Source: Methanomassiliicoccales archaeon
GTDB taxonomy: Archaea > Thermoplasmatota > Thermoplasmata > Methanomassiliicoccales > UBA472
DNA: 64,000 nt
Direction: 5' to 3'
Assembly (NCBI GenBank): GCA_013415865.1
Contig: CP058896.1
Coordinates: 1,221,957 to 1,285,956, forward strand
Positions 1-64,000 of this stretch are shown here, piece by piece. Positions within the stretch are counted from its first letter, which is position 1; the number at the start of each line of letters is the position of its first letter. The notes beneath the pieces are model-generated. The model searched no databases and was not told the DNA's origin. It was given only the letters and a program-made list of their open reading frames with translations. Position numbers and translations under genes: made by a program.

Positions 1-1
1 C

Positions 2-397
2 GCGACCGAGATACAAAAGGCCAAGCCTGGCGGGCTTATCGCGATCGGCACCCAATTGGACCCTTCATTGACCAAGTCGGACGGCCTCACCGGCCGTGTC
101 GTCGGTAAGCCTGGAACTCTCCCGCCGGTGGTCCAAAGATTGACAATGACCACAAAGCTTTTGGAACGTGTGGTTGGGACCGCAGAGGACCTCGTCGTCG
201 AGAACATCAAGACCAACGAACCGCTGATGCTGAGCGTTGGGACCGCGACAACCGTCGGCGTTGTGACGAGCGCAAGGTCCGAGAGCATCGATGTGCAGCT
301 CAAGCTGCCGGTATGTGCGGAAAAGTCACAGCGCGTTGCGATATCAAGGAAGATATCGAACAAGTGGCGTCTGATCGGATATGGGATCATACAGTGA
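2..397 (+). CDS. Translation initiation factor aIF2, gamma subunit (C-terminal part)
   Basis: The left edge cuts this gene; the open frame runs from base 2 to the TGA at 395-397. The visible 131 residues hold the [12 protein letters not shown] stretch, the [19 protein letters not shown] segment and LLERVVG, all typical of domains II and III of archaeal aIF2-gamma. The factor is the GTPase that delivers initiator tRNA to the 30S subunit; the G domain itself lies outside the window. The PIN-domain gene follows after 6 bases, so the two are probably one transcript. Identification is firm from the conserved C-terminal signatures. Confidence 0.93.
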
Positions 398-403
398 GGT
401 CGC

Positions 404-760
404 ATGCACCGTGTTGTGCTCGACACCAACGCCCTCCTCATGCCTTTCGAGTTCAACTTCAACTTGGATCTGGGGCTTAGGGAACTGCTGGGAGAATGCG
501 AGGTCTATGTCCCTGGTCCGGTGTTAGGGGAGCTTAAAAGGTCCAAGAACAAGCATGCGAAGGCAGCACTGTCCTTGGCAAGCAAATACAAGGTCTACGA
601 GATGGGGACGCAAGGGGATGCCGGTGTGCTCCAGGCGGCCAAAGAGCTCGGGGCCTATGTGCTGACGAACGATTTCCCTTTGCAGAAAAAACTTAGGAAG
701 GAGGGGATCAAGGTCATCTATCTCCGCTCGAAGAACCATCTTACCATTGATGAAATCTAG
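404..760 (+). CDS. PIN-domain ribonuclease-like protein
   Basis: A protein of 118 residues made of one PIN domain. Visible acidic residues are the N-terminal LDTNALL, the E of VLGELKRSKN and the LTNDFPL motif near the C terminus, which fit the metal-binding set of PIN nucleases. The length and the position directly after aIF2-gamma resemble archaeal proteins related to the rRNA-processing factors Fcf1/Utp23, rather than a VapC toxin, since no antitoxin gene is adjacent. The ATG at 404 follows the aIF2-gamma stop closely. Its TAG stop overlaps the stop of the convergent mmp8 gene. RNA cleavage is inferred from the fold. Confidence 0.85.
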   Translation: MHRVVLDTNALLMPFEFNFNLDLGLRELLGECEVYVPGPVLGELKRSKNKHAKAALSLASKYKVYEMGTQGDAGVLQAAKELGAYVLTNDFPLQKKLRKEGIKVIYLRSKNHLTIDEI

Positions 761-1575
761 ACGCATGGCCTCGGCGGGTCCTCTGGACCTTCGACCGGCT
801 GAGCTTTGATCTGTTCCAGCCTCGCCCTCACCAGTTCCTTTCCGATGTCTGTGACAGCATACACAGGGACCTTGTTCCCGACCTTTATCACGTCGTGACG
901 GGCTGCCTCCTCCCTTACCGCCCTGGATGCGCAAGCAGTGACCACGTCACAATGTTCGAAGAGGGACCTGGCATCCTCTCCGGACATCGACGTCGTGTGG
1001 ACCGCGAAAATGACGGCACTTGGGCCAAGCTCATTTCGTATCCTCTCTGCGTCGAGGGCCGAGGCGACGGTCACCCCTATCCTACGATAGCCCATCGCCT
1101 GGGCCTTGAGGGCGCCCAAGAACATGTCGATCTTTCCATTGAGGGGGTCCAAGACCCTTTCCGCCCCGACAGCATTGACGATCTCGGGGATGATGGACGT
1201 CTCAACGATCCCCGATATCCTGCCCCCTATCCCCTGGATCATCTCAGGGTCATCAATGATCACAGTCCCTGCTCCATCGCAGGCTATGACCGCGCAGTCC
1301 AACATCCCTTGCGATACGGCCATCCCGAGGAGCTCGGAGACCCCGAACGAGAGAAAGTCCCTCATCCTCATCTTGCGATGGGGGGCGCACATCCCAAAGT
1401 CCCTGATCCTGAACTCGATGTTGCTGCGCACGACCTCTGGTGTGATCTCCTTGATGCCCCTATGTTTATGGAAGAGCGGGCAATACTTGATCAAAGGCTC
1501 CCCGACCTCTACGACCTTCCCGTCGACGATGACGACCCTTGTCTTGCCCATGGCCTCTATCACGTGCCTTCCCAT
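757..1575 (-). CDS. DUF2099 protein, methanogenesis marker protein 8
   Basis: A protein of 272 residues starting GRHVIEAMGKTRVVIVDGK and continuing with VGEPLIKYCPLF and NIEFRIRDFGMC, the N-terminal signature of DUF2099. This family is known as methanogenesis marker 8: widespread in methanogens, of unproven biochemical role. Conserved cysteines occur at CPLF, DFGMC and in the VVTACAS stretch. The gene is divergent from the MtaA-like methyltransferase gene with 78 bases between them, which supports a methane-metabolism setting. It ends with TAG and overlaps the PIN gene stop by three bases. Function cannot be read from the sequence. Confidence 0.85.
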   Translation of the reverse strand: MGRHVIEAMGKTRVVIVDGKVVEVGEPLIKYCPLFHKHRGIKEITPEVVRSNIEFRIRDFGMCAPHRKMRMRDFLSFGVSELLGMAVSQGMLDCAVIACDGAGTVIIDDPEMIQGIGGRISGIVETSIIPEIVNAVGAERVLDPLNGKIDMFLGALKAQAMGYRRIGVTVASALDAERIRNELGPSAVIFAVHTTSMSGEDARSLFEHCDVVTACASRAVREEAARHDVIKVGNKVPVYAVTDIGKELVRARLEQIKAQPVEGPEDPPRPCV

Positions 1576-1653
1576 GATATCAGGCTTTTTAAACGCTCAG
1601 GAGATAGATAAACATTGTAACCAGCCCATCAACCTGAATGAAGCGGATAAACA
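1576..1653. promoter_or_regulatory. Divergent promoter region of mmp8 and the MtaA-like gene
   Basis: This 78-base intergenic region separates two divergent starts. The stretch GATAGATAAACA at about 1604-1615 resembles an archaeal TATA box on both strands; for the plus strand it puts transcription start near 1636, and for the minus strand near 1584, 9 bases before the mmp8 ATG. A second A/T run (TTTTTAAA, 1588-1595) is also present. Assignment rests on spacing and composition only. Confidence 0.45.
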
Positions 1654-2697
1654 ATGACGTTCAACGAGAGGTCCAGGCTGTTTGCGGTATTGAACGGCCA
1701 CGAGGTCGACAGGCCACCATGTGCATCCCCCCTACAGACGGGCACGGTCGAACTGATGCGGTCGGCAGATGCCTATTGGCCGAGGGCGCACAACGACCCC
1801 AAGGCCATGGCCAGACTGTCAAAGGCAGCCCATGGATGCGCAGGCATCGAGAGCGTCAGGGTACCTTTTGACGTGACGGTGGACGCATCTGCGTTCGGGG
1901 CCGAGATAGGCATGGCGACCGTGGACCGCCAGCCAGCGGTCCTAAATGCTAGATTTCCCATCTTGGAAGGGCTCCTGACCGTTGAGATCCCGTCCCCTAG
2001 AGCTTCAGGCAGAGCCCCTGTAATGGCCCGCTCGGTCAGGATATTGGCCTCAGACCGCTCCCTCAAGGACGTCCCTCGGATATGCGGGGTCACCGGTCCT
2101 TTCATGTTGGTGTGCCAGCTTCATGGCGTCGAGAAGACCATCATGGAGGTCTTGAAAGATCCAGACGGTCTCCGCAATGCCGTGATGAGGGTGACAGAGT
2201 GGACCGAGACGTTCATCGAGGAGCTCGTGTCGTCCGGCGCGGAGATCATCACGCTGATCGATGCTACCACCAGTGGCGACCTCCTATCTCCAGAGCAGTA
2301 TCGCTCCATCGCAATGGAATGCCACAGGTCCATAGCTCAGAAGACCGGTTCATTGGGGGCATACCCCATCCTGCATGTATGCGGGGATATTTCTGCGAGC
2401 CTTGACCTCATGTCCTCATGCGGTTTCAATGGGATCAGCGTGGACCAGTGCATGAGCATATCTTCCGTCAAGAGAATTCTCAGGGGAAGAGCTGCATGTA
2501 TAGGCAATATAGGGCCTGTATCGCCCCTCCTGATGAACGGGCCGCCCGAGGTCGCAGCAAGAACGATCGAAGCGATCGAGAATGGGACTGATGTGGTCGC
2601 ACCAGGCTGCGGCTTTGCTCCAAGGACCCCCTTGTCTAACATGCTGGCCATGGTCCATGCCACGATCAGGTCAGCACATCCTTCCTCGCCAATGTGA
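1654..2697 (+). CDS. Methylcobamide:CoM methyltransferase, MtaA/MtbA type
   Basis: A 347-residue member of the uroporphyrinogen decarboxylase-like superfamily. The zinc ligands of the CoM methyltransferases are in place: HVCG (His241, Cys243) and the later APGCGFAPRTPL (Cys319), the H-x-C-xn-C pattern of MtaA, MtbA and MtsA. These enzymes move a methyl group from a corrinoid protein to coenzyme M in methyl-reducing methanogenesis. Substrate (methanol, methylamine or methylthiol) depends on the partner corrinoid protein, none of which is in the window. Length fits the family. Divergent mmp8 supports the assignment; a role outside methanogenesis is possible because related proteins also occur in non-methanogens. 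Confidence 0.85.
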   Translation: MTFNERSRLFAVLNGHEVDRPPCASPLQTGTVELMRSADAYWPRAHNDPKAMARLSKAAHGCAGIESVRVPFDVTVDASAFGAEIGMATVDRQPAVLNARFPILEGLLTVEIPSPRASGRAPVMARSVRILASDRSLKDVPRICGVTGPFMLVCQLHGVEKTIMEVLKDPDGLRNAVMRVTEWTETFIEELVSSGAEIITLIDATTSGDLLSPEQYRSIAMECHRSIAQKTGSLGAYPILHVCGDISASLDLMSSCGFNGISVDQCMSISSVKRILRGRAACIGNIGPVSPLLMNGPPEVAARTIEAIENGTDVVAPGCGFAPRTPLSNMLAMVHATIRSAHPSSPM

Positions 2698-2743
2698 CCA
2701 ATTAGGCCACCAGGGAAAGGTCAGCAAAGGATTAAATCAGGCC

Positions 2744-2802
2744 TTTTTTATAGGGCCACCGCTCACTAATAGGTGAGTAAATACCCAATGAGGCGTTACT
2801 CA
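2744..2802 (+). promoter_or_regulatory. ribK promoter with inverted repeats
   Basis: A strong TATA-like run TTTTTTATAGG lies at 2744-2754, predicting a transcription start near 2776. Between the box and that point stands the inverted repeat CTCAC-N6-GTGAG (2762-2777). The half-site TGAGTAA (2774-2780) is repeated in inverse as TTACTCA at 2796-2802, which overlaps the ATG at 2802. Three related half-sites around the transcription start look like an operator; the downstream protein itself carries an HTH domain, so autoregulation is a natural reading. Confidence 0.55.
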
Positions 2803-3485
2803 TGTCCGATGTCGCGCAGTCAGAGGGCGATGAGAAGTTCATCCTGGCCCTTAGGCGAATAGCGTTGATGGGAGGGATGCATGACTATGTCGTCATATCC
2901 TCGAGGGAACTCGGCGAGATGCTCAAGATGAGCCAACAGTCAGCGTCAAAGAGGATATTGGAGCTCCTCGACGCCGGCCTCATAAGCAGGGACCTGGGCG
3001 CAAGGCGTCAAAGGATAAAGCTCACCCAGAATGGAGTGGACCTACTGAGGAAGGAATACAGCGAATATCAGCGTATCTTCGAGATGAGGGACGAGATAGC
3101 GATAAAGGGGATCGTCATCACAGGCATGGGCGAGGGTCAGTACTATGTCACCCAGCCTGGTTATATCGAGCAGTTCACTGAGAAACTGGGCTTCACGCCC
3201 TATGAGGGGACTTTGAACGTCAAGGTCCCCGCCAGCGAACTTCATAAGGTCCAGACCGTGAAAAAGGCGAAGCCAATAATCGTAAAAGGGTTCGAGCGCA
3301 ACGGCCGTACCTTCGGTGATGTCGAATGCCATAAGGCCACCATACAGAATGTCGAATGTGCGGTCGTCATGCCGTCAAGGTCGCACTACGATGACGTCCT
3401 GGAGATACTATGTAAATACCATCTCAGGAGGACGTTGGGCCTCAATGATGGAAGCGAGGTCGAGGTAAGGGTCAGCCTGGTATGA
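2802..3485 (+). CDS. ribK: CTP-dependent riboflavin kinase with N-terminal HTH (RbkR-like)
   Basis: A protein of 227 residues with two domains. Residues 10-90 form a winged-helix DNA-binding domain (SSRELGEMLKMSQQSASKRI is its recognition part). Residues 95-227 are a DUF120 riboflavin kinase: GMGEGQYYV (109-117), PYEGTLNV (133-140) and RSHY (193-196) are visible family motifs. The archaeal enzyme uses CTP to make FMN. In other archaea the fused protein (RbkR) also regulates riboflavin genes, and the promoter here carries inverted repeats that suit such control. The gene stops immediately before the convergent purQ stop, with no base between. The ATG follows the repeats; kinase activity is confident, regulation inferred. 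Confidence 0.92.
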   Translation: MSDVAQSEGDEKFILALRRIALMGGMHDYVVISSRELGEMLKMSQQSASKRILELLDAGLISRDLGARRQRIKLTQNGVDLLRKEYSEYQRIFEMRDEIAIKGIVITGMGEGQYYVTQPGYIEQFTEKLGFTPYEGTLNVKVPASELHKVQTVKKAKPIIVKGFERNGRTFGDVECHKATIQNVECAVVMPSRSHYDDVLEILCKYHLRRTLGLNDGSEVEVRVSLV

Positions 3486-4322
3486 TCAACCTCTCTTCTT
3501 TATGGCCTCGACCACCGACTCGAAGACCGCCCTGCCGTCACCAGCACCATTAGGGTTCTCTCCGGTCCTCATGAAATCGGGATGGGTGTATCTGAACATG
3601 ACCCTCTCTGGGTGAGGCATCATGCCCATGACGTTCCCGATAGGGTTGCATATCCCTGCTATGTTCGACAGGGAACCGTTCGGGCACCAAGGATATCCAG
3701 CATATCGTCCTTCCTCGTCAACATATCGGAACACGACCTGATCGTTCTCCTCGAGCCTTTCAAGCGACCTCCGCTCTTTCTCTTTGGAGAACATGAGCTT
3801 GCCCTCGCCATGTGCGCAAGGGACCATCATAATCTTTCCTTTTCCAATACCGTGACTGAATATGCACTTCCCTCTGTTCTCATGCTTGAGCATGGTAGGC
3901 ATGCATTCGAACCTTCCAGATGAGTTGGTGTAGAGCGCCGCCTCAGGTCGCTCAGACATCACCCCATCGAACGCCGGAAGGAGCCCCAGTTCGACCAATA
4001 TCTGGAAGCCGTTGCATACACCTAGTACGGGCCTCTCTTTCTCCACGAACGTCCTGAGCTCATTTGCCAGCTCGCTCTTCATCCTCGCCGCGAAGATAGC
4101 CCCGGCACGGACGTAATCGCCAGCGGAGAAGCCGCCCGGAAGGGCCAGCAGATGGTAGTCCTCCAGAGTCCTCCCCATATTACGAGGGCACCTTCCGATG
4201 AGCTGTTTCAGGTGGACCTTCTCAGGCGAGGTGCCGAGCTCTTTGAACGCCTGGTACATCTCCTCTTCACAATTGGTCCCCTCGATCCTGAGCACACAGA
4301 CCTTGATCTCCTCGTTCTTCAT
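3486..4322 (-). CDS. purQ: Phosphoribosylformylglycinamidine synthase, glutaminase subunit PurQ
   Basis: A class I glutamine amidotransferase of 278 residues. The nucleophile Cys103 sits in LGVCNGFQ, PGGFSAGDYVRAG forms the oxyanion region, and MMPHPERVMF near the C terminus supplies the His and Glu. PurQ releases ammonia from glutamine for PurL in step four of purine synthesis. The ATG at 4322 was chosen because it lies 11 bases after the purL stop behind GGGGGTG; an upstream in-frame start would overlap purL by 34 bases. Third gene of purS-purL-purQ. Confidence 0.96.
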   Translation of the reverse strand: MKNEEIKVCVLRIEGTNCEEEMYQAFKELGTSPEKVHLKQLIGRCPRNMGRTLEDYHLLALPGGFSAGDYVRAGAIFAARMKSELANELRTFVEKERPVLGVCNGFQILVELGLLPAFDGVMSERPEAALYTNSSGRFECMPTMLKHENRGKCIFSHGIGKGKIMMVPCAHGEGKLMFSKEKERRSLERLEENDQVVFRYVDEEGRYAGYPWCPNGSLSNIAGICNPIGNVMGMMPHPERVMFRYTHPDFMRTGENPNGAGDGRAVFESVVEAIKKRG

Positions 4323-4333
4323 CCAGGCACCCC

Positions 4334-6661
4334 CTATCCTAGAAGCTCCCAGAGAGGGCTGTTCCATCTCTCCCTCAACACGTCGACCCCCTGCTCCAGC
4401 ACCTCGACCTCGTTGAAGACCCTCAGGCTATTGCCCGATACATGCCCGATCTTCACTGCTGGGATCTTCATCTTGTCAATGAACTCGAGCTCCCGTCCCT
4501 TGTCCACCTCGACCACCCACCGGGAGTTAGATTCCGAGAACAGGGAGACGATGTTGGGCAGTTGCATGGCCGATAGGTCTATCTCGGCACCCAGGTCACC
4601 CCCGATGCACATCTCGGCCAATGTGACCGCCAGACCTCCATCTGAAACATCGTGACAGGCCCTGACAATCTCTGCGTCCATGGCGGACCTGAGGGATTCC
4701 AGCGACGCAGCAAGGACCTTCAGGTCCACGTCAGGCACCTCGCCTCCCTTTCCACCGAAGACACGGAAAAGGGCGGAGCCCCCGAACTGGGGCTTGGTGG
4801 TGCCGACCAGATAGAGAGGGTCCCCCTCCTTTTTCAGGTCGGTCGTGACGACCTTCCTGATATCCTCAACGATCCCGACGCCCATGACGGTGACCGTCGG
4901 AAGACATGATCCCGTCGATGCCTCGTTATAGAGCGACACATTCCCAGATGGCACGGCCAGGTTCAGCGCTCTGCACGCATCCCCCATCCCTGCGACCGCC
5001 TCTCTCAGTTCCCCCAGCCTCTCCGGTTTTTCGGGGTTACCGAAATTCAGACAATTGGTTATCGCATGTGGTCTTCCCCCGACGGCGGCTATGTTGCGGC
5101 AGGCCTCGTCGATGGAGGTGGCTCCGCCCCTGTAGGGGTCCAATGATGTGAACCAAGGGTTCACGCCGACCGCTACCGCCAGCCCACGGAACGAATTCGG
5201 CAAGGGCTTAAGGACGGTCGCGTCAGAGGGCCCCCTCAGGTTCATCCTTCCAGCCAGGGGCTTGACGATAGTGCTGCCGCGGACCTCGTGGTCGTACTGC
5301 CTCACGGCCCACTCCTTGGACGCGATGTTCGGGTCGGACAGCAACCTCAACAAGATATCATCGAACTCGCTTGGCAGTTTGGGGAAGACCTCGCTCCTCT
5401 TGGACCGAGGGGATACGACCTTCGACGGCCTGCAATACTCAGGCCCCTTCGTCAAGAATTCGAGGTCGAGATGGAAGACCCGCTCTCCCTTGAACCTGAG
5501 CTCGACATGCTTCCCAGGGACCACCCTACCGATAACAGAGGCGTTCACATCCCATAGGTCGAATACCTCGAGGATCCTTTTCACGTTCTCCTTTGGTGCC
5601 GCGATCATCATCCTTTCTTGCGACTCGGAAACCCAGATCTCCCATGGGGCTAGCCCCTCTTCCTTGAGCGGAACCTTGTCCAGGTCGACCTCCGCCCCGC
5701 ATCCGCCCGATAATGCCATCTCACCTACGACGCAGGAAAGCCCTCCCCCGCCGAGGTCCTTCATACCATGTATCAGACCTAAGGAATTCACCTCAAGGCA
5801 CGCATGTATCAGAGGCTCCTTCGTTATCGGGTCGCCGAGCTGAACCGCCCCGCGCGACTCCTCCTCTGAGCTTGCCTTGAGCTCGGCTGAAGCGAAGGTG
5901 ACCCCATGGATGCCGTCCCTTCCTGTCCTACCTCCAACCAGGATAAGCACATCACCCGCGCCCTTGACGGCGTTCGTGACGAGCTCTTTCCTCTTGACGA
6001 TGCCTAAACATCCTACGTTGACGAGGCAGTTGCCTACATAAGACTCGTCGAACCAGATCCCGCCCGCTATTGTCGGTATCCCGATCCTGTTGCCATAGTC
6101 CCTTATCCCTGCCACCACCCCTCCTACGAGGTATTTCGGGGACTTCATCCCGTTAGGGACCTTGACGTTCCTGTCGATCGGCCCGAAGAAGAGCGGGTCT
6201 ACAAGACCTATGGGCTGCGCGCCCATGCAGAGCACGTCCCTGACTATGCCCCCTATCCCAGTCGCTGCACCACCATAGGGCTCAATGGCGGATGGATGGT
6301 TGTGCGATTCTATCCTTAAGGCATAGCCATGCTCATCATCGAACACCATGACACCGGCATCGCCCTTAGACAGCACATCATCGTTCGATATGTTGAAAAC
6401 ATGCTCCCTAAGGAAGACCTTCGAGCTCTTGTAACAACAGTGCTCGCTCCATGCCTGGGCGATCGATTGGACCTCGACATCGGTCGGAAGCCTCCCCATC
6501 CCGCGGAAGTGCTCCTGGACCCTTTTCATCTCCTCGATGCTCAGGTTGAGGCCCATGCTCATACTGAGCTCCTTGAGCTCATTGTCTGTCGCCGAGAAAA
6601 GGTCCACATCGTATAGCTCGAAGGGCACCTTTCTTTTTATGAGAAGATGGTCGATCGTCAT
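4334..6661 (-). CDS. purL: Phosphoribosylformylglycinamidine synthase, synthetase subunit PurL
   Basis: A protein of 775 residues, the usual size of small PurL, with two tandem AIR-synthase-like halves. Near the N terminus SEHCCYKSSK marks the family; ESHNHPSAIEPYGGAATG is the ATP/FGAR-binding segment, and the second half has NCLNFGNPEKPE and the SGNVSLYNE stretch. It converts FGAR, ATP and ammonia from PurQ to FGAM. The ATG at 6661 is preferred because it follows the purS TGA by five bases; the longer frame would start inside purS. It needs PurS and PurQ, both adjacent on the same strand. It ends with TAG. Confidence 0.97.
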   Translation of the reverse strand: MTIDHLLIKRKVPFELYDVDLFSATDNELKELSMSMGLNLSIEEMKRVQEHFRGMGRLPTDVEVQSIAQAWSEHCCYKSSKVFLREHVFNISNDDVLSKGDAGVMVFDDEHGYALRIESHNHPSAIEPYGGAATGIGGIVRDVLCMGAQPIGLVDPLFFGPIDRNVKVPNGMKSPKYLVGGVVAGIRDYGNRIGIPTIAGGIWFDESYVGNCLVNVGCLGIVKRKELVTNAVKGAGDVLILVGGRTGRDGIHGVTFASAELKASSEEESRGAVQLGDPITKEPLIHACLEVNSLGLIHGMKDLGGGGLSCVVGEMALSGGCGAEVDLDKVPLKEEGLAPWEIWVSESQERMMIAAPKENVKRILEVFDLWDVNASVIGRVVPGKHVELRFKGERVFHLDLEFLTKGPEYCRPSKVVSPRSKRSEVFPKLPSEFDDILLRLLSDPNIASKEWAVRQYDHEVRGSTIVKPLAGRMNLRGPSDATVLKPLPNSFRGLAVAVGVNPWFTSLDPYRGGATSIDEACRNIAAVGGRPHAITNCLNFGNPEKPERLGELREAVAGMGDACRALNLAVPSGNVSLYNEASTGSCLPTVTVMGVGIVEDIRKVVTTDLKKEGDPLYLVGTTKPQFGGSALFRVFGGKGGEVPDVDLKVLAASLESLRSAMDAEIVRACHDVSDGGLAVTLAEMCIGGDLGAEIDLSAMQLPNIVSLFSESNSRWVVEVDKGRELEFIDKMKIPAVKIGHVSGNSLRVFNEVEVLEQGVDVLRERWNSPLWELLG

Positions 6662-6666
6662 GCCGA

Positions 6667-6906
6667 TCACTTGATCTTGACCGAGTACTTCTGTATCACT
6701 GGGTTGGCCAGGAGCTTTCTGCACATATCCTCGCAGGCGGTCCTCGCCTCCGAGGCCTCCAGTTCAAGCTCGATCTCGAAGAGCTTGATGGACCTGACGT
6801 TCTTGATGCCCTTGAAGCCCAACATCTCAAGCGCCTTCCTTGTGTTCTGACCTTCAGGGTCAGCCACCCCCTGCTTGAGCTCGATCCTGATCTCGGCGAT
6901 GACCAT
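6667..6906 (-). CDS. purS: Phosphoribosylformylglycinamidine synthase, PurS subunit
   Basis: A 79-residue protein beginning VIAEIRIELKQGVADPEG and containing MLGFKGIKNVRSIKLFEIE, the PurS pattern. PurS bridges PurL and PurQ in the FGAM synthase complex. An ATG at 6906 behind a GGTG is preferred over a TTG two codons earlier. It is first in the purS-purL-purQ series; a box AAGTTATTTAGTGG on the minus strand near 6940-6953 could be its own promoter, downstream of marC. Confidence 0.94.
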   Translation of the reverse strand: MVIAEIRIELKQGVADPEGQNTRKALEMLGFKGIKNVRSIKLFEIELELEASEARTACEDMCRKLLANPVIQKYSVKIK

Positions 6907-6957
6907 TTCCAATGCACCGCTTCGAGAATCATCGGCCCACTAAATAACTTGTCGTTC

Positions 6958-7620
6958 CTACAGGGCCAAAGGCGATACATGCCAGAACTCTTCCACCGCC
7001 TGGAAGGACCCTGAGAGGACGAACTCTATGGCGATGGCAGCGAGAAGAAGGCCCATGATCCTCGAAAAAGCGGCTGCACCGCTCTTGCCCATCCTTGCAA
7101 AGATCGCGTCCGAGTACTTCAGGAGGAAGTAGCTGATCACCACTGTCAGGAATATCCCTAGGAAGACGGCAAAAATATCGAAGGCGGCGTCAGAGCTGTC
7201 CAGCGCATAAGAGATATAGATCATGACCGTCGTGATCGCCCCTGGTCCTGCAAAAAGGGGGATTCCGAGCGGTACTACCCCGACCTCTTCCTTGGAGGCG
7301 GCCTCGTCATGCTCTGCAGGTGTGATCTTCGTATTTGACAATTGACCTCTGACCATCGAGTATGATATCGAAAAAAGCAACAGACCCCCTGCTATCTTGA
7401 AGGCCGGGATGGTGATGCCATATATGTCGAAGATGTAATTGCCAAGGATGGCGAACACGAAAAGAACACCACCTGAGACGATGCAGACCTTGTTACGCAC
7501 CCTCCTCTTCTGCTCAGGGGTATAACCTTCAGTGATGGCCACATACACGGGGATGTTCCCGATGGGGTTGAGGATGGCGAATATCGATGCAAAAGCCGTC
7601 AATGCGAACTCGAGGCCCAT
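6958..7620 (-). CDS. MarC family integral membrane protein
   Basis: A 220-residue protein with six hydrophobic segments. The first helix holds FASIFAILNPIGNIPVYVAI and the middle VPLGIPLFAGPGAITTVMIY; this double N-P-x-G / G-P-G-A-I pattern identifies the MarC (UPF0056) family of six-helix membrane proteins. Their transport role is unresolved, and the old link to multiple antibiotic resistance is not supported for the family. The ATG at 7620 begins directly with the first helix. It ends with TAG, 52 bases upstream of purS on the same strand. Confidence 0.93.
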   Translation of the reverse strand: MGLEFALTAFASIFAILNPIGNIPVYVAITEGYTPEQKRRVRNKVCIVSGGVLFVFAILGNYIFDIYGITIPAFKIAGGLLLFSISYSMVRGQLSNTKITPAEHDEAASKEEVGVVPLGIPLFAGPGAITTVMIYISYALDSSDAAFDIFAVFLGIFLTVVISYFLLKYSDAIFARMGKSGAAAFSRIMGLLLAAIAIEFVLSGSFQAVEEFWHVSPLAL

Positions 7621-7646
7621 CAGGACGGTTACCGTCAGGGTAGATA

Positions 7647-8432
7647 TTATTCTTTGCCCGAGGCACCCCTACAGGCAAGCCTTCCGAAAGCTAGATAACC
7701 TGTATGGCCAAGCATCTCGTAGGAGGGACGCACGCCCATATCATGCACTTCCATCATGCGCTGTATGTTCTCCAATGCCCTAACCTCTACAAAGCCTGAA
7801 GACCTCATCTTCTTGACCACGAGCTCCAGTTGGTTCGTGTTCGGTACATATGCGCAGATCCTCCCTCCGCATCTCAGGTAGCGTTTGACATTATCGACGG
7901 CCTCCCACGGGTCTGGCATGTCCAGCACGACAGCGTCCGCCTTGATGCCGACATCTATGGTCCTGATGTCGCCGATGACCAGCTCCCAAAGGTCCTTGGC
8001 CCCGCTCCTTGTGACATTCTTCCTTCCTTTTTCGCCAAAATCATCTCTTATCTCGACCGACACGACCTTCCCAGAAGGGCTGACAGCGTTCAGGAGCGCC
8101 GTGGTCAGGGAACCCGACCCAAGGCCTGCCTCCATCACCACATCCCCGTCCTTGAGGTCAAGTTCGAAAACTATCGTGGCGGCGTCCTTTGGTCCTATGA
8201 CCTGTGCCCCCCTCTCCACCGAAGCCATCAGATCTGACACGCCTGGTGACAAAAGGATGAACTTCCTTCCAGCAAGGACGACCTCGCCACCGTCCCCCGC
8301 ATCCAATAGCCTTGCCCCATCTACCACTCCAAGGGACTGCACCTTGATCATACCTCTTTCCAGTCTGACCCAATGCTTTTTCCCCTTATCATCTAGCAGG
8401 AATGCGAGGCGACCTTCCTTGATACCATTCAT
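7647..8432 (-). CDS. trmI: tRNA (adenine-N1)-methyltransferase TrmI (A57/A58)
   Basis: A 261-residue protein. An N-terminal beta-barrel part (HWVRLERGMIKVQSLGVVDG) is followed by a Rossmann-fold methyltransferase with the SAM motif EAGLGSGSLT near residue 100, VSVEIRDDF, the motif IV VVLDMPDPWEAV and YVPNTNQLELV. This is the archaeal TrmI layout; the enzyme puts m1A in the T loop of tRNA (positions 57 and 58 in archaea). The ATG at 8432 is followed by a plausible mature N terminus. It lies 26 bases before the marC start on the same strand and may share its transcript. Family assignment is strong. Confidence 0.92.
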   Translation of the reverse strand: MNGIKEGRLAFLLDDKGKKHWVRLERGMIKVQSLGVVDGARLLDAGDGGEVVLAGRKFILLSPGVSDLMASVERGAQVIGPKDAATIVFELDLKDGDVVMEAGLGSGSLTTALLNAVSPSGKVVSVEIRDDFGEKGRKNVTRSGAKDLWELVIGDIRTIDVGIKADAVVLDMPDPWEAVDNVKRYLRCGGRICAYVPNTNQLELVVKKMRSSGFVEVRALENIQRMMEVHDMGVRPSYEMLGHTGYLAFGRLACRGASGKE

Positions 8433-8453
8433 AGGAAGCTCATCTCCAAAGGC

Positions 8454-8966
8454 TCACTTCAACTTGGCGCCACAGTCACTGCAGACAGCATCAAATGAGG
8501 AAACCGCGGCATTGCACCTTGGGCATCTTGGTATCCCCTCGATCCTTTCCCTCTTTACTGGTGCATCCTCTTTCCATTCTGCCCTTGCTTGTACCGGCGG
8601 GGGCTCGGGAAGGACCACTTCCTCGTCCTTCTTGTCCTCATCCTTTATAGGCCCAGGTTGTGATGAAGGTGCGTCCAACCTCTTTTCCTCTACAGTATCT
8701 GGAACCTTCTCGACCTTCGGTTCTTCCTTGAAAACATATTCAGGTTTACCGTAATCTGGCTTTGGTGGGAGCTCCCTCCCAGTGCTCTGGATCTTGTTCC
8801 TGAATACAAGATACAATCCGAGCCCCAGGACGCTCAGGGGTATGCAGAGAAGGGCCCAGGTCCCTTGTACCTTTTTTCGCCGGTCCATGTCCCAGTAGAC
8901 AAGCATCGATGATGCGATCCCAAGGATCAACCAGACGATCAACATAATTTTCCAATCAAAGCTCAT
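8454..8966 (-). CDS. Membrane-anchored protein with C-terminal zinc ribbon
   Basis: A 170-residue protein with three parts. Two hydrophobic helices at about residues 6-23 and 38-56 anchor it. A charged, Pro-rich linker (60-140; EVVLPEPPPVQ) follows. The C terminus is a zinc ribbon, CPRC and CSDCGAKLK. I do not recognise a named family. The arrangement suggests a membrane-tethered zinc ribbon on the cytoplasmic side. It lies 22 bases upstream of trmI on the same strand and is divergent from the secreted protein gene at 9119 across an AT-rich spacer. Confidence 0.75.
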   Translation of the reverse strand: MSFDWKIMLIVWLILGIASSMLVYWDMDRRKKVQGTWALLCIPLSVLGLGLYLVFRNKIQSTGRELPPKPDYGKPEYVFKEEPKVEKVPDTVEEKRLDAPSSQPGPIKDEDKKDEEVVLPEPPPVQARAEWKEDAPVKRERIEGIPRCPRCNAAVSSFDAVCSDCGAKLK

Positions 8967-9118
8967 CCCTATCCCAAATACCAGAACGCGGTATGGATAT
9001 TTAATTTTTTTATTTAATATTCAATATATATTACAACCTTTCAAAATACCAGCGCTTTTATTGCACTCGAATTAGAGCTGTACGGATTATAAATATTACC
9101 AGAACCAATGAGATAAAC
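8967..9118. promoter_or_regulatory. AT-rich divergent promoter spacer
   Basis: A 152-base spacer between divergent genes, much richer in A/T than its surroundings (runs TTTAATTTTTTTATTTAAT and CAATATATATTA). A box GATTATAAATATTA at about 9086-9099 stands some 25 bases before the ATG at 9119 and is the likely TATA box of the plus-strand gene. Several A/T runs could serve the minus-strand gene. No repeats or RNA structure were recognised. Confidence 0.4.
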
Positions 9119-10153
9119 ATGCTCGGAAGGCGGGGCCTGATATTCCTTGGAGCAATGGTCTCAGTGTTGATGCTCGCGCTCTCCTCCCTCCCCGCCACTG
9201 GGCATTCACCAGCGTTTCCCAGCAGCAACACTTCGATAGAAACGGCCTGGGAGGTTCATGACCCTTCCAAATCATGGGCGATATACACGACCTTGCCGGA
9301 AGGAAAAGCGCATTATTACAAGATGGACCTCCAAAAGGGGGACAGGATCCTGATCAACCTGATAATCCCCGTGAAGGAGCACGAAAGGGGGTTTCTTCCG
9401 GTGATGACCTTGATAGGTCCAGGCCTCACGGCGGGTCAGGCCCTGCCCTCCCTCATAGAGGTCCCTGATGGTCTCGGTCATGTCTACGTTCCCAGCGACC
9501 ATGATGGTGACCCTGAGTTCGAACCGTTCTCGCCAGGCACATACGTGAAGGTCTCCTCGTTGGACATGGATGCCCCAGAAGGTGGTACATATTATGTTGC
9601 CGTCTGGGAACATCCATCCAGCCCTGGGAAGGGGGGTAATTATGCCTTCCCTGTCGGGTTCAAGGAGTCGTTCACCTTTGAGGAGATCGTGCTCATCCCT
9701 TTCTCTCTGCTCAAGGTCTACGTCTGGGAAGGACAGGAGCAATCGCTCACGATGCTCCCCATGGTGGTCATGCTCATCTTAGGTTTCTTTGTGTTCCTTT
9801 GGAAAAGATATGAGCTGATTCCGCGGATGCGGATGTTGCATTATTCGGCATACTTCGCAGGTCTTCTCATCGCTGGGAGCGGTCTGGTCACGACCGTGCA
9901 GCTCATCAGGTCGGTCATGGAGGTCCCTATTGATGGCATGGTGCTCGTGACCTTGTCGATCATCTTCGTCCAGATCGGCATCGGGGTATATCTGGTCAGG
10001 TCTGGTTACACGGGCAAGAAGATGACCACGGCCGCCAGGGCCGTCATGTTCCTTATGGGCATCGTAGCCTTGTTGGCCTGGGCAGGTTACATCATAGGCC
10101 CAGCCATGGCGATGATAGGTTCCCTGTTGCCCGCTGAGAGGAGGGGCGGATGA
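9119..10153 (+). CDS. Secreted-domain membrane protein of unknown function
   Basis: A 344-residue protein with an N-terminal signal or anchor helix (about 7-27, ending near PATGHS), an extracellular domain to about residue 215, and four hydrophobic helices in the C-terminal third (about 220-235, 247-265, 277-295, 308-330). The outer domain has the features of a PPC-like or jelly-roll domain: SWAIYTTLPEGKAHYYKMDL, KGDRILINL and GTYYVAVWEHPSS. I do not recognise a family. A small two-helix membrane protein follows on the same strand and may act with it. Confidence 0.7.
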   Translation: MLGRRGLIFLGAMVSVLMLALSSLPATGHSPAFPSSNTSIETAWEVHDPSKSWAIYTTLPEGKAHYYKMDLQKGDRILINLIIPVKEHERGFLPVMTLIGPGLTAGQALPSLIEVPDGLGHVYVPSDHDGDPEFEPFSPGTYVKVSSLDMDAPEGGTYYVAVWEHPSSPGKGGNYAFPVGFKESFTFEEIVLIPFSLLKVYVWEGQEQSLTMLPMVVMLILGFFVFLWKRYELIPRMRMLHYSAYFAGLLIAGSGLVTTVQLIRSVMEVPIDGMVLVTLSIIFVQIGIGVYLVRSGYTGKKMTTAARAVMFLMGIVALLAWAGYIIGPAMAMIGSLLPAERRGG

Positions 10154-10223
10154 GACCGCGAAATATGACCAGGTGTTCCCTAGCTCATAAGCTATTAATA
10201 TGCTCTCAACATTTTGCGGCACG

Positions 10224-10445
10224 ATGGTAAAGCTCAAGCTGAACGTCCTGACGATATTCTCCCTATTGCTGATAGTGGCAGCAGTGGTGTTCTACATCCT
10301 TTGGGGGATATATTACGAAGGGTGGAACATGTTTGCGAAGGAGTATATCGGCGTCTATGCCATCACCATGGTGCTTCTTCTCTTTGGCATATTCGGGCTT
10401 CTGCTCGTCAAGAAAAAAGAGGAGCAGTCCTCAAGCAAGAAATGA
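10224..10445 (+). CDS. Small two-helix membrane protein
   Basis: A 73-residue protein beginning VKLKLNVLTIFSLLLIV, with helices at about 7-24 and 40-60 and a charged tail (VKKKEEQSSSKK). An ATG eight codons earlier (10200) exists, but a TATA-like CTATTAATATG at 10190-10201 predicts transcription start close to 10224, so the shorter, near-leaderless form is preferred. No family recognised. The strong membrane topology and clean promoter spacing support a real gene. Confidence 0.65.
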   Translation: MVKLKLNVLTIFSLLLIVAAVVFYILWGIYYEGWNMFAKEYIGVYAITMVLLLFGIFGLLLVKKKEEQSSSKK

Positions 10446-10512
10446 GCCATCCCTTATTTCCTGAACATTTTTGAAATTATGGATGAAACGTCGAGGACGA
10501 CCAATCTTCGGC

Positions 10513-11910
10513 TCACATCGCCCTGGCAGCATAGGCCACGGTTGACGTTTCCTTGCCACAATGGATGCATCTGCCATGGAACTCCTCCCTGATGTAAGGA
10601 GTGCCCAGCAACTTCAGGTCGGTCTTTTCCTCAAAGGCGTGCCCGCATTCCGCGCCTCCACACCATCCGAACCTTACGACCTTGCTGGGTATGGAGTCCA
10701 TGTTCTCAATGGTCTGGATCCTCGCGAACATCTTCTCCCTTGCGCCGGAGTCCATCTGCTCGCTGATGCCCCCTAGCATCATAAGGACCTGTCCGGCCAC
10801 ATCCTTCCGGTCGAACACCCCCTTCTTACCGTCCAGACGGACAGTGTAAGAGACCTTTCCAGATTCTATGTCCCTCATGCCCAGCTCTAATCTCAAGGGG
10901 ACCCCTTTGATCTCCCATTTGTAGAATTTGCTGCCGGGCCTTTCATCACTGTCGTCCATGATGACCCTTGCACCGGCCGCTGCGAGCTCCTCTTTGAGCT
11001 TCCGGGCCTCGGCCATGACCTCTTCGACCTTGCCCTTTGCAAGGATCGGGACGATCACGACCTGGAACGGCGCTATGTCAGGAGGGAGGACAAGCCCTCT
11101 GTCGTCACCATGGACCCCTACGACCGCCCCAAGCAGCCTCTCGCTCATCCCGAAGGTGGTCTGATGACAATATCTCATGCTCCCATCGACCGCCTCGTAA
11201 TGTATATCATACGGTCTCGAGAAGTTCTCTTTATAATGATGGATGGAACCGAGCTGGAGGCTCTTTCCCTCCGGCATCAGCGTGTCGACCCCGACAGTAT
11301 AGAACGCCCCAGGGAACTTGTCCCAGTCAGTGCGTTTCAGAAGGAGATATGGTAGACAGAGCCTCCTCATGACGTTCTTCAAGATCAGGAAATCCTCCTC
11401 GATCTGACGCTGTGCGTCATCGTAGTCAACGTGGCATGTATGGGATTCGAAGAAGTGGATCTCCCTAACCCTTATGAACGCCCTGGTCATCTTTGTCTCA
11501 TACCTGAAGGTGTTTACTATCTGGTACACCTTCAAAGGAAGGTCTGAGTGAGAACGTATCCAGAGCGCGAAGATCGGGTACATGGCGGTCTCGGACGTCG
11601 GTCTTAGCAAAAGGCGGACATCAAGCTCATTGAGGCCCGCATGGGTGACCCAATAGACCTCGGCATCGAACCCCTTGATATGTTCCTTCTCCTTTTGAAA
11701 CTCGGTCTCTGGGATAAGAAGTGGGAAATTGACCTCGTCGTGCCCCGTCGCGTCACATTCCTGCCTGATGTAGGTGTCGATATGGCGCATGATCTTCCAG
11801 CCATAGGGCGTCCAGACGTTCATGCCTTTGATGGGATATCGCTTGTCTGTCAGGTTCGCCAGGTCAACGATCTCATTGTACCATTCGCTGAAGTCTTCCT
11901 CTTTCTTCAT
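10513..11910 (-). CDS. proS: Prolyl-tRNA synthetase, archaeal/eukaryotic type
   Basis: A class II aminoacyl-tRNA synthetase of 465 residues without the bacterial editing insert, as in archaea and eukaryotes. Visible signatures: motif 2 FRYETKMTRAFIRVREI, LLLRPTSETAMYPIFALWIR, and a C-terminal zinc site made by CGGAECG and CIHCGKE just before the end. It charges tRNA-Pro. The ATG at 11910 is preferred because GGTG stands six bases before it; a GTG three codons earlier is possible. A box CTTTAAATTG upstream (minus strand, about 11950) suits its promoter. No coupled neighbour. Confidence 0.97.
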   Translation of the reverse strand: MKKEEDFSEWYNEIVDLANLTDKRYPIKGMNVWTPYGWKIMRHIDTYIRQECDATGHDEVNFPLLIPETEFQKEKEHIKGFDAEVYWVTHAGLNELDVRLLLRPTSETAMYPIFALWIRSHSDLPLKVYQIVNTFRYETKMTRAFIRVREIHFFESHTCHVDYDDAQRQIEEDFLILKNVMRRLCLPYLLLKRTDWDKFPGAFYTVGVDTLMPEGKSLQLGSIHHYKENFSRPYDIHYEAVDGSMRYCHQTTFGMSERLLGAVVGVHGDDRGLVLPPDIAPFQVVIVPILAKGKVEEVMAEARKLKEELAAAGARVIMDDSDERPGSKFYKWEIKGVPLRLELGMRDIESGKVSYTVRLDGKKGVFDRKDVAGQVLMMLGGISEQMDSGAREKMFARIQTIENMDSIPSKVVRFGWCGGAECGHAFEEKTDLKLLGTPYIREEFHGRCIHCGKETSTVAYAARAM

Positions 11911-12136
11911 CTCGGGCACCTATCGGTCAGGTTCGGAACGGTATTTTCAATTTAAAGGTTTTTAATGACCTCCCCCAGCCATCCCTTCGTGCATGAAAGA
12001 TTACAACAGATAAGAATTTATGACCAGCTTTTGCAAATGACGGCTCAAAACGAACCGCCATCAGCACCGTCGTGGCACTCAGGCGACCAAGTTTTTCCCA
12101 AGGGGGCATACATGGTCTTTTTAACGGTATCCAGTC

Positions 12137-12985
12137 TCAAATGGCCTTTGCGATCTCAGGCGCAACGGATACGACAGACACCTCGCTCTCCAGGGTATTG
12201 GCGCACACTATCACATCGCAATACTTTCTCAGTCTGTCGAGGCCGCCGCCGATGAAGAGACCATGTGTGCACGCAGCGAACACAGACCTCGCGCCCGCCT
12301 TCTTCAGTTCCTCTGTGGCGGCAGCGATGGTGCCTCCAGTGGATATGATGTCGTCGACGATCAGGACCTTCTTGTTCTTTGCATCGATGTTCTTAGGGCT
12401 CATATGGACCTGGGTGCCGCTCAATCTGGTCTTGATGAGATAGTCCCATTCACATCCCAATACCTCGGCCACCATCCCCGCCCTCTTGAGAGCCCCCTCG
12501 TCAGGAGCGAGTACCAGGTCGATCCCCGACTCCTTGAAATAACGGCCGATGGCAGGTGCTGCGTACACATTTGCGACCTCGGCCTCGTCGAACCAGTCCA
12601 TTATGTTGATGTTGTGGATATCAACGAGGATGACCTTGTCGGAATTCAGCTGGATATGGTCGACCATGACCTTGGCGCTCAACGGTTCTCCCTTGTTGAA
12701 CCTCTCATCCTGCCGGGCATAGCCGAAGTATGGGATGACGTTTGTGACCTTCTTTGCCCCCAACGATATCGCGGCGTCCTGCAAGAGGAAAAGCTCCACC
12801 AGGTTCGTGTCGGGGTAGGAGTTCTGAACGATCACCACCTCATCATCGATGGACTCTTTGTTCAATCGGAGATAGCATTCCCCATCTGGAAAGCGCTTGA
12901 CCCCGGCCGGGACATACTCAGCGTTCAAAACCTGTGCCAGATCCTGAGCGAGCCTGCTAGATGCAGAGCCACCGATGACCAACAT
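12137..12985 (-). CDS. prs: Ribose-phosphate pyrophosphokinase (PRPP synthetase)
   Basis: A 282-residue protein with two phosphoribosyltransferase-like domains. IGGSASSRLAQDLA and RFPDGECYLRL open it; YFGYARQDERF is the ATP-binding loop; LVDIHNINIMDWF and the PRPP loop KVLIVDDIISTGGTI follow. It makes PRPP from ribose 5-phosphate and ATP, feeding the purine genes at 3.5-7 kb and nucleotide salvage. The ATG at 12985 was chosen: homologues begin with this VIGG segment, and the minus strand carries a TTTAAAAGTATTAATC promoter-like run just upstream (13000-13016), so a longer start would fall ahead of it. Confidence 0.95.
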   Translation of the reverse strand: MLVIGGSASSRLAQDLAQVLNAEYVPAGVKRFPDGECYLRLNKESIDDEVVIVQNSYPDTNLVELFLLQDAAISLGAKKVTNVIPYFGYARQDERFNKGEPLSAKVMVDHIQLNSDKVILVDIHNINIMDWFDEAEVANVYAAPAIGRYFKESGIDLVLAPDEGALKRAGMVAEVLGCEWDYLIKTRLSGTQVHMSPKNIDAKNKKVLIVDDIISTGGTIAAATEELKKAGARSVFAACTHGLFIGGGLDRLRKYCDVIVCANTLESEVSVVSVAPEIAKAI

Positions 12986-13128
12986 GTCATTCCAGATGAC
13001 GATTAATACTTTTAATGGATTCGTTCTCGATGCACCCCATCGAGCGAGCACGGATATTCAAGCCGTGCCCGACGTCCTGACCAGGAAACTATTTTATTGT
13101 CCCCCATTTATATAGGGCCGGGATCGGG

Positions 13129-14793
13129 ATGCAAACCAATTCGGATTTCATCGGTTCGGGCAGTCGGAGCGAGGACAAGGAACTGGAGGAGGACGCGCTC
13201 GTGAACGAGCCGGAGATGGATGATGCAGGGGATGATGACCCCGTCGAGGCCGAGCCAACGGTCCACCCCTCTGAGCTCGCGATGCCCAAGCCCAAGGCCA
13301 GGTCCGACCATGTCATTCATGACGAGAAATATGGGGACCTGGAAGGCGTCGGCATCATATATGGCACTGTCGGAACCGCGGATTTCCATTGCCGCCTCAT
13401 CGGTGACATCGAGAAGATGGAATATGTGATGGTGAAGCATCAACATGATGGATGGACGTTAGGCCAGATAGTCGACATAGAGAGAAAGACAGACCTCACG
13501 GTGGAGAAGGCCAAGAAACTGTCCGATGGGTGTGCAGTCGATATCGATGAGATCGTGATCGCAAAGGTGGATGTCGTCGGGTTCAGGGACGACAGGAACA
13601 TCCTCCAGGTCCCTAGGACACCTTTCAAGGCAGGGGACATGGTGTTCCGTGCAAAGGACCAGCTCATCAAAGAGGTCATAGGGCTCAAGGAGCACACGGA
13701 GACCGGCGCCTATCTCGGCCTTCTGTTCGGCCATGATATCCGTGTGGAGGTCGACATCAATTCGATGGTACAGAAGCACGTCTGCATCCTTGCTAAGACG
13801 GGGGGAGGCAAGAGCTTCCTCTGCGGGGACCTCATCGAGGAGCTGATGAAGCATGACGTCACAGTGCTGGTCATCGACCCCCATGGTGAATACGGGTCCA
13901 TGAGGGAGCCTGGGACAAGGCCTAAAGGGGCAAGGGACTTCAAAATAGAGCCGCGCGGTTTCGATGATAAGATAATAGAGTTCGCAACGGACATCACGGC
14001 GAACCCTAAGGCAAAGCCTCTGAAGTTCACACTTGCCAATATCGAGGCCAGGGACCTGCTCGCCCTGACCCAGATCAAGAACGGCAAGACCTTCCTTACC
14101 GCTCTCAGGAAGGCCATAGACTCGGTCAAATCAGTAAAAAAGGACTATGGCCTGAAGGACATAATAGCAATGCTGGAGGCGGACGAGGACGCCAACAACA
14201 ATTCGCTCATAGCGGAGCTGGAATATCTCAATGAGGTCAACATCTTCGCACCTCAGGGAACCAGGATAGACGAGCTGGTACAGAAGGGGAAGATGACCAT
14301 CATCAATCTGAGGGGCACCCCGCCAGACATAGCTGAGCTCATAGTGAACCGCCTCGCCACCGCTCTGTTCGAGCTCCGAAAGCTCGGGAAGGTGCCTCCG
14401 ATGATGCTCGTGTGCGAGGAGGCCCACAATTGGTGCCCTCAACAGGGGCTGTCGGCCTCCAGCAAGATCCTCAGGACGATAGCCGCGGAGGGCCGCAAGT
14501 TCGGGCTTGGCCTCACCATCATCAGCCAAAGGGCGGCCAAGATCGATAAGAACGTTTTAAGCCAGTGCAATACGCAGATGATATTGAAGGTCACGAACCC
14601 TAACGACCTGAAGGCGATAACGAACTCGCTCGAGGGGATAGCCGAGGGCATGGACGAGGAGATCCAACGTCTTCCGATCGGGGTCGCATTGATCGTAGGG
14701 GGGAATATCCAGAACCCTCTGTTCATAGAGGTCCGTCCGAGGGAGTCAAGACATGGCGGAGAGAGCGTGGAGATAATCCCCACCAAGAGGTAG
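13129..14793 (+). CDS. herA: HerA-type DNA translocase/helicase
   Basis: A 554-residue FtsK/HerA-family ATPase. A HAS-barrel (about 70-200) precedes the ATPase core: Walker A AKTGGGKSFLCG near 223-234, VLVIDPHGEYG, Walker B MMLVCEEAHNW near 425, and the sensor/arginine segment IISQRAAKID. HerA works with the nuclease NurA in double-strand break resection; no nurA gene is in the window. The first 60 residues are unusually acidic and low in complexity (EDKELEEDALV, DDAGDDDPVEAEP). A TATA-like ATTTATATAGG lies at 13107-13117 and a second at 13087-13096. It ends with TAG and the DUF357 gene begins two bases later. Confidence 0.93.
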   Translation: MQTNSDFIGSGSRSEDKELEEDALVNEPEMDDAGDDDPVEAEPTVHPSELAMPKPKARSDHVIHDEKYGDLEGVGIIYGTVGTADFHCRLIGDIEKMEYVMVKHQHDGWTLGQIVDIERKTDLTVEKAKKLSDGCAVDIDEIVIAKVDVVGFRDDRNILQVPRTPFKAGDMVFRAKDQLIKEVIGLKEHTETGAYLGLLFGHDIRVEVDINSMVQKHVCILAKTGGGKSFLCGDLIEELMKHDVTVLVIDPHGEYGSMREPGTRPKGARDFKIEPRGFDDKIIEFATDITANPKAKPLKFTLANIEARDLLALTQIKNGKTFLTALRKAIDSVKSVKKDYGLKDIIAMLEADEDANNNSLIAELEYLNEVNIFAPQGTRIDELVQKGKMTIINLRGTPPDIAELIVNRLATALFELRKLGKVPPMMLVCEEAHNWCPQQGLSASSKILRTIAAEGRKFGLGLTIISQRAAKIDKNVLSQCNTQMILKVTNPNDLKAITNSLEGIAEGMDEEIQRLPIGVALIVGGNIQNPLFIEVRPRESRHGGESVEIIPTKR

Positions 14794-14794
14794 C

Positions 14795-15091
14795 ATGAAG
14801 CGTGACCAGATCACTGAGGAGCATCTTGCGAGGTACCTTGAGATAACGCAAAGGGCATTGGATAAAGTAGTCATCGCCGCCCCCCCGCGCTCCTTCAACC
14901 GCCGCCTGGCAGAGAGCTTTCTACAGATGGCCCAAACATACTACAAAGACGCATTGCACTTCAAGGAAGAAGGGGACCTGGTCAATGCCTTCGCCTGCGT
15001 CAATTATGCCCACGGATGGCTCGACTGCGGCGCACGGATCGGGATATTCGATGTCGGGCAGGACGACCAGCTGTTCACACTATATGAATGA
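14795..15091 (+). CDS. DUF357 family protein
   Basis: A 98-residue helical protein. The segment AESFLQMAQTYYKDALHF, followed by GDLVNAFACVNYAHGWLDCG and GIFDV, is the DUF357 pattern, a small archaeal family of unknown function with a helical-hairpin fold. It starts one base after the herA stop, so it is very likely cotranslated with HerA. That linkage suggests a DNA-related role, but the family itself gives no mechanism. It ends directly against the convergent pantoate kinase gene. Confidence 0.88.
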   Translation: MKRDQITEEHLARYLEITQRALDKVVIAAPPRSFNRRLAESFLQMAQTYYKDALHFKEEGDLVNAFACVNYAHGWLDCGARIGIFDVGQDDQLFTLYE

Positions 15092-15955
15092 TCAAAGAAG
15101 ACGGGGGCCCTTTTCGTCAACGCTCGTCCTGAAGACCGGGCCAAGCTTTGCCAGCCTTTCGTACAGGCCGATGAGGTCAGGCCCTGTTGCGAAGACCGAG
15201 TTCCCTACCATGCACATCGCGACCCGCTCGTCGTCCTTCACCGAGCTGAACGCCCTCCTGACATTCCCTGTGATGAGCCCAGACCTCTCAGAGAATTCAC
15301 GGGAGAGCTCGAAGAGCTCCTCTATCCCAGGACCCTTTCCGAAACGTTCGATGCAGTCCGCCCCGGCGATGTTGATCATCCTTGCCTTCTGATCGTCCAA
15401 GATGACGTCCGCCGTTTCGATCCTCGGTCCGACCACGCAGAGCAACAGGTCGAAATGACCGTCGAGACGTAGGACCTCCCCATATGGTTGGAGCCCCTCC
15501 TTCCTCCTGAACTCCACCCCACCACATCTTATGGCAGCGATGTCGCCAAGCCCTGTGCCGTTGGCGATCTCGGCCTCATGAACGGCCCTGTAGGCGGCAT
15601 CCTCATCCTTCCCCAACAGCTCTGAAACGGCCAATGCCGCTGATAGCGCGCCGGCGGCGCTCATGCCGAACCCCTGCGAGATCGGAAGAGCAAGGTTCGT
15701 CCAGACCTTTGCCGTCATGCCCTCTCCCGCCAGGAGCGAACCGACCGCCTGTTCCGTGACCCTCGCCCTGACCCTTTCCCCATTGATGATGACCTCCGCC
15801 CCCTCCCTGCCCTTCTCGATCAAGACCCTGCTCTCCGCCCCGAGCGCGATAGAGAGGCCGGCCCCCCTCGACCCAGTCGACAGAGGGTCCTCATGCCTGA
15901 ATATCTGAAAGAACCCTGTGATATGGCCGGGGCAGAAGGCCCTCGCAACCCTCAT
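15092..15955 (-). CDS. Pantoate kinase (archaeal CoA pathway)
   Basis: A GHMP-family kinase of 287 residues. It begins RVARAFCPGHITGFFQI, has the GHMP ATP loop LPISQGFGMSAAGALSAALA near 105-125 and the C-terminal MVGNSVFATGP. This N-terminal pattern is that of archaeal pantoate kinase (PoK), which with phosphopantothenate synthetase replaces bacterial PanC/PanK. The ATG at 15955 overlaps the coaBC stop as ATGA, which decides the start: the open frame extends 83 codons further but inside coaBC. Its neighbour coaBC carries out the later steps, supporting the assignment. Phosphopantothenate synthetase is not in the window. Confidence 0.92.
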   Translation of the reverse strand: MRVARAFCPGHITGFFQIFRHEDPLSTGSRGAGLSIALGAESRVLIEKGREGAEVIINGERVRARVTEQAVGSLLAGEGMTAKVWTNLALPISQGFGMSAAGALSAALAVSELLGKDEDAAYRAVHEAEIANGTGLGDIAAIRCGGVEFRRKEGLQPYGEVLRLDGHFDLLLCVVGPRIETADVILDDQKARMINIAGADCIERFGKGPGIEELFELSREFSERSGLITGNVRRAFSSVKDDERVAMCMVGNSVFATGPDLIGLYERLAKLGPVFRTSVDEKGPRLL

Positions 15956-17148
15956 AGCAAACGCCTGGCCAGGTCCAAGATCTGTCTTGCGACCGAAGAT
16001 TTGGTGCCCTCGATCGGTGTCACGGCCCCATCCTTCTCGACGTACATGACCTTCGTAAACCCTGGACCGACGTCCGAAAGGTCGTTCGCGACCATGGCAT
16101 CGGCGCCGCTCCTCAAGCAACGGTCCGTGGCTATTTTTGCCAGATCCGCCTCTCCTGCTCCGGACTCGGCCTTGAAGCCGATGACCTTGGTGCCACTTGC
16201 ACACAGAAGTGGCAGGACCTTGGGAAGGGGCCTCAGCTCAAGTCTCATCGCCCCTTTATCGGAAGGGACTTTCCCCTTCTTCTTCACTGGACCGTAGTCC
16301 GAAAGGGCCGCGGGGACAATGACCAGGTCATGGTCCACCTGGTCGACCATCTTCACCAGGTCCTCGACGGTCCTGAACCTCTTGACGTTCAGGAAGCTGG
16401 GGAGCGGCACCGAACACCTCCCCATCCAAAGCTCCACGGTGGCACCCTTTTCATAAGCGGCCTTGGCGAGCTCTACCGCCGTCTCGCCGGTCCCTCTGTT
16501 GGAGATGAGCCTCATGTCGTCTATCATCTCTTCCGACGAGCCTCCGATTACCAGCACCCTCTTGCCCTTGTATGTATGGTCGCCAAGGACCCTGATCACC
16601 GCCTCAACGATGTGCTCTTTGTCGGCGATCTTGGCCTTTCCGCCCTCGAACCTTGGCCCTACGAACCTGATGCCAGCGTCCCTCAGGATGCCGATGTTCT
16701 TCTTCACGAACGGGTTGTCGTACATCGAGGCGTGCATTGCTGGCGCGATAAGGACCGGGACCTTGGAGCCTATCGCTACGGTCGCCATCGTTGTGACCGT
16801 AGTGTCATCGATGCCGCAAGCGATCTTTGATATGGTGTTCGCAGTGCACGGTGCTATGAGCAATAGGTCCGCCCTGTCGGGCGAATCGCCGAACAGGTCG
16901 ACATGCTGAACCCTTCCATCGATCTCAGTGACCACCGGCCGTCCCGTGGCGAACTCCATGGACCAGGGGGTGAGGATCTTCAAGGCCTCGGACGTCATCA
17001 CCGCCTGGACCTCGGCACCATGACGTATGAGCTCCCTCGCCAGCTCGACGCATTCGATGGCAGCTATGGAACCGGTAATACCAAGTACGATCTTTTTTCC
17101 CTTTAGCTTCAGGTCCTTTGCCCCATAGATCGCCTGGGAAGGGTGCAT
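15952..17148 (-). CDS. coaBC: Bifunctional phosphopantothenoylcysteine decarboxylase/synthetase CoaBC
   Basis: A 398-residue fusion. The N-terminal flavoprotein CoaC half has ITGSIAAIECVELARELIRHG, the LIAPCTANTISKIACGIDD loop with its substrate-binding residues and the APAMHASMYDNP motif. The C-terminal CoaB half has VIGGSSEEMIDDMRLISNRG, the PAALSDYGP segment and VIGFKAE. The protein joins cysteine to phosphopantothenate and decarboxylates it to phosphopantetheine. The ATG at 17148 gives HPSQAIYG, as in archaeal homologues; a TTG three codons earlier is less likely. Coupled by ATGA to the pantoate kinase gene downstream. Confidence 0.96.
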   Translation of the reverse strand: MHPSQAIYGAKDLKLKGKKIVLGITGSIAAIECVELARELIRHGAEVQAVMTSEALKILTPWSMEFATGRPVVTEIDGRVQHVDLFGDSPDRADLLLIAPCTANTISKIACGIDDTTVTTMATVAIGSKVPVLIAPAMHASMYDNPFVKKNIGILRDAGIRFVGPRFEGGKAKIADKEHIVEAVIRVLGDHTYKGKRVLVIGGSSEEMIDDMRLISNRGTGETAVELAKAAYEKGATVELWMGRCSVPLPSFLNVKRFRTVEDLVKMVDQVDHDLVIVPAALSDYGPVKKKGKVPSDKGAMRLELRPLPKVLPLLCASGTKVIGFKAESGAGEADLAKIATDRCLRSGADAMVANDLSDVGPGFTKVMYVEKDGAVTPIEGTKSSVARQILDLARRLL

Positions 17149-17172
17149 GTCTCTCAATCCTTGCCCCTTGAC

Positions 17173-17832
17173 TTAAAGATTCTGCCTCGCGAGGTGCAGA
17201 ACATCTTTGAAGACCTGATCGACAGGCCTTGAAGCGTCTATGCTCACGAACGAACGGTCAAACGAACCGACCAGGCGATAATTGCGGTCAACCTTCCTTA
17301 GGAACTCGAGCTTTTCGAACTTTGACCTACCGGCCCGGAAGGAAAGCCTGTCCAAAGAGACCTCGGCATCTATCTGGAAAAAGAACGTCAGGTCCGGGAC
17401 AACGATGATCTTCTCGTTGATCGCCCGCAACCATGCCATGGGGTCGCTGATCCGGTCCTTGAGCAGAGCCGTCTGATATGCAAGCGTGGAGGCGTAGTAT
17501 CTATCGCAAAGGACGACCTTGCCCATCTCTAGCCAGCTTGAGATCTGCCTCGTATGCTCGGCACGGTCGGCCATGAACAAAAGGGCCTCGGCAAGGTCAT
17601 CGATGCCGCATTCGTTGGCCTTCCTCACAGCATCCCCAAGCCAAGATCTTGTGGGCTCGGCGGTCAGCTCACATTCGATGCCATCGGCGACGAGGGCGTC
17701 TCGCAGCATCCCTGCCACGGTGCTCTTGCCGGAGCCATCGATGCCCTCGAAAACGAAGAACCTCCCATTTTTTCGGTCAGAGGTCAGGGTACTTGATCTC
17801 GGTAGGGCAACGTTCTGGGCCTTTATGCTCAT
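17173..17832 (-). CDS. tmk: Thymidylate kinase
   Basis: A 219-residue P-loop kinase with FFVFEGIDGSGKSTVAGML near residues 25-43, the DRYYASTLAYQ motif that follows VVLCD, and the LID-region arginines in RLSFRAGRSKFE. It makes dTDP from dTMP. The protein has about 20 extra N-terminal residues (SIKAQNVALPRSSTLTSDRK) before the first strand, so a downstream start is possible, though the ATG at 17832 is the only clear start codon nearby. It lies 24 bases upstream of coaBC on the same strand and may share its transcript. Confidence 0.94.
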   Translation of the reverse strand: MSIKAQNVALPRSSTLTSDRKNGRFFVFEGIDGSGKSTVAGMLRDALVADGIECELTAEPTRSWLGDAVRKANECGIDDLAEALLFMADRAEHTRQISSWLEMGKVVLCDRYYASTLAYQTALLKDRISDPMAWLRAINEKIIVVPDLTFFFQIDAEVSLDRLSFRAGRSKFEKLEFLRKVDRNYRLVGSFDRSFVSIDASRPVDQVFKDVLHLARQNL

Positions 17833-17987
17833 CGCCGGTGTTAATGCGATATCCGGTCAAATATCCATCGACAGGCCCCAACCGCCTAGCGAAGTGATGG
17901 CATTGGTCACGGTGGTTTTATGTGCTCAGAGCGTCGGTGATAGTGTTCGAATATTGATGAAAAACCATTGAAAAAGAGGGCGAGCTG

Positions 17988-19013
17988 ATGTTGAACAGGG
18001 AAAAAAGGACGAGCACGCTGCTCCTCACGGCAAGGCAGATAGAAGGTCTCTTGCAGATGAAAGAGGTCATATCCGCCGTGGAGAGCGCCTTCAGATATAA
18101 GGGCCTCGGCAAGGTCGACATGCCGCCCAAGTCCTACCTTACGTTCACAGAGCACAATGGCGATCTCAGGACCATGCCGTCGTACATACCTGACCTTGGA
18201 GTGGCGGCCGTAAAGGTCGTCAACTCCCATCCGGACAATTTCAAGAGGCACAACATGAGGACGGTCATGGCAACGCTGATCCTTGTGGACCCGGAGACAG
18301 GCGCTCCGATCTCATACATGGACGCCACATTGCTGACGGGGATGAGGACGGGAGCGGCGAGCGCCGTCGCATCAAAGTATCTGGCGATAAGGGACCCGAA
18401 GGTGCTGGGCGTCATCGGGGCAGGGAACCAGGCCAAGACCCAGATCGAGGCCCTGATGACGTACTACGGTGGCTTCGAGGAGATCAGGGTCAATGACCAT
18501 TTCTCTGAGAAGGCCAGGGAGCTCGCGTCACATTTCCGCAGGGTCTATGGGGACGAGGACCTCGGGGACATCAGGGCGGTGCCCAGCCCCGAGGATTGCG
18601 TGAGGGGGGCGGACATAGTGGTGACGGCCACACCATCGAGGAGGCCGATCGTAAAGGACGAGTGGGTCTCCGAGGGCGTCCATTTCAATTGCATCGGGGC
18701 TGACGCTCCAGGCAAGCAGGAGATGGACCCAGCGATATTGCGAAGGGCGATGGTGGTCGTCGATGATTGGGAGCAGGCATCTCATTCTGGAGAGATCAAC
18801 ATCCCCCTAGCGAACGGTCAGATATCCAAGGACCACATCCATGCGGAGATAGGCCAGATAGTGGCGGGCCTCAGTCCAGGTCGGGAGAACAGACGACAGG
18901 TGACGGTCTTCTGCTCGACTGGCCTGGCGGTGCAGGACGCGGTCACGGCGAAGCTCATCTACGAGAAGGCGGTCGAGAGGGGCATAGGCACAAGCATACA
19001 GATCCTGCCGTGA
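17988..19013 (+). CDS. Ornithine cyclodeaminase/mu-crystallin family, alanine dehydrogenase-like
   Basis: A 341-residue NAD-binding protein. Substrate-domain features include VVNSHPDNFKRH and MDATLLTGMRTGAASAVASK; the Rossmann motif is GVIGAGNQAKTQIEAL; FNCIGADAPGKQEMDP and HAEIGQIVAG follow. This is the ornithine cyclodeaminase/mu-crystallin family, which in archaea includes a proven alanine dehydrogenase; the substrate (alanine, ornithine or another imino acid) cannot be fixed by eye. The ATG at 17988 stands behind GAGGGCGAG. It converges on gcvPB with one base between the stops. Confidence 0.88.
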   Translation: MLNREKRTSTLLLTARQIEGLLQMKEVISAVESAFRYKGLGKVDMPPKSYLTFTEHNGDLRTMPSYIPDLGVAAVKVVNSHPDNFKRHNMRTVMATLILVDPETGAPISYMDATLLTGMRTGAASAVASKYLAIRDPKVLGVIGAGNQAKTQIEALMTYYGGFEEIRVNDHFSEKARELASHFRRVYGDEDLGDIRAVPSPEDCVRGADIVVTATPSRRPIVKDEWVSEGVHFNCIGADAPGKQEMDPAILRRAMVVVDDWEQASHSGEINIPLANGQISKDHIHAEIGQIVAGLSPGRENRRQVTVFCSTGLAVQDAVTAKLIYEKAVERGIGTSIQILP

Positions 19014-19014
19014 G

Positions 19015-20478
19015 CTAGAACTTGTCCCTCTTCCTCTGATATGCCCTCCAGGTCAGGACGAGCTCCTTGGCCGCGAAAAGCTCATCGACCCTGCCCACCG
19101 AGGTGTTATGCGGCGCGGCCCTTATCTCGGCAGGGTCGTCGACCGTGGCTATACGGACCATCGCGTCGGCGAAGGCGTCAAGGGATTCCTTGGTCTCTGT
19201 CTCCGTAGGCTCGACCATCAGGGCCTCCTCGACCAACGAAGGGAAGTAGATGGTCGGGGCCATGAAGCCTTCGTCGAGAAGCCGCTTCGCGACATCGAGG
19301 GCCCGCACGCCTTTCTCCTTGGCAAGCTGCTTGGCGCTAGCCACGAACTCGTGCTTCCTCAGCTCGCCGAACGGGATGTCGTAATGGCCATGGAGCCTCA
19401 TCCTGAGAAAATTGGAGTTAAGGACCGCTCTCTGCGATACCTCCTTCAGCCCGTCCGAACCGTTACGGAGGATGTAGGCGTAGGCCCTCACCAGGACGGC
19501 GAAATTTCCATGATATGAGCGCACCTTGCCTATGCTCTGGGGTCTTTCATAGTCCAGCTCGTACATGTCACCCTTTTTGATTATGCGTGGGACCGGAAGG
19601 AACGGCTCCAGGAACTTTTTGACGCCGACCGGGCCTGCCCCGGGCCCCCCGCCTCCATGTGGGGTTGCGAACGTCTTGTGGAGGTTGAAATGGACGATAT
19701 CGAAGTCCATCTTTCCAGGTGAGGTGTGGCCGAGCACGGCGTTGAGGTTCGCCCCATCGTAATAGAGCAGGGAACCGACGTCATGCACCGCCTTGGCGAT
19801 CTCCTCGATCCTTGGCTCAAAGAGGCCCAGGGTGTTGGGGTTTGTGATCATGAAGGCGGCGGTCTTTGAAGACAATGTGGCTTTCAAGGCATCGAGGTCG
19901 ACGCACCCATCTGCCCCTGAAGGTATCTCGATGACGTTGAAGCCCGCCATGGCCGCGCTCGCAGGGTTGGTCCCATGGGCCGAGTCCGGGACGATGACCT
20001 CGGTCCTTTGTTCCCCATTGGCCGAGTGATAGGCCCTTGTTATCAGCATCCCTGTGAACTCACCCTGGGCACCAGCTGCCGGCTGCAGCGTCACCGCGTC
20101 CATGTCAGAGATGGCACAGAGCGCTCGCTCCAGCTCGTAAAGGAGCCTCAACGACCCTTGGACCGATTCGACCTCCTGGCAAGGATGGACCGAGGCGACG
20201 GTCGGAAGGGAGCTCAGGACATCTGCGTACTTTGGGTTGTACTTCATCGTACACGAACCAAGAGGATAGATGCCATTATCGACACCAAAGTTCATCTGGG
20301 ACAGGTTTATGAAATGTCTGACGACATCTCTTTCCGGAATCTCAGGAAGACATAGCCCCCTCCTCTCCATGCCCTCCGGCACCAGACCTCCCACATCATC
20401 TTCAGAGATGAAGCAGAAGTCGCTCTGCCCTGTCCTTTCGAATATGAGCCGATCATCATGGCGCGCCTGGCGGTACAT
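19015..20478 (-). CDS. gcvPB: Glycine dehydrogenase (decarboxylating), subunit 2
   Basis: A 487-residue PLP enzyme, the C-terminal half of split P protein. The PLP lysine lies in HFNLHKTFATPHGGGGPGAG; YPLGSCTMKYNPK and VIVPDSAHGTNPASAAMAGF are also typical. With GcvPA it decarboxylates glycine and passes the aminomethyl group to lipoylated GcvH. The ATG at 20478 shares one base with the gcvPA stop (TGATG); a TTG one codon earlier exists. GcvH, GcvT and lipoate genes are not in this window. It ends with TAG. Confidence 0.96.
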   Translation of the reverse strand: MYRQARHDDRLIFERTGQSDFCFISEDDVGGLVPEGMERRGLCLPEIPERDVVRHFINLSQMNFGVDNGIYPLGSCTMKYNPKYADVLSSLPTVASVHPCQEVESVQGSLRLLYELERALCAISDMDAVTLQPAAGAQGEFTGMLITRAYHSANGEQRTEVIVPDSAHGTNPASAAMAGFNVIEIPSGADGCVDLDALKATLSSKTAAFMITNPNTLGLFEPRIEEIAKAVHDVGSLLYYDGANLNAVLGHTSPGKMDFDIVHFNLHKTFATPHGGGGPGAGPVGVKKFLEPFLPVPRIIKKGDMYELDYERPQSIGKVRSYHGNFAVLVRAYAYILRNGSDGLKEVSQRAVLNSNFLRMRLHGHYDIPFGELRKHEFVASAKQLAKEKGVRALDVAKRLLDEGFMAPTIYFPSLVEEALMVEPTETETKESLDAFADAMVRIATVDDPAEIRAAPHNTSVGRVDELFAAKELVLTWRAYQRKRDKF

Positions 20479-21800
20479 CAAGCGACCTCCTTTAAGACCT
20501 TGATTAGGCGCTCATGGTCATCCTCTGAGTGCATCTCCGTCGTGGCGATGAGCATTTCGTCCGCCATGCGGGGCACGTGCCTCGACATGGGCATGCCGCC
20601 TATGATCCCGTGCTTCAGAAGTATCTTGCTCAGCTTCTCGGGGCGAACAGGCGTGGTCATGACGAACTCATTGAAATGGTAGGCATGAAAGACAGGAGCG
20701 GTGAAACCATCCAGCTCATCGATGCGTTCCGCCAGCGACCTCGCCCTCAAGATGTTGGTCTTGGCGATCCCCCTGAGACCTTTAGGTCCAACGATCGAGA
20801 GATATGCCGCGGCTGCGACCGCCAGCAATGCCTCGTTCGAGCATATGTTCGAGGTTGCCTTGGACCTTTTGATGTGCTGTTCCCTTGTCTGCAGCGTCAT
20901 GCAGTATGCCCTTCTCCCCTGCTTGTCCTTTGTCATACCGATGAGCCGTCCTGGCATTTTACGGACATGCTCCTGCCTGCATGCGAAGATTCCAAGGAGC
21001 GGTCCCCCAAAGTTCATCGGCACCCCCAATGGCTGCCCCTCCCCTACGACAATGTCAGCCCCATATTGGCCAGGAGGGACCAGCGCTCCGAGCGATATCG
21101 GGTCGACCCCTATCACCAGCACACGGTCCTTGACCTCCTCCTTCAATCTCATCACCAAGGGGTCGATGACGCCGAAAAGATTCGGGACCTCGGCGTAGAC
21201 GCCGCTGACATCATCGTCAAGCTTAGAGGCCAGGTCCGCCATGTCGATACCCCCTGTATAGGGGTCGTAGGCGTACTCCACCACCTCCATGCCAAGGCCT
21301 AGGACATAGTTCCTCAGGACAAGCTTCTTTTCAAAGCTCATCGCCTCGGGCACCAGGAACTTCTTTTTCGAGCGGATCCTGAACGACATGGTCGCCGCCT
21401 CGCCCAATGCCGTAGGCGCATCATACATGGACGAGTTGACGACGTCCATGTCGGTGAGCTCAGCGATAAGGCTCTGATATTCGAATATGGCCTGGAGCAT
21501 CCCTTGGCTTATCTCCGCCTGATAAGGGGTGTAGGACGTCACGAACTCCGAGCGAGAAATAATTGAGCGGACGGCGGACGGAATGAAGTGGTCCCGGACG
21601 CCCCCGCCAAGGAAACATGGATGGTCCTCGGAGGTCCTGTTCTTGGAAAGCATGTCACGGACGTACCTTATCACCTCTGGTTCGCTCATCCCTTTTGGAA
21701 TATGGATACCATCGGTCCTTACGCTGACCGGTATGTCCCTGAAAAGATCCTCGACGTCCTTGATCCCCAGGGCCTTGAGCATTCTCTCGTCCACAGCCAT
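20478..21800 (-). CDS. gcvPA: Glycine dehydrogenase (decarboxylating), subunit 1
   Basis: A 440-residue protein, the N-terminal half of split P protein. Recognisable segments are CFLGGGVRDHFIPSAVR, TSYTPYQAEISQGMLQAIFE, EYQSLIAELTDMDVVNSSMY and GGPLLGIFACRQEHVRKMPG. It forms the heterotetramer with GcvPB. The two genes are translationally coupled. A minus-strand TATA-like AACTATTAATCGG at 21828-21840 may provide a promoter between the Toprim gene and this ATG. Confidence 0.96.
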   Translation of the reverse strand: MAVDERMLKALGIKDVEDLFRDIPVSVRTDGIHIPKGMSEPEVIRYVRDMLSKNRTSEDHPCFLGGGVRDHFIPSAVRSIISRSEFVTSYTPYQAEISQGMLQAIFEYQSLIAELTDMDVVNSSMYDAPTALGEAATMSFRIRSKKKFLVPEAMSFEKKLVLRNYVLGLGMEVVEYAYDPYTGGIDMADLASKLDDDVSGVYAEVPNLFGVIDPLVMRLKEEVKDRVLVIGVDPISLGALVPPGQYGADIVVGEGQPLGVPMNFGGPLLGIFACRQEHVRKMPGRLIGMTKDKQGRRAYCMTLQTREQHIKRSKATSNICSNEALLAVAAAAYLSIVGPKGLRGIAKTNILRARSLAERIDELDGFTAPVFHAYHFNEFVMTTPVRPEKLSKILLKHGIIGGMPMSRHVPRMADEMLIATTEMHSEDDHERLIKVLKEVA

Positions 21801-21842
21801 CTAGATCGAATGGGATTGGACGCATCCCGATTAATAGTTTAC

Positions 21843-22277
21843 CTATCTGGGAAGAAATCCGGAACCATCGGCTATGCGCGCCTGGGAAACGAGCCTGGAG
21901 AAATAGGATGGCAACGACTCTACATCCTTAATTTCACCTTTGGAGACCTTTGCAAGCCGGGTCCTTGTCTGGTCATCATACGGTACCGAGTTCGCCGACA
22001 GCGCGTTTTTGAGAAGACGACACAGCTGACCGCCCTTCCTGTCCCAATCGGTCAGGATTATGGCCCTTTTCCGTTCCTTCGCCAATTGCTCAGCGACCCC
22101 GAATATGCCATCCCGGGTCTGTACCATGACCACCTCCCCCTCCACTCCCAGCAGCTTTAAGCCGCCCTTGTCCTTCGCACCCTCGACCAATATGACCTGG
22201 TCCTCGTCACGGGAGGCAAGCTCCTCGAGGATTTCAGAAAGGGCCTTGAGCCTGTCCTCCACGTCCCAGGTCGTCAT
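21843..22277 (-). CDS. Toprim-domain protein (UPF0292 type)
   Basis: A 144-residue protein with one Toprim domain. The catalytic Glu lies in QVILVEGAKDKGGLKLLG, and the acidic pair in ILTDWDRKGGQL. Archaeal proteins of this length with a single Toprim domain form the UPF0292 group, related in fold to RNase M5 and DnaG; the function is unproven. The ATG shares one base with the stop of the upstream DUF167 gene (TAATG), so the pair is cotranslated. It ends with TAG. Confidence 0.86.
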   Translation of the reverse strand: MTTWDVEDRLKALSEILEELASRDEDQVILVEGAKDKGGLKLLGVEGEVVMVQTRDGIFGVAEQLAKERKRAIILTDWDRKGGQLCRLLKNALSANSVPYDDQTRTRLAKVSKGEIKDVESLPSYFSRLVSQARIADGSGFLPR

Positions 22278-22618
22278 TATCTATCACCTAGCTTGGCCAT
22301 CACTTCCGAGGGAGGAAGGGGCACAAAGACCGTCTTGGACCTGGCAGTGTGGCCGGAGACGATGGTGGCCTTGGTTTTCAGCATCTCGCTCAGAAGTCCC
22401 TCGACCTCCCGGTTGGCCCTTCCGCCTTCTGGCGGCGCAGTTACCTTTATGACCAACCGTTTCCTCCAAGGGTCGACCTCTCCGATCGAGCACTTTTTGG
22501 CGTTCGGGGACACCACGACATCGACCTCAGACCCTTGCGCCACCGTCCTGACAGCGTCTGAAATGCCCACACCATCTGTGAGCGCATACCCCCTCGATAA
22601 TCCTTCGCATCTAGACAT
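22277..22618 (-). CDS. DUF167 (UPF0235, YggU-like) protein
   Basis: A 113-residue protein. The core EVDVVVSPNAKKCSIGEVDP, WRKRLVIKVTAPPEGGRANRE and SGHTARSKTVFV is the DUF167/YggU pattern; the family is small, widespread and of unknown function. The ATG at 22618 leaves about 27 residues before the core and keeps a 37-base divergent gap to the GINS gene; a longer frame would overlap that gene. Coupled to the Toprim gene by TAATG. Confidence 0.85.
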   Translation of the reverse strand: MSRCEGLSRGYALTDGVGISDAVRTVAQGSEVDVVVSPNAKKCSIGEVDPWRKRLVIKVTAPPEGGRANREVEGLLSEMLKTKATIVSGHTARSKTVFVPLPPSEVMAKLGDR

Positions 22619-22655
22619 CTCACAAATGTCATATACGCTCGAACGAATCTGTCCG

Positions 22656-23321
22656 ATGATGGCACCGTCCACCGAACGCCTCACCTTCAGAGAGGTTTCC
22701 CAGATATCGAAGAAGGAGGAGAACTCCTCAGACCTTCAGGAAGTGCGCAGGGACCTCTATCCTGCCATGAGGGAATATATCAGGAAATTGAAGGAGGATT
22801 GCGATGAGGAGATCAAGGTCGATCCCCTGTCCATCAAGGCCACTGGTCTGACGAACGAGTACAAGAAGGCGTCCCAGAAGGCGGTCATCATATGTCAGAC
22901 CAGGCTCAGGAAGATAATGTTGATGGCGGTGAGGGCTGGCTTTGGAGCACGGGTCGACGTTCAAAGGATGACCGAAGAGGAGAAGGAGTTCTTTGAATCG
23001 GTCCTTGAAGAGGTCAAGGCGACCAAGGCTTTAGCTATTGAAGGCCAGGTCATCGCTACCAGGCGTACAGTTCCAGTATCTCCGTGCGCGGTCCCGTTGA
23101 AGGAGGAGGTGGCATCGAGCTGCCCCGCATCTATCGATAGAGATGCCGATGAAAAGGTCCAGATGGTGCTCATCAGAATGTTGGAGGACATCCCCCCCTT
23201 CAAGGGAAATGACAGGACCTACAGGCTCTCAAAGGAGGACGTCGTCCATCTTCCCGCGGTGTTCGGTTGCGCCTTGGTGCGCTCGGGCAAGGCGATAGAG
23301 ATAGGCCAGAGCAAGATATGA
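22656..23321 (+). CDS. GINS complex subunit, Gins51 type
   Basis: A 221-residue protein. The N-terminal helical A domain (about 1-150; REVSQISKKEENSSDLQEVRR, TEEEKEFFESVLEEVKATK) is followed by a linker and a small C-terminal beta B domain (about 175-221; DRTYRLSKEDVVHLPAVFG). The A-then-B order is that of archaeal Gins51, related to Sld5/Psf1. GINS joins MCM and the GAN/RecJ protein at the replication fork. Two adjacent ATGs (22656, 22659) open the frame; they fit the short divergent gap to the DUF167 gene. A tRNA gene follows 66 bases after the stop. Confidence 0.88.
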   Translation: MMAPSTERLTFREVSQISKKEENSSDLQEVRRDLYPAMREYIRKLKEDCDEEIKVDPLSIKATGLTNEYKKASQKAVIICQTRLRKIMLMAVRAGFGARVDVQRMTEEEKEFFESVLEEVKATKALAIEGQVIATRRTVPVSPCAVPLKEEVASSCPASIDRDADEKVQMVLIRMLEDIPPFKGNDRTYRLSKEDVVHLPAVFGCALVRSGKAIEIGQSKI

Positions 23322-23387
23322 TCCCCTTGATGGAACGGCATAAGTCCGTAACCTTTAACTATGAAGATTTTATAAGGGGAGTTCGCG

Positions 23388-23464
23388 GGGCCCGTAGCTC
23401 AGCTAGGTTGAGCGATCGGCTCTTAACCGATAGGCCATGGGTTCGAATCCCATCGGGCCCGCCA
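23388..23464 (+). tRNA. tRNA-Lys (anticodon CUU), CCA encoded
   Basis: A complete cloverleaf without intron. The acceptor arms GGGCCCG (23388-23394) and CGGGCCC (23454-23460) pair fully, the D arm is GCTC/GAGC, the anticodon arm is ATCGG-CTCTTAA-CCGAT with anticodon CUU (Lys, codon AAG), and the T arm carries GGGTTCGAATCCC. The discriminator base G (23461) is followed by an encoded CCA at 23462-23464. TATA-like runs at 23352-23360 and 23367-23376 lie upstream; the first has the better spacing. Confidence 0.97.
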
Positions 23465-23846
23465 TTATGCATAACCATTTTTGGAAGGATTATGGACTGA
23501 TAACGGGTTTGAGCGTTTTTGATTATGCATCTTCCATTCTTCCTCAGCTCCAGGCCCGTGCAGTTTTCCATTATCACCCCGTATATTTCCAAATTGTTAC
23601 AAGTCATAATTCCATAAATGAGAGCTCGTTACATTTGTTAATAAGATCATCATTTTAATCGTCTCCTGAAAGGAGCAACATAATGCAGAAAAGAATAAAT
23701 CGTCCCCCGCGTCTATTTTTCATGAAAAATTATTTTTTTTAATAAACACGCCTGGGACATGCTCTAAGAATATGGCACGTCGAACAGATGGGATGAAAGC
23801 CTGACATCCGTGATTGTCTCAGGCCATCGATACCGAGGTGCCGTTC
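23465..23846. other. AT-rich non-coding stretch after tRNA-Lys
   Basis: About 380 bases with no convincing gene. Composition is far richer in A/T than the rest, with runs such as TTATTTTTTTTAATAAA around 23730-23746 and T-rich stretches soon after the tRNA that could end its transcript. The octamer TTATGCAT recurs (at 23464 and about 23523). No repeat of the tRNA 3' end, integrase or CRISPR was seen. The last 30 bases hold the GAGGTG that probably serves the next gene. Confidence 0.5.
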
Positions 23847-25457
23847 ATGTCCAGATCCACAGATATGATCAATAACATTCCAGGTCGAAATGGGAAGATT
23901 ATCATCGACCTATTGCTTGTCCTGATAGCCATCTGCCTTATGTTGCCCTTCTCGGCCCTGGTGTTGACCGGGGGGTCAAGTGCAACCGAACCCACATCCA
24001 CAGGATGGAACGTCCAGGAATTGCCCGCCATGTCACCAACGTCATATTACTTCACCATGGCGATCAGTTCGACGGACACGCTTCACTTGGGATACGTAGC
24101 CTCAATAAATCTTATCAACCCGACCAAGGCTCTGATGCATGCGAACAATTATGGCAACATATGGGACATCGAAGAGGTATACAGAGCACCGGAGATAGAC
24201 CATCCGAGCTTGGTGCTGGACCAAAGTGACGGCGTCCAAATAGCCTCCATCGTGAACGATTATGATATGTATTATTTCTATAAAGAAGGCTCAACCTGGA
24301 AGGATGAGCGCGTCGGGGGATCCTCTTTTACAGAGGGATTCCCATCGGATTTTAACATATGTCCTATCGCCTTCGATCAAATGGGCCGTCCGGTCATAGC
24401 ATATCATAAACACCATTACGATCTTGATCCCTGGTCCGAAATAGGAGTGGCTGTCCGCGTGGCAGATGGGACATGGGACCTCTCGACAAGAGTAGCACAG
24501 TATGGCGTCTCATCCCCACTGGTCTTTGCCATTGACGGCGATGGACGGATGCTCATCGTATATGTGGACCGTCCTTGCCAAGAGACCAGTTATCCCGATA
24601 TTTATGAAAAGGCGGTCAAGGCAATGTGGATAGGGGAAGGAGAGTACTTTGGCCTCTCTGTGATAGACCTGTTCAATAGGAACCCCTCTTCATTTATTAA
24701 AGAGGGGGCGATATTGTTTGATGGTCAAGGCACCGCCCATGTTGCGTATATCGCCTGGGGCGATTTCATTCCAGAGCTCAGATACGCCACGAATGAGGAC
24801 GATTCCTGGAAGACCGAGGTGATCGATGAGATCCATTACATCGACGACCGCCCTGCAATGGCGATAGATTCGAGAGGCAGGATACACCTCGCCTACGTGA
24901 ACGACACGGATGGTACCCTGATGCATGCCTTAAGAGATGATCAAGGATGGACCAAGACCGTTATATCAAAATGGATACATCATTCTGAGTGCGTCAGGAT
25001 GGTGATCGATTCACAGGACCGCCCCATCGTCGGTTTCATCAAGAACAACAAGATCAACATAGCCACCCCAAGCACTTACGCTCCATCTCAGGTAGAGGAC
25101 TTCAGATTAGAATCCGGAGACGGATATGTGAGATTAAGATGGGCTGCCCCTGCAGACGATGGTGGTTCGGCCATCAGCGGATACCGCATCTATCGCGGCG
25201 TTGATGGGAGCAATCTGAACCTCTACGTGTCTGTAAGGCCAGGCGTCCGCTCGCTCACCGACTCGGGCCTGACCAACGGCGTCGAGTATTCATACGTGGT
25301 CGTGGCCGTCAATTCGAACGGAGAAGGGGAATGGAGCGATCAGCTGAAGGCCAAGCCATCTGGAGACACGGACCTGACGTTGGCTGCCGTCGCGGGTCTG
25401 GCCGGAGCGGGCGGCGCCCTACTGGGAGCGCTGGTGGGAAGGGCCCTATGGCGATGA
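23847..25457 (+). CDS. Secreted, membrane-anchored beta-propeller/fibronectin III protein
   Basis: A 536-residue surface protein. A hydrophobic N-terminal helix (about 18-41) acts as signal or anchor. Residues 55-400 contain repeated blades with a shared pattern of a polar Asp-Gly turn, H-x-A-Y or equivalent, L-x-Y/H-A and W-x-x-x-x-I (RIHLAYVNDTDGTLMHA; AHVAYIAWGDF), which suggests a beta-propeller. Residues 412-503 are a fibronectin type III domain (YVRLRWAAPADDGGSAISGY). A C-terminal helix (about 510-533) ends with Arg residues. The ATG at 23847 is preferred, with GAGGTG nine bases upstream. Ligand unknown; likely cell-surface. Confidence 0.78.
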   Translation: MSRSTDMINNIPGRNGKIIIDLLLVLIAICLMLPFSALVLTGGSSATEPTSTGWNVQELPAMSPTSYYFTMAISSTDTLHLGYVASINLINPTKALMHANNYGNIWDIEEVYRAPEIDHPSLVLDQSDGVQIASIVNDYDMYYFYKEGSTWKDERVGGSSFTEGFPSDFNICPIAFDQMGRPVIAYHKHHYDLDPWSEIGVAVRVADGTWDLSTRVAQYGVSSPLVFAIDGDGRMLIVYVDRPCQETSYPDIYEKAVKAMWIGEGEYFGLSVIDLFNRNPSSFIKEGAILFDGQGTAHVAYIAWGDFIPELRYATNEDDSWKTEVIDEIHYIDDRPAMAIDSRGRIHLAYVNDTDGTLMHALRDDQGWTKTVISKWIHHSECVRMVIDSQDRPIVGFIKNNKINIATPSTYAPSQVEDFRLESGDGYVRLRWAAPADDGGSAISGYRIYRGVDGSNLNLYVSVRPGVRSLTDSGLTNGVEYSYVVVAVNSNGEGEWSDQLKAKPSGDTDLTLAAVAGLAGAGGALLGALVGRALWR

Positions 25458-25790
25458 TCTGATAATGGATGCGCCGTCCATAATGTGCGTAGATGATACA
25501 TCTGGCGTCCGATGACGGACATATCCTAAGGTAGTGACCACGCCCAGTTCGAACCTGGCGATGCGTCAGCAGGCCGGTTAGTCGAAGATATGAAGAGAGC
25601 GCATCAAATTGAAAAACAGCTCTACTGAGAGGTCATAATGGCCGGTTGGAAGACCATAAGAAGACCGCCTGGCCATATGTTCCTACGACCATAAAAGCAC
25701 CGTTCATCTTACCTCTCAGGGTCAGGTGAAAATCAAACCCCTACCTTTCGGAAAGGTAAAAATCATACATCCATCAATAATCTAAACGGG
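25458..25790. other. Non-coding stretch with hairpin and direct repeats
   Basis: About 330 bases without a supported gene. It holds short inverted repeats (GTCCGATGACGGAC near 25507-25520; CGCC-CAG-TTCGAA-CCTGGCG near 25541-25560) and a perfect 7-bp hairpin TACCTTT-CGG-AAAGGTA at 25742-25758. The 15-mer AGGTGAAAATCAAAC at 25724-25738 recurs with two changes at 25754-25768, exactly 30 bases later, just upstream of the next gene. No complete tRNA, SRP or RNase P signature was found. Confidence 0.45.
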
Positions 25791-26186
25791 GTGAAGGGCA
25801 CGGCCGAGTTCGACTTCGATGAAGCGCTGATGTTCTGCAGGCTGGTGAGAAAAGACCTGCAGGAGATGCTCGATGCGGTCAAGGACCGGTCATTCTATGA
25901 TATCGGATACGAGATCGGCCAGCTGGCCTCGGCCGGCGAGGCCTTCAGATCGATGTTCTCCGAGTTCGATGAGCTGGAGAAACATCTTAAGGCAAAGGAC
26001 CTGCAGTCCATCGAGAGCATGGACTGGTCATCATGTGGCCTGATCAACCATTATGACGAGCTCTATGACAGGATCATGGCCAGGGGAGAGCATTATAAGA
26101 AGGATGTCGAGATCCTTGACAAGCTGAAGCGCTGGCGGAAGAACGCGAGCATACTTGCACAGATAATCTGCCAGATGGACGAGTGA
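25791..26186 (+). CDS. Conserved-looking helical protein of unknown function
   Basis: A 131-residue, strongly charged, all-helical protein (EFDFDEALMFCRLVRKDLQE; DELYDRIMARGEHYKKDVEI). No signal, metal or nucleotide motif is visible. It begins with GTG at 25791 behind a GGGG run, and its stop overlaps the longest possible reading of the GPN GTPase frame, so the two genes lie close on the same strand. Codon use matches the neighbours. Family not recognised. Confidence 0.6.
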   Translation: MKGTAEFDFDEALMFCRLVRKDLQEMLDAVKDRSFYDIGYEIGQLASAGEAFRSMFSEFDELEKHLKAKDLQSIESMDWSSCGLINHYDELYDRIMARGEHYKKDVEILDKLKRWRKNASILAQIICQMDE

Positions 26187-26248
26187 TCGGCGCGAGGTCT
26201 GAGCGCCTCACAGTATTACTTATTTATCCCTTGCCTATAACACCGTTC

Positions 26249-27013
26249 ATGCAGTTCATATACTTCGTTGGGACGGCGGGCAGCGGCAAGAGCTCACTTG
26301 TGTATGCGTTCAAGGAATGGATGACCTTGCAGGGCCTGGACTGCATCACGGTGAACCTTGATCCGGGAGCGGAGGACATCCCTTATGACATCGACGTTGA
26401 CATAAGGGACTGGGTCCGTGTCGACGAGGTCATGGAGGAGTATCAGCTCGGCCCGAACGGCGCTCAGATAGTCTGTGCCGACCTTATGGCGATGAACGCG
26501 AAGGAGCTCGTGGAGGCCATCGACGGTTTTAAGACTAACTATGTGCTGATAGACACGCCTGGGCAGATCGAGCTTTTCGCCTTCAGGAGGTCGAGCGAGG
26601 CGATCATCGATGCGCTGGGAAAGGACGATTCGTTCATAGTGTTCCTCTCGGACCCGCATCTTTCCAAGAGCCCCTCAGGTTTTGTATCCTCCCTTATGTT
26701 GTGCGCGACAGTACATTTCAGGTTCGACATCCCTTTCCTGAACGTCCTGTCAAAGGCGGACATGCTGAAAGAGGAGGAGTTCGACCAGATCGTTCAGTGG
26801 TCCCAGGACCCCGATGCCCTGAACAACGCCCTGACAAATGAGAAGATCGATTCTAGGACCATGTTGAACATCGAGTTCTTCAAGGCCCTCGAGAGCGTCG
26901 GGATGTTCAGGGAGATAGTGCCTGTCTCATCGCAGGAGAAGTTCGGCATTGAGGACATCTACGACGCCATACAGGAATCGTTCGCGGGCGGAGAGGACCT
27001 TCGGTCAGATTGA
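26249..27013 (+). CDS. GPN-loop GTPase (XAB1/Npa3 family)
   Basis: A 254-residue GTPase. The P loop is VGTAGSGKSSLV at the N terminus, the family-defining Gly-Pro-Asn loop is in YQLGPNGAQIVCADLM, the G3 motif is IDTPGQIELF and the G4 equivalent is NVLSKADML. Homodimeric archaeal GPN GTPases are related to eukaryotic Gpn1-3, which help assemble RNA polymerase II; the archaeal role is not established. The ATG at 26249 is chosen because homologues start directly before the P loop and a TATA-like TACTTATTTATCC lies 30 bases upstream. Confidence 0.93.
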   Translation: MQFIYFVGTAGSGKSSLVYAFKEWMTLQGLDCITVNLDPGAEDIPYDIDVDIRDWVRVDEVMEEYQLGPNGAQIVCADLMAMNAKELVEAIDGFKTNYVLIDTPGQIELFAFRRSSEAIIDALGKDDSFIVFLSDPHLSKSPSGFVSSLMLCATVHFRFDIPFLNVLSKADMLKEEEFDQIVQWSQDPDALNNALTNEKIDSRTMLNIEFFKALESVGMFREIVPVSSQEKFGIEDIYDAIQESFAGGEDLRSD

Positions 27014-27039
27014 CCCATCCTTTAATAATCGAAAGGGCG

Positions 27040-27273
27040 ATGAGTAAGGCGATGTGGCCCAAGCGCCGGGATGACACCGCCCCTCAAGAGGTATATGTGG
27101 AGACCTGCCCCAAGTGTGGTTCCAGGAGGGTCAGGCACAGGATGGGGCTGACGCCATTCGTCATCATGGGGATCTTTTACGTGTACGAGTGCGCTGACTG
27201 TGGGTACAAGGGAGTGAACGTTGACATCAAGAAGGTCGAATGGTCCCCCCCTCCTGGTCAGGAAGAGAAGTGA
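27040..27273 (+). CDS. Small zinc-ribbon protein
   Basis: About 77 residues with a zinc ribbon, ETCPKCGSRRVRHRMG and YECADCGYKGVNVD. The two Cys pairs are separated by a hydrophobic stretch (PFVIMGIFYVY). A TATA-like CCTTTAATAATCG at 27014-27026 predicts transcription start near 27045, so the true start may be the ATG at 27052 instead of 27040; a TTG at 27010 overlaps the GPN gene. Its pattern resembles the zinc ribbon encoded at 27474. Function unknown; nucleic-acid or protein binding is likely. Confidence 0.7.
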   Translation: MSKAMWPKRRDDTAPQEVYVETCPKCGSRRVRHRMGLTPFVIMGIFYVYECADCGYKGVNVDIKKVEWSPPPGQEEK

Positions 27274-27326
27274 TCCCCCCTCGGACCTTAGGCACAAATT
27301 TATCTATCATCGTGGTCAATGGTGTG

Positions 27327-27451
27327 ATCGGGGAAAATTGGAGAGGTCCTTAGCACAGGGGGAGGCTCGGCATTGAACCTTTCCAGCTTAGGGAAATCCC
27401 CTAATACCGATATTGCCTGGAGATCTCATCACGATCGGCGGACCCTCTCCC
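27327..27451 (+). ncRNA. Candidate structured RNA or 5' leader
   Basis: Paired segments suggest a three-way junction. P1: 27340-27349 with 27440-27450 (ten pairs, one bulged C). P2: AGGGG at 27357-27361 with CCCCT at 27398-27402, continued by AGGCT at 27363-27367 with AGCTT at 27385-27389. P3: CCGAT at 27407-27411 with ATCGG at 27434-27438. A TATA-like AATTTATCTATC (27297-27308) would start transcription near 27328, just before P1. It may be an independent RNA or a regulatory leader of the zinc-ribbon gene at 27474. No known family was recognised. Confidence 0.35.
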
Positions 27452-27473
27452 TGAATATGGAAGTGTGAATTCA

Positions 27474-27662
27474 ATGAAGATCAAGACCGTTCTTCTCTGC
27501 CCAAACTGCGGCTCGGCCGACCTCTACTATGAGAACGCGATGATTACCGGCGTTGTATATCATTGTAAAAAGTGCGATTATATCGGCCCGGTCGTCATCG
27601 AAGAGGACCTTGACGAGGCTGATATAGAGCAGATGAAAAATAGCAAAAAGGTTGTTAAATAA
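27474..27662 (+). CDS. Small zinc-ribbon protein
   Basis: A 62-residue protein with a ribbon of the form VLLCPNCGSADLYYEN and YHCKKCDYIGPVV, then an acidic tail. The ATG at 27474 is preferred; a GTG three codons upstream is in frame. If transcription starts at the TATA-like box near 27300 the mRNA has a leader of about 145 bases, long for an archaeon, which contains the candidate structured RNA. The gene ends six bases before the convergent PAN gene. Specific function unknown. Confidence 0.75.
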   Translation: MKIKTVLLCPNCGSADLYYENAMITGVVYHCKKCDYIGPVVIEEDLDEADIEQMKNSKKVVK

Positions 27663-27668
27663 AGGATT

Positions 27669-28880
27669 TCAGGCGAACATCGCACCTGTCTCGGAGCTCT
27701 TGATCTCCTCTGTGTCCAGGACCTTGACCAGGGCTTTCTCGAAATCGGCCATGGTGACAGTGTCACGGTTCTCCCGGATCGCGAACATGCCTGCCTCGGT
27801 GCATATGGCACGTATGTCCGCGCCCGACGCGAACTCTGACTTGGCAGCCAGGTCGTTCACGCTGATGCTCTCGTCCACGTTCATCTTCCTCAGGTGGATC
27901 TTGAAGATCTCAAGCCTTCCTTCGAAGTTGGGCAATGGGATCTCTATTATACGGTCGAACCGTCCTGGTCTTAGCAGCGCCTCGTCCAATATGTCCGGCC
28001 GGTTGGTCGCCCCAATGATCTTCACATCGGCTATCGGGTTGAAACCGTCGAGCTCTGCGAGCAACTGCATGAGCGTCCTCTGTACCTCACGGTCGCCCGA
28101 GGTCGCGACATCCAAGCGTTTGGCCCCTATCGAGTCGAGCTCGTCGATGAAGACGATGCTCGGGGCCTTCTCCTTCGCCATCTCGAAAAGCTCCCTTACC
28201 AGCCTTGCCCCTTCACCTATGTATTTCTGGACAAGCTCAGACCCCACCATGCGTATGAAAGTGGCGTTCGTCTGATGTGCGACGGCCTTGGCGAGGAGGG
28301 TCTTACCAGTGCCAGGAGGTCCCACAAGAAGGACCCCTTTCGGGGGCTCGATCCCGACCTTCTTGTATAGTTCGGGCCTGAGCAACGGGTCCTCAACGGC
28401 CTCTCGGACCTCCCGTATCTGTTCTTCGAGGCCTCCTATGTCCGAATAGGAGATGTCAGGCTTTTCAACGATCTCAGCCCCTATCACGATGGGGTCGAGG
28501 GACTGTGGGAGCACCGACATGACCGCGAGCGTCTGTTTGTTCAACGCCACCCTCGCTCCAACGACCATGTCCTCGGCAGGGACATATTCCGAGGTCGAGA
28601 CTATGAAGTCCGGGCCAGTGGAGCTCTTCACGATCACTCGGCCGTCGACGAGCACGTCCTTGATCGAACCGATGATCAGCGGCGGTGCCTTGAGGCGCTC
28701 CATCTCCGAGCGCATCCGCTTGATCTCCTTTTGCAGTCTGAAGAGCTCGCTCTCGACGTATCTCTTCTCTCCCTCGACCCGCCGCACCTCCTCTAACAAT
28801 TCAGCGTTCTGGCGCTCAAGGACATCGATCTTCTGCTTCATCTCTTTCTGCAGGTAATCGTCGAGGTTCTCTTCGGTCAT
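27669..28880 (-). CDS. pan: Proteasome-activating nucleotidase PAN
   Basis: A 403-residue AAA ATPase. The N-terminal coiled coil (about 5-65), OB domain (about 70-135), Walker [15 protein letters not shown], the pore loop [14 protein letters not shown], Walker [12 protein letters not shown] and the arginine-finger region LLRPGRFDR are all present. PAN unfolds substrates for the 20S proteasome. The C terminus reads GAMFA, so the usual hydrophobic-Tyr-any docking tail is replaced by Met-Phe-Ala. The ATG at 28880 with GGTG upstream is preferred over a GTG three codons earlier. Convergent with the zinc-ribbon gene, divergent from aMBF1. Confidence 0.95.
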
Positions 28881-29087
28881 TAACGACACCTTATCGAATT
28901 CTCTCTATTAAGGCCACCTCTATTTCATCCTTTCTAGCTCATTCCCCTGAAAAGCGAGAGCAGTCCGACATGGCCTGGGGATTTTTCTACATGGAAACTA
29001 TCTTTGACAGGAAAGGTCTTCAAAACGCCTCTAGATATTCACAAAAGAATTAAGAAAGAGGTGTCTATTAGATGCGGAGGTGCCCCG

Positions 29088-29582
29088 ATGCCCTGCGAAC
29101 TATGTGGAAATGAGAAAGGAAAGCTAACGACCGTCCAGATCGAAGGAACGATGCTGAGGGTCTGCGATGAATGCGCCAAATTCGGGGACAATGTGCGAGG
29201 GACGAGCAAGGACGCCCCCAACAAGATCATAATCCAATCCAGGCTCGAGAACCGTGAGCGGAGGATGAAGACAAAGGACGTCTATCAGTCAGAGGAGGAG
29301 ATCATCGAGCTCGCTGATGACTATGGTGAGCGCATCCGCAAGGGAAGGGAGGCAAAGGGCTGGAAACAGGAGGAGATGGCCGCTAAGATCAACGAAAGGG
29401 TCAGCCTCATCCAGAACATCGAGAGGGGACACATCAAACCGGATGACAACCTCGTGAAGAAGCTCGAGAAGGCATTGGGCATCGTCTTGATGGAGAAGGT
29501 GCCCCTGATAAAGACCGAGAAGAAGGCGGTAGCGAACAAGGGAATGACGCTAGAGGATTTCATCAAGGCGAACAAGAAGTAA
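29088..29582 (+). CDS. Archaeal multiprotein bridging factor 1 (aMBF1)
   Basis: A 164-residue protein with an N-terminal zinc ribbon (PCELCGNEKGKL and VCDECAKFG), a charged linker, and a C-terminal Cro-like HTH (ERIRKGREAKGWKQEEMAAKI, VSLIQNIERGHIKPDD). This is the archaeal MBF1 layout; the protein is a general transcription or translation-associated factor that binds the small ribosomal subunit in some archaea. The ATG at 29088 is decided by the strong GGAGGTG at 29076-29082. It is divergent from pan. Confidence 0.93.
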   Translation: MPCELCGNEKGKLTTVQIEGTMLRVCDECAKFGDNVRGTSKDAPNKIIIQSRLENRERRMKTKDVYQSEEEIIELADDYGERIRKGREAKGWKQEEMAAKINERVSLIQNIERGHIKPDDNLVKKLEKALGIVLMEKVPLIKTEKKAVANKGMTLEDFIKANKK

Positions 29583-29615
29583 GATCATCATCCATGAAGG
29601 TTCAATCTATATTGA

Positions 29616-29939
29616 CTATAGATCGATATAGACCTCTCCATCCTCCACATAAGCCACATAAGCCCTTATATCGGTAGCTTTCCCGATCAAAGGTATCCTA
29701 GGCTGATGAACGACCTTCCCCGTGGCCAGGTCGAACTCTGACCCGTGCAATGGACATCTGATCACCCCACCGCTCAACTTCCCCTTGGCAAGACGCCCTC
29801 CCCTATGGGAGCACAGGCCGTCCACGACCCTGAATGAACCTGAGACATTGGCGACCAAAAAGACCTTTTCACCGACCGTCCTCTCCACCATTCCTCCAGG
29901 CGGCACCTCGCTGACCGACGCCAATCTGACCTTCGTCAT
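29616..29939 (-). CDS. Rieske-type [2Fe-2S] protein
   Basis: A 107-residue soluble Rieske ferredoxin. The cluster ligands are CSH and CPLH with 16 residues between the first His and the second Cys, and the following GSEFDLATGKV is typical of the low-potential group (NirD-like and dioxygenase ferredoxins). There is no membrane anchor, and no oxygenase or nitrite reductase gene is near, so its partner is unknown. It ends with TAG. Convergent with aMBF1 and tandem with the DUF2240 gene upstream. Confidence 0.9.
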   Translation of the reverse strand: MTKVRLASVSEVPPGGMVERTVGEKVFLVANVSGSFRVVDGLCSHRGGRLAKGKLSGGVIRCPLHGSEFDLATGKVVHQPRIPLIGKATDIRAYVAYVEDGEVYIDL

Positions 29940-29988
29940 GGATGTAAAAATCGAAGCCCCTATTATTTACGGGTTGCGTGGTCGGTCA

Positions 29989-30585
29989 TCACTTCTTCAG
30001 GACCTCATCCTTCGTTACCGCGATGTATTTTGATATGTCCATGCCATACTCCCTTGCGATGATGAGGGCCGATACCTCAGGCCACACCTTCATCCTCTCC
30101 TGCAGCCTGTTGATCTTCGCCACGATATCCTTTTTCTTCTGGCCCGTCTGCTTTGCGATATCCTCGATGATCACGGCGAAGAGGGGGACGTCCAATGGGA
30201 GCGGTACGGTCTTATTGGCGGTCGCATTATCCGTCGTTGAGGTCCCAACAACCGATGCGCTCCCTCTGTCTTCCGATCGGGCAAGCTCATCGAGGAGCTC
30301 CCGTGAGGGCTGATAGTTGAGCTGGATATCTATCGCCTTGTAATCAAAGACCGGCTTGATGGTCCCTTCATGGACCATGAGCAATCCCTCTTTCAGGCCC
30401 GCATCCAAGATCTTCTGGGCATCAGCGGCAGAGATCTTAGGGGATTTGCTTCCAGGGTTTGACCATCTTATTTCGAATAAGAGGGTGTTGATGAACTCCT
30501 TTTCAGATAGCATGCTCTTGCCTTTCCTTTTAAAGACAACCGCTATCGCATTCCTTAGTTGGGACACCCTCTTTCCTCCATCCAA
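29989..30585 (-). CDS. DUF2240 family protein
   Basis: A 198-residue protein. The N-terminal LRNAIAVVFKRKGKSMLSEKEF and the AQKILDAGLKEGLLMVHEGT segment, then KPVFDYKAIDIQLNYQPS, fit DUF2240, a euryarchaeal family of unknown function. After a Ser/Thr-rich linker the C-terminal part is helical (EDIAKQTGQKKKDIVAKINR), in the style of a DNA- or RNA-associated winged-helix pair. It lies 49 bases upstream of the Rieske gene on the same strand. Confidence 0.8.
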   Translation of the reverse strand: MDGGKRVSQLRNAIAVVFKRKGKSMLSEKEFINTLLFEIRWSNPGSKSPKISAADAQKILDAGLKEGLLMVHEGTIKPVFDYKAIDIQLNYQPSRELLDELARSEDRGSASVVGTSTTDNATANKTVPLPLDVPLFAVIIEDIAKQTGQKKKDIVAKINRLQERMKVWPEVSALIIAREYGMDISKYIAVTKDEVLKK

Positions 30586-30660
30586 TGCATTTCCTAAAAG
30601 CCATGATGCAATAAGATAGATAAAAAAGGAACCTAGGTCCTTAATTATGCACGTGCTCCG

Positions 30661-32580
30661 ATGAACTTCAGGTCGAACAGTATGCCATGGAACGGGAAAG
30701 AAGGCCGCACCAATAAGAACAAAGGGATCTATCGGGTGGTCGTCCTGTATTTTGTAGTATCCGTCATATGGATATTTGGCTCAGACCTGATCTTGAACAT
30801 GATGGTCGAGGACAAAAGCTCCATCATGGAGCTTTCTTTTATCAAAGGGACGGTGTTCGTGATGTTCACGACCCTGCTCCTTTATTATCTAGTATCAAAG
30901 GAGGTCAATAGGGCCAGGGAGGTGGAGATAAAGGAGGCGTTGGTCAAAAAGAAAGAGGAGATCATACGCGCGCTGACGGAGAACCTGCCCAAGGGGTCTG
31001 TGCTGAGATATGACAGGGTAGGGGGTTCTTATTGTTTGGACCGTTCGATGGCCAAACACAGCATCGTGCAGGATCCCACAGTGAAATTTCCAGTCGAAAA
31101 AATGATGGATGAGATGCTGCCGGAGGCGTTCAAAGGAAAGCATTTCAGGTCCGAGATCGGCGATGGGCGTTCGTATTTCATAATACACGGTCTGCCAGTG
31201 AAGGATGACCAAGGAGAGGTCTTCTCCGTTCTGGTCGTTTTTGAGGATGTCACCGAGCTGAAGAGGGCTGAGGAAAGACTTGCCAGCAAGGTCGAGGAGC
31301 TTGGGATATTGCTCTCCGTGTCAAGATCGTTACTGTCCTCGAACGACATGGCCAGGATGATGTCGAGAGCGTGTCACGTCGCGGCCGAGGGCTTTGGGCT
31401 TGATGGGGTATCGATCTACACCCCCTCTGCGGCAGGCGGGTCTTTTGTCGAGGTCGCAGGGTCGTGGGGAAGAGATTTTTCCGAGGATGGCGGGGCTCGC
31501 CTGGCTGACATCGTTCGTGAGGGACCCAACGTACCCGAGCTGAGAGCTATTAAAGAGATGAGGGATGTCGGCATCGAGGACATCAGACCTGGAACTGATG
31601 CCTGGACCTTGGAGATGATGAAAAGGAGCATCCGCTCAATGCTAGCACTTCCTCTGTATCAGGATGAGATGGTGATCGGGTCCCTCAATCTCTATTCAAG
31701 CAAGCCTGGGCATTTCACGAACGAGGCCATTGACACCTTCCACCATCTAGCGAACATCATCTCCCTTGGCATTCAGAAGGTCCAGTTCATTGAAGAGATC
31801 AAAGCGCAGAAGGCAGGGCTGGAAGAAGAGGTGAGAAAGAGGACCCGGGACCTTCAGGAGGCAAATGACCAGTTAGAGTCCTTCGCCCATTCGGTCGCGC
31901 ATGAGCTTAAGGCCCCGGTGAGGGGGATGAAAGGCTTCGCTGAGGCGGTCATAGAGGACTATGGTGATATATTGCCCAAGAAAGGCAGGGAATATCTGGA
32001 CAGGATAATCATGGACGCAAAGCAACTGGAAGAGATGGTCGACGACATGCTCGTCTATAGCAGGATAGGACAAAAGGAGAGGTCCACGATGGCCGTCGAC
32101 CTTCGTCCGATGCTGCACGATGCATTAGAGTTCTTAAGACCTCAGATAGAAGCGACCAAGGCCATGGTGATGCTGGATGTTCAAGATGCCGTCGTCATGA
32201 TCAACCGGACGGTGTTTCGCCAGATAATGGTCAATCTCATCTCAAACGCCCTTAAGTTCACCAAGAAGGGTCAAAGGCCCGAAGTAAGGATAATATCCAA
32301 AACCATGGGCAAGATGGTGAGGATAAGCGTTATCGATAACGGCATCGGGGTCCCCCAGGAAGATAGCGCGAGGATCTTCCGCCTGTTCGAGAGAAGATAT
32401 GGCCAAGAGGATTATCCAGGCACAGGCATAGGGCTCGCGATCGTGGCCAAAGGGATAGAAAGGTCTGGAGGTGCCTTCGGCGTCATATCGGACGGCGTCT
32501 CCGGTAGCGAGTTCTGGGTTGAGATCCCATTGGGCAATGGCGGTCAAAAGGACGATGAACATGCCATGACCACCACCTAG
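30661..32580 (+). CDS. Membrane sensor histidine kinase (PAS-GAF-HisKA-HATPase)
   Basis: A 639-residue kinase. Two helices (about 25-45 and 58-78) enclose a very short outer loop. A PAS-like domain (about 95-205, ending VVFEDVTELKRAEERL), a GAF domain (about 215-375), a coiled coil and a HisKA domain follow; His414 lies in SVAHELKAPVRG. The HATPase has NLISNALKFT, DNGIGVPQED and GTGIGLAIVAKG. It should autophosphorylate and pass phosphate to a receiver; the REC-PAS protein encoded 90 bases downstream is the obvious candidate. The signal is unknown; the short loop suggests sensing in the membrane or cytoplasm. It ends with TAG. Confidence 0.93.
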   Translation: MNFRSNSMPWNGKEGRTNKNKGIYRVVVLYFVVSVIWIFGSDLILNMMVEDKSSIMELSFIKGTVFVMFTTLLLYYLVSKEVNRAREVEIKEALVKKKEEIIRALTENLPKGSVLRYDRVGGSYCLDRSMAKHSIVQDPTVKFPVEKMMDEMLPEAFKGKHFRSEIGDGRSYFIIHGLPVKDDQGEVFSVLVVFEDVTELKRAEERLASKVEELGILLSVSRSLLSSNDMARMMSRACHVAAEGFGLDGVSIYTPSAAGGSFVEVAGSWGRDFSEDGGARLADIVREGPNVPELRAIKEMRDVGIEDIRPGTDAWTLEMMKRSIRSMLALPLYQDEMVIGSLNLYSSKPGHFTNEAIDTFHHLANIISLGIQKVQFIEEIKAQKAGLEEEVRKRTRDLQEANDQLESFAHSVAHELKAPVRGMKGFAEAVIEDYGDILPKKGREYLDRIIMDAKQLEEMVDDMLVYSRIGQKERSTMAVDLRPMLHDALEFLRPQIEATKAMVMLDVQDAVVMINRTVFRQIMVNLISNALKFTKKGQRPEVRIISKTMGKMVRISVIDNGIGVPQEDSARIFRLFERRYGQEDYPGTGIGLAIVAKGIERSGGAFGVISDGVSGSEFWVEIPLGNGGQKDDEHAMTTT

Positions 32581-32670
32581 GTCCTTTAGTGATTTTGTAA
32601 TTTCAACAAAGGTTTATCATTCAAAAGCCTTTCTTATTGTTACTTTATCTCAGGATAGGTGAAGGAACAA

Positions 32671-33654
32671 ATGGCCCATAAGATCCATCTGCTGCTCATT
32701 GACGACAACCCGTCAGACCGGATGCTCGAAAGAAGGCTCATAGAAAAGGAGGTGCCGAACGTAGAGATCACCGAGGTCCGGAACCATGAAGAGCTGAACG
32801 CACACCTGGATGCGGTCGATTATGACATTGTTGTCACGGATTATCAGCTGATGTGGTCTAACGGGCTTGAGGTCCTGAGGATGATAAAGATGAAAAATCC
32901 GGAAAAACCGGTGATCATGGTCACAGGGACCGGTAGCGAGGAGATCGCCGTCGAGGCGATGAAGTCGGGTCTGAACGATTATATTATAAAGAACTCAAGG
33001 CACATCAAAAAGCTGCCATTGTCGATCAAGGCAGCCATCTCGCATTCTAAGGTCATGCAGTGTGCGATAGAGACGGAGGCCCGTTTGGAGTACATACTGG
33101 GGTCGTTGAACATCGGGGTGTTCAAGACGGACGTTGATGGCAAGGTCTGGTCCGCCAATGAACAGTTCTATCGGATGATCGGAGGCGATGGTGATAATTC
33201 CGGGGTGAACATCTTCGAAAGGTTCAGGCTGGATGACGGGGCCCCCCTCCCGAAAGACTGGGTATGCTTCCAATCCCCAAATGGCCATGTGATCATGACC
33301 GAATCGGGCGGAACGCGGCGCTGGTTCCGAATGAGGGTCTCACATGTCGGAGCGGATGAAAAAGGATCTGTCCATGGCCTGTTGGAGGAGATTACAGAGG
33401 AACGGGAGCTGGAGCGGAAGATGACATATGCGCTAGGGAAGATCGAGGAGAACATCAGACAGTTCAGTTCGTTGTCAGACCGACTCAGGAACCCTCTCAG
33501 CGTCATCTCCAGCCTGATGCAGGGGATGGAAGAGAGAAAAGCCCGGATGGCAATGGCCGAAATGGACCGTATCAACGAGGTCCTCAGTTCTTTGGATAAG
33601 AGCTGGATAGAGACCCATCGCCTTCTGAAGGAGTGGAAAGAGAAGGAGCGGTGA
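32671..33654 (+). CDS. REC-PAS response regulator with degenerate kinase helix
   Basis: A 327-residue protein. The receiver domain (1-120) has the acidic pair LLIDDNPSD, phosphoacceptor Asp57 in VVTDYQLM, the Thr of VTGTGS and a Lys in YIIKNSR. A PAS domain (about 138-250) follows. The C-terminal 75 residues look like a HisKA dimerisation helix, but the segment reads LSDRLRNPLSVI, with Asp270 where SHDLRNP-type kinases have the phosphoacceptor His, and no ATPase domain follows. The ATG at 32671 with GGTGAAGG upstream is chosen over a GTG four codons earlier. Likely partner of the kinase upstream; output unknown. Confidence 0.88.
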   Translation: MAHKIHLLLIDDNPSDRMLERRLIEKEVPNVEITEVRNHEELNAHLDAVDYDIVVTDYQLMWSNGLEVLRMIKMKNPEKPVIMVTGTGSEEIAVEAMKSGLNDYIIKNSRHIKKLPLSIKAAISHSKVMQCAIETEARLEYILGSLNIGVFKTDVDGKVWSANEQFYRMIGGDGDNSGVNIFERFRLDDGAPLPKDWVCFQSPNGHVIMTESGGTRRWFRMRVSHVGADEKGSVHGLLEEITEERELERKMTYALGKIEENIRQFSSLSDRLRNPLSVISSLMQGMEERKARMAMAEMDRINEVLSSLDKSWIETHRLLKEWKEKER

Positions 33655-33694
33655 GAGGCCCGACGCTCTGTCAGGCCAGCAACCATCTTTGCTC

Positions 33695-33770
33695 TTACAT
33701 TGATATGTCGATGTTACATTAAGCTTATATAGAAGCTCAAACATTCCGAGCCTGCTAGCAACCAAGCTAG
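33695..33770 (+). promoter_or_regulatory. Thermosome promoter with palindromes
   Basis: The TATA box TTATATAG (33725-33732) sits inside the inverted repeat AGCTT-ATATAG-AAGCT (33722-33737). Upstream, the imperfect palindrome ACATTGATATGTCGATGT (33697-33714, seven of nine pairs) is bordered by two TTACAT copies (33695-33700 and 33714-33719), the second next to the BRE position. In the predicted leader CTAGC-AACCAA-GCTAG (33755-33770) forms a hairpin. These could be heat-shock regulatory sites. Confidence 0.5.
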
Positions 33771-33806
33771 AGCTTGTTAACTTGGATGAATGGGAGGTAT
33801 GTTGAA

Positions 33807-35450
33807 ATGGCAATGGGTAACACACCGATACTGATCCTTAAAGAGGGAACCAAGCGCGACAGGGGCAAGGACGCCCAGTACAACAACATAATGGCCGCCA
33901 GGGCCATTGCTGACGCAGTTAGGAGCACCCTCGGTCCCCGTGGGATGGACAAGATGCTTGTAGACACCATGGGAGACGTCACGATCACGAACGACGGGGT
34001 AACGATCCTCAAGGAGATCGAGGTCGAGCACCCAGCAGCAAAGATGCTGGTGGAGGTCGCCAAGACCCAGGATGAGGAATGCGGCGACGGCACCACGACC
34101 GCCGTCGTATTGGCCGGAGAGCTCCTGAAAAAGGCGGTCGACCTCATCGACGCCAACGTCCACCCCACCATCATCACCTCCGGATATCGCATGGCGGCGA
34201 ACAAGGCCATGGAGGTCCTTGATTCTGTGGCGATGGAGGTCGGTCCCGAGGACAGGGACACTTTGATCAAGATCGCGCAGACCTCTATGATGAGCAAGCA
34301 GGTGGTCGGCTCGAAGGACCTAATGGGTTCCATCGCGGTCGATGCGGTCACAAGGGTCGCTGAGAAGCAGGGAAAGAAATACACCGTTGACATGGACAAC
34401 ATCCAGATCGTCAAGAAAGAAGGCGGCTCCATGGACGACACCGCCCTCATCGAGGGGATAATCATTGACAAGGAGCCCGTCCACAGCGCCATGCCCCGCC
34501 GCATCGAGAACGCGAAACTGGCCCTCATCGACGCGGCCCTTGAGATCAAGAAGACCGAGGTCGACGCCAAGATCGAGATCTCAGACCCGATGCAGATGCA
34601 GGCCTTCCTGGATGAGGAAGAGAGGATGCTGAAGGGAATGGTCGAGAAGATCAAGAAGTCCGGTGCCAACGCGGTGTTCTGCCAGAAGGGCATCGACGAC
34701 CTGGTCCAGCACTTCCTCGCCAAGGAGAAGATCTACGCCGTAAGGCGTGTAAAGAAGAGCGACATGGAGAAGCTCGCAAAGGCGACAGGAGGCCAGATCG
34801 TCACCAAGCTCGACGAGCTCGGTCCAGAGGACCTTGGTTCCGCAGGCCTGATCGAGGTAAAGAAGATCCAGGACGAGGAGATGACCTTTGTCACAGGATG
34901 CAAGAACCCGAAGGCGGTAAGCGTACTGATACGAGCAGGCACCAAGCACGTCGTGGACGAGATAGAGCGCTCTCTGGACGATGCGATATCTGTGGTATCT
35001 GTCGCCATCGAGGAGGGACGTATGCTCACCGGCGGCGGCTCAACCGCGGTCGAGGTCGCCATGAGGCTCCGCGAGTTCTCTGCCTCCGTGGGAGGGCGCG
35101 AGCAGATCGCCATCGATGCCTTCGCCTCTGCGCTGGAGGTCATACCTACTGCGCTGGCCGAGAATGCGGGACTTGACCCCATCGATATACTCATCGAGCT
35201 CCGCAAGGCGCACAAGACCGGCAAGCCCCATATGGGCCTGAACGTCTATACCGGCAAGGTCGATGACATGCTGAAGCTGAACGTCATCGAGCCATTCTGC
35301 GTCGGGAGGCAGGCCATACAGTCCGCCACCGATGCGGCGGTCATGATCCTAAGGATCGATGACGTCATCGCCTCGAAGGGCGGTCCGGGAGCTGGGCTGG
35401 GCGGCGACAAATCGTCCCCAGGCGGCATGGGCGACATGGGAGAGGACTAA
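33807..35450 (+). CDS. Thermosome subunit (group II chaperonin)
   Basis: A 547-residue chaperonin subunit of normal length. GNTPILILKEGTKRDRGKDA opens it; STLGPRGMDKML, VTITNDGVTILKEIE, the ATPase motif CGDGTTTAVVLAGELL and GGGSTAVEVAMRL are present, and the C terminus is the typical Gly/Met/Asp-rich tail (GGMGDMGED). It folds proteins in an ATP-driven double ring. The ATG at 33807, behind GGGAGGT, is preferred to an in-frame start 11 codons earlier. The promoter carries palindromes. grpE-dnaK-dnaJ follow, forming a chaperone cluster. Confidence 0.97.
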   Translation: MAMGNTPILILKEGTKRDRGKDAQYNNIMAARAIADAVRSTLGPRGMDKMLVDTMGDVTITNDGVTILKEIEVEHPAAKMLVEVAKTQDEECGDGTTTAVVLAGELLKKAVDLIDANVHPTIITSGYRMAANKAMEVLDSVAMEVGPEDRDTLIKIAQTSMMSKQVVGSKDLMGSIAVDAVTRVAEKQGKKYTVDMDNIQIVKKEGGSMDDTALIEGIIIDKEPVHSAMPRRIENAKLALIDAALEIKKTEVDAKIEISDPMQMQAFLDEEERMLKGMVEKIKKSGANAVFCQKGIDDLVQHFLAKEKIYAVRRVKKSDMEKLAKATGGQIVTKLDELGPEDLGSAGLIEVKKIQDEEMTFVTGCKNPKAVSVLIRAGTKHVVDEIERSLDDAISVVSVAIEEGRMLTGGGSTAVEVAMRLREFSASVGGREQIAIDAFASALEVIPTALAENAGLDPIDILIELRKAHKTGKPHMGLNVYTGKVDDMLKLNVIEPFCVGRQAIQSATDAAVMILRIDDVIASKGGPGAGLGGDKSSPGGMGDMGED

Positions 35451-35462
35451 ACGCATTCATAA

Positions 35463-35479
35463 GGGGGGCACGTCCCCCT
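35463..35479 (+). terminator. GC-rich hairpin after the thermosome gene
   Basis: Thirteen bases after the thermosome stop, GGGGG (35464-35468) and CCCCC (35474-35478) can form a five-pair hairpin with loop CACGT. It is followed by A-rich sequence rather than a T run, so it may stabilise the mRNA 3' end rather than end transcription. The TATA box of grpE begins nine bases later. Confidence 0.35.
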
Positions 35480-35487
35480 CCAAAAAC

Positions 35488-35499
35488 GATTTAAAAAGG
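35488..35499 (+). promoter_or_regulatory. TATA box of grpE-dnaK-dnaJ
   Basis: GATTTAAAAAGG fits an archaeal TATA box and predicts transcription start near 35518, about 22 bases before the grpE ATG. It is the only good box between the thermosome stop and grpE, so the three DnaK-system genes can be transcribed separately from the thermosome. Confidence 0.5.
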
Positions 35500-35539
35500 G
35501 TTTTCCAAATAGAACGCGGTGTCATCAAGGTGGGAGCAC

Positions 35540-36085
35540 ATGGAAGAAGGTGCTGAGGGCACGGCGACCCGGCCAGAGGCGGCCAACGAGGCCGAGCAGG
35601 TGGATACGTTGCGCAAACAGCTGGAAGAGCTCCGCTCAGCTCTGGAGGCGGAGATGAAGAGGTCGAAGGAGTGCCTAGACATGGCCAGAAGGATCCAGGC
35701 GGACTTCGACAATTACAAGAAGAGGGTCGCAAAGGAAAAAGAGGAGACGGTCCGCTGTGCCAATGATAAGCTGGTCTGCGAGCTCTTGACGGTCATGGAC
35801 GACCTCGAGAGGGCATTGGCGGCCGATGTCTCAGAGGAACAGCTCAGGCTTGGGCTGTCCCAGGTGCATTCAAACTTACGATCATTGCTGAAAGGATACG
35901 GTCTTACTGAGATCCCTGTGGACAGGTTCGACCCGAACTATCATGAAGCGTTCGGAGTGGGCGAGGGAGAGGAAGGGCAGATCCTGGAGGTCTATCAGAA
36001 GGGCTATTGCCTTGGCCCTAGGGTGATAAGGCATTCAAAGGTCAAAGTAGGAAGGAATCAGGAGAGAGGTGACGACAATGGCTAA
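35540..36085 (+). CDS. grpE: GrpE nucleotide exchange factor
   Basis: A 181-residue protein: an acidic, disordered start, a long coiled coil (about 20-75), then the GrpE core with [29 protein letters not shown] and [10 protein letters not shown], ending LRPR-like as [13 protein letters not shown]. It speeds ADP release from DnaK. The ATG at 35540 behind GGTGGGAG is preferred over a start seven codons earlier. Its stop lies inside the first codons of dnaK (8-base overlap). Confidence 0.95.
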
Positions 36086-37931
36086 GATCATAGGGATAGA
36101 CTTGGGCACAAGCAACTCGGCGGCGGCTGTAATGGAGGGGGGCAGGCCCACCATCATTCCAAGCGCAGAGGGGACAAGCATAGGAGGGAAGGCATTCCCA
36201 TCATATGTCGCGATGACCAAGGACGGACAACTGCTCGTCGGTGAGCCAGCGAGACGCCAGGCGGTCTCCAACCCAGAGGGGACGATAGCGGCGATCAAGA
36301 GGAAGATGGGGACGGACTACAAGGTCACGGTCTTTGGGAAAGAGTACACACCACAGCAGATCTCGGCCTTCATCCTTCAGAAGATAAAAAGGGACGCCGA
36401 GGCGTATCTGGGCGAGCCGGTGACGCAGGCGGTCATAACCGTCCCGGCCTATTTCAATGACAATCAGAGGACCGCGACCAAGGATGCGGGGGCCATAGCG
36501 GGCCTCGAGGTCGTGAGGATCATCAACGAGCCCACCGCCGCGGCATTGGCCTATGGTCTGGACAAGGCCAAGCAATCGCAGAAGATCATGGTCTTCGACC
36601 TGGGAGGAGGGACACTTGATGTCACCATCATGGACTTCAGTGAAGGGGTCTTCGAGGTCGTCGCCACGAGCGGGGACACCCAGCTAGGCGGTACCGACAT
36701 GGACGAGGCCCTGATCAAATATGTCACGAACCAGTTCATGAAAGAGAGCGGTATAGACCTCACCAAGGACAAGATGGCGATGTGGCGTGTCCGTGAGGCG
36801 TGCGAGAAGGCGAAGATCGAGCTTTCCAGCACGATGCAGACGGAGATCAACCTCCCATTCATCTCGGCCGATGCGACAGGTCCGAAGCACCTGTCGATGA
36901 ACATCAACCGGGCCACACTGGAAGAGCTGGTAGGACCGATCGTCGAGCGCTGCCGTGGACCTATGATGAACGCGCTCAGGGACGCAAAACTAGAGCCAGA
37001 CAAGATCGACGCGGTCATCCTGGTGGGCGGGCCGACCCGCATGCCCATCGTGCAGAAGTTCGTCGAGAAGGTCGTCGGCAACAAGATCCAGCGCGGAGTG
37101 GACCCGATGGAGTGCGTCGCGATGGGCGCCGCGATTCAGGCAGCTGTTCTGTCAGGGGAGGTCAAGGACGTCCTGCTGCTGGACGTCACGCCCCTTTCTC
37201 TGAGCATCGAGACCCTTGGCGGTGTTGCTACGAAGCTGATCGAGAGGAACACCACCATACCGACCAGAAAGTCGCAGATATTCTCGACCGCCGCTGATGG
37301 CCAGACAAGCGTCGAGATCCATGTGGTGCAGGGAGAGAGACCGATGGCCGCCGACAACACATCATTAGGAAAGTTCACGCTGAGCGGGATCCCGCCAGCG
37401 CCGAGGGGAGTGCCCCAGATAGAAGTGACCTTCGACATCGACGCCAATGGCATAATCAATGTTTCCGCGAAGGACCTGGGGACCAACAAACAGGCATCGA
37501 TCACGATCACGTCGAGCAACAAGCTCACCAAGGAGCAGATCGAGCAGATGATCAAGAACGCGGAGATGTTCGCCGACGCCGACAGGAAACAAAAAGAGCG
37601 CGTGGAGACCGTCAACCAGGCGGACCAGCTGATCTACACCACAGAGAAGGCGCTCCAAGAGCTCGGAGGACAGGCGACCAATGAGGAGAGGGTCAAGATC
37701 GAGCAGGCCATAGCGGACCTGAAGGACGTACTGAAGAACAAGGACTCCACCACCCAGATGATCAGGTCAAAGATGGACGCACTGTCGAAGGAGTTCTATT
37801 CGATCTCGGCCCGGATATATCAGAACGTCCAGAAACAACAGGCTGACCAGGCCCAGCAACCGAAGCAGCCGGGTCCGGACGGCACCGTCGACGCCGAGTA
37901 CAAGATCATCGATGACGATGAGAAGAAGTAA
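36078..37931 (+). CDS. dnaK: Chaperone DnaK (Hsp70)
   Basis: A 617-residue Hsp70. The ATPase domain has [47 protein letters not shown] and [12 protein letters not shown]; the substrate domain begins near [13 protein letters not shown] and the helical lid ends in a Gln/Pro-rich tail. The ATG at 36078 lies behind GAGGTGA and overlaps grpE. DnaK is patchy in archaea and usually thought to be of bacterial origin; here it lies between grpE and dnaJ as in bacteria. Confidence 0.98.
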
Positions 37932-37946
37932 AGGGATCTGGACCAC

Positions 37947-39080
37947 ATGGCCGACAAGCGAGATTATTACGAGGTCCTCGGAGTCCAGAGGACAGCGTCA
38001 GAGGACGACATCAAAAAGGCGTACAGGCAGCTGGCACGCCAATATCACCCTGATGTCACAAAGGACGACCCAAAGGTCGCCGAAGAGAAGTTCAAGGAGA
38101 TCTCCGAGGCCTATGAAGTGCTCATAGACCCTGAAAAAAGGAAGCTCTACGACAGGTACGGCCATGCTGGTGTCTCGCAGCAGTTCCACGATGGCAACTT
38201 CAACTGGGCCGATTTCTCGCACGCGGACGACCTGAGGGACATATTCGGAAGCAGCGGCTTCAGCTTCGGCGGGGACCTGTTCGATATGTTCTTTGGAGGT
38301 GGCCATCGGCGCGGGCCTAGGCAAGGTTCGCATCTGAGGTACGATGTCGAGATCTCCCTCGAAGAGGCCGCAAAGGGCCTGGAGAAGGAGATCAAGGTGC
38401 CGATGACGACCAGCTGCGAGAGGTGCGACGGCACCGGTTCGAAGAGCAAGAAGCGGTCCCAGTGCGCACAGTGCGGGGGAAGGGGACAGGTCCAACGCGT
38501 CGAGCGCAGGGGCATGGTCCAGTCAGTGACAATAGTGACCTGTCCCAAGTGCCATGGATCAGGTATGGACATCTCGGACCCATGCCCTGAATGCGATGGG
38601 AGAGGCCAGGTCCGAAGGCCCAGGACGATCAAGATAACGATACCGAAAGGTGTGGACTCGGGAATGACCTTCAGGGTACCAGGGGCAGGCGAGCCAAGCC
38701 CGAACGGAGGGCCCCCTGGGGACCTTCTCGTGTTCGTCCGCGTGAAGGAGCACGAGGTGTTCAAGCGCGATGGGCCTAACCTCTACATAGAGGTCCCCAT
38801 CTCGTTCGTCGATGCCGCCCTAGGTACGGACCTGGAGGTCCCTACCATATCTGGAAAGGCATCGCTCAATATCCCCCCTGGGACCCAGACGGACACCGTC
38901 TTCAAGCTCAAAGGACAAGGATTGGACATCATCGGCGGCAGAGGGAAGGGAGACCAGTATGTCCAGGTCAAGGTAAAGGTCCCTAAGAAGCTGAGCAACG
39001 AGCAGAGGGAGCTCCTCAGGAGGTTCGCAGAGCTGGAGGAGAACCCGCGCAAAGGCATCTTCGGCAAGTTCAAGGTCTAA
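37947..39080 (+). CDS. dnaJ: Chaperone DnaJ (type I Hsp40)
   Basis: A 377-residue type I DnaJ. The J domain has the HPD tripeptide in [12 protein letters not shown], then a Gly/Phe-rich region ([20 protein letters not shown]), four zinc-finger repeats of the form C-x-x-C-x-G-x-G ([32 protein letters not shown]) and the C-terminal substrate domains. It delivers substrates to DnaK and stimulates its ATPase. It begins 15 bases after dnaK behind AAAGGGATC. Confidence 0.97.
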
Positions 39081-39167
39081 AACATCGGATGCTATCTGCT
39101 AGCACGATTCTGGAAACAGTTATTAGTATAATACGGGCTCGGGCATTCTCCAAGGAGAGGGCCGGCC

Positions 39168-40445
39168 GTGCACGTTCCAAGCTTCAGGAGGTCATTCCAA
39201 GGGTATGACCGAAGGGTCTGGACGCTGTTCTATGGCAGGATAATGACGGCGACGGGGTTCGCCATGGTCATCCCGTTCCTGTCGATGTACCTCCATAACG
39301 ACCTGGGGATCAGGATGTCATTGGTGGGGCTCCTTCTCCTTGTCACCTCTTTGGTAGGCTCGATGGGCAACATCATCGGCGGTGAGATAGCTGACAGGTT
39401 GGGACGAAAGAACATAATGACGGCCGCGCTCCTATGGAGGGCAGCGGCGTTCGTGCTGATCGCCATCGCCATCGGTACCGAGCAGAGCTACCTGGTCATT
39501 GCTGGCCTGGTCACATTGAGCAGTTTTGGAGGGTCTTTGTTCGACCCCGCGTCGAACGCGATGATAGCGGACGTTGTGGCACCGGCGAAGAGGCTGGAGG
39601 CATACGGGCTGCTCCGGATAGGTCAGAACATCGGTTGGGCGGCCGGTCCCATGGTCGGAGGGATCTTGAGCATCTGGCTTCCATTTTCCACCCTGTTCAT
39701 TCTCTCCTCGGCCGCTACGATGGGCGTGGCTGTTTTCATCTATCTGAACATAACCGAGTCACTGGACCGGGGCAAGGTCGGCGGACGGTTCCGGCTCACC
39801 GACATCGGGGGGGTCACCCGCGATTCCATGTTCATGGCCTTCTGTCTGGTGTCCATCTCTTTGTTCATGATGTTCGGACAGATGTCCTCCTCCTATGCCG
39901 TTTACTCCACAGACAGATTGTCCGTGACGGAATCACAGGTCGCTCTGCTCTGGACATGGAACGGGATACTGGTCATATTCCTGCAGATGCCGTTGGCCAG
40001 ATGGATAAGCAGGTTCAGGATGTCTTCCATGGTCGCCGCCGGCTCTCTGATGTACGCTGTCGGCTATGGGATGGTCGGCATGGCCCCGATCTTCAGCTCA
40101 GGGGAGCTGGCCTTTGGCATGAGCGAGAGATACCTCTATCTGGTCCTGAACATGACCATAGTGACGATGGGGGAGATGTTCGTCTCTCCTGCCTCGATGA
40201 ACCTTGTGGCGAACATGTCGCCCGAGAATGAGAGGGGGAGGTACATGGGGGTCTTTGGGCTCGCATCCTCCATAGGTTTCTCGCTCGGACCGTTCACAGG
40301 GAGCGTCATCCTCGATGTCTTCTACTCTAGCGATGTCCTTGTATGGGCCCTCATCGGAATGTTAGGAGTGGTGGCCGCCGTTGGTTACACCATCTTGGGA
40401 AAGAAGCTCGGGGCTGAGCGGGACAGCTCCACGCCGAGGGCATGA
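39168..40445 (+). CDS. Major facilitator superfamily transporter
   Basis: A 425-residue protein with about 12 hydrophobic helices. The loop after helix 2 reads GEIADRLGRKNIMTAALLWR, the MFS motif A, and a second copy of the half-repeat is visible after the central loop. It begins with GTG at 39168 behind GGAGAGG. A TATA-like TTAGTATAATACGG is at 39122-39135. It opens GYDRRVWTLFYGRIM, closely like the next gene, to which it is coupled by ATGA. Substrate unknown; multidrug or sugar efflux are family possibilities. Confidence 0.9.
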   Translation: MHVPSFRRSFQGYDRRVWTLFYGRIMTATGFAMVIPFLSMYLHNDLGIRMSLVGLLLLVTSLVGSMGNIIGGEIADRLGRKNIMTAALLWRAAAFVLIAIAIGTEQSYLVIAGLVTLSSFGGSLFDPASNAMIADVVAPAKRLEAYGLLRIGQNIGWAAGPMVGGILSIWLPFSTLFILSSAATMGVAVFIYLNITESLDRGKVGGRFRLTDIGGVTRDSMFMAFCLVSISLFMMFGQMSSSYAVYSTDRLSVTESQVALLWTWNGILVIFLQMPLARWISRFRMSSMVAAGSLMYAVGYGMVGMAPIFSSGELAFGMSERYLYLVLNMTIVTMGEMFVSPASMNLVANMSPENERGRYMGVFGLASSIGFSLGPFTGSVILDVFYSSDVLVWALIGMLGVVAAVGYTILGKKLGAERDSSTPRA

Positions 40446-41671
40446 GTGATATCTTGGTGGACCTAGGGTTCCGGGGATATGACAGGAGGATATGGGTCCT
40501 CTTCTTCTCTATGCTTATAGATGGTGTAGGATACACGATGATAGGTCCCTACATCCTCCTTTTCATGAAACAGGAGCTGGACACATCTCTCGCCGTGGGC
40601 GGCCTTGTGCTGACCGTGGCAGGGGTGGTAGGGGCCATCGGCAACGTGTTCGGTGGCCTGATGGCCGACAAATATGGCCGCAGGGGCGTCATGGTCTCCT
40701 CGATGATGCTGCGTTGTCTTACGTTCATCATCTTGGCCGTTCAGGTGACCCTCTTTCCCGAGCTGATATCGATAGCGTTCATGCTATCCCTCAGTTACTT
40801 CTTTGGAGGGGTGTTCGGGCCGGCCAACAACGCGATGGTCGCCGACATCACCGAGCCGGCGAGGAGGATGGAGGCATATGGCCTCCTGAGGGTCGCATGG
40901 AACCTCGGGTTTGCCGTGGGGCCAGTGGTCGGAGGATTCCTCATATTGATCTCGTTCTCGCTGACGTTCACCATATCAGCCATTGTGTCCTTGGGCGCGG
41001 CGTTGCTGGTGGCCTTCATGATCACAGAATCCTATAGCCCAAGGCCATCATGCAAAGAGGAAGTGAAGGTAAGCTTATGGAAGGGCATAATGCAGGTAAA
41101 ACCTATCTTCATCCTCTTCTGCATCTTCTGCATCCCTCTCTTTGTAATGTCAGGGCAGTTCGGCTCTACATATACCGTATATGCCAATGAAAGGATCGGC
41201 ATCGACACTGGCACGATAGGCCTTGTCTTTGCACTCAACGGAATAATGGTCGTACTGATGCAGATGCCGATCAGCAGATGGCTCACAGAGAAGGACCCTT
41301 ACATGGGGATGGTCATGGGCTCGGTGGTCTACTCGGCCGGCTTCCTGCTGATAGCGGCGGCATCCGACAGTATCGGACTGGCCATCACGATGGTCATCAT
41401 CACCATCGGCGAGATGATCGTGGTCCCTGTGTCGAACAGCCTGACCGTGTTCCTTGCGCCAGATGATGAGAGGGGCAAGTATCTGGGCATCTTCGGCCTC
41501 ATCTCTTCCTTCGGGTGGTTCGGGTCGACGTTCTTCGGCGGCCTTCTCTATGACATGTACCAGAATGGATGGATGCTTTGGGGCATACTCTCGGCATTGG
41601 GGATGACAACGGCGGTGGCGATGGTGCCTCTCTGGGCCAAGACACATAAGGTCGATAGGGCAAATGATTAA
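40442..41671 (+). CDS. Major facilitator superfamily transporter (paralogue)
   Basis: A 409-residue, 12-helix MFS protein that looks like a tandem duplicate of the preceding gene: GYDRRIWVLFFSMLIDGVGY at the start, GLMADKYGRRGVMVSSMMLR as motif A and GPANNAMVADITEPARRMEA, matching DPASNAMIADVVAPAKRLEA of its neighbour. The ATG at 40442 overlaps the upstream stop as ATGA. Tight coupling suggests that the two may work together, perhaps as a heterodimer. Substrate not evident. Confidence 0.9.
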   Translation: MSDILVDLGFRGYDRRIWVLFFSMLIDGVGYTMIGPYILLFMKQELDTSLAVGGLVLTVAGVVGAIGNVFGGLMADKYGRRGVMVSSMMLRCLTFIILAVQVTLFPELISIAFMLSLSYFFGGVFGPANNAMVADITEPARRMEAYGLLRVAWNLGFAVGPVVGGFLILISFSLTFTISAIVSLGAALLVAFMITESYSPRPSCKEEVKVSLWKGIMQVKPIFILFCIFCIPLFVMSGQFGSTYTVYANERIGIDTGTIGLVFALNGIMVVLMQMPISRWLTEKDPYMGMVMGSVVYSAGFLLIAAASDSIGLAITMVIITIGEMIVVPVSNSLTVFLAPDDERGKYLGIFGLISSFGWFGSTFFGGLLYDMYQNGWMLWGILSALGMTTAVAMVPLWAKTHKVDRAND

Positions 41672-41698
41672 GTCATGGCTATCGGAATGAAGTGAAGG

Positions 41699-42454
41699 AT
41701 GCGGATAGTCGGAGTGATGACCGAGGACTTCCACTTCTTCCATGGGGTGGTGAAAAGGCTCAAGGAGAGGAAGGAACCGTTCGTTTCATTGGGTTTCGAT
41801 GACCACGTACCTTGGAACGTCTCTGTTGTGATAACCACCAAGGACGAGAGGTCGAAGGTCCCCCATTCCATGGTGGCGGCCAGTGACGATCCTGATGAGG
41901 CTATAAACATAGCCCGCTCTTTATTAAGGGGCAGAAAGTATGGGGCGTTGGTCGTCGGCATAGACCCTGGTCGAACCATAGGGATAGTCATAATCGGGAA
42001 TGGAAGGGTCATCCATTCCGGCACCTTCGAGTGCCCGGAGGACACCGCCGACAAGGTCATAAAAATGACCTCGGGGCTGGAGTTCGACGAGGTCGTGGTC
42101 AGGATAGGTCATGGGGACAGGACGATAAGGAACAGGATAATCCGCTCGGTCTGGAGCGTGGCAGACAGGGTCGAGATCGTCGATGAGACGAACACCACCA
42201 TGAACACAGAGACCCCAGACATAGACGCGGCGATCCTCATATCGAAGACGAAGGGATATGATCTGGAAAGACCACCTGACATCAGGCCAACGGCGGGCGA
42301 GCTGAGGGAGATACAGAGGCGGTCGAGGATCGAGAGCGAGGGGGCGATCACCATCGGGAAGGAGCTCGCCGGGTGCGTTGCCCGAGGGGAGATGACGATG
42401 AGCGATGCCCTCACTGCCCACAAGGCCGAGGAGAAGAAAAGAAAAAGGGTTTAA
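41699..42454 (+). CDS. RuvC/RNase H-fold protein of unknown function
   Basis: A 251-residue protein. The middle (from about residue 80) has GALVVGIDPGRTIGIVIIGN, the first strand of a RuvC-like RNase H fold with its catalytic Asp and the D-P-G turn; VVRIGHGDRTIRNRII and DIDAAILISK supply possible further acidic residues. An N-terminal domain (RIVGVMTEDFHFFHGVVKRL) precedes it and a basic helix (HKAEEKKRKRV) ends it. I recognise the fold but not a named family. The ATG at 41699 lies behind GAAGTGAAGG. It ends seven bases before the convergent AMP phosphorylase gene. Confidence 0.7.
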   Translation: MRIVGVMTEDFHFFHGVVKRLKERKEPFVSLGFDDHVPWNVSVVITTKDERSKVPHSMVAASDDPDEAINIARSLLRGRKYGALVVGIDPGRTIGIVIIGNGRVIHSGTFECPEDTADKVIKMTSGLEFDEVVVRIGHGDRTIRNRIIRSVWSVADRVEIVDETNTTMNTETPDIDAAILISKTKGYDLERPPDIRPTAGELREIQRRSRIESEGAITIGKELAGCVARGEMTMSDALTAHKAEEKKRKRV

Positions 42455-42461
42455 GTGCGGT

Positions 42462-43982
42462 TCAGAACTTCATCTTAGCATAGGACGGCATCTTTGCCAG
42501 GACCATGCCCTCGATGATCATCGGTTCCAGCTTCTGGGCCAGAGAGAGGGCGTCCTGAAGTTTCACCTCATTCTCCGAGTAGATCGTGAACAGCTTCTCC
42601 CCCTCATCGACCTTCATGCCCACCTTCTTATTGATCACCAGCCCGGCCCCCTTATCACGTGGTGAGCCTGCCGCCCTGGCGATCTTGACTAGGTCCTTGT
42701 TCTTTATCTTGTTCAGATATCCTGATTTCCTGGCGAGGACGTCGACCTGGAACCCGCCCACCTCGATATCCTCCGAGCTGATGTCAGGGTCCCCTCCCTG
42801 AGCCGCAACGATCTCTCTGAACTTCGCCAACGCCTTGCCCGACTCCAACATGGTCCTGGCCCTCTCCTCCCCCCCGCGACCGTTGACCATGTCAAGGAGC
42901 ATGCCGCTGAGGGCGACCGTCTTCTCTATGACGCTGTTGGGGTTCTTTGCCCCTTCAAGGATGGAGATGGCCTCCCTTGCCTCAAGGGCGGGCCCTATGG
43001 CCCTTCCCACAGGCTGACCGCCGTAGGTTATGGCCGCCTCGACCCTTATCCCGAGCTTGTCGCCCAGCTCGATGAAGTCATGTGCATATTGGCGCGCATT
43101 CTCCATGGTCGGGACCTTTGTCCCCTCCCCCATGGGGATGTCTATGAGGAGATAATCAGCATTGACGGCCTTCTTCTTCGACATCACTGATGCCAACAGC
43201 TGCGCGTGGGGGTCGATGCCCAGAGGGTATTCCGCCTTGATGATCACATCATCGGCCGGTGCCAGGTTCAATGACCCGCCCCATGCCATGACCCCGTTCG
43301 TCTTCTCGGCGATCCTCTTCAAGGACCTGCTGTCAAGGTCGACATTCGCGAACACCTCGACGATGTCGGCGGTCCCGGCGGCGGAGCTGATCGCCCTGGA
43401 TGATGTTTTAGGTATAAGGTAACCGGCCGCGGCCACTATCGGGACGATGAGCAGGGTGATCTTGTTCCCTGGACACCCTCCTACGCTATGGAAGTCAAGG
43501 ACAGGGCCCTTATCGAACTTTATCGTCTCGCCGGTCTCGACCATCGCCATCGTCAGGTCCGCCGTCTCCCTGATGTTCATGCCATTTATCTGCATGGAAG
43601 TGACATAGGCGGCGAGCTCTATGCTCGATAAGCTCCTTGAGGAGATATCATGGACGAGCGTGAAGATCTCTTCCTTGGTCAGCTCCAGCCCCTCCATCTT
43701 CTTCTTGATGTACTCCACGCTCTCCGGTCTCGGGGCCGGTACGACCTCGATCACCTCACCTTCCTCCGGCCCTATCATCTTGAAGGCCGCTCCCATAAGC
43801 CCTATCTCGCCCTTCTTCACATAGGAGTCGGTCGTCGACACAATTGCCACGACAGTGTTCCCTTCATGGAATATCTTGACGCGGTCCTTCTCACGGAGAC
43901 CGAGGTTGGCACAGTCATCATCCTGCAGGAGCGCGGTGATCTCCCCCGTGTCGACGTCTATGTATCTTGCCTTGAGCTTCAT
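42462..43982 (-). CDS. deoA: AMP phosphorylase
   Basis: A 506-residue protein of the thymidine phosphorylase superfamily with the extra N-terminal domain (about 1-85) of archaeal AMP phosphorylase. Visible motifs are FDKGPVLDFHSVGGCPGNKI, PKTSSRAISSAAGTADIVE, the AYVTSMQINGMNIRETADLT helix and LGIDPHAQLLASVMSKKKAV. It splits AMP (and CMP, UMP) with phosphate to base and ribose 1,5-bisphosphate. The ATG at 43982 overlaps the RuBisCO stop as ATGA, which fixes the start. Third gene of the AMP pathway operon. Confidence 0.95.
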   Translation of the reverse strand: MKLKARYIDVDTGEITALLQDDDCANLGLREKDRVKIFHEGNTVVAIVSTTDSYVKKGEIGLMGAAFKMIGPEEGEVIEVVPAPRPESVEYIKKKMEGLELTKEEIFTLVHDISSRSLSSIELAAYVTSMQINGMNIRETADLTMAMVETGETIKFDKGPVLDFHSVGGCPGNKITLLIVPIVAAAGYLIPKTSSRAISSAAGTADIVEVFANVDLDSRSLKRIAEKTNGVMAWGGSLNLAPADDVIIKAEYPLGIDPHAQLLASVMSKKKAVNADYLLIDIPMGEGTKVPTMENARQYAHDFIELGDKLGIRVEAAITYGGQPVGRAIGPALEAREAISILEGAKNPNSVIEKTVALSGMLLDMVNGRGGEERARTMLESGKALAKFREIVAAQGGDPDISSEDIEVGGFQVDVLARKSGYLNKIKNKDLVKIARAAGSPRDKGAGLVINKKVGMKVDEGEKLFTIYSENEVKLQDALSLAQKLEPMIIEGMVLAKMPSYAKMKF

Positions 43983-45238
43983 GCCGATCCCCACTTCTCT
44001 ATCGCCTCTCGCAGCTCGACATGGTCCTTGGCATACTCCTCGACAGGGATCCTAAGGAACCCCGCCTCCACGGCCTGCACCATGGCCCGTGCCCCTCCGC
44101 GGACGCCTCTGGGGTGACCGGACACGCCTCCGCCCGCCTGGCATTGGACGTCGTTTCCTGCGATCCCTATGAGCTTTGGGATCATTCCGGGCTGTAGCCC
44201 ACCGGAGGCGACCGGCATGACCGGTCTATAAGGGAGCTCTTTGGTCAGGCATACATCCCTGTTCATAAGGTCCTCGGAAGGGTCCCCCTTCATCTTTCCC
44301 ACACCGAAGGTGCCTATGTGGAGCGCATCCCCTCCGCACATCCGCACAAGCTCAGCGAAGACCCTCATCGATATCCCATGGTCCTTGTTCCTTGTTATGG
44401 CACCATGCATCGTCCTGTGCACGTGTATCGGGACTTTGATCGAAGGGTCCTCTGCCAGTACCTGGACCGCCCCGAAGCCGCAGGTGATGACGTCAACCAT
44501 TATCTGGGATGCACCCAGCTCTTGTGCCCTTTCAGCGACCTCGAGTATCTGATGCCCGTTGGTAGAGACATTGATGGCATGTACCATTATGTGACCGGTC
44601 TCGCTCCTGACACGGTCGAGGGCATCAGCGATAGCGACGACCCTTTCCTCCAGAGGACAGAACCTCTGGTTCACTAGGGTCTCGTCGTCCTTGCCATTCG
44701 TTAGCCCTCCCATCCCAGCCTCATAGACGTAGTCAGCCGTCTGCTTGGGGCTCAGACCTATCTTTGGCTTCACTATGGTCCCGACGAGCGGTCTTTCTGG
44801 CCTCTTCAATATCTTTCTCAATCCCTCGACCCCGAACTTCGGGCCATTGAACTCCTTCAGCATCGACCTGGGGAATCTGACATCCTCAAGCCGGACGCCT
44901 TCAATGGACTCAAGGCCGAAGAGGTTCCCGGCGACGATGCTGAGGATCTGCGGCACCCCTCCTATGTCAAGGCAGAAGTCCTCCTCAGGAAATGCGATGG
45001 TGGCGATGTCTTCCTTGATATCGATGACCTTTCCCCCCCTTTTCTGGAAGTTCTCCTCCTCGAGGGTGGTGATCTCGGTCCAGGTACCGGTCGACTGTTC
45101 GGTAGCGATGGCCGCCGCGGCCTCTTTCATTGTCATCGTGGAGGTCTTCACCTTGTATGTGCAGATGACATGGCTGTCGACGTCGACCTTCTCTCCCAAT
45201 CTCAGATATCTCTCTGAATACTTCTGTGGCGTTGGCAT
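43979..45238 (-). CDS. rbcL: Ribulose-1,5-bisphosphate carboxylase, form III
   Basis: A 419-residue large subunit. Catalytic residues by spinach number are all visible: Thr65/Trp66 in STGTW (49-53), Asn123 in GNLFG, Lys175/Lys177 in IVKPK (157, 159), carbamylated Lys201 with Asp203/Glu204 in KDDE (183-186), His294/Arg295 in HVHRTMH, His327 and Lys334 in HIGTFGVGKMKG (307, 315), and Ser379 in ASGG. The residues just before KDDE read GGLTNG, not the usual GGxDxx. In archaea this enzyme fixes CO2 on RuBP from nucleotide ribose, giving two 3-phosphoglycerates. ATG at 45238 behind GGAGTG; a GTG overlapping the upstream stop is the alternative. No phosphoribulokinase gene in the window. Confidence 0.94.
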   Translation of the reverse strand: MPTPQKYSERYLRLGEKVDVDSHVICTYKVKTSTMTMKEAAAAIATEQSTGTWTEITTLEEENFQKRGGKVIDIKEDIATIAFPEEDFCLDIGGVPQILSIVAGNLFGLESIEGVRLEDVRFPRSMLKEFNGPKFGVEGLRKILKRPERPLVGTIVKPKIGLSPKQTADYVYEAGMGGLTNGKDDETLVNQRFCPLEERVVAIADALDRVRSETGHIMVHAINVSTNGHQILEVAERAQELGASQIMVDVITCGFGAVQVLAEDPSIKVPIHVHRTMHGAITRNKDHGISMRVFAELVRMCGGDALHIGTFGVGKMKGDPSEDLMNRDVCLTKELPYRPVMPVASGGLQPGMIPKLIGIAGNDVQCQAGGGVSGHPRGVRGGARAMVQAVEAGFLRIPVEEYAKDHVELREAIEKWGSA

Positions 45239-45243
45239 TTCTT

Positions 45244-46167
45244 TCACTCCGTGAATATGGATTCCTGCCCGAACTCCCTGACGATTATCTCGTAGGCGGC
45301 ATAGGGCGGCACAACCCCGATCTCAGTGATGATCGAGTCGATGTACTCTGGCGGGGTGGCATCGAAGACAGGATTGAATATCTTGGTGCCTGGTGGGACC
45401 TCGCCGGGCCTTACGACCTCCCCCTCGTCGCGCTCCTCTATCTCCACAAGCTCTCCATACATCGTTCTTGGAGAGAACTTGAACGTCTCGGCGCATACGT
45501 AAAAGGGGACGCGCGCCTCATGGGCGGCCAAGGCGAGCTGCGATGTACCGATCTTGTTGATCAGCACCCCGTTCGAGCATATAGTGTCTGCGCCTACGAA
45601 TACCGCGTCCACATCTTTCATTACGTGGCGGACCGCCGAGTCGACGATCATGGTCACAGGGACCCCCGCTTTAGAAAGGTCATTCACCGTCAATACCCCC
45701 TGGCGCCAAGGTCTGGATTCCGTGGCATATGCCATCTCGACCTTGCCCTGCCTGTATGCCTCCACGATGGCCATCACCGCGGCCTTGCTGTTGCAATGCG
45801 TGAGCACCTTCGACCCCTTCTTCAATCTGTTCGCGCCCATACGGCCGATGTTCGTCAGGGCCTCGTGCGACCTCTTGACGAAGATGTCAGCGTTCCTGAC
45901 GACCGTTGCTTTGGCAGGTCCCAGGTCCTTCTGTCCGTTCAGACCCTTCAGCACGAACTGTACGGCATTCCATAATGAGATGGCCGTGGGCCTAGAGGAA
46001 AGCAGCATCTCCTTGGCCTCCTGCAAGGACCTCATGAGGCCTTCCACATCATCACCTGAGTAGGCCAGGGCCTCCTCCTTCAGCGCGAGGGCCGCCTGTC
46101 TTGCTATCTCCGCGGCCCCCCGGACCTCCATGCTCTTGATTTTCTCTGTGGCCTCCCTTGCTCTCAT
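45244..46167 (-). CDS. Ribose 1,5-bisphosphate isomerase
   Basis: A 307-residue protein of the eIF2B-alpha/MtnA fold. SMEVRGAAEIARQAALALKE, SRPTAISLWNAV, LTHCNSKAAVMAIVEAYRQG, ESRPWRQG and DAVFVGADTICSNGVLINKIG are typical; the Cys in the HCNS loop and the Asp of FVGAD are the known catalytic positions. It turns ribose 1,5-bisphosphate into RuBP for RuBisCO. Position directly before rbcL and deoA separates it from the related eIF2B subunits and methylthioribose phosphate isomerase. A minus-strand TATA-like AAATTATTAGAAAGG at 46188-46202 predicts a near-leaderless start. Confidence 0.94.
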   Translation of the reverse strand: MRAREATEKIKSMEVRGAAEIARQAALALKEEALAYSGDDVEGLMRSLQEAKEMLLSSRPTAISLWNAVQFVLKGLNGQKDLGPAKATVVRNADIFVKRSHEALTNIGRMGANRLKKGSKVLTHCNSKAAVMAIVEAYRQGKVEMAYATESRPWRQGVLTVNDLSKAGVPVTMIVDSAVRHVMKDVDAVFVGADTICSNGVLINKIGTSQLALAAHEARVPFYVCAETFKFSPRTMYGELVEIEERDEGEVVRPGEVPPGTKIFNPVFDATPPEYIDSIITEIGVVPPYAAYEIIVREFGQESIFTE

Positions 46168-46187
46168 CGCGGCTCTATTGGACTAAC

Positions 46188-46202
46188 CCTTTCTAATAAT
46201 TT
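46188..46202 (-). promoter_or_regulatory. TATA box of the AMP pathway operon
   Basis: On the minus strand AAATTATTAGAAAGG lies between the polX stop (46228) and the isomerase ATG (46167). Its centre is about 29 bases from the ATG, so transcription would start within a few bases of translation. It suggests that the three-gene operon is transcribed apart from polX. Confidence 0.45.
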
Positions 46203-46227
46203 CTGCGCTGGTCCTCCATACGTTTCT

Positions 46228-47925
46228 TTAGAAAATATCGGGCATCGGTCTGGTATTGGCGACCCTGTCCTTGGTGACGAGGCCCCGCCTGGCCGTAGCG
46301 ACACCATAGAGGATGTTATCAAGATGTGCGACCTTGTGGGAATCGCTGTTGATCACAAGGGTGTTCCCGTTCTCCACGGCGGCCCGGCAGGCCGTTGCAC
46401 CAAGGTCCAGACGGTCCGGGAAGGAATTGACCTCAAGCCAGACCCCTTTTGCCCTGGCCTCGTCCATGATCCTTTCCATATCAATGGCATAGGCCTCCCT
46501 TTGGCCGATCAACCTTCCGGTCGGGTGGGCCAGTATCTTCATTTTATTGTGGCCCATGGCAGTGATCATCCTGCCTGTCATCTCGGCCTCGGTCATCCTG
46601 AACCTGGTGTGCACGGCCCCCACCACATAATCCAATTGGTCCAGCACATCGCTGGGGTAATCCAGCTTGCCTCGGTCATCGATCTCCACCTCGGCGCCGA
46701 TGAACACCTTGAACGGGGCAAGCTCATCCGTAAGACGTTCCGCCACCTTGATGTTCTCCCTGAGCCGTGAAATGTCCAGGCCGTTCGCTATCTTAAGACT
46801 TTGTGAGTGATCGGTTATTCCGATGTACTCGTATCCCCGCGCCTTTGCAGCCAGTACCATCCTTTCGATACTATCGGCACCATCAGATGAATCGGTGTGG
46901 ACATGGAGGTCCCCTTTTATGTCGGACATTTCGACGAGACGAGGAAGTTTATGCTCCTTTGCCATCGCGAGCTCGCCTATGCATTCCCTAATCTCTGGAG
47001 GTATCCAATCCAATCCCAGTGCACCATATATCTCCTTCTCGTCCCGGGATGCGATGACCGTTCCATCTTCCTTCTTGAAAAGCCCGTATTCATTGAGCCG
47101 ATAGCCCTGCCCCATCGCCATCGTCCTCAGTGCGATATTATGCTCCTTTGAGCCAGTGAAATATAGCAGGGCCGCGCCATAGCTCTCGGGGCTTACGACC
47201 CTAAGGTCCACCTGCGCTCCGGTCCTTAGCCTGACCGATGAACGGGTATCCCCTCTTGCCACGACATCCTCCACCTCGGGATAATTGATGAAGGTCTCCG
47301 TGACCTTGGAGGGTTCATCGCTGCCAGCAAGGATATCGATGTCGCCGACGGTCTCTTTCATCCTTCGAAGGCTGCCAGCATAGTCCACCATGCTCAATCC
47401 TCCTTTTTCCTTGAGATAGGCGACCATCCCTACCGCGATAGGGTGTGCATAGCCCAGAAGCATCCTTCCCCGGCTCTTCTCAAGGTACCTGATGCCTTTG
47501 AGGATGTTCTCCTCGGTCCTCTCTCCGAACCCTCTCATTTTCCTTATGCGATGTTCCTCTGCGGCCTGGCGAAGGTCGTTGATATTGGTTATCTTCAGCT
47601 CTTTGTACAATCTCATGACCGTCTTGGGCCCGATATCCGGGACCTCCAGGACCTGCATCAATCCGGCAGGGAACTCCGCCCTGAGCTCGTCCAGGTATCT
47701 CAATCGGCCGGTCTCCACTATCTCCTTGATCTTTCCTTCGATGGCCTCGCCCACTCCTGGAATATCCTTCAGGGCGTTCCTGGCCATTACATCCTTGACA
47801 TCTTCCTGAAGGGTCTCGATATGATAAGCTGCCCTACGATAGGCCTGGGGCTTGAACCTCTCCTCCTTGAGCTCGAGGAGGTCGGCGATCTCGTATAATA
47901 TGCCGGCGACCTTCTGGTTCATCAT
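46228..47925 (-). CDS. polX: PolX-type DNA polymerase/PHP phosphoesterase
   Basis: A 565-residue protein. Two helix-hairpin-helix motifs (IPGVGEAIEGKIKEIV, VPDIGPKTVMRLYKEL) precede a family X nucleotidyltransferase palm (AGSLRRMKETVGDIDILAGS, then QVDLRVVSPESYGAALLYFTGS). The C-terminal PHP domain has GDLHVHTDSSDGA, YIGITDHSQS, GAEVEI, AHPTGR and NSDSHK. Such enzymes fill gaps in base excision repair and carry a PHP-based 3'-5' exonuclease or AP endonuclease. Two ATGs in a row open the frame. Length fits the family. Confidence 0.95.
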   Translation of the reverse strand: MMNQKVAGILYEIADLLELKEERFKPQAYRRAAYHIETLQEDVKDVMARNALKDIPGVGEAIEGKIKEIVETGRLRYLDELRAEFPAGLMQVLEVPDIGPKTVMRLYKELKITNINDLRQAAEEHRIRKMRGFGERTEENILKGIRYLEKSRGRMLLGYAHPIAVGMVAYLKEKGGLSMVDYAGSLRRMKETVGDIDILAGSDEPSKVTETFINYPEVEDVVARGDTRSSVRLRTGAQVDLRVVSPESYGAALLYFTGSKEHNIALRTMAMGQGYRLNEYGLFKKEDGTVIASRDEKEIYGALGLDWIPPEIRECIGELAMAKEHKLPRLVEMSDIKGDLHVHTDSSDGADSIERMVLAAKARGYEYIGITDHSQSLKIANGLDISRLRENIKVAERLTDELAPFKVFIGAEVEIDDRGKLDYPSDVLDQLDYVVGAVHTRFRMTEAEMTGRMITAMGHNKMKILAHPTGRLIGQREAYAIDMERIMDEARAKGVWLEVNSFPDRLDLGATACRAAVENGNTLVINSDSHKVAHLDNILYGVATARRGLVTKDRVANTRPMPDIF

Positions 47926-48090
47926 CGGATGAAGACATTCACCTCATGTGGTCATATTAACTATCATTCTCCGAGCGGCACTGTGGACCAAGATCGATGC
48001 CTCTGAGGAAGGGGGCCCGTCCTCCTCGGCCCAAATTATTAATAATGATACAGCGCAAAGGGAAAAGACCATCAGGATGGCCGAACCTCA

Positions 48091-48831
48091 ATGAAGATAA
48101 CCTTTCTAGGCACCAACGGATGGTATGATACTGCTACAGGCAATACCGTCTGCACCCTTCTCAGCACAAAAGAACGTTATATAGTGCTCGATGCTGGCAA
48201 TGGCATTTGGAAGCTTGATAGATACATGACCTCGGTAAGACCTGTCGACCTCTTCCTAAGCCATTTCCACCTCGACCACACCATCGGGCTCCACACCCTC
48301 GTCAAGTTCAGTTTCATCCCTGAGATGAGGATATTCGGGCAGATCGGCACCTCTCAAGCATTGAACACCCTGGTCAACCTACCTTTCACGGTGCCTTTGG
48401 ACCAGTTGCCGTACAGGGTCGAGGTCAGGGACCTTGAGGAGGGAGAGCACGAGATCGGGTACAAGGTGACCTGCCTGCCGCTGGTCCATGCGTCACCCTG
48501 TTATGGATATCGCTACGAGATCGATGGCAAGGTCATCGCGTACACCACGGACACTGGGCCCTGCGATAACATCGAGAGGCTGGCAAGGGACGCTGACGTG
48601 CTGATAGCAGAGTGTGCCTTCAGAAAAGGCGAGACAAGCGCGAAATGGCCCCATCTGAACCCCGAGACGGCGATAGACATAGCGATACGGTCGGGCTGCA
48701 GGAAGCTGATACTGACGCATTTTGACGCTCATCGTTGGCCAGATCTCCGGGAGAGGCAGAGCATAAAGGATCTCGTGAAGGATTTCAACGGCCTCATCGT
48801 CGCCTTCGATGATGAGCAGGTGGAGATCTGA
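48091..48831 (+). CDS. Metallo-beta-lactamase fold hydrolase, RNase Z-like
   Basis: A 246-residue MBL protein. It begins ITFLGTNGWYDTATGNT, the LGT start of the RNase Z/AtsA group, with the metal motif LSHFHLDHTIGLHTL, LPLVHASPCYGYR, YTTDTGPC and the late LTHFDAHRW. A tRNA 3'-processing RNase Z would have a longer exosite arm, which is not seen, so a phosphodiesterase or other hydrolase role is equally possible. A TATA-like AAATTATTAATAATG at about 48032-48046 lies upstream. Divergent from polX. Confidence 0.88.
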   Translation: MKITFLGTNGWYDTATGNTVCTLLSTKERYIVLDAGNGIWKLDRYMTSVRPVDLFLSHFHLDHTIGLHTLVKFSFIPEMRIFGQIGTSQALNTLVNLPFTVPLDQLPYRVEVRDLEEGEHEIGYKVTCLPLVHASPCYGYRYEIDGKVIAYTTDTGPCDNIERLARDADVLIAECAFRKGETSAKWPHLNPETAIDIAIRSGCRKLILTHFDAHRWPDLRERQSIKDLVKDFNGLIVAFDDEQVEI

Positions 48832-48873
48832 TAGAACCTGCGATTGATTTATCTCATCCTGCTCCCAATTGTT

Positions 48874-50142
48874 ATGTCCGGAGGGGCCGAGTTGGGCGAA
48901 CAGAACCCGTACGAGAACGCGGTCAGGCACGTCGAGCGTGTAGGCAGGATGATAGGTCTCAGCGATTGCATGATAGAGGTGCTGAAAAGGCCACGCAGAG
49001 AGCTGACGGTGAATTTCCCTGTGAAGATGGACGATGGGCGATGGAGGAACTTCACGGGCTTCAGGGTACAGCACAATTCGGCCAGGGGCCCGTGCAAGGG
49101 TGGCATAAGGTATCATCCGAACGTCTCCCTCGATGAGGTCCGGGCTCTGGCCATGTGGATGACCTGGAAGTGCGCTGTGGTGGGCATCCCATATGGCGGT
49201 TCCAAAGGAGGGGTCATCTGCAATCCCAAGGAGATGAGCCGAGGCGAGCTCGAGAGGCTCACGAGGCGCTTCACATCTGAGATCCAGATAATCATAGGGC
49301 CGAAGGCCGACATCCCAGCTCCTGACGTTTACACCGATGCGCAGACGATGGCCTGGGTCATGGACACCTACAGCACCAACGTCGGTTATTCCGTGCTGGG
49401 GGTCGTGACAGGCAAACCCGTGGAGGTCGGAGGGTCCAAGGGAAGGGAGGATGCCACCTCCCGTGGTATAATGTATGTTGCGCAGAGGGCAGCAAAGGCA
49501 AAAGGACTGGACCTCAAAGGCTCGGAGGTCGTGGTACAAGGTTTCGGGAATGTAGGATGGAATACGGCCAGGCTTCTGTCGAAAGAAGCAGGTTGCAAGA
49601 TAATCGCCGTCTCCGATTCCAACGGGGGCATCCTTGACAGGGATGGCCTGGACCCAGTGAAGGTCATGGAGCACAAGCGGCACAACGGTACGGTCGAGGG
49701 ATATGGAAGGTCTGATAAGATCACCAATGAAGAGCTACTCGAACTGGACTGCGACCTGTTGGTCCCGGCGGCGCTCGAGAACCAGATCACACGCGCGAAC
49801 GCGGACAGGATTAAGGCAAGAATGATCGTGGAAGGGGCGAACGGACCGACCACGCCCGATGCCGATGCAATACTTTTTGAAAGAGAGATCATGTTGGTCC
49901 CTGATATTCTGGCCAACGCAGGAGGGGTCACAGCAAGTTATTTTGAGTGGGTGCAGGACCTGCAATACCTCTTTTGGACGGTAGAAGAGGTCAATGGCCG
50001 ATTGAAGCAGATCATGGACGCATCGTTCGACAAGATCCTGGAGCTCTCAAGGCAGAAGAAGGTGGACATGAGGACCGCCGCGAACATCATCGCGATAAAG
50101 GACGTCGCGAGGGCCATTGAGCTCAGAGGGCTTTTCCCTTAG
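48874..50142 (+). CDS. gdhA: Glutamate dehydrogenase
   Basis: A 422-residue hexameric-type GDH. The substrate Lys lies in ARGPCKGGIRYHP and MTWKCAVVGIPYGGSKGG, ADIPAPDVYTDAQTMAW holds the catalytic Asp, and VVQGFGNVGWNTARLL is the NAD(P) fold. It interconverts glutamate with 2-oxoglutarate and ammonia. The ATG at 48874 is preferred to an ATT/ATG-rich upstream reading because the TATA-like GATTTATCTC at 48846-48855 predicts a start of transcription at the ATG itself (leaderless). It ends with TAG. Confidence 0.96.
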   Translation: MSGGAELGEQNPYENAVRHVERVGRMIGLSDCMIEVLKRPRRELTVNFPVKMDDGRWRNFTGFRVQHNSARGPCKGGIRYHPNVSLDEVRALAMWMTWKCAVVGIPYGGSKGGVICNPKEMSRGELERLTRRFTSEIQIIIGPKADIPAPDVYTDAQTMAWVMDTYSTNVGYSVLGVVTGKPVEVGGSKGREDATSRGIMYVAQRAAKAKGLDLKGSEVVVQGFGNVGWNTARLLSKEAGCKIIAVSDSNGGILDRDGLDPVKVMEHKRHNGTVEGYGRSDKITNEELLELDCDLLVPAALENQITRANADRIKARMIVEGANGPTTPDADAILFEREIMLVPDILANAGGVTASYFEWVQDLQYLFWTVEEVNGRLKQIMDASFDKILELSRQKKVDMRTAANIIAIKDVARAIELRGLFP

Positions 50143-50146
50143 AAGG

Positions 50147-50896
50147 TCATCTCCTCGGTTCGCCACGTTTCACGTCAAAGACGTTCTGAAGCTCGTACTC
50201 GATCTGTCTGACCTCAGTAGGCAGCATGCTTCCAGGGTCTGCGGATATGATGAAGACTGACTTATACATATACACCTCGTCCCTGAGCTTCTGTATTGTC
50301 TTCAGGACGCCATTGAAATCGTTGTTGGTGACGAGAAAATTGATCCCGTCCATCATCACCACCGAGGCCCTGTCCTTGTTCGACAGGAAGAATTTTTTTA
50401 TGGTGGTGTAGAGCCCGACAAGGTTGTTCGGCTGTATGGTTATTTCCTTAAGAGGGTCGTCCTGGCAATCAAACTTTGATAACCAGATGAAGTCGCATCC
50501 AGGAGGCACCCTGGACCTCAGCTTGTCAGGATGGTCCCTGCTGACGCAGAGCCCCTTCGCCCCCGATTCGACGACCTCGCGGAATATCCTGAAGACCATC
50601 GACGGCGTCTGCTCTTTTATGAACAGGCATGAGCCTGGTGCCACCCCCCTTTCGATCTCGACGTTCTCCATGGCCCTTTCGGTGATGAGGTCCACGCCTG
50701 TTTCTCTCAGTATCCTGCGCTTCTGTATCAACACCTTATCTGGGACGCAGACCCTCTGGTTCTTGACCACCAACAGCAGCTCAGTGCTGGTATAGCATTT
50801 TTTGGTAGCGAGGCTGATCATCGAATCATAGGCCTCTTTCAGCCCCGCCTCGTAGCCAAGGATGAAGCCCTTTGCGAACTGCTCCTCTTCTGACAT
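50147..50896 (-). CDS. DUF835 family protein
   Basis: A 249-residue protein. The C-terminal 150 residues match DUF835: GLCVSRDHPDKLRSRVPPGC, FIWLSKF, NNLVGLYTTIKKFFLSNK, SVVMMDGINFLVTNNDFNGV and FIISADPGSMLPTEVRQIE. The Walker B-like VVMMDG and RecA-like strand order are seen in this archaeal family, often joined to sensor domains, but no Walker A is present. The N-terminal 90 residues are specific to this protein. Function unknown. Divergent from the Cys-rich protein gene at 51005. Confidence 0.82.
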   Translation of the reverse strand: MSEEEQFAKGFILGYEAGLKEAYDSMISLATKKCYTSTELLLVVKNQRVCVPDKVLIQKRRILRETGVDLITERAMENVEIERGVAPGSCLFIKEQTPSMVFRIFREVVESGAKGLCVSRDHPDKLRSRVPPGCDFIWLSKFDCQDDPLKEITIQPNNLVGLYTTIKKFFLSNKDRASVVMMDGINFLVTNNDFNGVLKTIQKLRDEVYMYKSVFIISADPGSMLPTEVRQIEYELQNVFDVKRGEPRR

Positions 50897-51004
50897 CCCA
50901 TCCCGATGTTAAATAGGCACTTTGGAATATTAATGTATCTTACCTTATCATGGCGGTATTGGATTGCAACGATTAATTACCTGACATCCCATCCTTCCCC
51001 CGCT

Positions 51005-52507
51005 ATGAGGAAATTCCGTCTCCGCGGCGTCAAGAACACGCCGAAGGTGCTCGAAAAAGGCCTTCTCGAAAACGCAAAAAGGCTGGCGGCCGACCCTACG
51101 ATGGTCATTCCCAAATGTTCGGGCGAAGAGTGCCGCAGATGTCGTTTTGCGAAGATAGAGAAAAAGATAATGAAGGTGAACAGGCACAAGGACGATTCCG
51201 ACAAGCTGGTGAAGCTCGCTGGGAAGGGGGATCAGTTCGTCCGGGCCTATGCCGCGGCGATCTCACTGGCGGCGACCGGAAAGGTCCCATATCTCACATC
51301 CGCCCAACTTCCGGGCTTCGGTGAGGTTTCCTTTGCGGTCAGGGGGACGGTCGACAAGGAGAAGCTCATCTCTTTACAACATTTCGATGACCCTGACCTT
51401 CGCCTATTAGCATATTGGGAGATGGCAAGGAAGTGCGACCTCCACATCTATTCTACGGAAAAGGGGCTGTATTGTTCAAGCAACGGACCAATGGCCCCGC
51501 CTGACTATGTGAAAGAGATGACCTCCTCGGTCGAGGAGCTTAGAGAGGACGGGACCTGCGGTCATCCTGGTAACCACATCATCGTCGGATGGCTGTCGGC
51601 CAAGATGACGCTGAGGCTCTGTCGGGAATGCGCCGGGGATTCCAACCTTATCGCTGAACTTTCCTCCCGAATCGCCGCACCAGACCACTCTGATGATTTC
51701 AGGGCAGATGCTGAGATCGGCCTTAGGTGCAATGTCAAGGATTGTGACAAATGCAGAACAAAGGCTGATATCAGCGAGCTTGCCGAGAGATACCGTAAAG
51801 GCGAGCTTAGCGACAAGAGGTTCCTCGAGGAGGCCGAGGCACGATATAAGAAGAAGCTGAAGGAGGTCGGGGGGCTGTTCGTTGCTGGTGACGAATGCTT
51901 CGGCAACGATCATGAGGCCTTCTTAAAAGCGATAAAAGGTAGCGACCTCGAGAAGGAGGTGTTGTCCAAGCTCATCGCGTCGAAGAACGTCTCCATCGTT
52001 TCTGACAGCAATATCGCAGGCAAGATCATCACAGAGCTGTGGCCGGACCACGGGCCGAGCATGTTGGTCTCCGTCGCATCATCTGAGGTCGTCTTCAAGG
52101 TGACCGAGATGAAAGACCTTCAGCCCCCTCAATTGCTCGCTGAGGCCAGAAGGATGGAGCTATCGAAGACCATCGACATGAGCCTGCCGAGCTATACCAA
52201 GCTCGGCGACATCGGCAAAGTATCTGATACCCTGGCCAGGACCTATAAGGCCGAGGGAAAGGAGGCGATGATGCGGGCCATGGACAGGTTCAAAGGGAGG
52301 GACCACAGGACCAAGTCCGTCTGCTACGCGTTCTCAAGGGCGGTGGGCGACACCTCGCGCTCTTGGCAGTTCACGAGGCAGGAGGCCGATTTCGGAGAGT
52401 ATCTGGAACAGTTCGCCAAGGCAATGCTCGAGAGCATCGGGTCCGACTATGACCAGGCCCTGAGGAACATGGTGGCGGCCTCAGGCTCCAATGAGACCGT
52501 TCAATGA
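51005..52507 (+). CDS. Cys-rich protein of unknown function
   Basis: A 500-residue soluble protein that I do not recognise. Three Cys groups look like metal or Fe-S sites: CSGEECRRC (about 38-46), CGHPGNH with CREC (about 185-208) and CNVKDCDKC (about 242-250). The rest is helical and charged; a conserved-looking VSIVSDSNIAGKIITELWP segment lies near 330-350. The frame is open 33 codons upstream, but a TATA-like AACGATTAATTACC at 50969-50982 supports the ATG at 51005. It overlaps no gene and converges on taw2 with no base between. Not a transposase or phage protein by any visible sign. Confidence 0.75.
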   Translation: MRKFRLRGVKNTPKVLEKGLLENAKRLAADPTMVIPKCSGEECRRCRFAKIEKKIMKVNRHKDDSDKLVKLAGKGDQFVRAYAAAISLAATGKVPYLTSAQLPGFGEVSFAVRGTVDKEKLISLQHFDDPDLRLLAYWEMARKCDLHIYSTEKGLYCSSNGPMAPPDYVKEMTSSVEELREDGTCGHPGNHIIVGWLSAKMTLRLCRECAGDSNLIAELSSRIAAPDHSDDFRADAEIGLRCNVKDCDKCRTKADISELAERYRKGELSDKRFLEEAEARYKKKLKEVGGLFVAGDECFGNDHEAFLKAIKGSDLEKEVLSKLIASKNVSIVSDSNIAGKIITELWPDHGPSMLVSVASSEVVFKVTEMKDLQPPQLLAEARRMELSKTIDMSLPSYTKLGDIGKVSDTLARTYKAEGKEAMMRAMDRFKGRDHRTKSVCYAFSRAVGDTSRSWQFTRQEADFGEYLEQFAKAMLESIGSDYDQALRNMVAASGSNETVQ

Positions 52508-53530
52508 TCATTCCAGGACCTTGAAGTCCACAACGAGGTGCACCTTGCAGGGGGCATACGACTTCACCTCCTGTACCGAGACCACCTCGTATCTTCGCCC
52601 ATCACAAGCCTTCGCGATCGCATCCAACAGTTTCTTTGGCGACTCCTCGATGCCCGCGACATCATGGTAATGGACGATACCATTGGGCCTGACGATCTCC
52701 AGGGCCTTTGGCAGATACTCTTCGGTACTGCCAACATACCCCATCACTACCCTGTCGGCGATCGCCTTTCCAGGTAGGTCCCTGTTGTCCCCCAAGAACG
52801 GCTCTACGACATCTTCCAATCGGTTCAACCTTATGTTCTCTATCAGATAATGGTAAGAGTCAGGATTTATCTCGCAGGCTATCACCTTCTTCGCTTTTGC
52901 CTTCTTCGCGAGGGGCATCGTGAAATATCCTATGCCCGCGAACATGTCGACGACGGTCTCTCCCCTGCAGTCCAGCCTGGCCATCCTGCTCTTCTCCTTC
53001 AGGTTCCCAGATGAGAACATGACCTTCATCGGGTCGAGCTTATAGAGCACCCCTCCTTCCTTATGCACGGTCTCGGTATCTTTTCCATATATGAGCTGGA
53101 CGTTGGGTCTTCTGAAGGGGCCGGCTATCACCCCCACCTCATTGAGCACGGCCTTCGCTCTGAGCTCCTTTGCATAGGCCGCACCGATCCTCGGGGCATC
53201 ATGCCAGAGCTCCTTTGGAAGCTTTATTATGACAACATCGCCGAGGCGTTCCCATTTATGCGGTAACAACCGTTCCAGGTCCGATGGCAGGGCAAGGGCC
53301 TTTTTTATCGCCGGGAACGGCTCCCTGAAGACCGTCCGGCCAGGAGGATGCATGTCCACGACCTCGTATCTCTCTGCGAACCGATCATCATCTGAAGGAG
53401 GGTTTTTGATGGGGATGTAGATGAATTGGCCGTCATCGAGCATTTTCTTCTCCTTCACGACGAGCCCCTTTCGGTTCAAGGCATATCTCACTGCCTCGCC
53501 CTCCCCCTTCGGCACTTTAAGACATATCAT
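52508..53530 (-). CDS. taw2: tRNA wyosine biosynthesis aminocarboxypropyltransferase Taw2
   Basis: A 340-residue Trm5/Taw2-family Rossmann protein. The SAM motif VVDMFAGIGYFTMPLAKKAK, the following ACEINPDSYHYLIENIRLN, and DRVVMGYVGSTEEYLPKAL with IVHYHDVAG fit Taw2 rather than the m1G37 methyltransferase Trm5. Taw2 moves the aminocarboxypropyl group of SAM to 4-demethylwyosine at position 37 of tRNA-Phe. The N-terminal domain (about 1-90) is present. Its start lies inside the end of the geranylgeranyl reductase gene (14-base overlap). Confidence 0.88.
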   Translation of the reverse strand: MICLKVPKGEGEAVRYALNRKGLVVKEKKMLDDGQFIYIPIKNPPSDDDRFAERYEVVDMHPPGRTVFREPFPAIKKALALPSDLERLLPHKWERLGDVVIIKLPKELWHDAPRIGAAYAKELRAKAVLNEVGVIAGPFRRPNVQLIYGKDTETVHKEGGVLYKLDPMKVMFSSGNLKEKSRMARLDCRGETVVDMFAGIGYFTMPLAKKAKAKKVIACEINPDSYHYLIENIRLNRLEDVVEPFLGDNRDLPGKAIADRVVMGYVGSTEEYLPKALEIVRPNGIVHYHDVAGIEESPKKLLDAIAKACDGRRYEVVSVQEVKSYAPCKVHLVVDFKVLE

Positions 53531-54695
53531 CCCTTCTCCTCCTCGGAAGGAACGAGGTGATAAGGTCCGGCGAGAACCTTATCAGACCTGGTGCGGCCCT
53601 GAGCACGCTCTTGGCGATCGCCGTCGGCCTGTCTATATCCCCTTTGGACAAAGCGGCCCTGCATCTCTCAGTGTCAAGGACAGCTCCGACCTCGTTGAGC
53701 GTGCCATCGTCCATGCCAACATATGTTTTCCTCACTATCATCCCACGGTCGAGCTCTTTGCCGAAATCCCTCTTCCAGCGGGCCTCGTACTCCCGCAAGG
53801 TCTTTGAACTGCAGTCCTCTCCTAAGATGGCCTTTCTTATCACATCCCCGGCGATCGACGCCGCCGTGAGGCCTGTGAATAGGCCCCCCCCGCTCAATGG
53901 CTTCGCCTGCCCCGCCGCGTCGCCGACGATGAGCACATTGTCATCGAAGGTCTTTTTCGAATGGCCTATCGGTATGATCCCTGAATAGGACCTGATCCTT
54001 TTCGCACCTTCAAGACCGTTCATCTTCAGGAGCGGTAGGAGGTAAGGATAGGGGCTCTCCCCCTTCTTGGAGATGCAAAGCCCGACCCTCATGAAATCCC
54101 CGCAGGGGATGGACCATGCAAAGAAACCGGGCGCCACCTTGTTCCCCACCCAAACATCGACAGAGCTGTTGTCCTCAGGTATCTTGGAGATATCGACCTG
54201 TATCCCTCGGACGGTCTCCTGCGGCGATGGAAGGCCGACCGCCCTTCCGAACGTCGACCTATAGCCGTCCGCCCCTACGCCGATCATGCAGTCGAAGACC
54301 TTGGAGGAGGCCGTTCTCAAGGAAATGCCTTTGTCCGTCCTGCAATACGATGAGAACCTTTCTCCAGTATGTAGCTCGGCCCCGACGGCCAAGGCCATTT
54401 CAAGGCATCTCTCGTCGAACCGCCTCCGCTCGACGACGCAGGCCTTGACCTCGTCCCCCAACAGGTCCAACCTACGGCCATCTGGGAAATGTATGTGTGC
54501 ACCATATATCTTATTGAGCACATGGACGCCGCCCACCATATCCACGACCCTTGGGGATACCAGGCCCGCGCATTGCTCTGGCACTCCGGTCCTTTCATGC
54601 TCTTCCAATATCTTTACAGAAAACCCCTTACCGATGGCAGCCGCCGTCATGCAGCCGACGGGCCCCCCGCCCACGATCACGACGTCAGCGCGCAT
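53517..54695 (-). CDS. Geranylgeranyl reductase family flavoprotein
   Basis: A 392-residue FAD protein. It begins VVIVGGGPVGCMTAAAIGKG, the dinucleotide fold, with GVPEQCAGLVSPRVVD holding the Cys near the flavin, APGFFAWSIPCGD in the middle and the second FAD motif VLIVGDAAGQAKPLSGGGLF. This is the archaeal geranylgeranyl reductase group, which saturates the isoprenoid chains of membrane lipids or of quinone and dolichol precursors. The exact substrate cannot be told by sequence. Overlaps the start of taw2, so the pair is likely cotranscribed. Confidence 0.9.
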   Translation of the reverse strand: MRADVVIVGGGPVGCMTAAAIGKGFSVKILEEHERTGVPEQCAGLVSPRVVDMVGGVHVLNKIYGAHIHFPDGRRLDLLGDEVKACVVERRRFDERCLEMALAVGAELHTGERFSSYCRTDKGISLRTASSKVFDCMIGVGADGYRSTFGRAVGLPSPQETVRGIQVDISKIPEDNSSVDVWVGNKVAPGFFAWSIPCGDFMRVGLCISKKGESPYPYLLPLLKMNGLEGAKRIRSYSGIIPIGHSKKTFDDNVLIVGDAAGQAKPLSGGGLFTGLTAASIAGDVIRKAILGEDCSSKTLREYEARWKRDFGKELDRGMIVRKTYVGMDDGTLNEVGAVLDTERCRAALSKGDIDRPTAIAKSVLRAAPGLIRFSPDLITSFLPRRRRDDMS

Positions 54696-54739
54696 GGACC
54701 CAAACCCCCTCTGGGATATCTCAGGATCAAGAGCAGATC

Positions 54740-55387
54740 CTATTTTTTGGAGACCTTCTCCCAGTCCTTCAGGAACCTCTCTATCCCGATGTCGGTCAAG
54801 GGGTGCCTGAACATCTTCTTCAGCACATCGTATGGGATGGTTGCCACATGGGCCCCCATCCTTGCGGACTCTGTCACATGGACCGGGTCCCTGACGCTGG
54901 CAACGATGACCTCGGTCGGAAACTCATAATTACCGAATATGTCCAAGATCTCTGCGATCAGGTCCATCCCGTTCTGACCTATATCGTCGAGACGGCCGAC
55001 GAAAGGGGACACATATGCGGCCCCTGCCTTTGCGGCCAACAACGCCTGGTTGGCGCTGAAGATGAGCGTCACATTTACTTTTATCCCCTCGGAGGAGAGC
55101 ACCTTCGTGGCCTTTAGGCCCTCCTCGTTCATAGGGACCTTGACCACGATGTTCTTATGGACCTTGGCGAGCTTGCGCCCCTCCTCGACTATGTCCTCTG
55201 CCTTCGTGCTGACCGCCTCAACGCTGATCGGTCCGTCAACTATCTCACAGATCTCCTTCACGAGCTTTGAGAAGTCCTTGTTCTCCTTCGCGACGAGCGA
55301 TGGGTTCGTGGTCACGCCGTCAAGTATGCCCCAGCTGTTGACTTCCTTGATCTGTTCGATGTTGGCCGTATCTATGAAGATCTTCAT
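54740..55387 (-). CDS. Transaldolase-like protein (TalC/MipB type)
   Basis: A 215-residue aldolase of the small transaldolase/fructose-6-phosphate aldolase group. [20 protein letters not shown] opens it, [12 protein letters not shown] follows, the Schiff-base Lys is in NIVVKVPM, and [16 protein letters not shown] and [14 protein letters not shown] are typical. With split transketolase next to it, a transaldolase role in pentose formation is more likely than fructose-6-phosphate aldolase activity. Its ATG overlaps the transketolase stop as ATGA. Confidence 0.93.
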
Positions 55388-56331
55388 CTGTCACGCCTCC
55401 TAATGGCTTCCTTTGCCGCTTGGACAACGCTCTCCGCGGTCAGTCCATATTTCATCATGAGCTCCTCGCTCTCACCGGACTCGCCGAACATATCGTCCAT
55501 CCCGACGATGTGGACAGGTACAGATATCTTGTCAGCGAGATATGTGGCGACCGCTGAACCGGCACCGGTGAGCTTGTTGTGCTCCTCTGCCACGACTATC
55601 GCCCCGGTCTCCTTCGCTGCCTTTATGAGCATCTCCCCGTCCAAAGGCTTGATCGTGCTCAGGTTGAGCACCCTTGGTGAGACCCCCTCTTTTGCCAGCA
55701 TATCGGCCGCATCAAGGCAGGCCGCCAGCATCTGGCCGGTACCGATCAATGTTACGTCGTTGCCATCTCTTACGGTCTGGACCTTTCCGATCCTGAACTC
55801 CGTCGAGCCCTCCGTCACCACAGGGACCTCAGAGCGCCCCATCCGTACATAGCATGGGCCCTTGAAATCCGCTACCGCCATGACGGCCCTATACGTCTCA
55901 GGAGCATCGGCCGGGACCACCACCGTCATGTTCGGTATGGTCCTCATCAGGGCGATGTCCTCCATGGTCTGATGCGATGCCCCGTCCGGACCCACCGAGA
56001 TCCCTGCATGCGTCGCGACTATCTTGACATTGAGCTTGGGATAGGCGATAGATTGCCTGATCTGGTCAAGACACCTCCCTGTTGCAAACACGGCAAAGCT
56101 GGAGGCAAATACCGTCTTTCCCGCTGATGCGAGGCCAGCAGCGGTACCTATCATGTTCTGCTCCGCGATGCCGCAATTGAAGAACCTCTCAGGAAAGGCC
56201 TTTGCGAACTTGCTGGTCCTTGTCGACCCAGAAAGGTCCGAATCGAGGACGACGACGTCCTCCCTGATCTTACCAAGGTCGACGAGGGCCCGACCATATT
56301 CTTTCCTTTGGGCGATCATCTGACGCTTCAA
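55384..56331 (-). CDS. Transketolase, C-terminal subunit
   Basis: A 315-residue protein covering the pyrimidine-binding and C-terminal domains: [23 protein letters not shown] has the catalytic Glu, [20 protein letters not shown] and [13 protein letters not shown] follow. Archaeal transketolase is often split like this. The TTG at 56331 overlaps the upstream stop (TTGA) and stands five bases after GGGGGAG; an ATG four codons later is possible but has no such ribosome site. Coupled to the transaldolase-like gene downstream. Confidence 0.94.
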
Positions 56332-57164
56332 TCTATCTCCCCCAGCTCACGCAGCGCCCTTTCGGTCTCTTCCTTATTGGTGGATTTTCCATGGAATGCC
56401 ACATTGTTCTCCATGAACGAAACGCCCTTGCCCTTCACGGTCTTGGCTATGATGACAGATGGCCGGCCTTTATGCGCCTTAGCCCTCTCAAGTGCCTCAA
56501 GGACCATCCTCATGTTGTTCCCATCGATCTCGATCACATTCCATCCGAAGGCCCGCCATTTGTCGTTCAGAGGCTCCAATGCCATGACCTTTTCGGTCGG
56601 GCCGTCGATCTGCAGGCCGTTCCTGTCGACGATGCAGGTGATGTTGTCAATCTTATAATGAGATGCGAACATCGCGGCCTCCCAGATCTGGCCCTCCTGC
56701 ATCTCGCCGTCCCCGCAGAGGCAGAAGACGTGATATGGGAGCTTATCCAAACGGGCGGCCAGTGCCATCCCGTTCGCGATGCTCAGCCCCTGTCCCAACG
56801 ACCCTGTGGACATCTCGACCCCGGGGGTCTTGGTCCTGCATGGGTGCCCCTGAAGCCTGCAGGAGACCTTCCTTAGGGTGACGAGCTCATCCACAGGGAA
56901 GTATCCGGACTCGGCGAGCGCGGCATAATATACAGGCGCACAGTGCCCTTTTGAGAGGACGAACCTGTCCCTTTCAGGCCAGTCCTTGTTCTTTGGATCG
57001 TGGCGCATGAACTTGAAGAAAAGCGCGGTCACGATGTCGGCAGACGACAGCGAGCCACCAGGGTGGCCGGAGCCGGCCTGGAAGGTCATCTTGATGACAT
57101 GCCGGCGGAGAAGATTGGCTTTGCTCTCCAGCATCTTGATGGTCTCTTCGTCGAAGGAGGACAA
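56328..57164 (-). CDS. Transketolase, N-terminal subunit
   Basis: A protein of about 278 residues, the thiamine diphosphate-binding half. KMTFQAGSGHPGGSLSSADI, RDRFVLSKGHCAPVYYAALA, STGSLGQGLSIANGMALAAR and CGDGEMQEGQIWEAA with the ThDP motif are all present. No ATG precedes the conserved start closely; a TTG at 57164, seven bases after GAGGTG, is the best reading, while an ATG at 57134 and much earlier codons are alternatives. It heads the transketolase-transaldolase gene set. Confidence 0.92.
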   Translation of the reverse strand: MSSFDEETIKMLESKANLLRRHVIKMTFQAGSGHPGGSLSSADIVTALFFKFMRHDPKNKDWPERDRFVLSKGHCAPVYYAALAESGYFPVDELVTLRKVSCRLQGHPCRTKTPGVEMSTGSLGQGLSIANGMALAARLDKLPYHVFCLCGDGEMQEGQIWEAAMFASHYKIDNITCIVDRNGLQIDGPTEKVMALEPLNDKWRAFGWNVIEIDGNNMRMVLEALERAKAHKGRPSVIIAKTVKGKGVSFMENNVAFHGKSTNKEETERALRELGEID

Positions 57165-57284
57165 CAAACAACACCTCTGAGGATGGGGTGAGACAATAAT
57201 CAGGTTACGATTAAATAGCTTTTGGAGCAACCCTGGCGGTCTCCAGGGATGACTTAAAGAGCACAAAACCCATTGACACTCTTC
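57165..57284. promoter_or_regulatory. Divergent promoter region, transketolase and HD protein
   Basis: A 120-base spacer between divergent starts. GACTTAAAGAG at 57250-57260 fits a TATA box for the HD gene (start of transcription close to the ATG at 57285). On the minus strand AGCTATTTAATCG near 57210-57222 suits the transketolase gene. CCCTGGCGGTCTCCAGGG near 57231-57248 is an inverted repeat (CCCTGG/CCAGGG) that lies between the two boxes. Confidence 0.45.
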
Positions 57285-58061
57285 ATGGCCATCTGCGTCG
57301 AGCCCACGCACAAGGGCAACGAGCGACTTTGCAAAGTAGTCGACAGGATGAACTCAGACATCGAGATCAGGACCCTCTGGCGGGCGTCAAACATCACAGC
57401 GATCGACCGCCTAGGATATAACGACCACGGGCCGACGCACATCCGCATCGTGACGAAGACGGCCCTGAAGATGCTGGACCTTCTCATCGAGGCGGGGATG
57501 CAACCGAGCGTAGTCAAGGACTACAAGCTGACGGAGCAGGATGCCGAGGTCATTGTAGTGCTCGCTGCGGCATTGCACGACATCGGTCATGCCGTCCACC
57601 GCGACAAACATGAGGAGTACTCGATATCGATGGCGCCTCAGATAATCAGACGTTTGCTCGAAGGCATCTACGATGAGGAGAAGGCGGCGATCATGATGGC
57701 CGAGATCCTTCACGCGATAATCGCACACAGGGAGGATGTCCTGCCTTTGACATTGGAGGCAGGCGTGGTCAGAGTGGCCGACGCGCTCGACATGGAGAAG
57801 GGAAGGGCGAGGATACCGTTCCAGGCCGGCAAGGTGAACATACACTCAGTCTCGGCGCTGGCCATAGACAAGGTCCGCGTCAAGAAAGGAACGGAGAGGC
57901 CGATCCTCGTCGAGATAGAGATGAGCAACTCCGCGGGCATATTCCAGATAGACGAGCTGCTTAGGGACAAGGTCGAAAAATCAGGCATCAGGGACAAGAT
58001 CACTATCGTGGTCCACGTCCCGAAGGAAGAGAAGAGGATCATCGAGCGTCTGGAGCTTTAA
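57285..58061 (+). CDS. HD-domain phosphohydrolase
   Basis: A 258-residue HD-superfamily protein. The metal ligands are in GYNDHGPTHIRIV (His), AAALHDIGHAVHR (the HD pair) and a later HAIIAHRED and VRVADALDMEKGR (Asp). This spacing matches archaeal HD phosphohydrolases of the COG1418 kind. A nucleotide or cyclic-nucleotide substrate is likely, but not shown. The ATG at 57285 is near-leaderless; a TTG four codons upstream is less likely. Its stop overlaps the PCNA stop by four bases. Confidence 0.88.
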   Translation: MAICVEPTHKGNERLCKVVDRMNSDIEIRTLWRASNITAIDRLGYNDHGPTHIRIVTKTALKMLDLLIEAGMQPSVVKDYKLTEQDAEVIVVLAAALHDIGHAVHRDKHEEYSISMAPQIIRRLLEGIYDEEKAAIMMAEILHAIIAHREDVLPLTLEAGVVRVADALDMEKGRARIPFQAGKVNIHSVSALAIDKVRVKKGTERPILVEIEMSNSAGIFQIDELLRDKVEKSGIRDKITIVVHVPKEEKRIIERLEL

Positions 58062-58795
58062 TCGTTCTCGATGCGCGGGGCCAGAAGGTATTTCACCTTT
58101 CCCTTTCCGCCGGCGATCTCGAAGTCCAGCTTGACCGGTAGGTCATTGCCGAGGTTGATCGAGACGACCGTTCCAAGCGGGATCGCCCTGATCATGTTCG
58201 AGAAGTAGTCCATCGGGAACAGGCTGCGTATGGAGTCTTTACAGTCCAGAGAGACAAGAAGGTCCTTTGGCAGCTTAAGGCTGACGAGGTCGGTGTCCCC
58301 CTCCGAAATGAGCTCGAACCCGTCGGGGCTGGCATTCAGGGATATGTGGTCGGATATGCTCTCAGCGGCCTTTATGCCTCTCTGTAGCTCTTCGATGTTC
58401 ACGCTAAGCTTGCCAGGCAGGGTGAGGTTCGGGACCTTCGGGTCCGACATGCCTTCGGTCGATACGAGGTTCATCCTCCTCGTGATGTTGCCGACGGAGA
58501 TGACCAGGCGGTTGCGCTCCTCATCCTGTCTCATCTCTATCAGATCTCCTGCCTTGGAGAGCCTTAGAACGTCCCTGAGCTTGTCAAGGTCGAGACCCAG
58601 CTCGGTGTCGTTGGCGGAGTATTGCTCGAACGCCGCCTTGTCCAGGTGAAGGTCGATCATCGCGACATGCGCGGGGTCGACGGCCTTGAGAGAGACACCG
58701 TTCGCGTCGATCATGAACTTGGCCTCATCGATGAGAGTTGAAACAACATCCACGACGCACTTGAGCGTCTCGGACTTGAGCTTTGCTTGGAACAT
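58058..58795 (-). CDS. pcn: Replication sliding clamp PCNA
   Basis: A 245-residue clamp subunit with two similar halves. FQAKLKSETLKCVVDVVSTL, the central SVGNITRRMNLVSTEG, VPNLTLPGKLSVNIEELQRG and the end VKYLLAPRIEND, with the typical LAPRI tail, are visible. It forms a ring around DNA for polymerase, ligase and FEN1. A single pcn gene is seen. It lies downstream of the TFS gene on the same strand with an 83-base gap. Confidence 0.97.
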   Translation of the reverse strand: MFQAKLKSETLKCVVDVVSTLIDEAKFMIDANGVSLKAVDPAHVAMIDLHLDKAAFEQYSANDTELGLDLDKLRDVLRLSKAGDLIEMRQDEERNRLVISVGNITRRMNLVSTEGMSDPKVPNLTLPGKLSVNIEELQRGIKAAESISDHISLNASPDGFELISEGDTDLVSLKLPKDLLVSLDCKDSIRSLFPMDYFSNMIRAIPLGTVVSINLGNDLPVKLDFEIAGGKGKVKYLLAPRIEND

Positions 58796-58878
58796 TGGCT
58801 CCCCTTTTCCTAGCTGTAATGGTCTAGGATATTATAAGCCTTGCATTGAAAGTAGGCGATCCCAGCGACCGCCCCGCC

Positions 58879-59193
58879 TCAATATTCGCGCCAGGAGTGT
58901 TGGCACTTCACACAGCGATATATCTTCGTCTCAGGCTCATCGGCGGCGCGGGTCTGCCTCAGGACCCAGAACGCCTCATTATGTCCACATTTTGGGCACT
59001 CGACCTTGGTCTTTGGAAGTGTGGCCGCGTTGGCCTCGATCACCGTCATCTCTTTATTCGTCTTTGTGATGGTTATGCACTCCTTCTTGTTCTCGTCACA
59101 GTCAAGCTTCTGCTCGCACTTGCTGCATGATAGAACGCGCTTCCCCTCGACCTGACGCGGGAACATCAAGGATTTGCACTTGGGACAGAACAT
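58879..59193 (-). CDS. Transcription factor S (TFS)
   Basis: A 104-residue protein with two zinc ribbons: CPKC with CSKC in the N-terminal Rpb9-like ribbon, and ECPKCGHNEAFW with RCVKCQHSW in the C-terminal TFIIS-like ribbon. The acidic hairpin residues are in TRAADEPETK, so it should stimulate transcript cleavage by arrested RNA polymerase. Length and both ribbons match archaeal TFS. Tandem with PCNA. Confidence 0.95.
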   Translation of the reverse strand: MFCPKCKSLMFPRQVEGKRVLSCSKCEQKLDCDENKKECITITKTNKEMTVIEANAATLPKTKVECPKCGHNEAFWVLRQTRAADEPETKIYRCVKCQHSWREY

Positions 59194-59269
59194 CTTTCAA
59201 TCGCCTTGCGGCTAAAAAAAGGATTTAATATTAATACTCTTCCAACCGACGACACGATGATGACAGATC

Positions 59270-60139
59270 TCAAAGCCATCTCCAGTCTCCCTTATCCTGC
59301 CTGCCTGGCCCGCTCCTTGCTCGGAACGTTCCTCTGGACCTGCTGTTCCTGGAGGCATTTACGTTCCTGTGGGACCGCGTCCTGATATCGGACCTTTCTA
59401 GCTGGGCCCTCTCGATGCCTCTTTCCACGGGGTCGGTCACCTCATCATCCTCTGCCACCGGTCTGAGGCTCTCAAAGCTCATGTTGGAGCTCCTAAGGGT
59501 CTTGCCCCTGTCCTTTGTCACGGTGAGCCTTGGGGCCTTCCTCGGTCTCCCCCCCATGTTGTGGAATGCAACCGTCATGTTGTTCCCACCATGCCTGGAC
59601 ACATATCCCATCTCGCTCCACGTCTGTGTGGCTATTGCACCTCCTATGTAGGCAAAGGCAATGGTCAGTATGTAGATGTCAAGATGGACCCCTGTGGAGA
59701 TCTGGATGGCACCGATATAATAATGCATGTACTGGTCAGCAAAATCGAAATACGGTCCGAAGATAGGAGCTATTGTGACCAACCACTCCTTCATCCCATC
59801 AGCGGTCCCCTCTTCGCCAGCCACCCCTGAATTGAGGACCATCGAGACGATCGTCACTGAGAGGAGCGCTATCAATGCTGCAAACACCCCTACCCACGCC
59901 TTCCCGGCCTTCCGGCCTGTTATATATCCTGCGATCATGGGACCGACGATCGGTAGCCACCAGAGCGCGAATGTCAGCACGAAGGCATATTTGACCGCTC
60001 CTAAAATGCTGTAAGGCGACTTATCCATTCTGTCCCGTTTAGGCCTCTTGTGGGATTCGGTTATGGTATAGACTCCGTTATCAAGAAGAGAACTCGTCAC
60101 CTCGTCTTCATCGGACCTACGTCTAAACCGCAATCCCAT
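59270..60139 (-). CDS. Membrane protein with basic C-terminal tail
   Basis: A 289-residue protein of unrecognised family. A charged N terminus precedes three or four hydrophobic helices (about 46-70, 78-105, 150-175). The last 90 residues are rich in Arg, Ser and Asn without hydrophobic stretches (SHRNVNASRNSRSRGTFRAR) and look disordered and nucleic-acid or membrane-surface binding. No signal for transport or catalysis is visible. It stands alone downstream of a TATA-poor spacer. Confidence 0.65.
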   Translation of the reverse strand: MGLRFRRRSDEDEVTSSLLDNGVYTITESHKRPKRDRMDKSPYSILGAVKYAFVLTFALWWLPIVGPMIAGYITGRKAGKAWVGVFAALIALLSVTIVSMVLNSGVAGEEGTADGMKEWLVTIAPIFGPYFDFADQYMHYYIGAIQISTGVHLDIYILTIAFAYIGGAIATQTWSEMGYVSRHGGNNMTVAFHNMGGRPRKAPRLTVTKDRGKTLRSSNMSFESLRPVAEDDEVTDPVERGIERAQLERSDIRTRSHRNVNASRNSRSRGTFRARSGPGRQDKGDWRWL

Positions 60140-60230
60140 CCCTCAAGTCGGACGAATGTCCGACATGAATATGGCGTCATTATTTATTAAGCCTTTCCTG
60201 ATAAAAGGATAACTATAGCTAATTAGCACA

Positions 60231-60596
60231 TCATTTCGGTACATAGCACCATAGATTATACCTCATCAAGGCATCCCTTGTGTTCTCAGGGGTGATCCTT
60301 TTTGGGTGGGTCTGGTGCTCTAATATCTCCTCATAGGGATATCCTATATATTCTGCTAAACGTTTAAGTCGCTCTGCTGGGAATGCCTGGTTGCCTAGGA
60401 GGATCTGGAGAACGCTCCAGCCTGGGTGGACCCGCGACCTGTAACCAAGCTCCCTGCCCAATCCGTTCAGGCTCCCAGCTTTTTCAAGGCCCTTGTTGAT
60501 GAGCATGACCCTGAAGCTGGAATTGAGCCATATCTTTGTCGTCTCCTCTTTCGGGGCGAATGGATTCCGCCTCAATGTACCTAGCTCGGTCACCAT
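60231..60596 (-). CDS. Putative HTH DNA-binding protein
   Basis: A 121-residue protein. The middle part, NKGLEKAGSLNGLGRELGYR followed by GWSVLQILLGNQAFPAERLK and AEYIGYPYEEIL, has the helix pattern of a Cro/XRE-like HTH, with the usual spacing of small residues. A short basic N terminus and a C-terminal segment (TRDALMRYNLW) flank it. I do not recognise a regulator family. It is not in an operon with either neighbour; spacers of 91 and 212 bases stand on each side. Confidence 0.6.
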   Translation of the reverse strand: MVTELGTLRRNPFAPKEETTKIWLNSSFRVMLINKGLEKAGSLNGLGRELGYRSRVHPGWSVLQILLGNQAFPAERLKRLAEYIGYPYEEILEHQTHPKRITPENTRDALMRYNLWCYVPK

Positions 60597-60808
60597 ATGA
60601 TTTACCTTATACAGGAATATTTATCATCTTCGCTGGTTGTTTTTAGAAAAATGGACGTTCTTCTAATGATAGGGGGCATGTTCTATACATATATCCAATC
60701 GACCCGGACCAGGAAATTCATTTTGGCATAAAGCCCCTGGCCAATGCCATATCGTCATATTAAGGACCACAAATGAAATATATGTTCCTAAAGGTAGCCT
60801 GATTGTCA

Positions 60809-61228
60809 ATGTCAACGTTCAGGGATCAGACGGTCATCGTCACCAAACATGAGGGGGATGTCATCAACATCACACCCTGGATGGCGGATAGGATCAAATC
60901 ATCTGGCCTGAGACAAGGAATTGCCTGCGTGATGGTCAGGCATTCCACGGCAGCGGTGGCGTTGATCGAGGACGAGCCTGGCCTGAAGGGCGACCTGATA
61001 AGGTCGCTCGACCGCATGATACCAAAAGATGCACCTTATGCACATAATGCCGCATGGGGCGATGGGAACGGCCATTCCCATATAAGGTCCACTATGCTGG
61101 GCCAATCTGTGACCTTTGCATTTGCTGAAGGAAGGCCAGACCTCGGGACATGGCAACAACTGGTGTTGATAGAGCTGGACAACAAAGGCAGGGAAAGGAC
61201 CATAACGGTCCAGCTTGTAGGTGAATGA
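60809..61228 (+). CDS. YjbQ (UPF0047) family protein
   Basis: A 139-residue protein with the YjbQ pattern: ITPWMADRIKSSGLRQGIAC, MVRHSTAAVALIEDEPGLKG, HIRSTMLGQSVTFAFAEGRP, GTWQQLVLIELDNKGRER. The family forms small beta-rich trimers of unclear role; a weak thiamine phosphate synthase activity has been described for some members. The ATG at 60809 is preferred over a TTG two codons earlier. Confidence 0.93.
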   Translation: MSTFRDQTVIVTKHEGDVINITPWMADRIKSSGLRQGIACVMVRHSTAAVALIEDEPGLKGDLIRSLDRMIPKDAPYAHNAAWGDGNGHSHIRSTMLGQSVTFAFAEGRPDLGTWQQLVLIELDNKGRERTITVQLVGE

Positions 61229-61262
61229 ATGAACCGTCCTAATCAATAATGAGGTATCCGAT

Positions 61263-62537
61263 ATGAAACTACAGTTCCTAGGTGGTGCCGAGGAGGTCGG
61301 CAGGTTGGGCCTATTGCTCAAGAACAAAGGCGCCAGTATGATGCTGGAATATGGGTTCAAGATATTGTCTAAGGACCCGAAGAATCCTGCGTTGAAAAAG
61401 CCACCGGAGTATCCGATGCCCAGCCCCCCGGTTGATTATGCCCTGCTCACACATTGTCATATAGATCACAGTGGAATGATGCCGTGGTTGAGCGGGAGGT
61501 ATGGGACCCGCATCTATGCCACGCCCCTCACCATCAACGTGGCGGAGCTGTTGTATTACGACAGCCTAAAGATCGCGGACATGGAAGGTTACGACAGGCC
61601 ATACCACGAGGATGACATTGAGGCGGCCATGAAGGAGTTCCGCCCCATCAATTTTGGCGAGGTGGTCGACGTCGCGGGTTTTGAGGTCGAGGCCCATAGC
61701 GCTGGGCACGTCCCGGGTGCGACCATGTTCGAGCTGAGGGGCGAGAAGACAACCCTTTTCACGGGCGACCTGAACACGTTCAACACAAGATTGGTGTATG
61801 GCGCCCATCCTGTCAAATGTGACAACCTCATCATCGAGTCTACCTACGCTGGTCGTCCTCAGAAGGACCGCCAGAAGGAGGAGCACAGGTTCGTGGAGAA
61901 GGTGAAGGAGGTCGTGGAGAGAGGAGGGAAGGCGATCATACCATGCTTTGCCGTCGGCAGGACACAGGAGGTCATGCTCATGCTGAAGAACCTCAAGTAT
62001 GACATGTGGGTCGATGGTATGGGCAAGACGGTCAACAGGATGTACCTCGACATGCCCGAATATCTCAGGAACGATAAGGACCTCAGATATGCCAAGAAGG
62101 TGTTCAAGGAGGTAAGGACGGCCTCCACAAGGGAGAGGTCCATGAAGGCAGATGTCATCGTGACCACGAGCGGTATGTTGGACGGTGGACCAGTGCTAAG
62201 GTACCTCATGCAGGAGCGTGAGAACAGGAAGAGCGCCGTCCTGATCCCGGGCTATCAGGCCGAAGGGTCAAACGGGCGGATGCTCCTGGACAAAGGTCAG
62301 GTCACGGTCGAGAGCGAGGTGATCGGCGAGAGGGACACGATCGACGTGAAATGCGAGGTCGAGCGCTTCGACCTCTCCGCGCACGCAGACCACAACGAGC
62401 TCCTCCGGTTCATCAGGGCATGCGGTCCAGAAAAGGTGGTCTTCATGCATGGCGAGAATCGGGAGCTCCTTGCCAGCGAGCTGGAGGACGAGGTCGAGGT
62501 ATACATGCCTATGAACGGTGAGGAGTTCGAGCTTTGA
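61263..62537 (+). CDS. Beta-CASP metallo-beta-lactamase ribonuclease (aCPSF2-like)
   Basis: A 424-residue MBL-beta-CASP protein. The MBL half has LLTHCHIDHSGMMPWL, SAGHVPGATMF, LFTGDLNTFNTRL and IIESTYAGR; the beta-CASP half has IIPCFAVGRTQEVML (motif A/B region), VTTSGMLDGGPVLRYL and the late FDLSAHADHNELLRFI. It lacks N-terminal KH domains, so it belongs to the aCPSF2 rather than the aCPSF1 group: RNA endo- or exonuclease in mRNA processing or decay. Followed after nine bases by nadC. Confidence 0.92.
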   Translation: MKLQFLGGAEEVGRLGLLLKNKGASMMLEYGFKILSKDPKNPALKKPPEYPMPSPPVDYALLTHCHIDHSGMMPWLSGRYGTRIYATPLTINVAELLYYDSLKIADMEGYDRPYHEDDIEAAMKEFRPINFGEVVDVAGFEVEAHSAGHVPGATMFELRGEKTTLFTGDLNTFNTRLVYGAHPVKCDNLIIESTYAGRPQKDRQKEEHRFVEKVKEVVERGGKAIIPCFAVGRTQEVMLMLKNLKYDMWVDGMGKTVNRMYLDMPEYLRNDKDLRYAKKVFKEVRTASTRERSMKADVIVTTSGMLDGGPVLRYLMQERENRKSAVLIPGYQAEGSNGRMLLDKGQVTVESEVIGERDTIDVKCEVERFDLSAHADHNELLRFIRACGPEKVVFMHGENRELLASELEDEVEVYMPMNGEEFEL

Positions 62538-62546
62538 GGTGGTCGC

Positions 62547-63365
62547 GTGTGGGCCGACAAAATAGAGGAGTTCATCGCCGAGGATGTGGGTGAAGGCGAC
62601 ATCACATCGGACATCCTCTTGGGCGATGAGCATGGAAAGGCCCACATCACTTCGAACGATGATTGTGTGCTGGCAGGCCTTGAAGAGGCCTCCCGGGTCT
62701 TCATGAGTCTCGGTGCCAGGCCCGTCCTCATGGCCAGGGACGGGGATAAGGTCCAGAAGGGACAGGAGGTCCTGATCGTAGAAGGTCGATTGAAGGATAT
62801 TTTGGCAGGTGAGAGGCTGGCCCTTAATTTCTTGATGAGGATGAGCGGCATAGCGACAGAGACAAGGAAAATCCTAGAGGACTGCAGGAACGTGAACCCA
62901 AATGTGAAAATAGCCGCGACGAGGAAGACCACACCGGGGTTCAGGTTCTATGAGAAGAAGGCCGTCCGACTTGGCGGCGGTGACCCGCACAGATATGGAT
63001 TGTTTGATGGCATTCTGATAAAGGACAATCACCTGAAGGTCGTTGGTGACGTCAGAAGGGCCGTTGAAAGGGCGAGGTCATATTCTTTCTCAAAGAAGGT
63101 AGAGGTCGAGGTGGAGGACGTACAGGGAGCGGAGGATGCCGCAAGGGCGGGCGCGGACATAATCATGCTCGACAACATGACCCCAGAACTCGCTGAGAAA
63201 TGTCACGACATCGTAAAGAATATCGACAGCAGGATCATCATAGAGGTCTCGGGCGGGATCACGCCGGACAACGCCCGCCTCTTCGCTAGGCATGCGGACG
63301 TGATCTCTCTTGGTTGGATAACACATTCAGCAAGGTCCGCACAGTTCACCCTTCATGTCCTCTGA
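62547..63365 (+). CDS. nadC: Nicotinate-nucleotide pyrophosphorylase (quinolinate phosphoribosyltransferase)
   Basis: A 272-residue type II phosphoribosyltransferase. EDVGEGDITSDILLGDE, LNFLMRMSGIATETRKILED, AATRKTTPGFRFYEKKAVRL with the PRPP-binding Arg and Lys, GGGDPHRYGLFDGILIKDNH and IEVSGGITPDNARLFA are all typical. It makes nicotinate mononucleotide from quinolinate and PRPP for NAD synthesis. The start is GTG at 62547 behind GAGGTGG. No nadA or nadB in the window. Confidence 0.96.
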   Translation: MWADKIEEFIAEDVGEGDITSDILLGDEHGKAHITSNDDCVLAGLEEASRVFMSLGARPVLMARDGDKVQKGQEVLIVEGRLKDILAGERLALNFLMRMSGIATETRKILEDCRNVNPNVKIAATRKTTPGFRFYEKKAVRLGGGDPHRYGLFDGILIKDNHLKVVGDVRRAVERARSYSFSKKVEVEVEDVQGAEDAARAGADIIMLDNMTPELAEKCHDIVKNIDSRIIIEVSGGITPDNARLFARHADVISLGWITHSARSAQFTLHVL

Positions 63366-64000
63366 TCACTGCATGACCTTGACCCTGTGATATCTTAGCC
63401 CTAGCCTCTCGGCAGGCGCGGCCATGGCCATGGCGATAAGTTCGGTGATATAAAGAACGGGCAGGCCGCCCTTCTGACGTAGGTCGAACTGGCTGAAACA
63501 GAAGGGGCAGGGGGTCAATATGCAGTTCGCGCCCTTGGCCCGGTATATGCCCGCCACCCTTTCCAGCATCCTCGATGACAGCCCCTCGTCCACTGAGGAC
63601 ACACCGCCACCGCAGCATTCAGGCCAAAACTCCTTATTAACGACCTCTGCACCAGACCAGCTTGCTATATCAGCAAGCATCGCAGGGGCGATGGGGTCCT
63701 CGGGCAGTCCGATGCCGCTGGGCCGGAGGAAATGACACCCGGTATGAGGAGCGATCTTGAGGCCAGACTGCTCACATGACACCATGGACCTGAGCTTGTC
63801 CTCTCCTAAGGAATGGACCTTCTCGAGGATGTGGCGCACCCTGGCACCTGCTTTGTATTCCAATCCGATCTTAGAAAGTACCCCGTTCACCGCATCCCTT
63901 TTCTCAACAACCTTGAGCTCGTGGACCGCCTCCAAGAAAGAAAGGTAGCATCCATTGCACAATGTCAGCACGTCCCTGCCCTCCTTTTCTGCGACCGCAA
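63366..64000 (-). CDS. hdrB: CoB-CoM heterodisulfide reductase subunit B (partial)
   Basis: The right edge cuts the 5' part; 211 residues are visible. The first CCG-domain end (LTLCNGCYLSF) and the second (PHTGCHFLRPSG, EFWPECCGGGVSS, TPCPFCFSQFDLRQ) supply the Cys ligands for the noncubane [4Fe-4S] clusters of HdrB, where the heterodisulfide is reduced in the electron-bifurcating Mvh-Hdr complex. HdrB-like proteins also occur in sulfate reducers and acetogens, but with mmp8 and the MtaA-like protein in the same window methanogenic use is likely. The hdrC gene, if linked, lies outside. Confidence 0.9.
   Translation of the reverse strand, partial: AVAEKEGRDVLTLCNGCYLSFLEAVHELKVVEKRDAVNGVLSKIGLEYKAGARVRHILEKVHSLGEDKLRSMVSCEQSGLKIAPHTGCHFLRPSGIGLPEDPIAPAMLADIASWSGAEVVNKEFWPECCGGGVSSVDEGLSSRMLERVAGIYRAKGANCILTPCPFCFSQFDLRQKGGLPVLYITELIAMAMAAPAERLGLRYHRVKVMQ

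Follow-up and report, generated by a model that had tools for sequence, protein, structure and literature searches.

A three-gene operon for a probable AMP pathway with an archaeal form III-side RuBisCO in Methanomassiliicoccales

In the genome of a Methanomassiliicoccales archaeon (GCA_013415865.1), the genes for a ribose-1,5-bisphosphate (R15P) isomerase, the large subunit of a RuBisCO on the archaeal form III side and an AMP phosphorylase stand in one compact unit, and we consider it highly probable that this operon encodes an AMP (pentose-bisphosphate) pathway of the Thermococcus type. The arrangement is near-universal in the order, real and tidy yet largely ordinary. The window analysed here is a 64,000-nt stretch of contig CP058896.1 (positions 1,221,957-1,285,956), and coordinates of the locus are those of the window. 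The genome consists of a single contig of 1,818,080 bases and is 99.77% complete. Its owner is a relative of the Methanomassiliicoccaceae within the methanogen order Methanomassiliicoccales; among named organisms, its closest kin are MAGs of Methanomassiliicoccales, whose RuBisCOs are 82-85% identical to the one described here.

The three genes lie on the minus strand (46167-42462) in the order isomerase, rbcL, AMP phosphorylase. The first encodes an isomerase of the e2b2 type (45244..46167, 307 aa). The RuBisCO gene (43979..45247), with matches to PF00016 and PF02788, starts either at a GTG at 45247 or, likelier, at an ATG at 45238, and the AMP (NMP) phosphorylase gene (42462..43982) encodes 506 aa from an ATG at 43982, a GTG at 43994 being a possible alternative. 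The isomerase stop codon and the GTG in the rbcL frame share a GTGA, and the ATG three codons later, a start common to many relatives, leaves a 5-nt gap instead. At the second junction, the rbcL stop and the phosphorylase start overlap in an ATGA (43979..43982) that can be read directly in the sequence, so that the tight unit described in the first-pass annotation was borne out. The same ATGA is present in 36 of 42 order loci; because both it and the gene order recur, and because the family scores are far above background, a chance origin of the arrangement is excluded.

Upstream of the isomerase start, at a distance of about 30-35 nt, we found a TATA-like element, AAATTATTA (46194..46202, minus strand), which is a probable archaeal promoter. 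An A/T run of at least six within 50-18 nt before the isomerase start occurs in 25 of 40 order loci, compared with 7 of 41 before rbcL, 3 of 41 before the phosphorylase gene and 7% of random windows. The presence of such an element before the isomerase gene, and its rarity before the other two, supports one transcript; probably, a single archaeal promoter serves all three genes and their translation is coupled. Scans for sigma-70 promoters and terminators gave nothing useful for an archaeon.

The upstream neighbour, a PolX-type DNA polymerase/PHP gene on the same strand (46228..47925; NF006375, 534 bits against a cut-off of 426), probably lies outside the three-gene unit. It adjoins the trio in families f1, f3 and f4 and in at least one f5 locus; in the f2 loci, no such neighbour was detected. 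On the other side, a convergent gene of about 250 aa (41699..42454, plus strand), without a Pfam or NCBIfam match, marks the 3' boundary of the operon; its homologue is convergent to the operon in most loci of f1 and f3-f6, and within f2 in L064 only. Wherever this 3' neighbour is present, it faces the operon. The window also holds, about 9 kb away from the RuBisCO operon, a second sugar-phosphate operon (54740-57311, minus strand) composed of a gene of the transaldolase/FSA type and two genes for a split transketolase, one for its C half and one for its N half, with 4-nt overlaps at each junction.

The three gene identities proposed in the first-pass annotation hold, with curated cut-offs passed for the isomerase and the phosphorylase, and domain matches, residues and tree placement supporting the RuBisCO. 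The isomerase scores 374 bits with TIGR00511 (cut-off 314) and fails the MtnA model TIGR00512 (220 bits against 279). Its best solved relatives are the R15P isomerases 5yfj and 3a11, and in alignment with 5yfj the catalytic Cys (THC) and Asp (GAD) motifs are kept. The phosphorylase scores 676 bits with TIGR03327 (cut-off 535), and its residues 1-493 align with residues 1-495 of the Thermococcus kodakarensis enzyme 4ga5, including the extra N-terminal domain; the ATG at 43982 corresponds to residue 1 of that protein. Both enzymes thus match solved Thermococcus/Pyrococcus counterparts over their full length.

In the case of the RuBisCO, we assigned catalytic positions by motif. The protein keeps E60, T65, W66, N123, K175, K177, K201, D203, E204, H294, R295, H327 and K334, as well as S379, G381, G403 and G404. 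Only T173 is replaced, by Ile, as in most aligned form III sequences, and all other standard catalytic positions are present. These positions are also kept in 41 further order loci (a count that leaves out the decayed locus L069) and in eight f11 loci, the sole exception in the order being G404A in L068. Unlike the RuBisCO-like proteins (RLPs) L078 and L093, the host protein shows no replacement at K177, R295, H298 or H327, and a form IV identity was ruled out by the residues that are missing in aligned RLPs yet present here. Two other features were considered as distinctive traits and discarded: a 12-15-residue gap that follows loop 6 has a similar counterpart in the solved P. horikoshii protein 2cwx and in other aligned sequences, and a loop 6 longer by one residue is also found in 1geh, 8dht and 6hun.

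A RuBisCO tree placed the host sequence in a Thermoplasmata clade, comprising the order and families f11, f15 and f24, with support of 100/99. This clade is separate from the T. kodakarensis, P. horikoshii, Hyperthermus and f18 sequences, and the host protein does not group with the form III-b enzymes 1geh, 2cwx and 6hun; the lone Methanoregula sequence, our single form III-a comparison, did not join the Thermoplasmata clade. A deeper split, with support of 71/19, places the Thermoplasmata clade tentatively on the RLP side. The form III assignment of the first-pass annotation is therefore backed by tree and residues and not by the curated form III equivalog TIGR03326, for which the host protein scores 394 bits, under the cut-off of 497. 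All clade members tested also fall below it (343-397 bits), and scores of 514-591 bits were obtained for f18, Pacearchaeota, Aenigmatarchaeota and one bacterial MAG, including 577 for the form III-b-like f18 protein.

The gene set supports the reading of the operon as a route from AMP to 3-phosphoglycerate, as had been proposed. The phosphorylase would convert AMP and phosphate into adenine and R15P, with CMP and UMP probably among its further substrates; the isomerase would turn R15P into ribulose-1,5-bisphosphate (RuBP), and the RuBisCO would combine RuBP with CO2 to give two molecules of 3-phosphoglycerate, which would enter central metabolism. We infer these activities, and the direction of flux, from family membership and conserved residues. 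The claim that the window holds no phosphoribulokinase (PRK) gene could be extended to the 99.8% complete genome, in which a family profile search with PF00485 gave no match (the same model matched 11 of 14 positive controls), and a PF00016 search detected a single RuBisCO. With no PRK detected, the source of RuBP would be nucleotides, and the system would mainly dispose of or recycle surplus nucleotide ribose with CO2 uptake following; the view of the first-pass annotation, that CO2 is fixed as a side result, is the likeliest. The position of the RuBisCO, under the TIGR03326 cut-off and outside the clade of characterised form III-b enzymes, counts against an AMP pathway, and since the genome encodes transketolase, transaldolase and R5P isomerase, ribose could be disposed of with no strict need for this route.

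In a rival reading, the operon would form part of a PRK-free CO2 fixation cycle, in which R5P from transketolase/transaldolase or RuMP enzymes is converted to PRPP, a purine phosphoribosyltransferase (PRT) makes AMP from PRPP and adenine, and the operon leads from AMP to RuBP and 3-phosphoglycerate, adenine acting only as a carrier. The genome does encode transketolase N and C parts, a transaldolase-type protein, R5P isomerase, HxlB, PRPP synthetase and a purine PRT of the apt/archaeal HPT type. However, every one of the required genes has an ordinary anabolic role, each turn would cost one PRPP, and the PRT may instead act on hypoxanthine/guanine, with a matching segment that scores about equally with NF002635 and NF040646. 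We regard such a cycle as improbable, and are similarly sceptical of the broader proposal that the Thermoplasmata operon represents a separate, vertically inherited RuBisCO lineage that would serve adenine-carried, PRK-free CO2 fixation via PRPP and AMP in these methanogens, beyond salvage.

The RuBisCO step is irreversible, which weighs against a first step running mainly in reverse, with bases and R15P yielding NMPs and the RuBisCO draining excess R15P. The T. kodakarensis literature does describe R15P as a branch point that lies on a route from nucleosides to NMPs as well (PMC9700705), and the host genome contains a PfkB kinase match that is best to nucleoside kinases with some similarity to R1P kinases. 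This protein nevertheless fails every curated cut-off, and the only PNP/UDP-family phosphorylase of the genome is an MTA phosphorylase, making an R1P supply doubtful; we therefore judge this alternative very unlikely. Less credible still is a branch of methionine salvage composed of an MtnA-like isomerase and a RuBisCO-like enolase. Although the isomerase and the RuBisCO are homologous to MtnA and MtnW, the former lies above the R15P isomerase cut-off and below that of MtnA, and the latter holds residues missing from aligned RLPs. As the genome has a separate MtnA (858510-859322) and, encoded elsewhere, the MTA phosphorylase, we rejected this reading.

The first-pass annotation had called the arrangement unusual for a Thermoplasmatota background, which was not supported by a sample of 300 genomes drawn from the class, 65 of them from the order: linkage is near-universal in Methanomassiliicoccales and extends to four further Thermoplasmata families (f11, f15, f23 and f24). 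A PF00016 RuBisCO was found in 64 of the 65 order genomes; among the non-matching genomes, apparently listed by kinship, only G204 belongs to the order. By comparison of coordinates, the AMP phosphorylase gene adjoins the RuBisCO gene in 63 of the 64 RuBisCO-bearing genomes, and the order isomerase-rbcL-phosphorylase is identical in every order locus read at full length except that of G208. Elsewhere in the class, the RuBisCO and AMP phosphorylase genes are hundreds of kilobases apart in the single-contig f18 genomes G013 and G059, and lie on separate contigs in f7, f10 and f16. Linkage largely tracks the Thermoplasmata RuBisCO clade, with f23 and the bacterial MAG locus L014 combining a linked set with a different RuBisCO. 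In L014 (MAG AUK056, 5099-8718), isomerase, RuBisCO and AMP phosphorylase genes follow in the same order, and the RuBisCO falls outside the Thermoplasmata clade.

Some genomes of the sample depart from this pattern. In G208, the RuBisCO (L069 4215-2995, minus strand) carries D203S, H294R, H327Y, G403E and G404S, the AMP phosphorylase is absent and the isomerase homologue is present only in pieces, and the pathway seems to be decaying. G204, which has no RuBisCO, has kept the AMP phosphorylase, with an RNase III-like gene replacing rbcL upstream (L110 172-2340). A second AMP phosphorylase-like paralogue lies off the operon in about ten or more Methanomethylophilaceae-type (f2) genomes, for instance at G119:C1:414471-415955 and at similar places in others.

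The chemistry of the AMP pathway is established in T. kodakarensis (PMC9700705, PMC12628685), where TK0352, TK0185 and TK2290 belong to the same three enzyme families, are expected to perform the same reactions and likewise require no PRK. Judging by their locus tags, the three T. kodakarensis genes are far apart (PMC9700705), whereas those of the host form one operon, and the RuBisCOs of the two organisms fall in different clades. Methanospirillum hungatei, another methanogen with a RuBisCO and the RuMP-type enzyme HxlB, runs a reductive hexulose-phosphate pathway with PRK (PMC5241800); as PRK was not detected in the host genome, RuBP would have to derive from R15P. The non-carboxylating pentose-bisphosphate pathway of halophiles also has an operon-borne R15P isomerase, but it employs an RuBP phosphatase and an aldolase in place of a RuBisCO (PMC9700705).

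Form III RuBisCOs of Methanomassiliicoccales and Thermoplasmatales already appear, near two Methanosaeta sequences, in the tree of Gunn et al. (2017; PMC5399129), so that the existence of these enzymes at order level had been reported; no treatment of the operon or pathway of the order was found in that paper. A search for form III RuBisCO together with Thermoplasmatota returned no paper, the word "ribulose" is absent from the main text of the study of the order by Borrel et al. (2014), and in the literature searched, with partial coverage, we found neither a description of the order-wide operon nor a measured activity for any RuBisCO of the Thermoplasmata clade. The pathway, its enzymes and the RuBisCOs of the order are therefore known, and the order-wide three-gene operon is, within that literature, apparently undescribed.

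The operon would represent a compact, single-operon form, in sediment and gut methanogens, of a pathway that has been studied mainly in hyperthermophiles with scattered genes. Given the tentative placement of the Thermoplasmata RuBisCO clade near the RLPs, the kinetics of its members would bear on the origins of RuBisCO. Finally, conservation across the order points to a pathway of some importance for its members.
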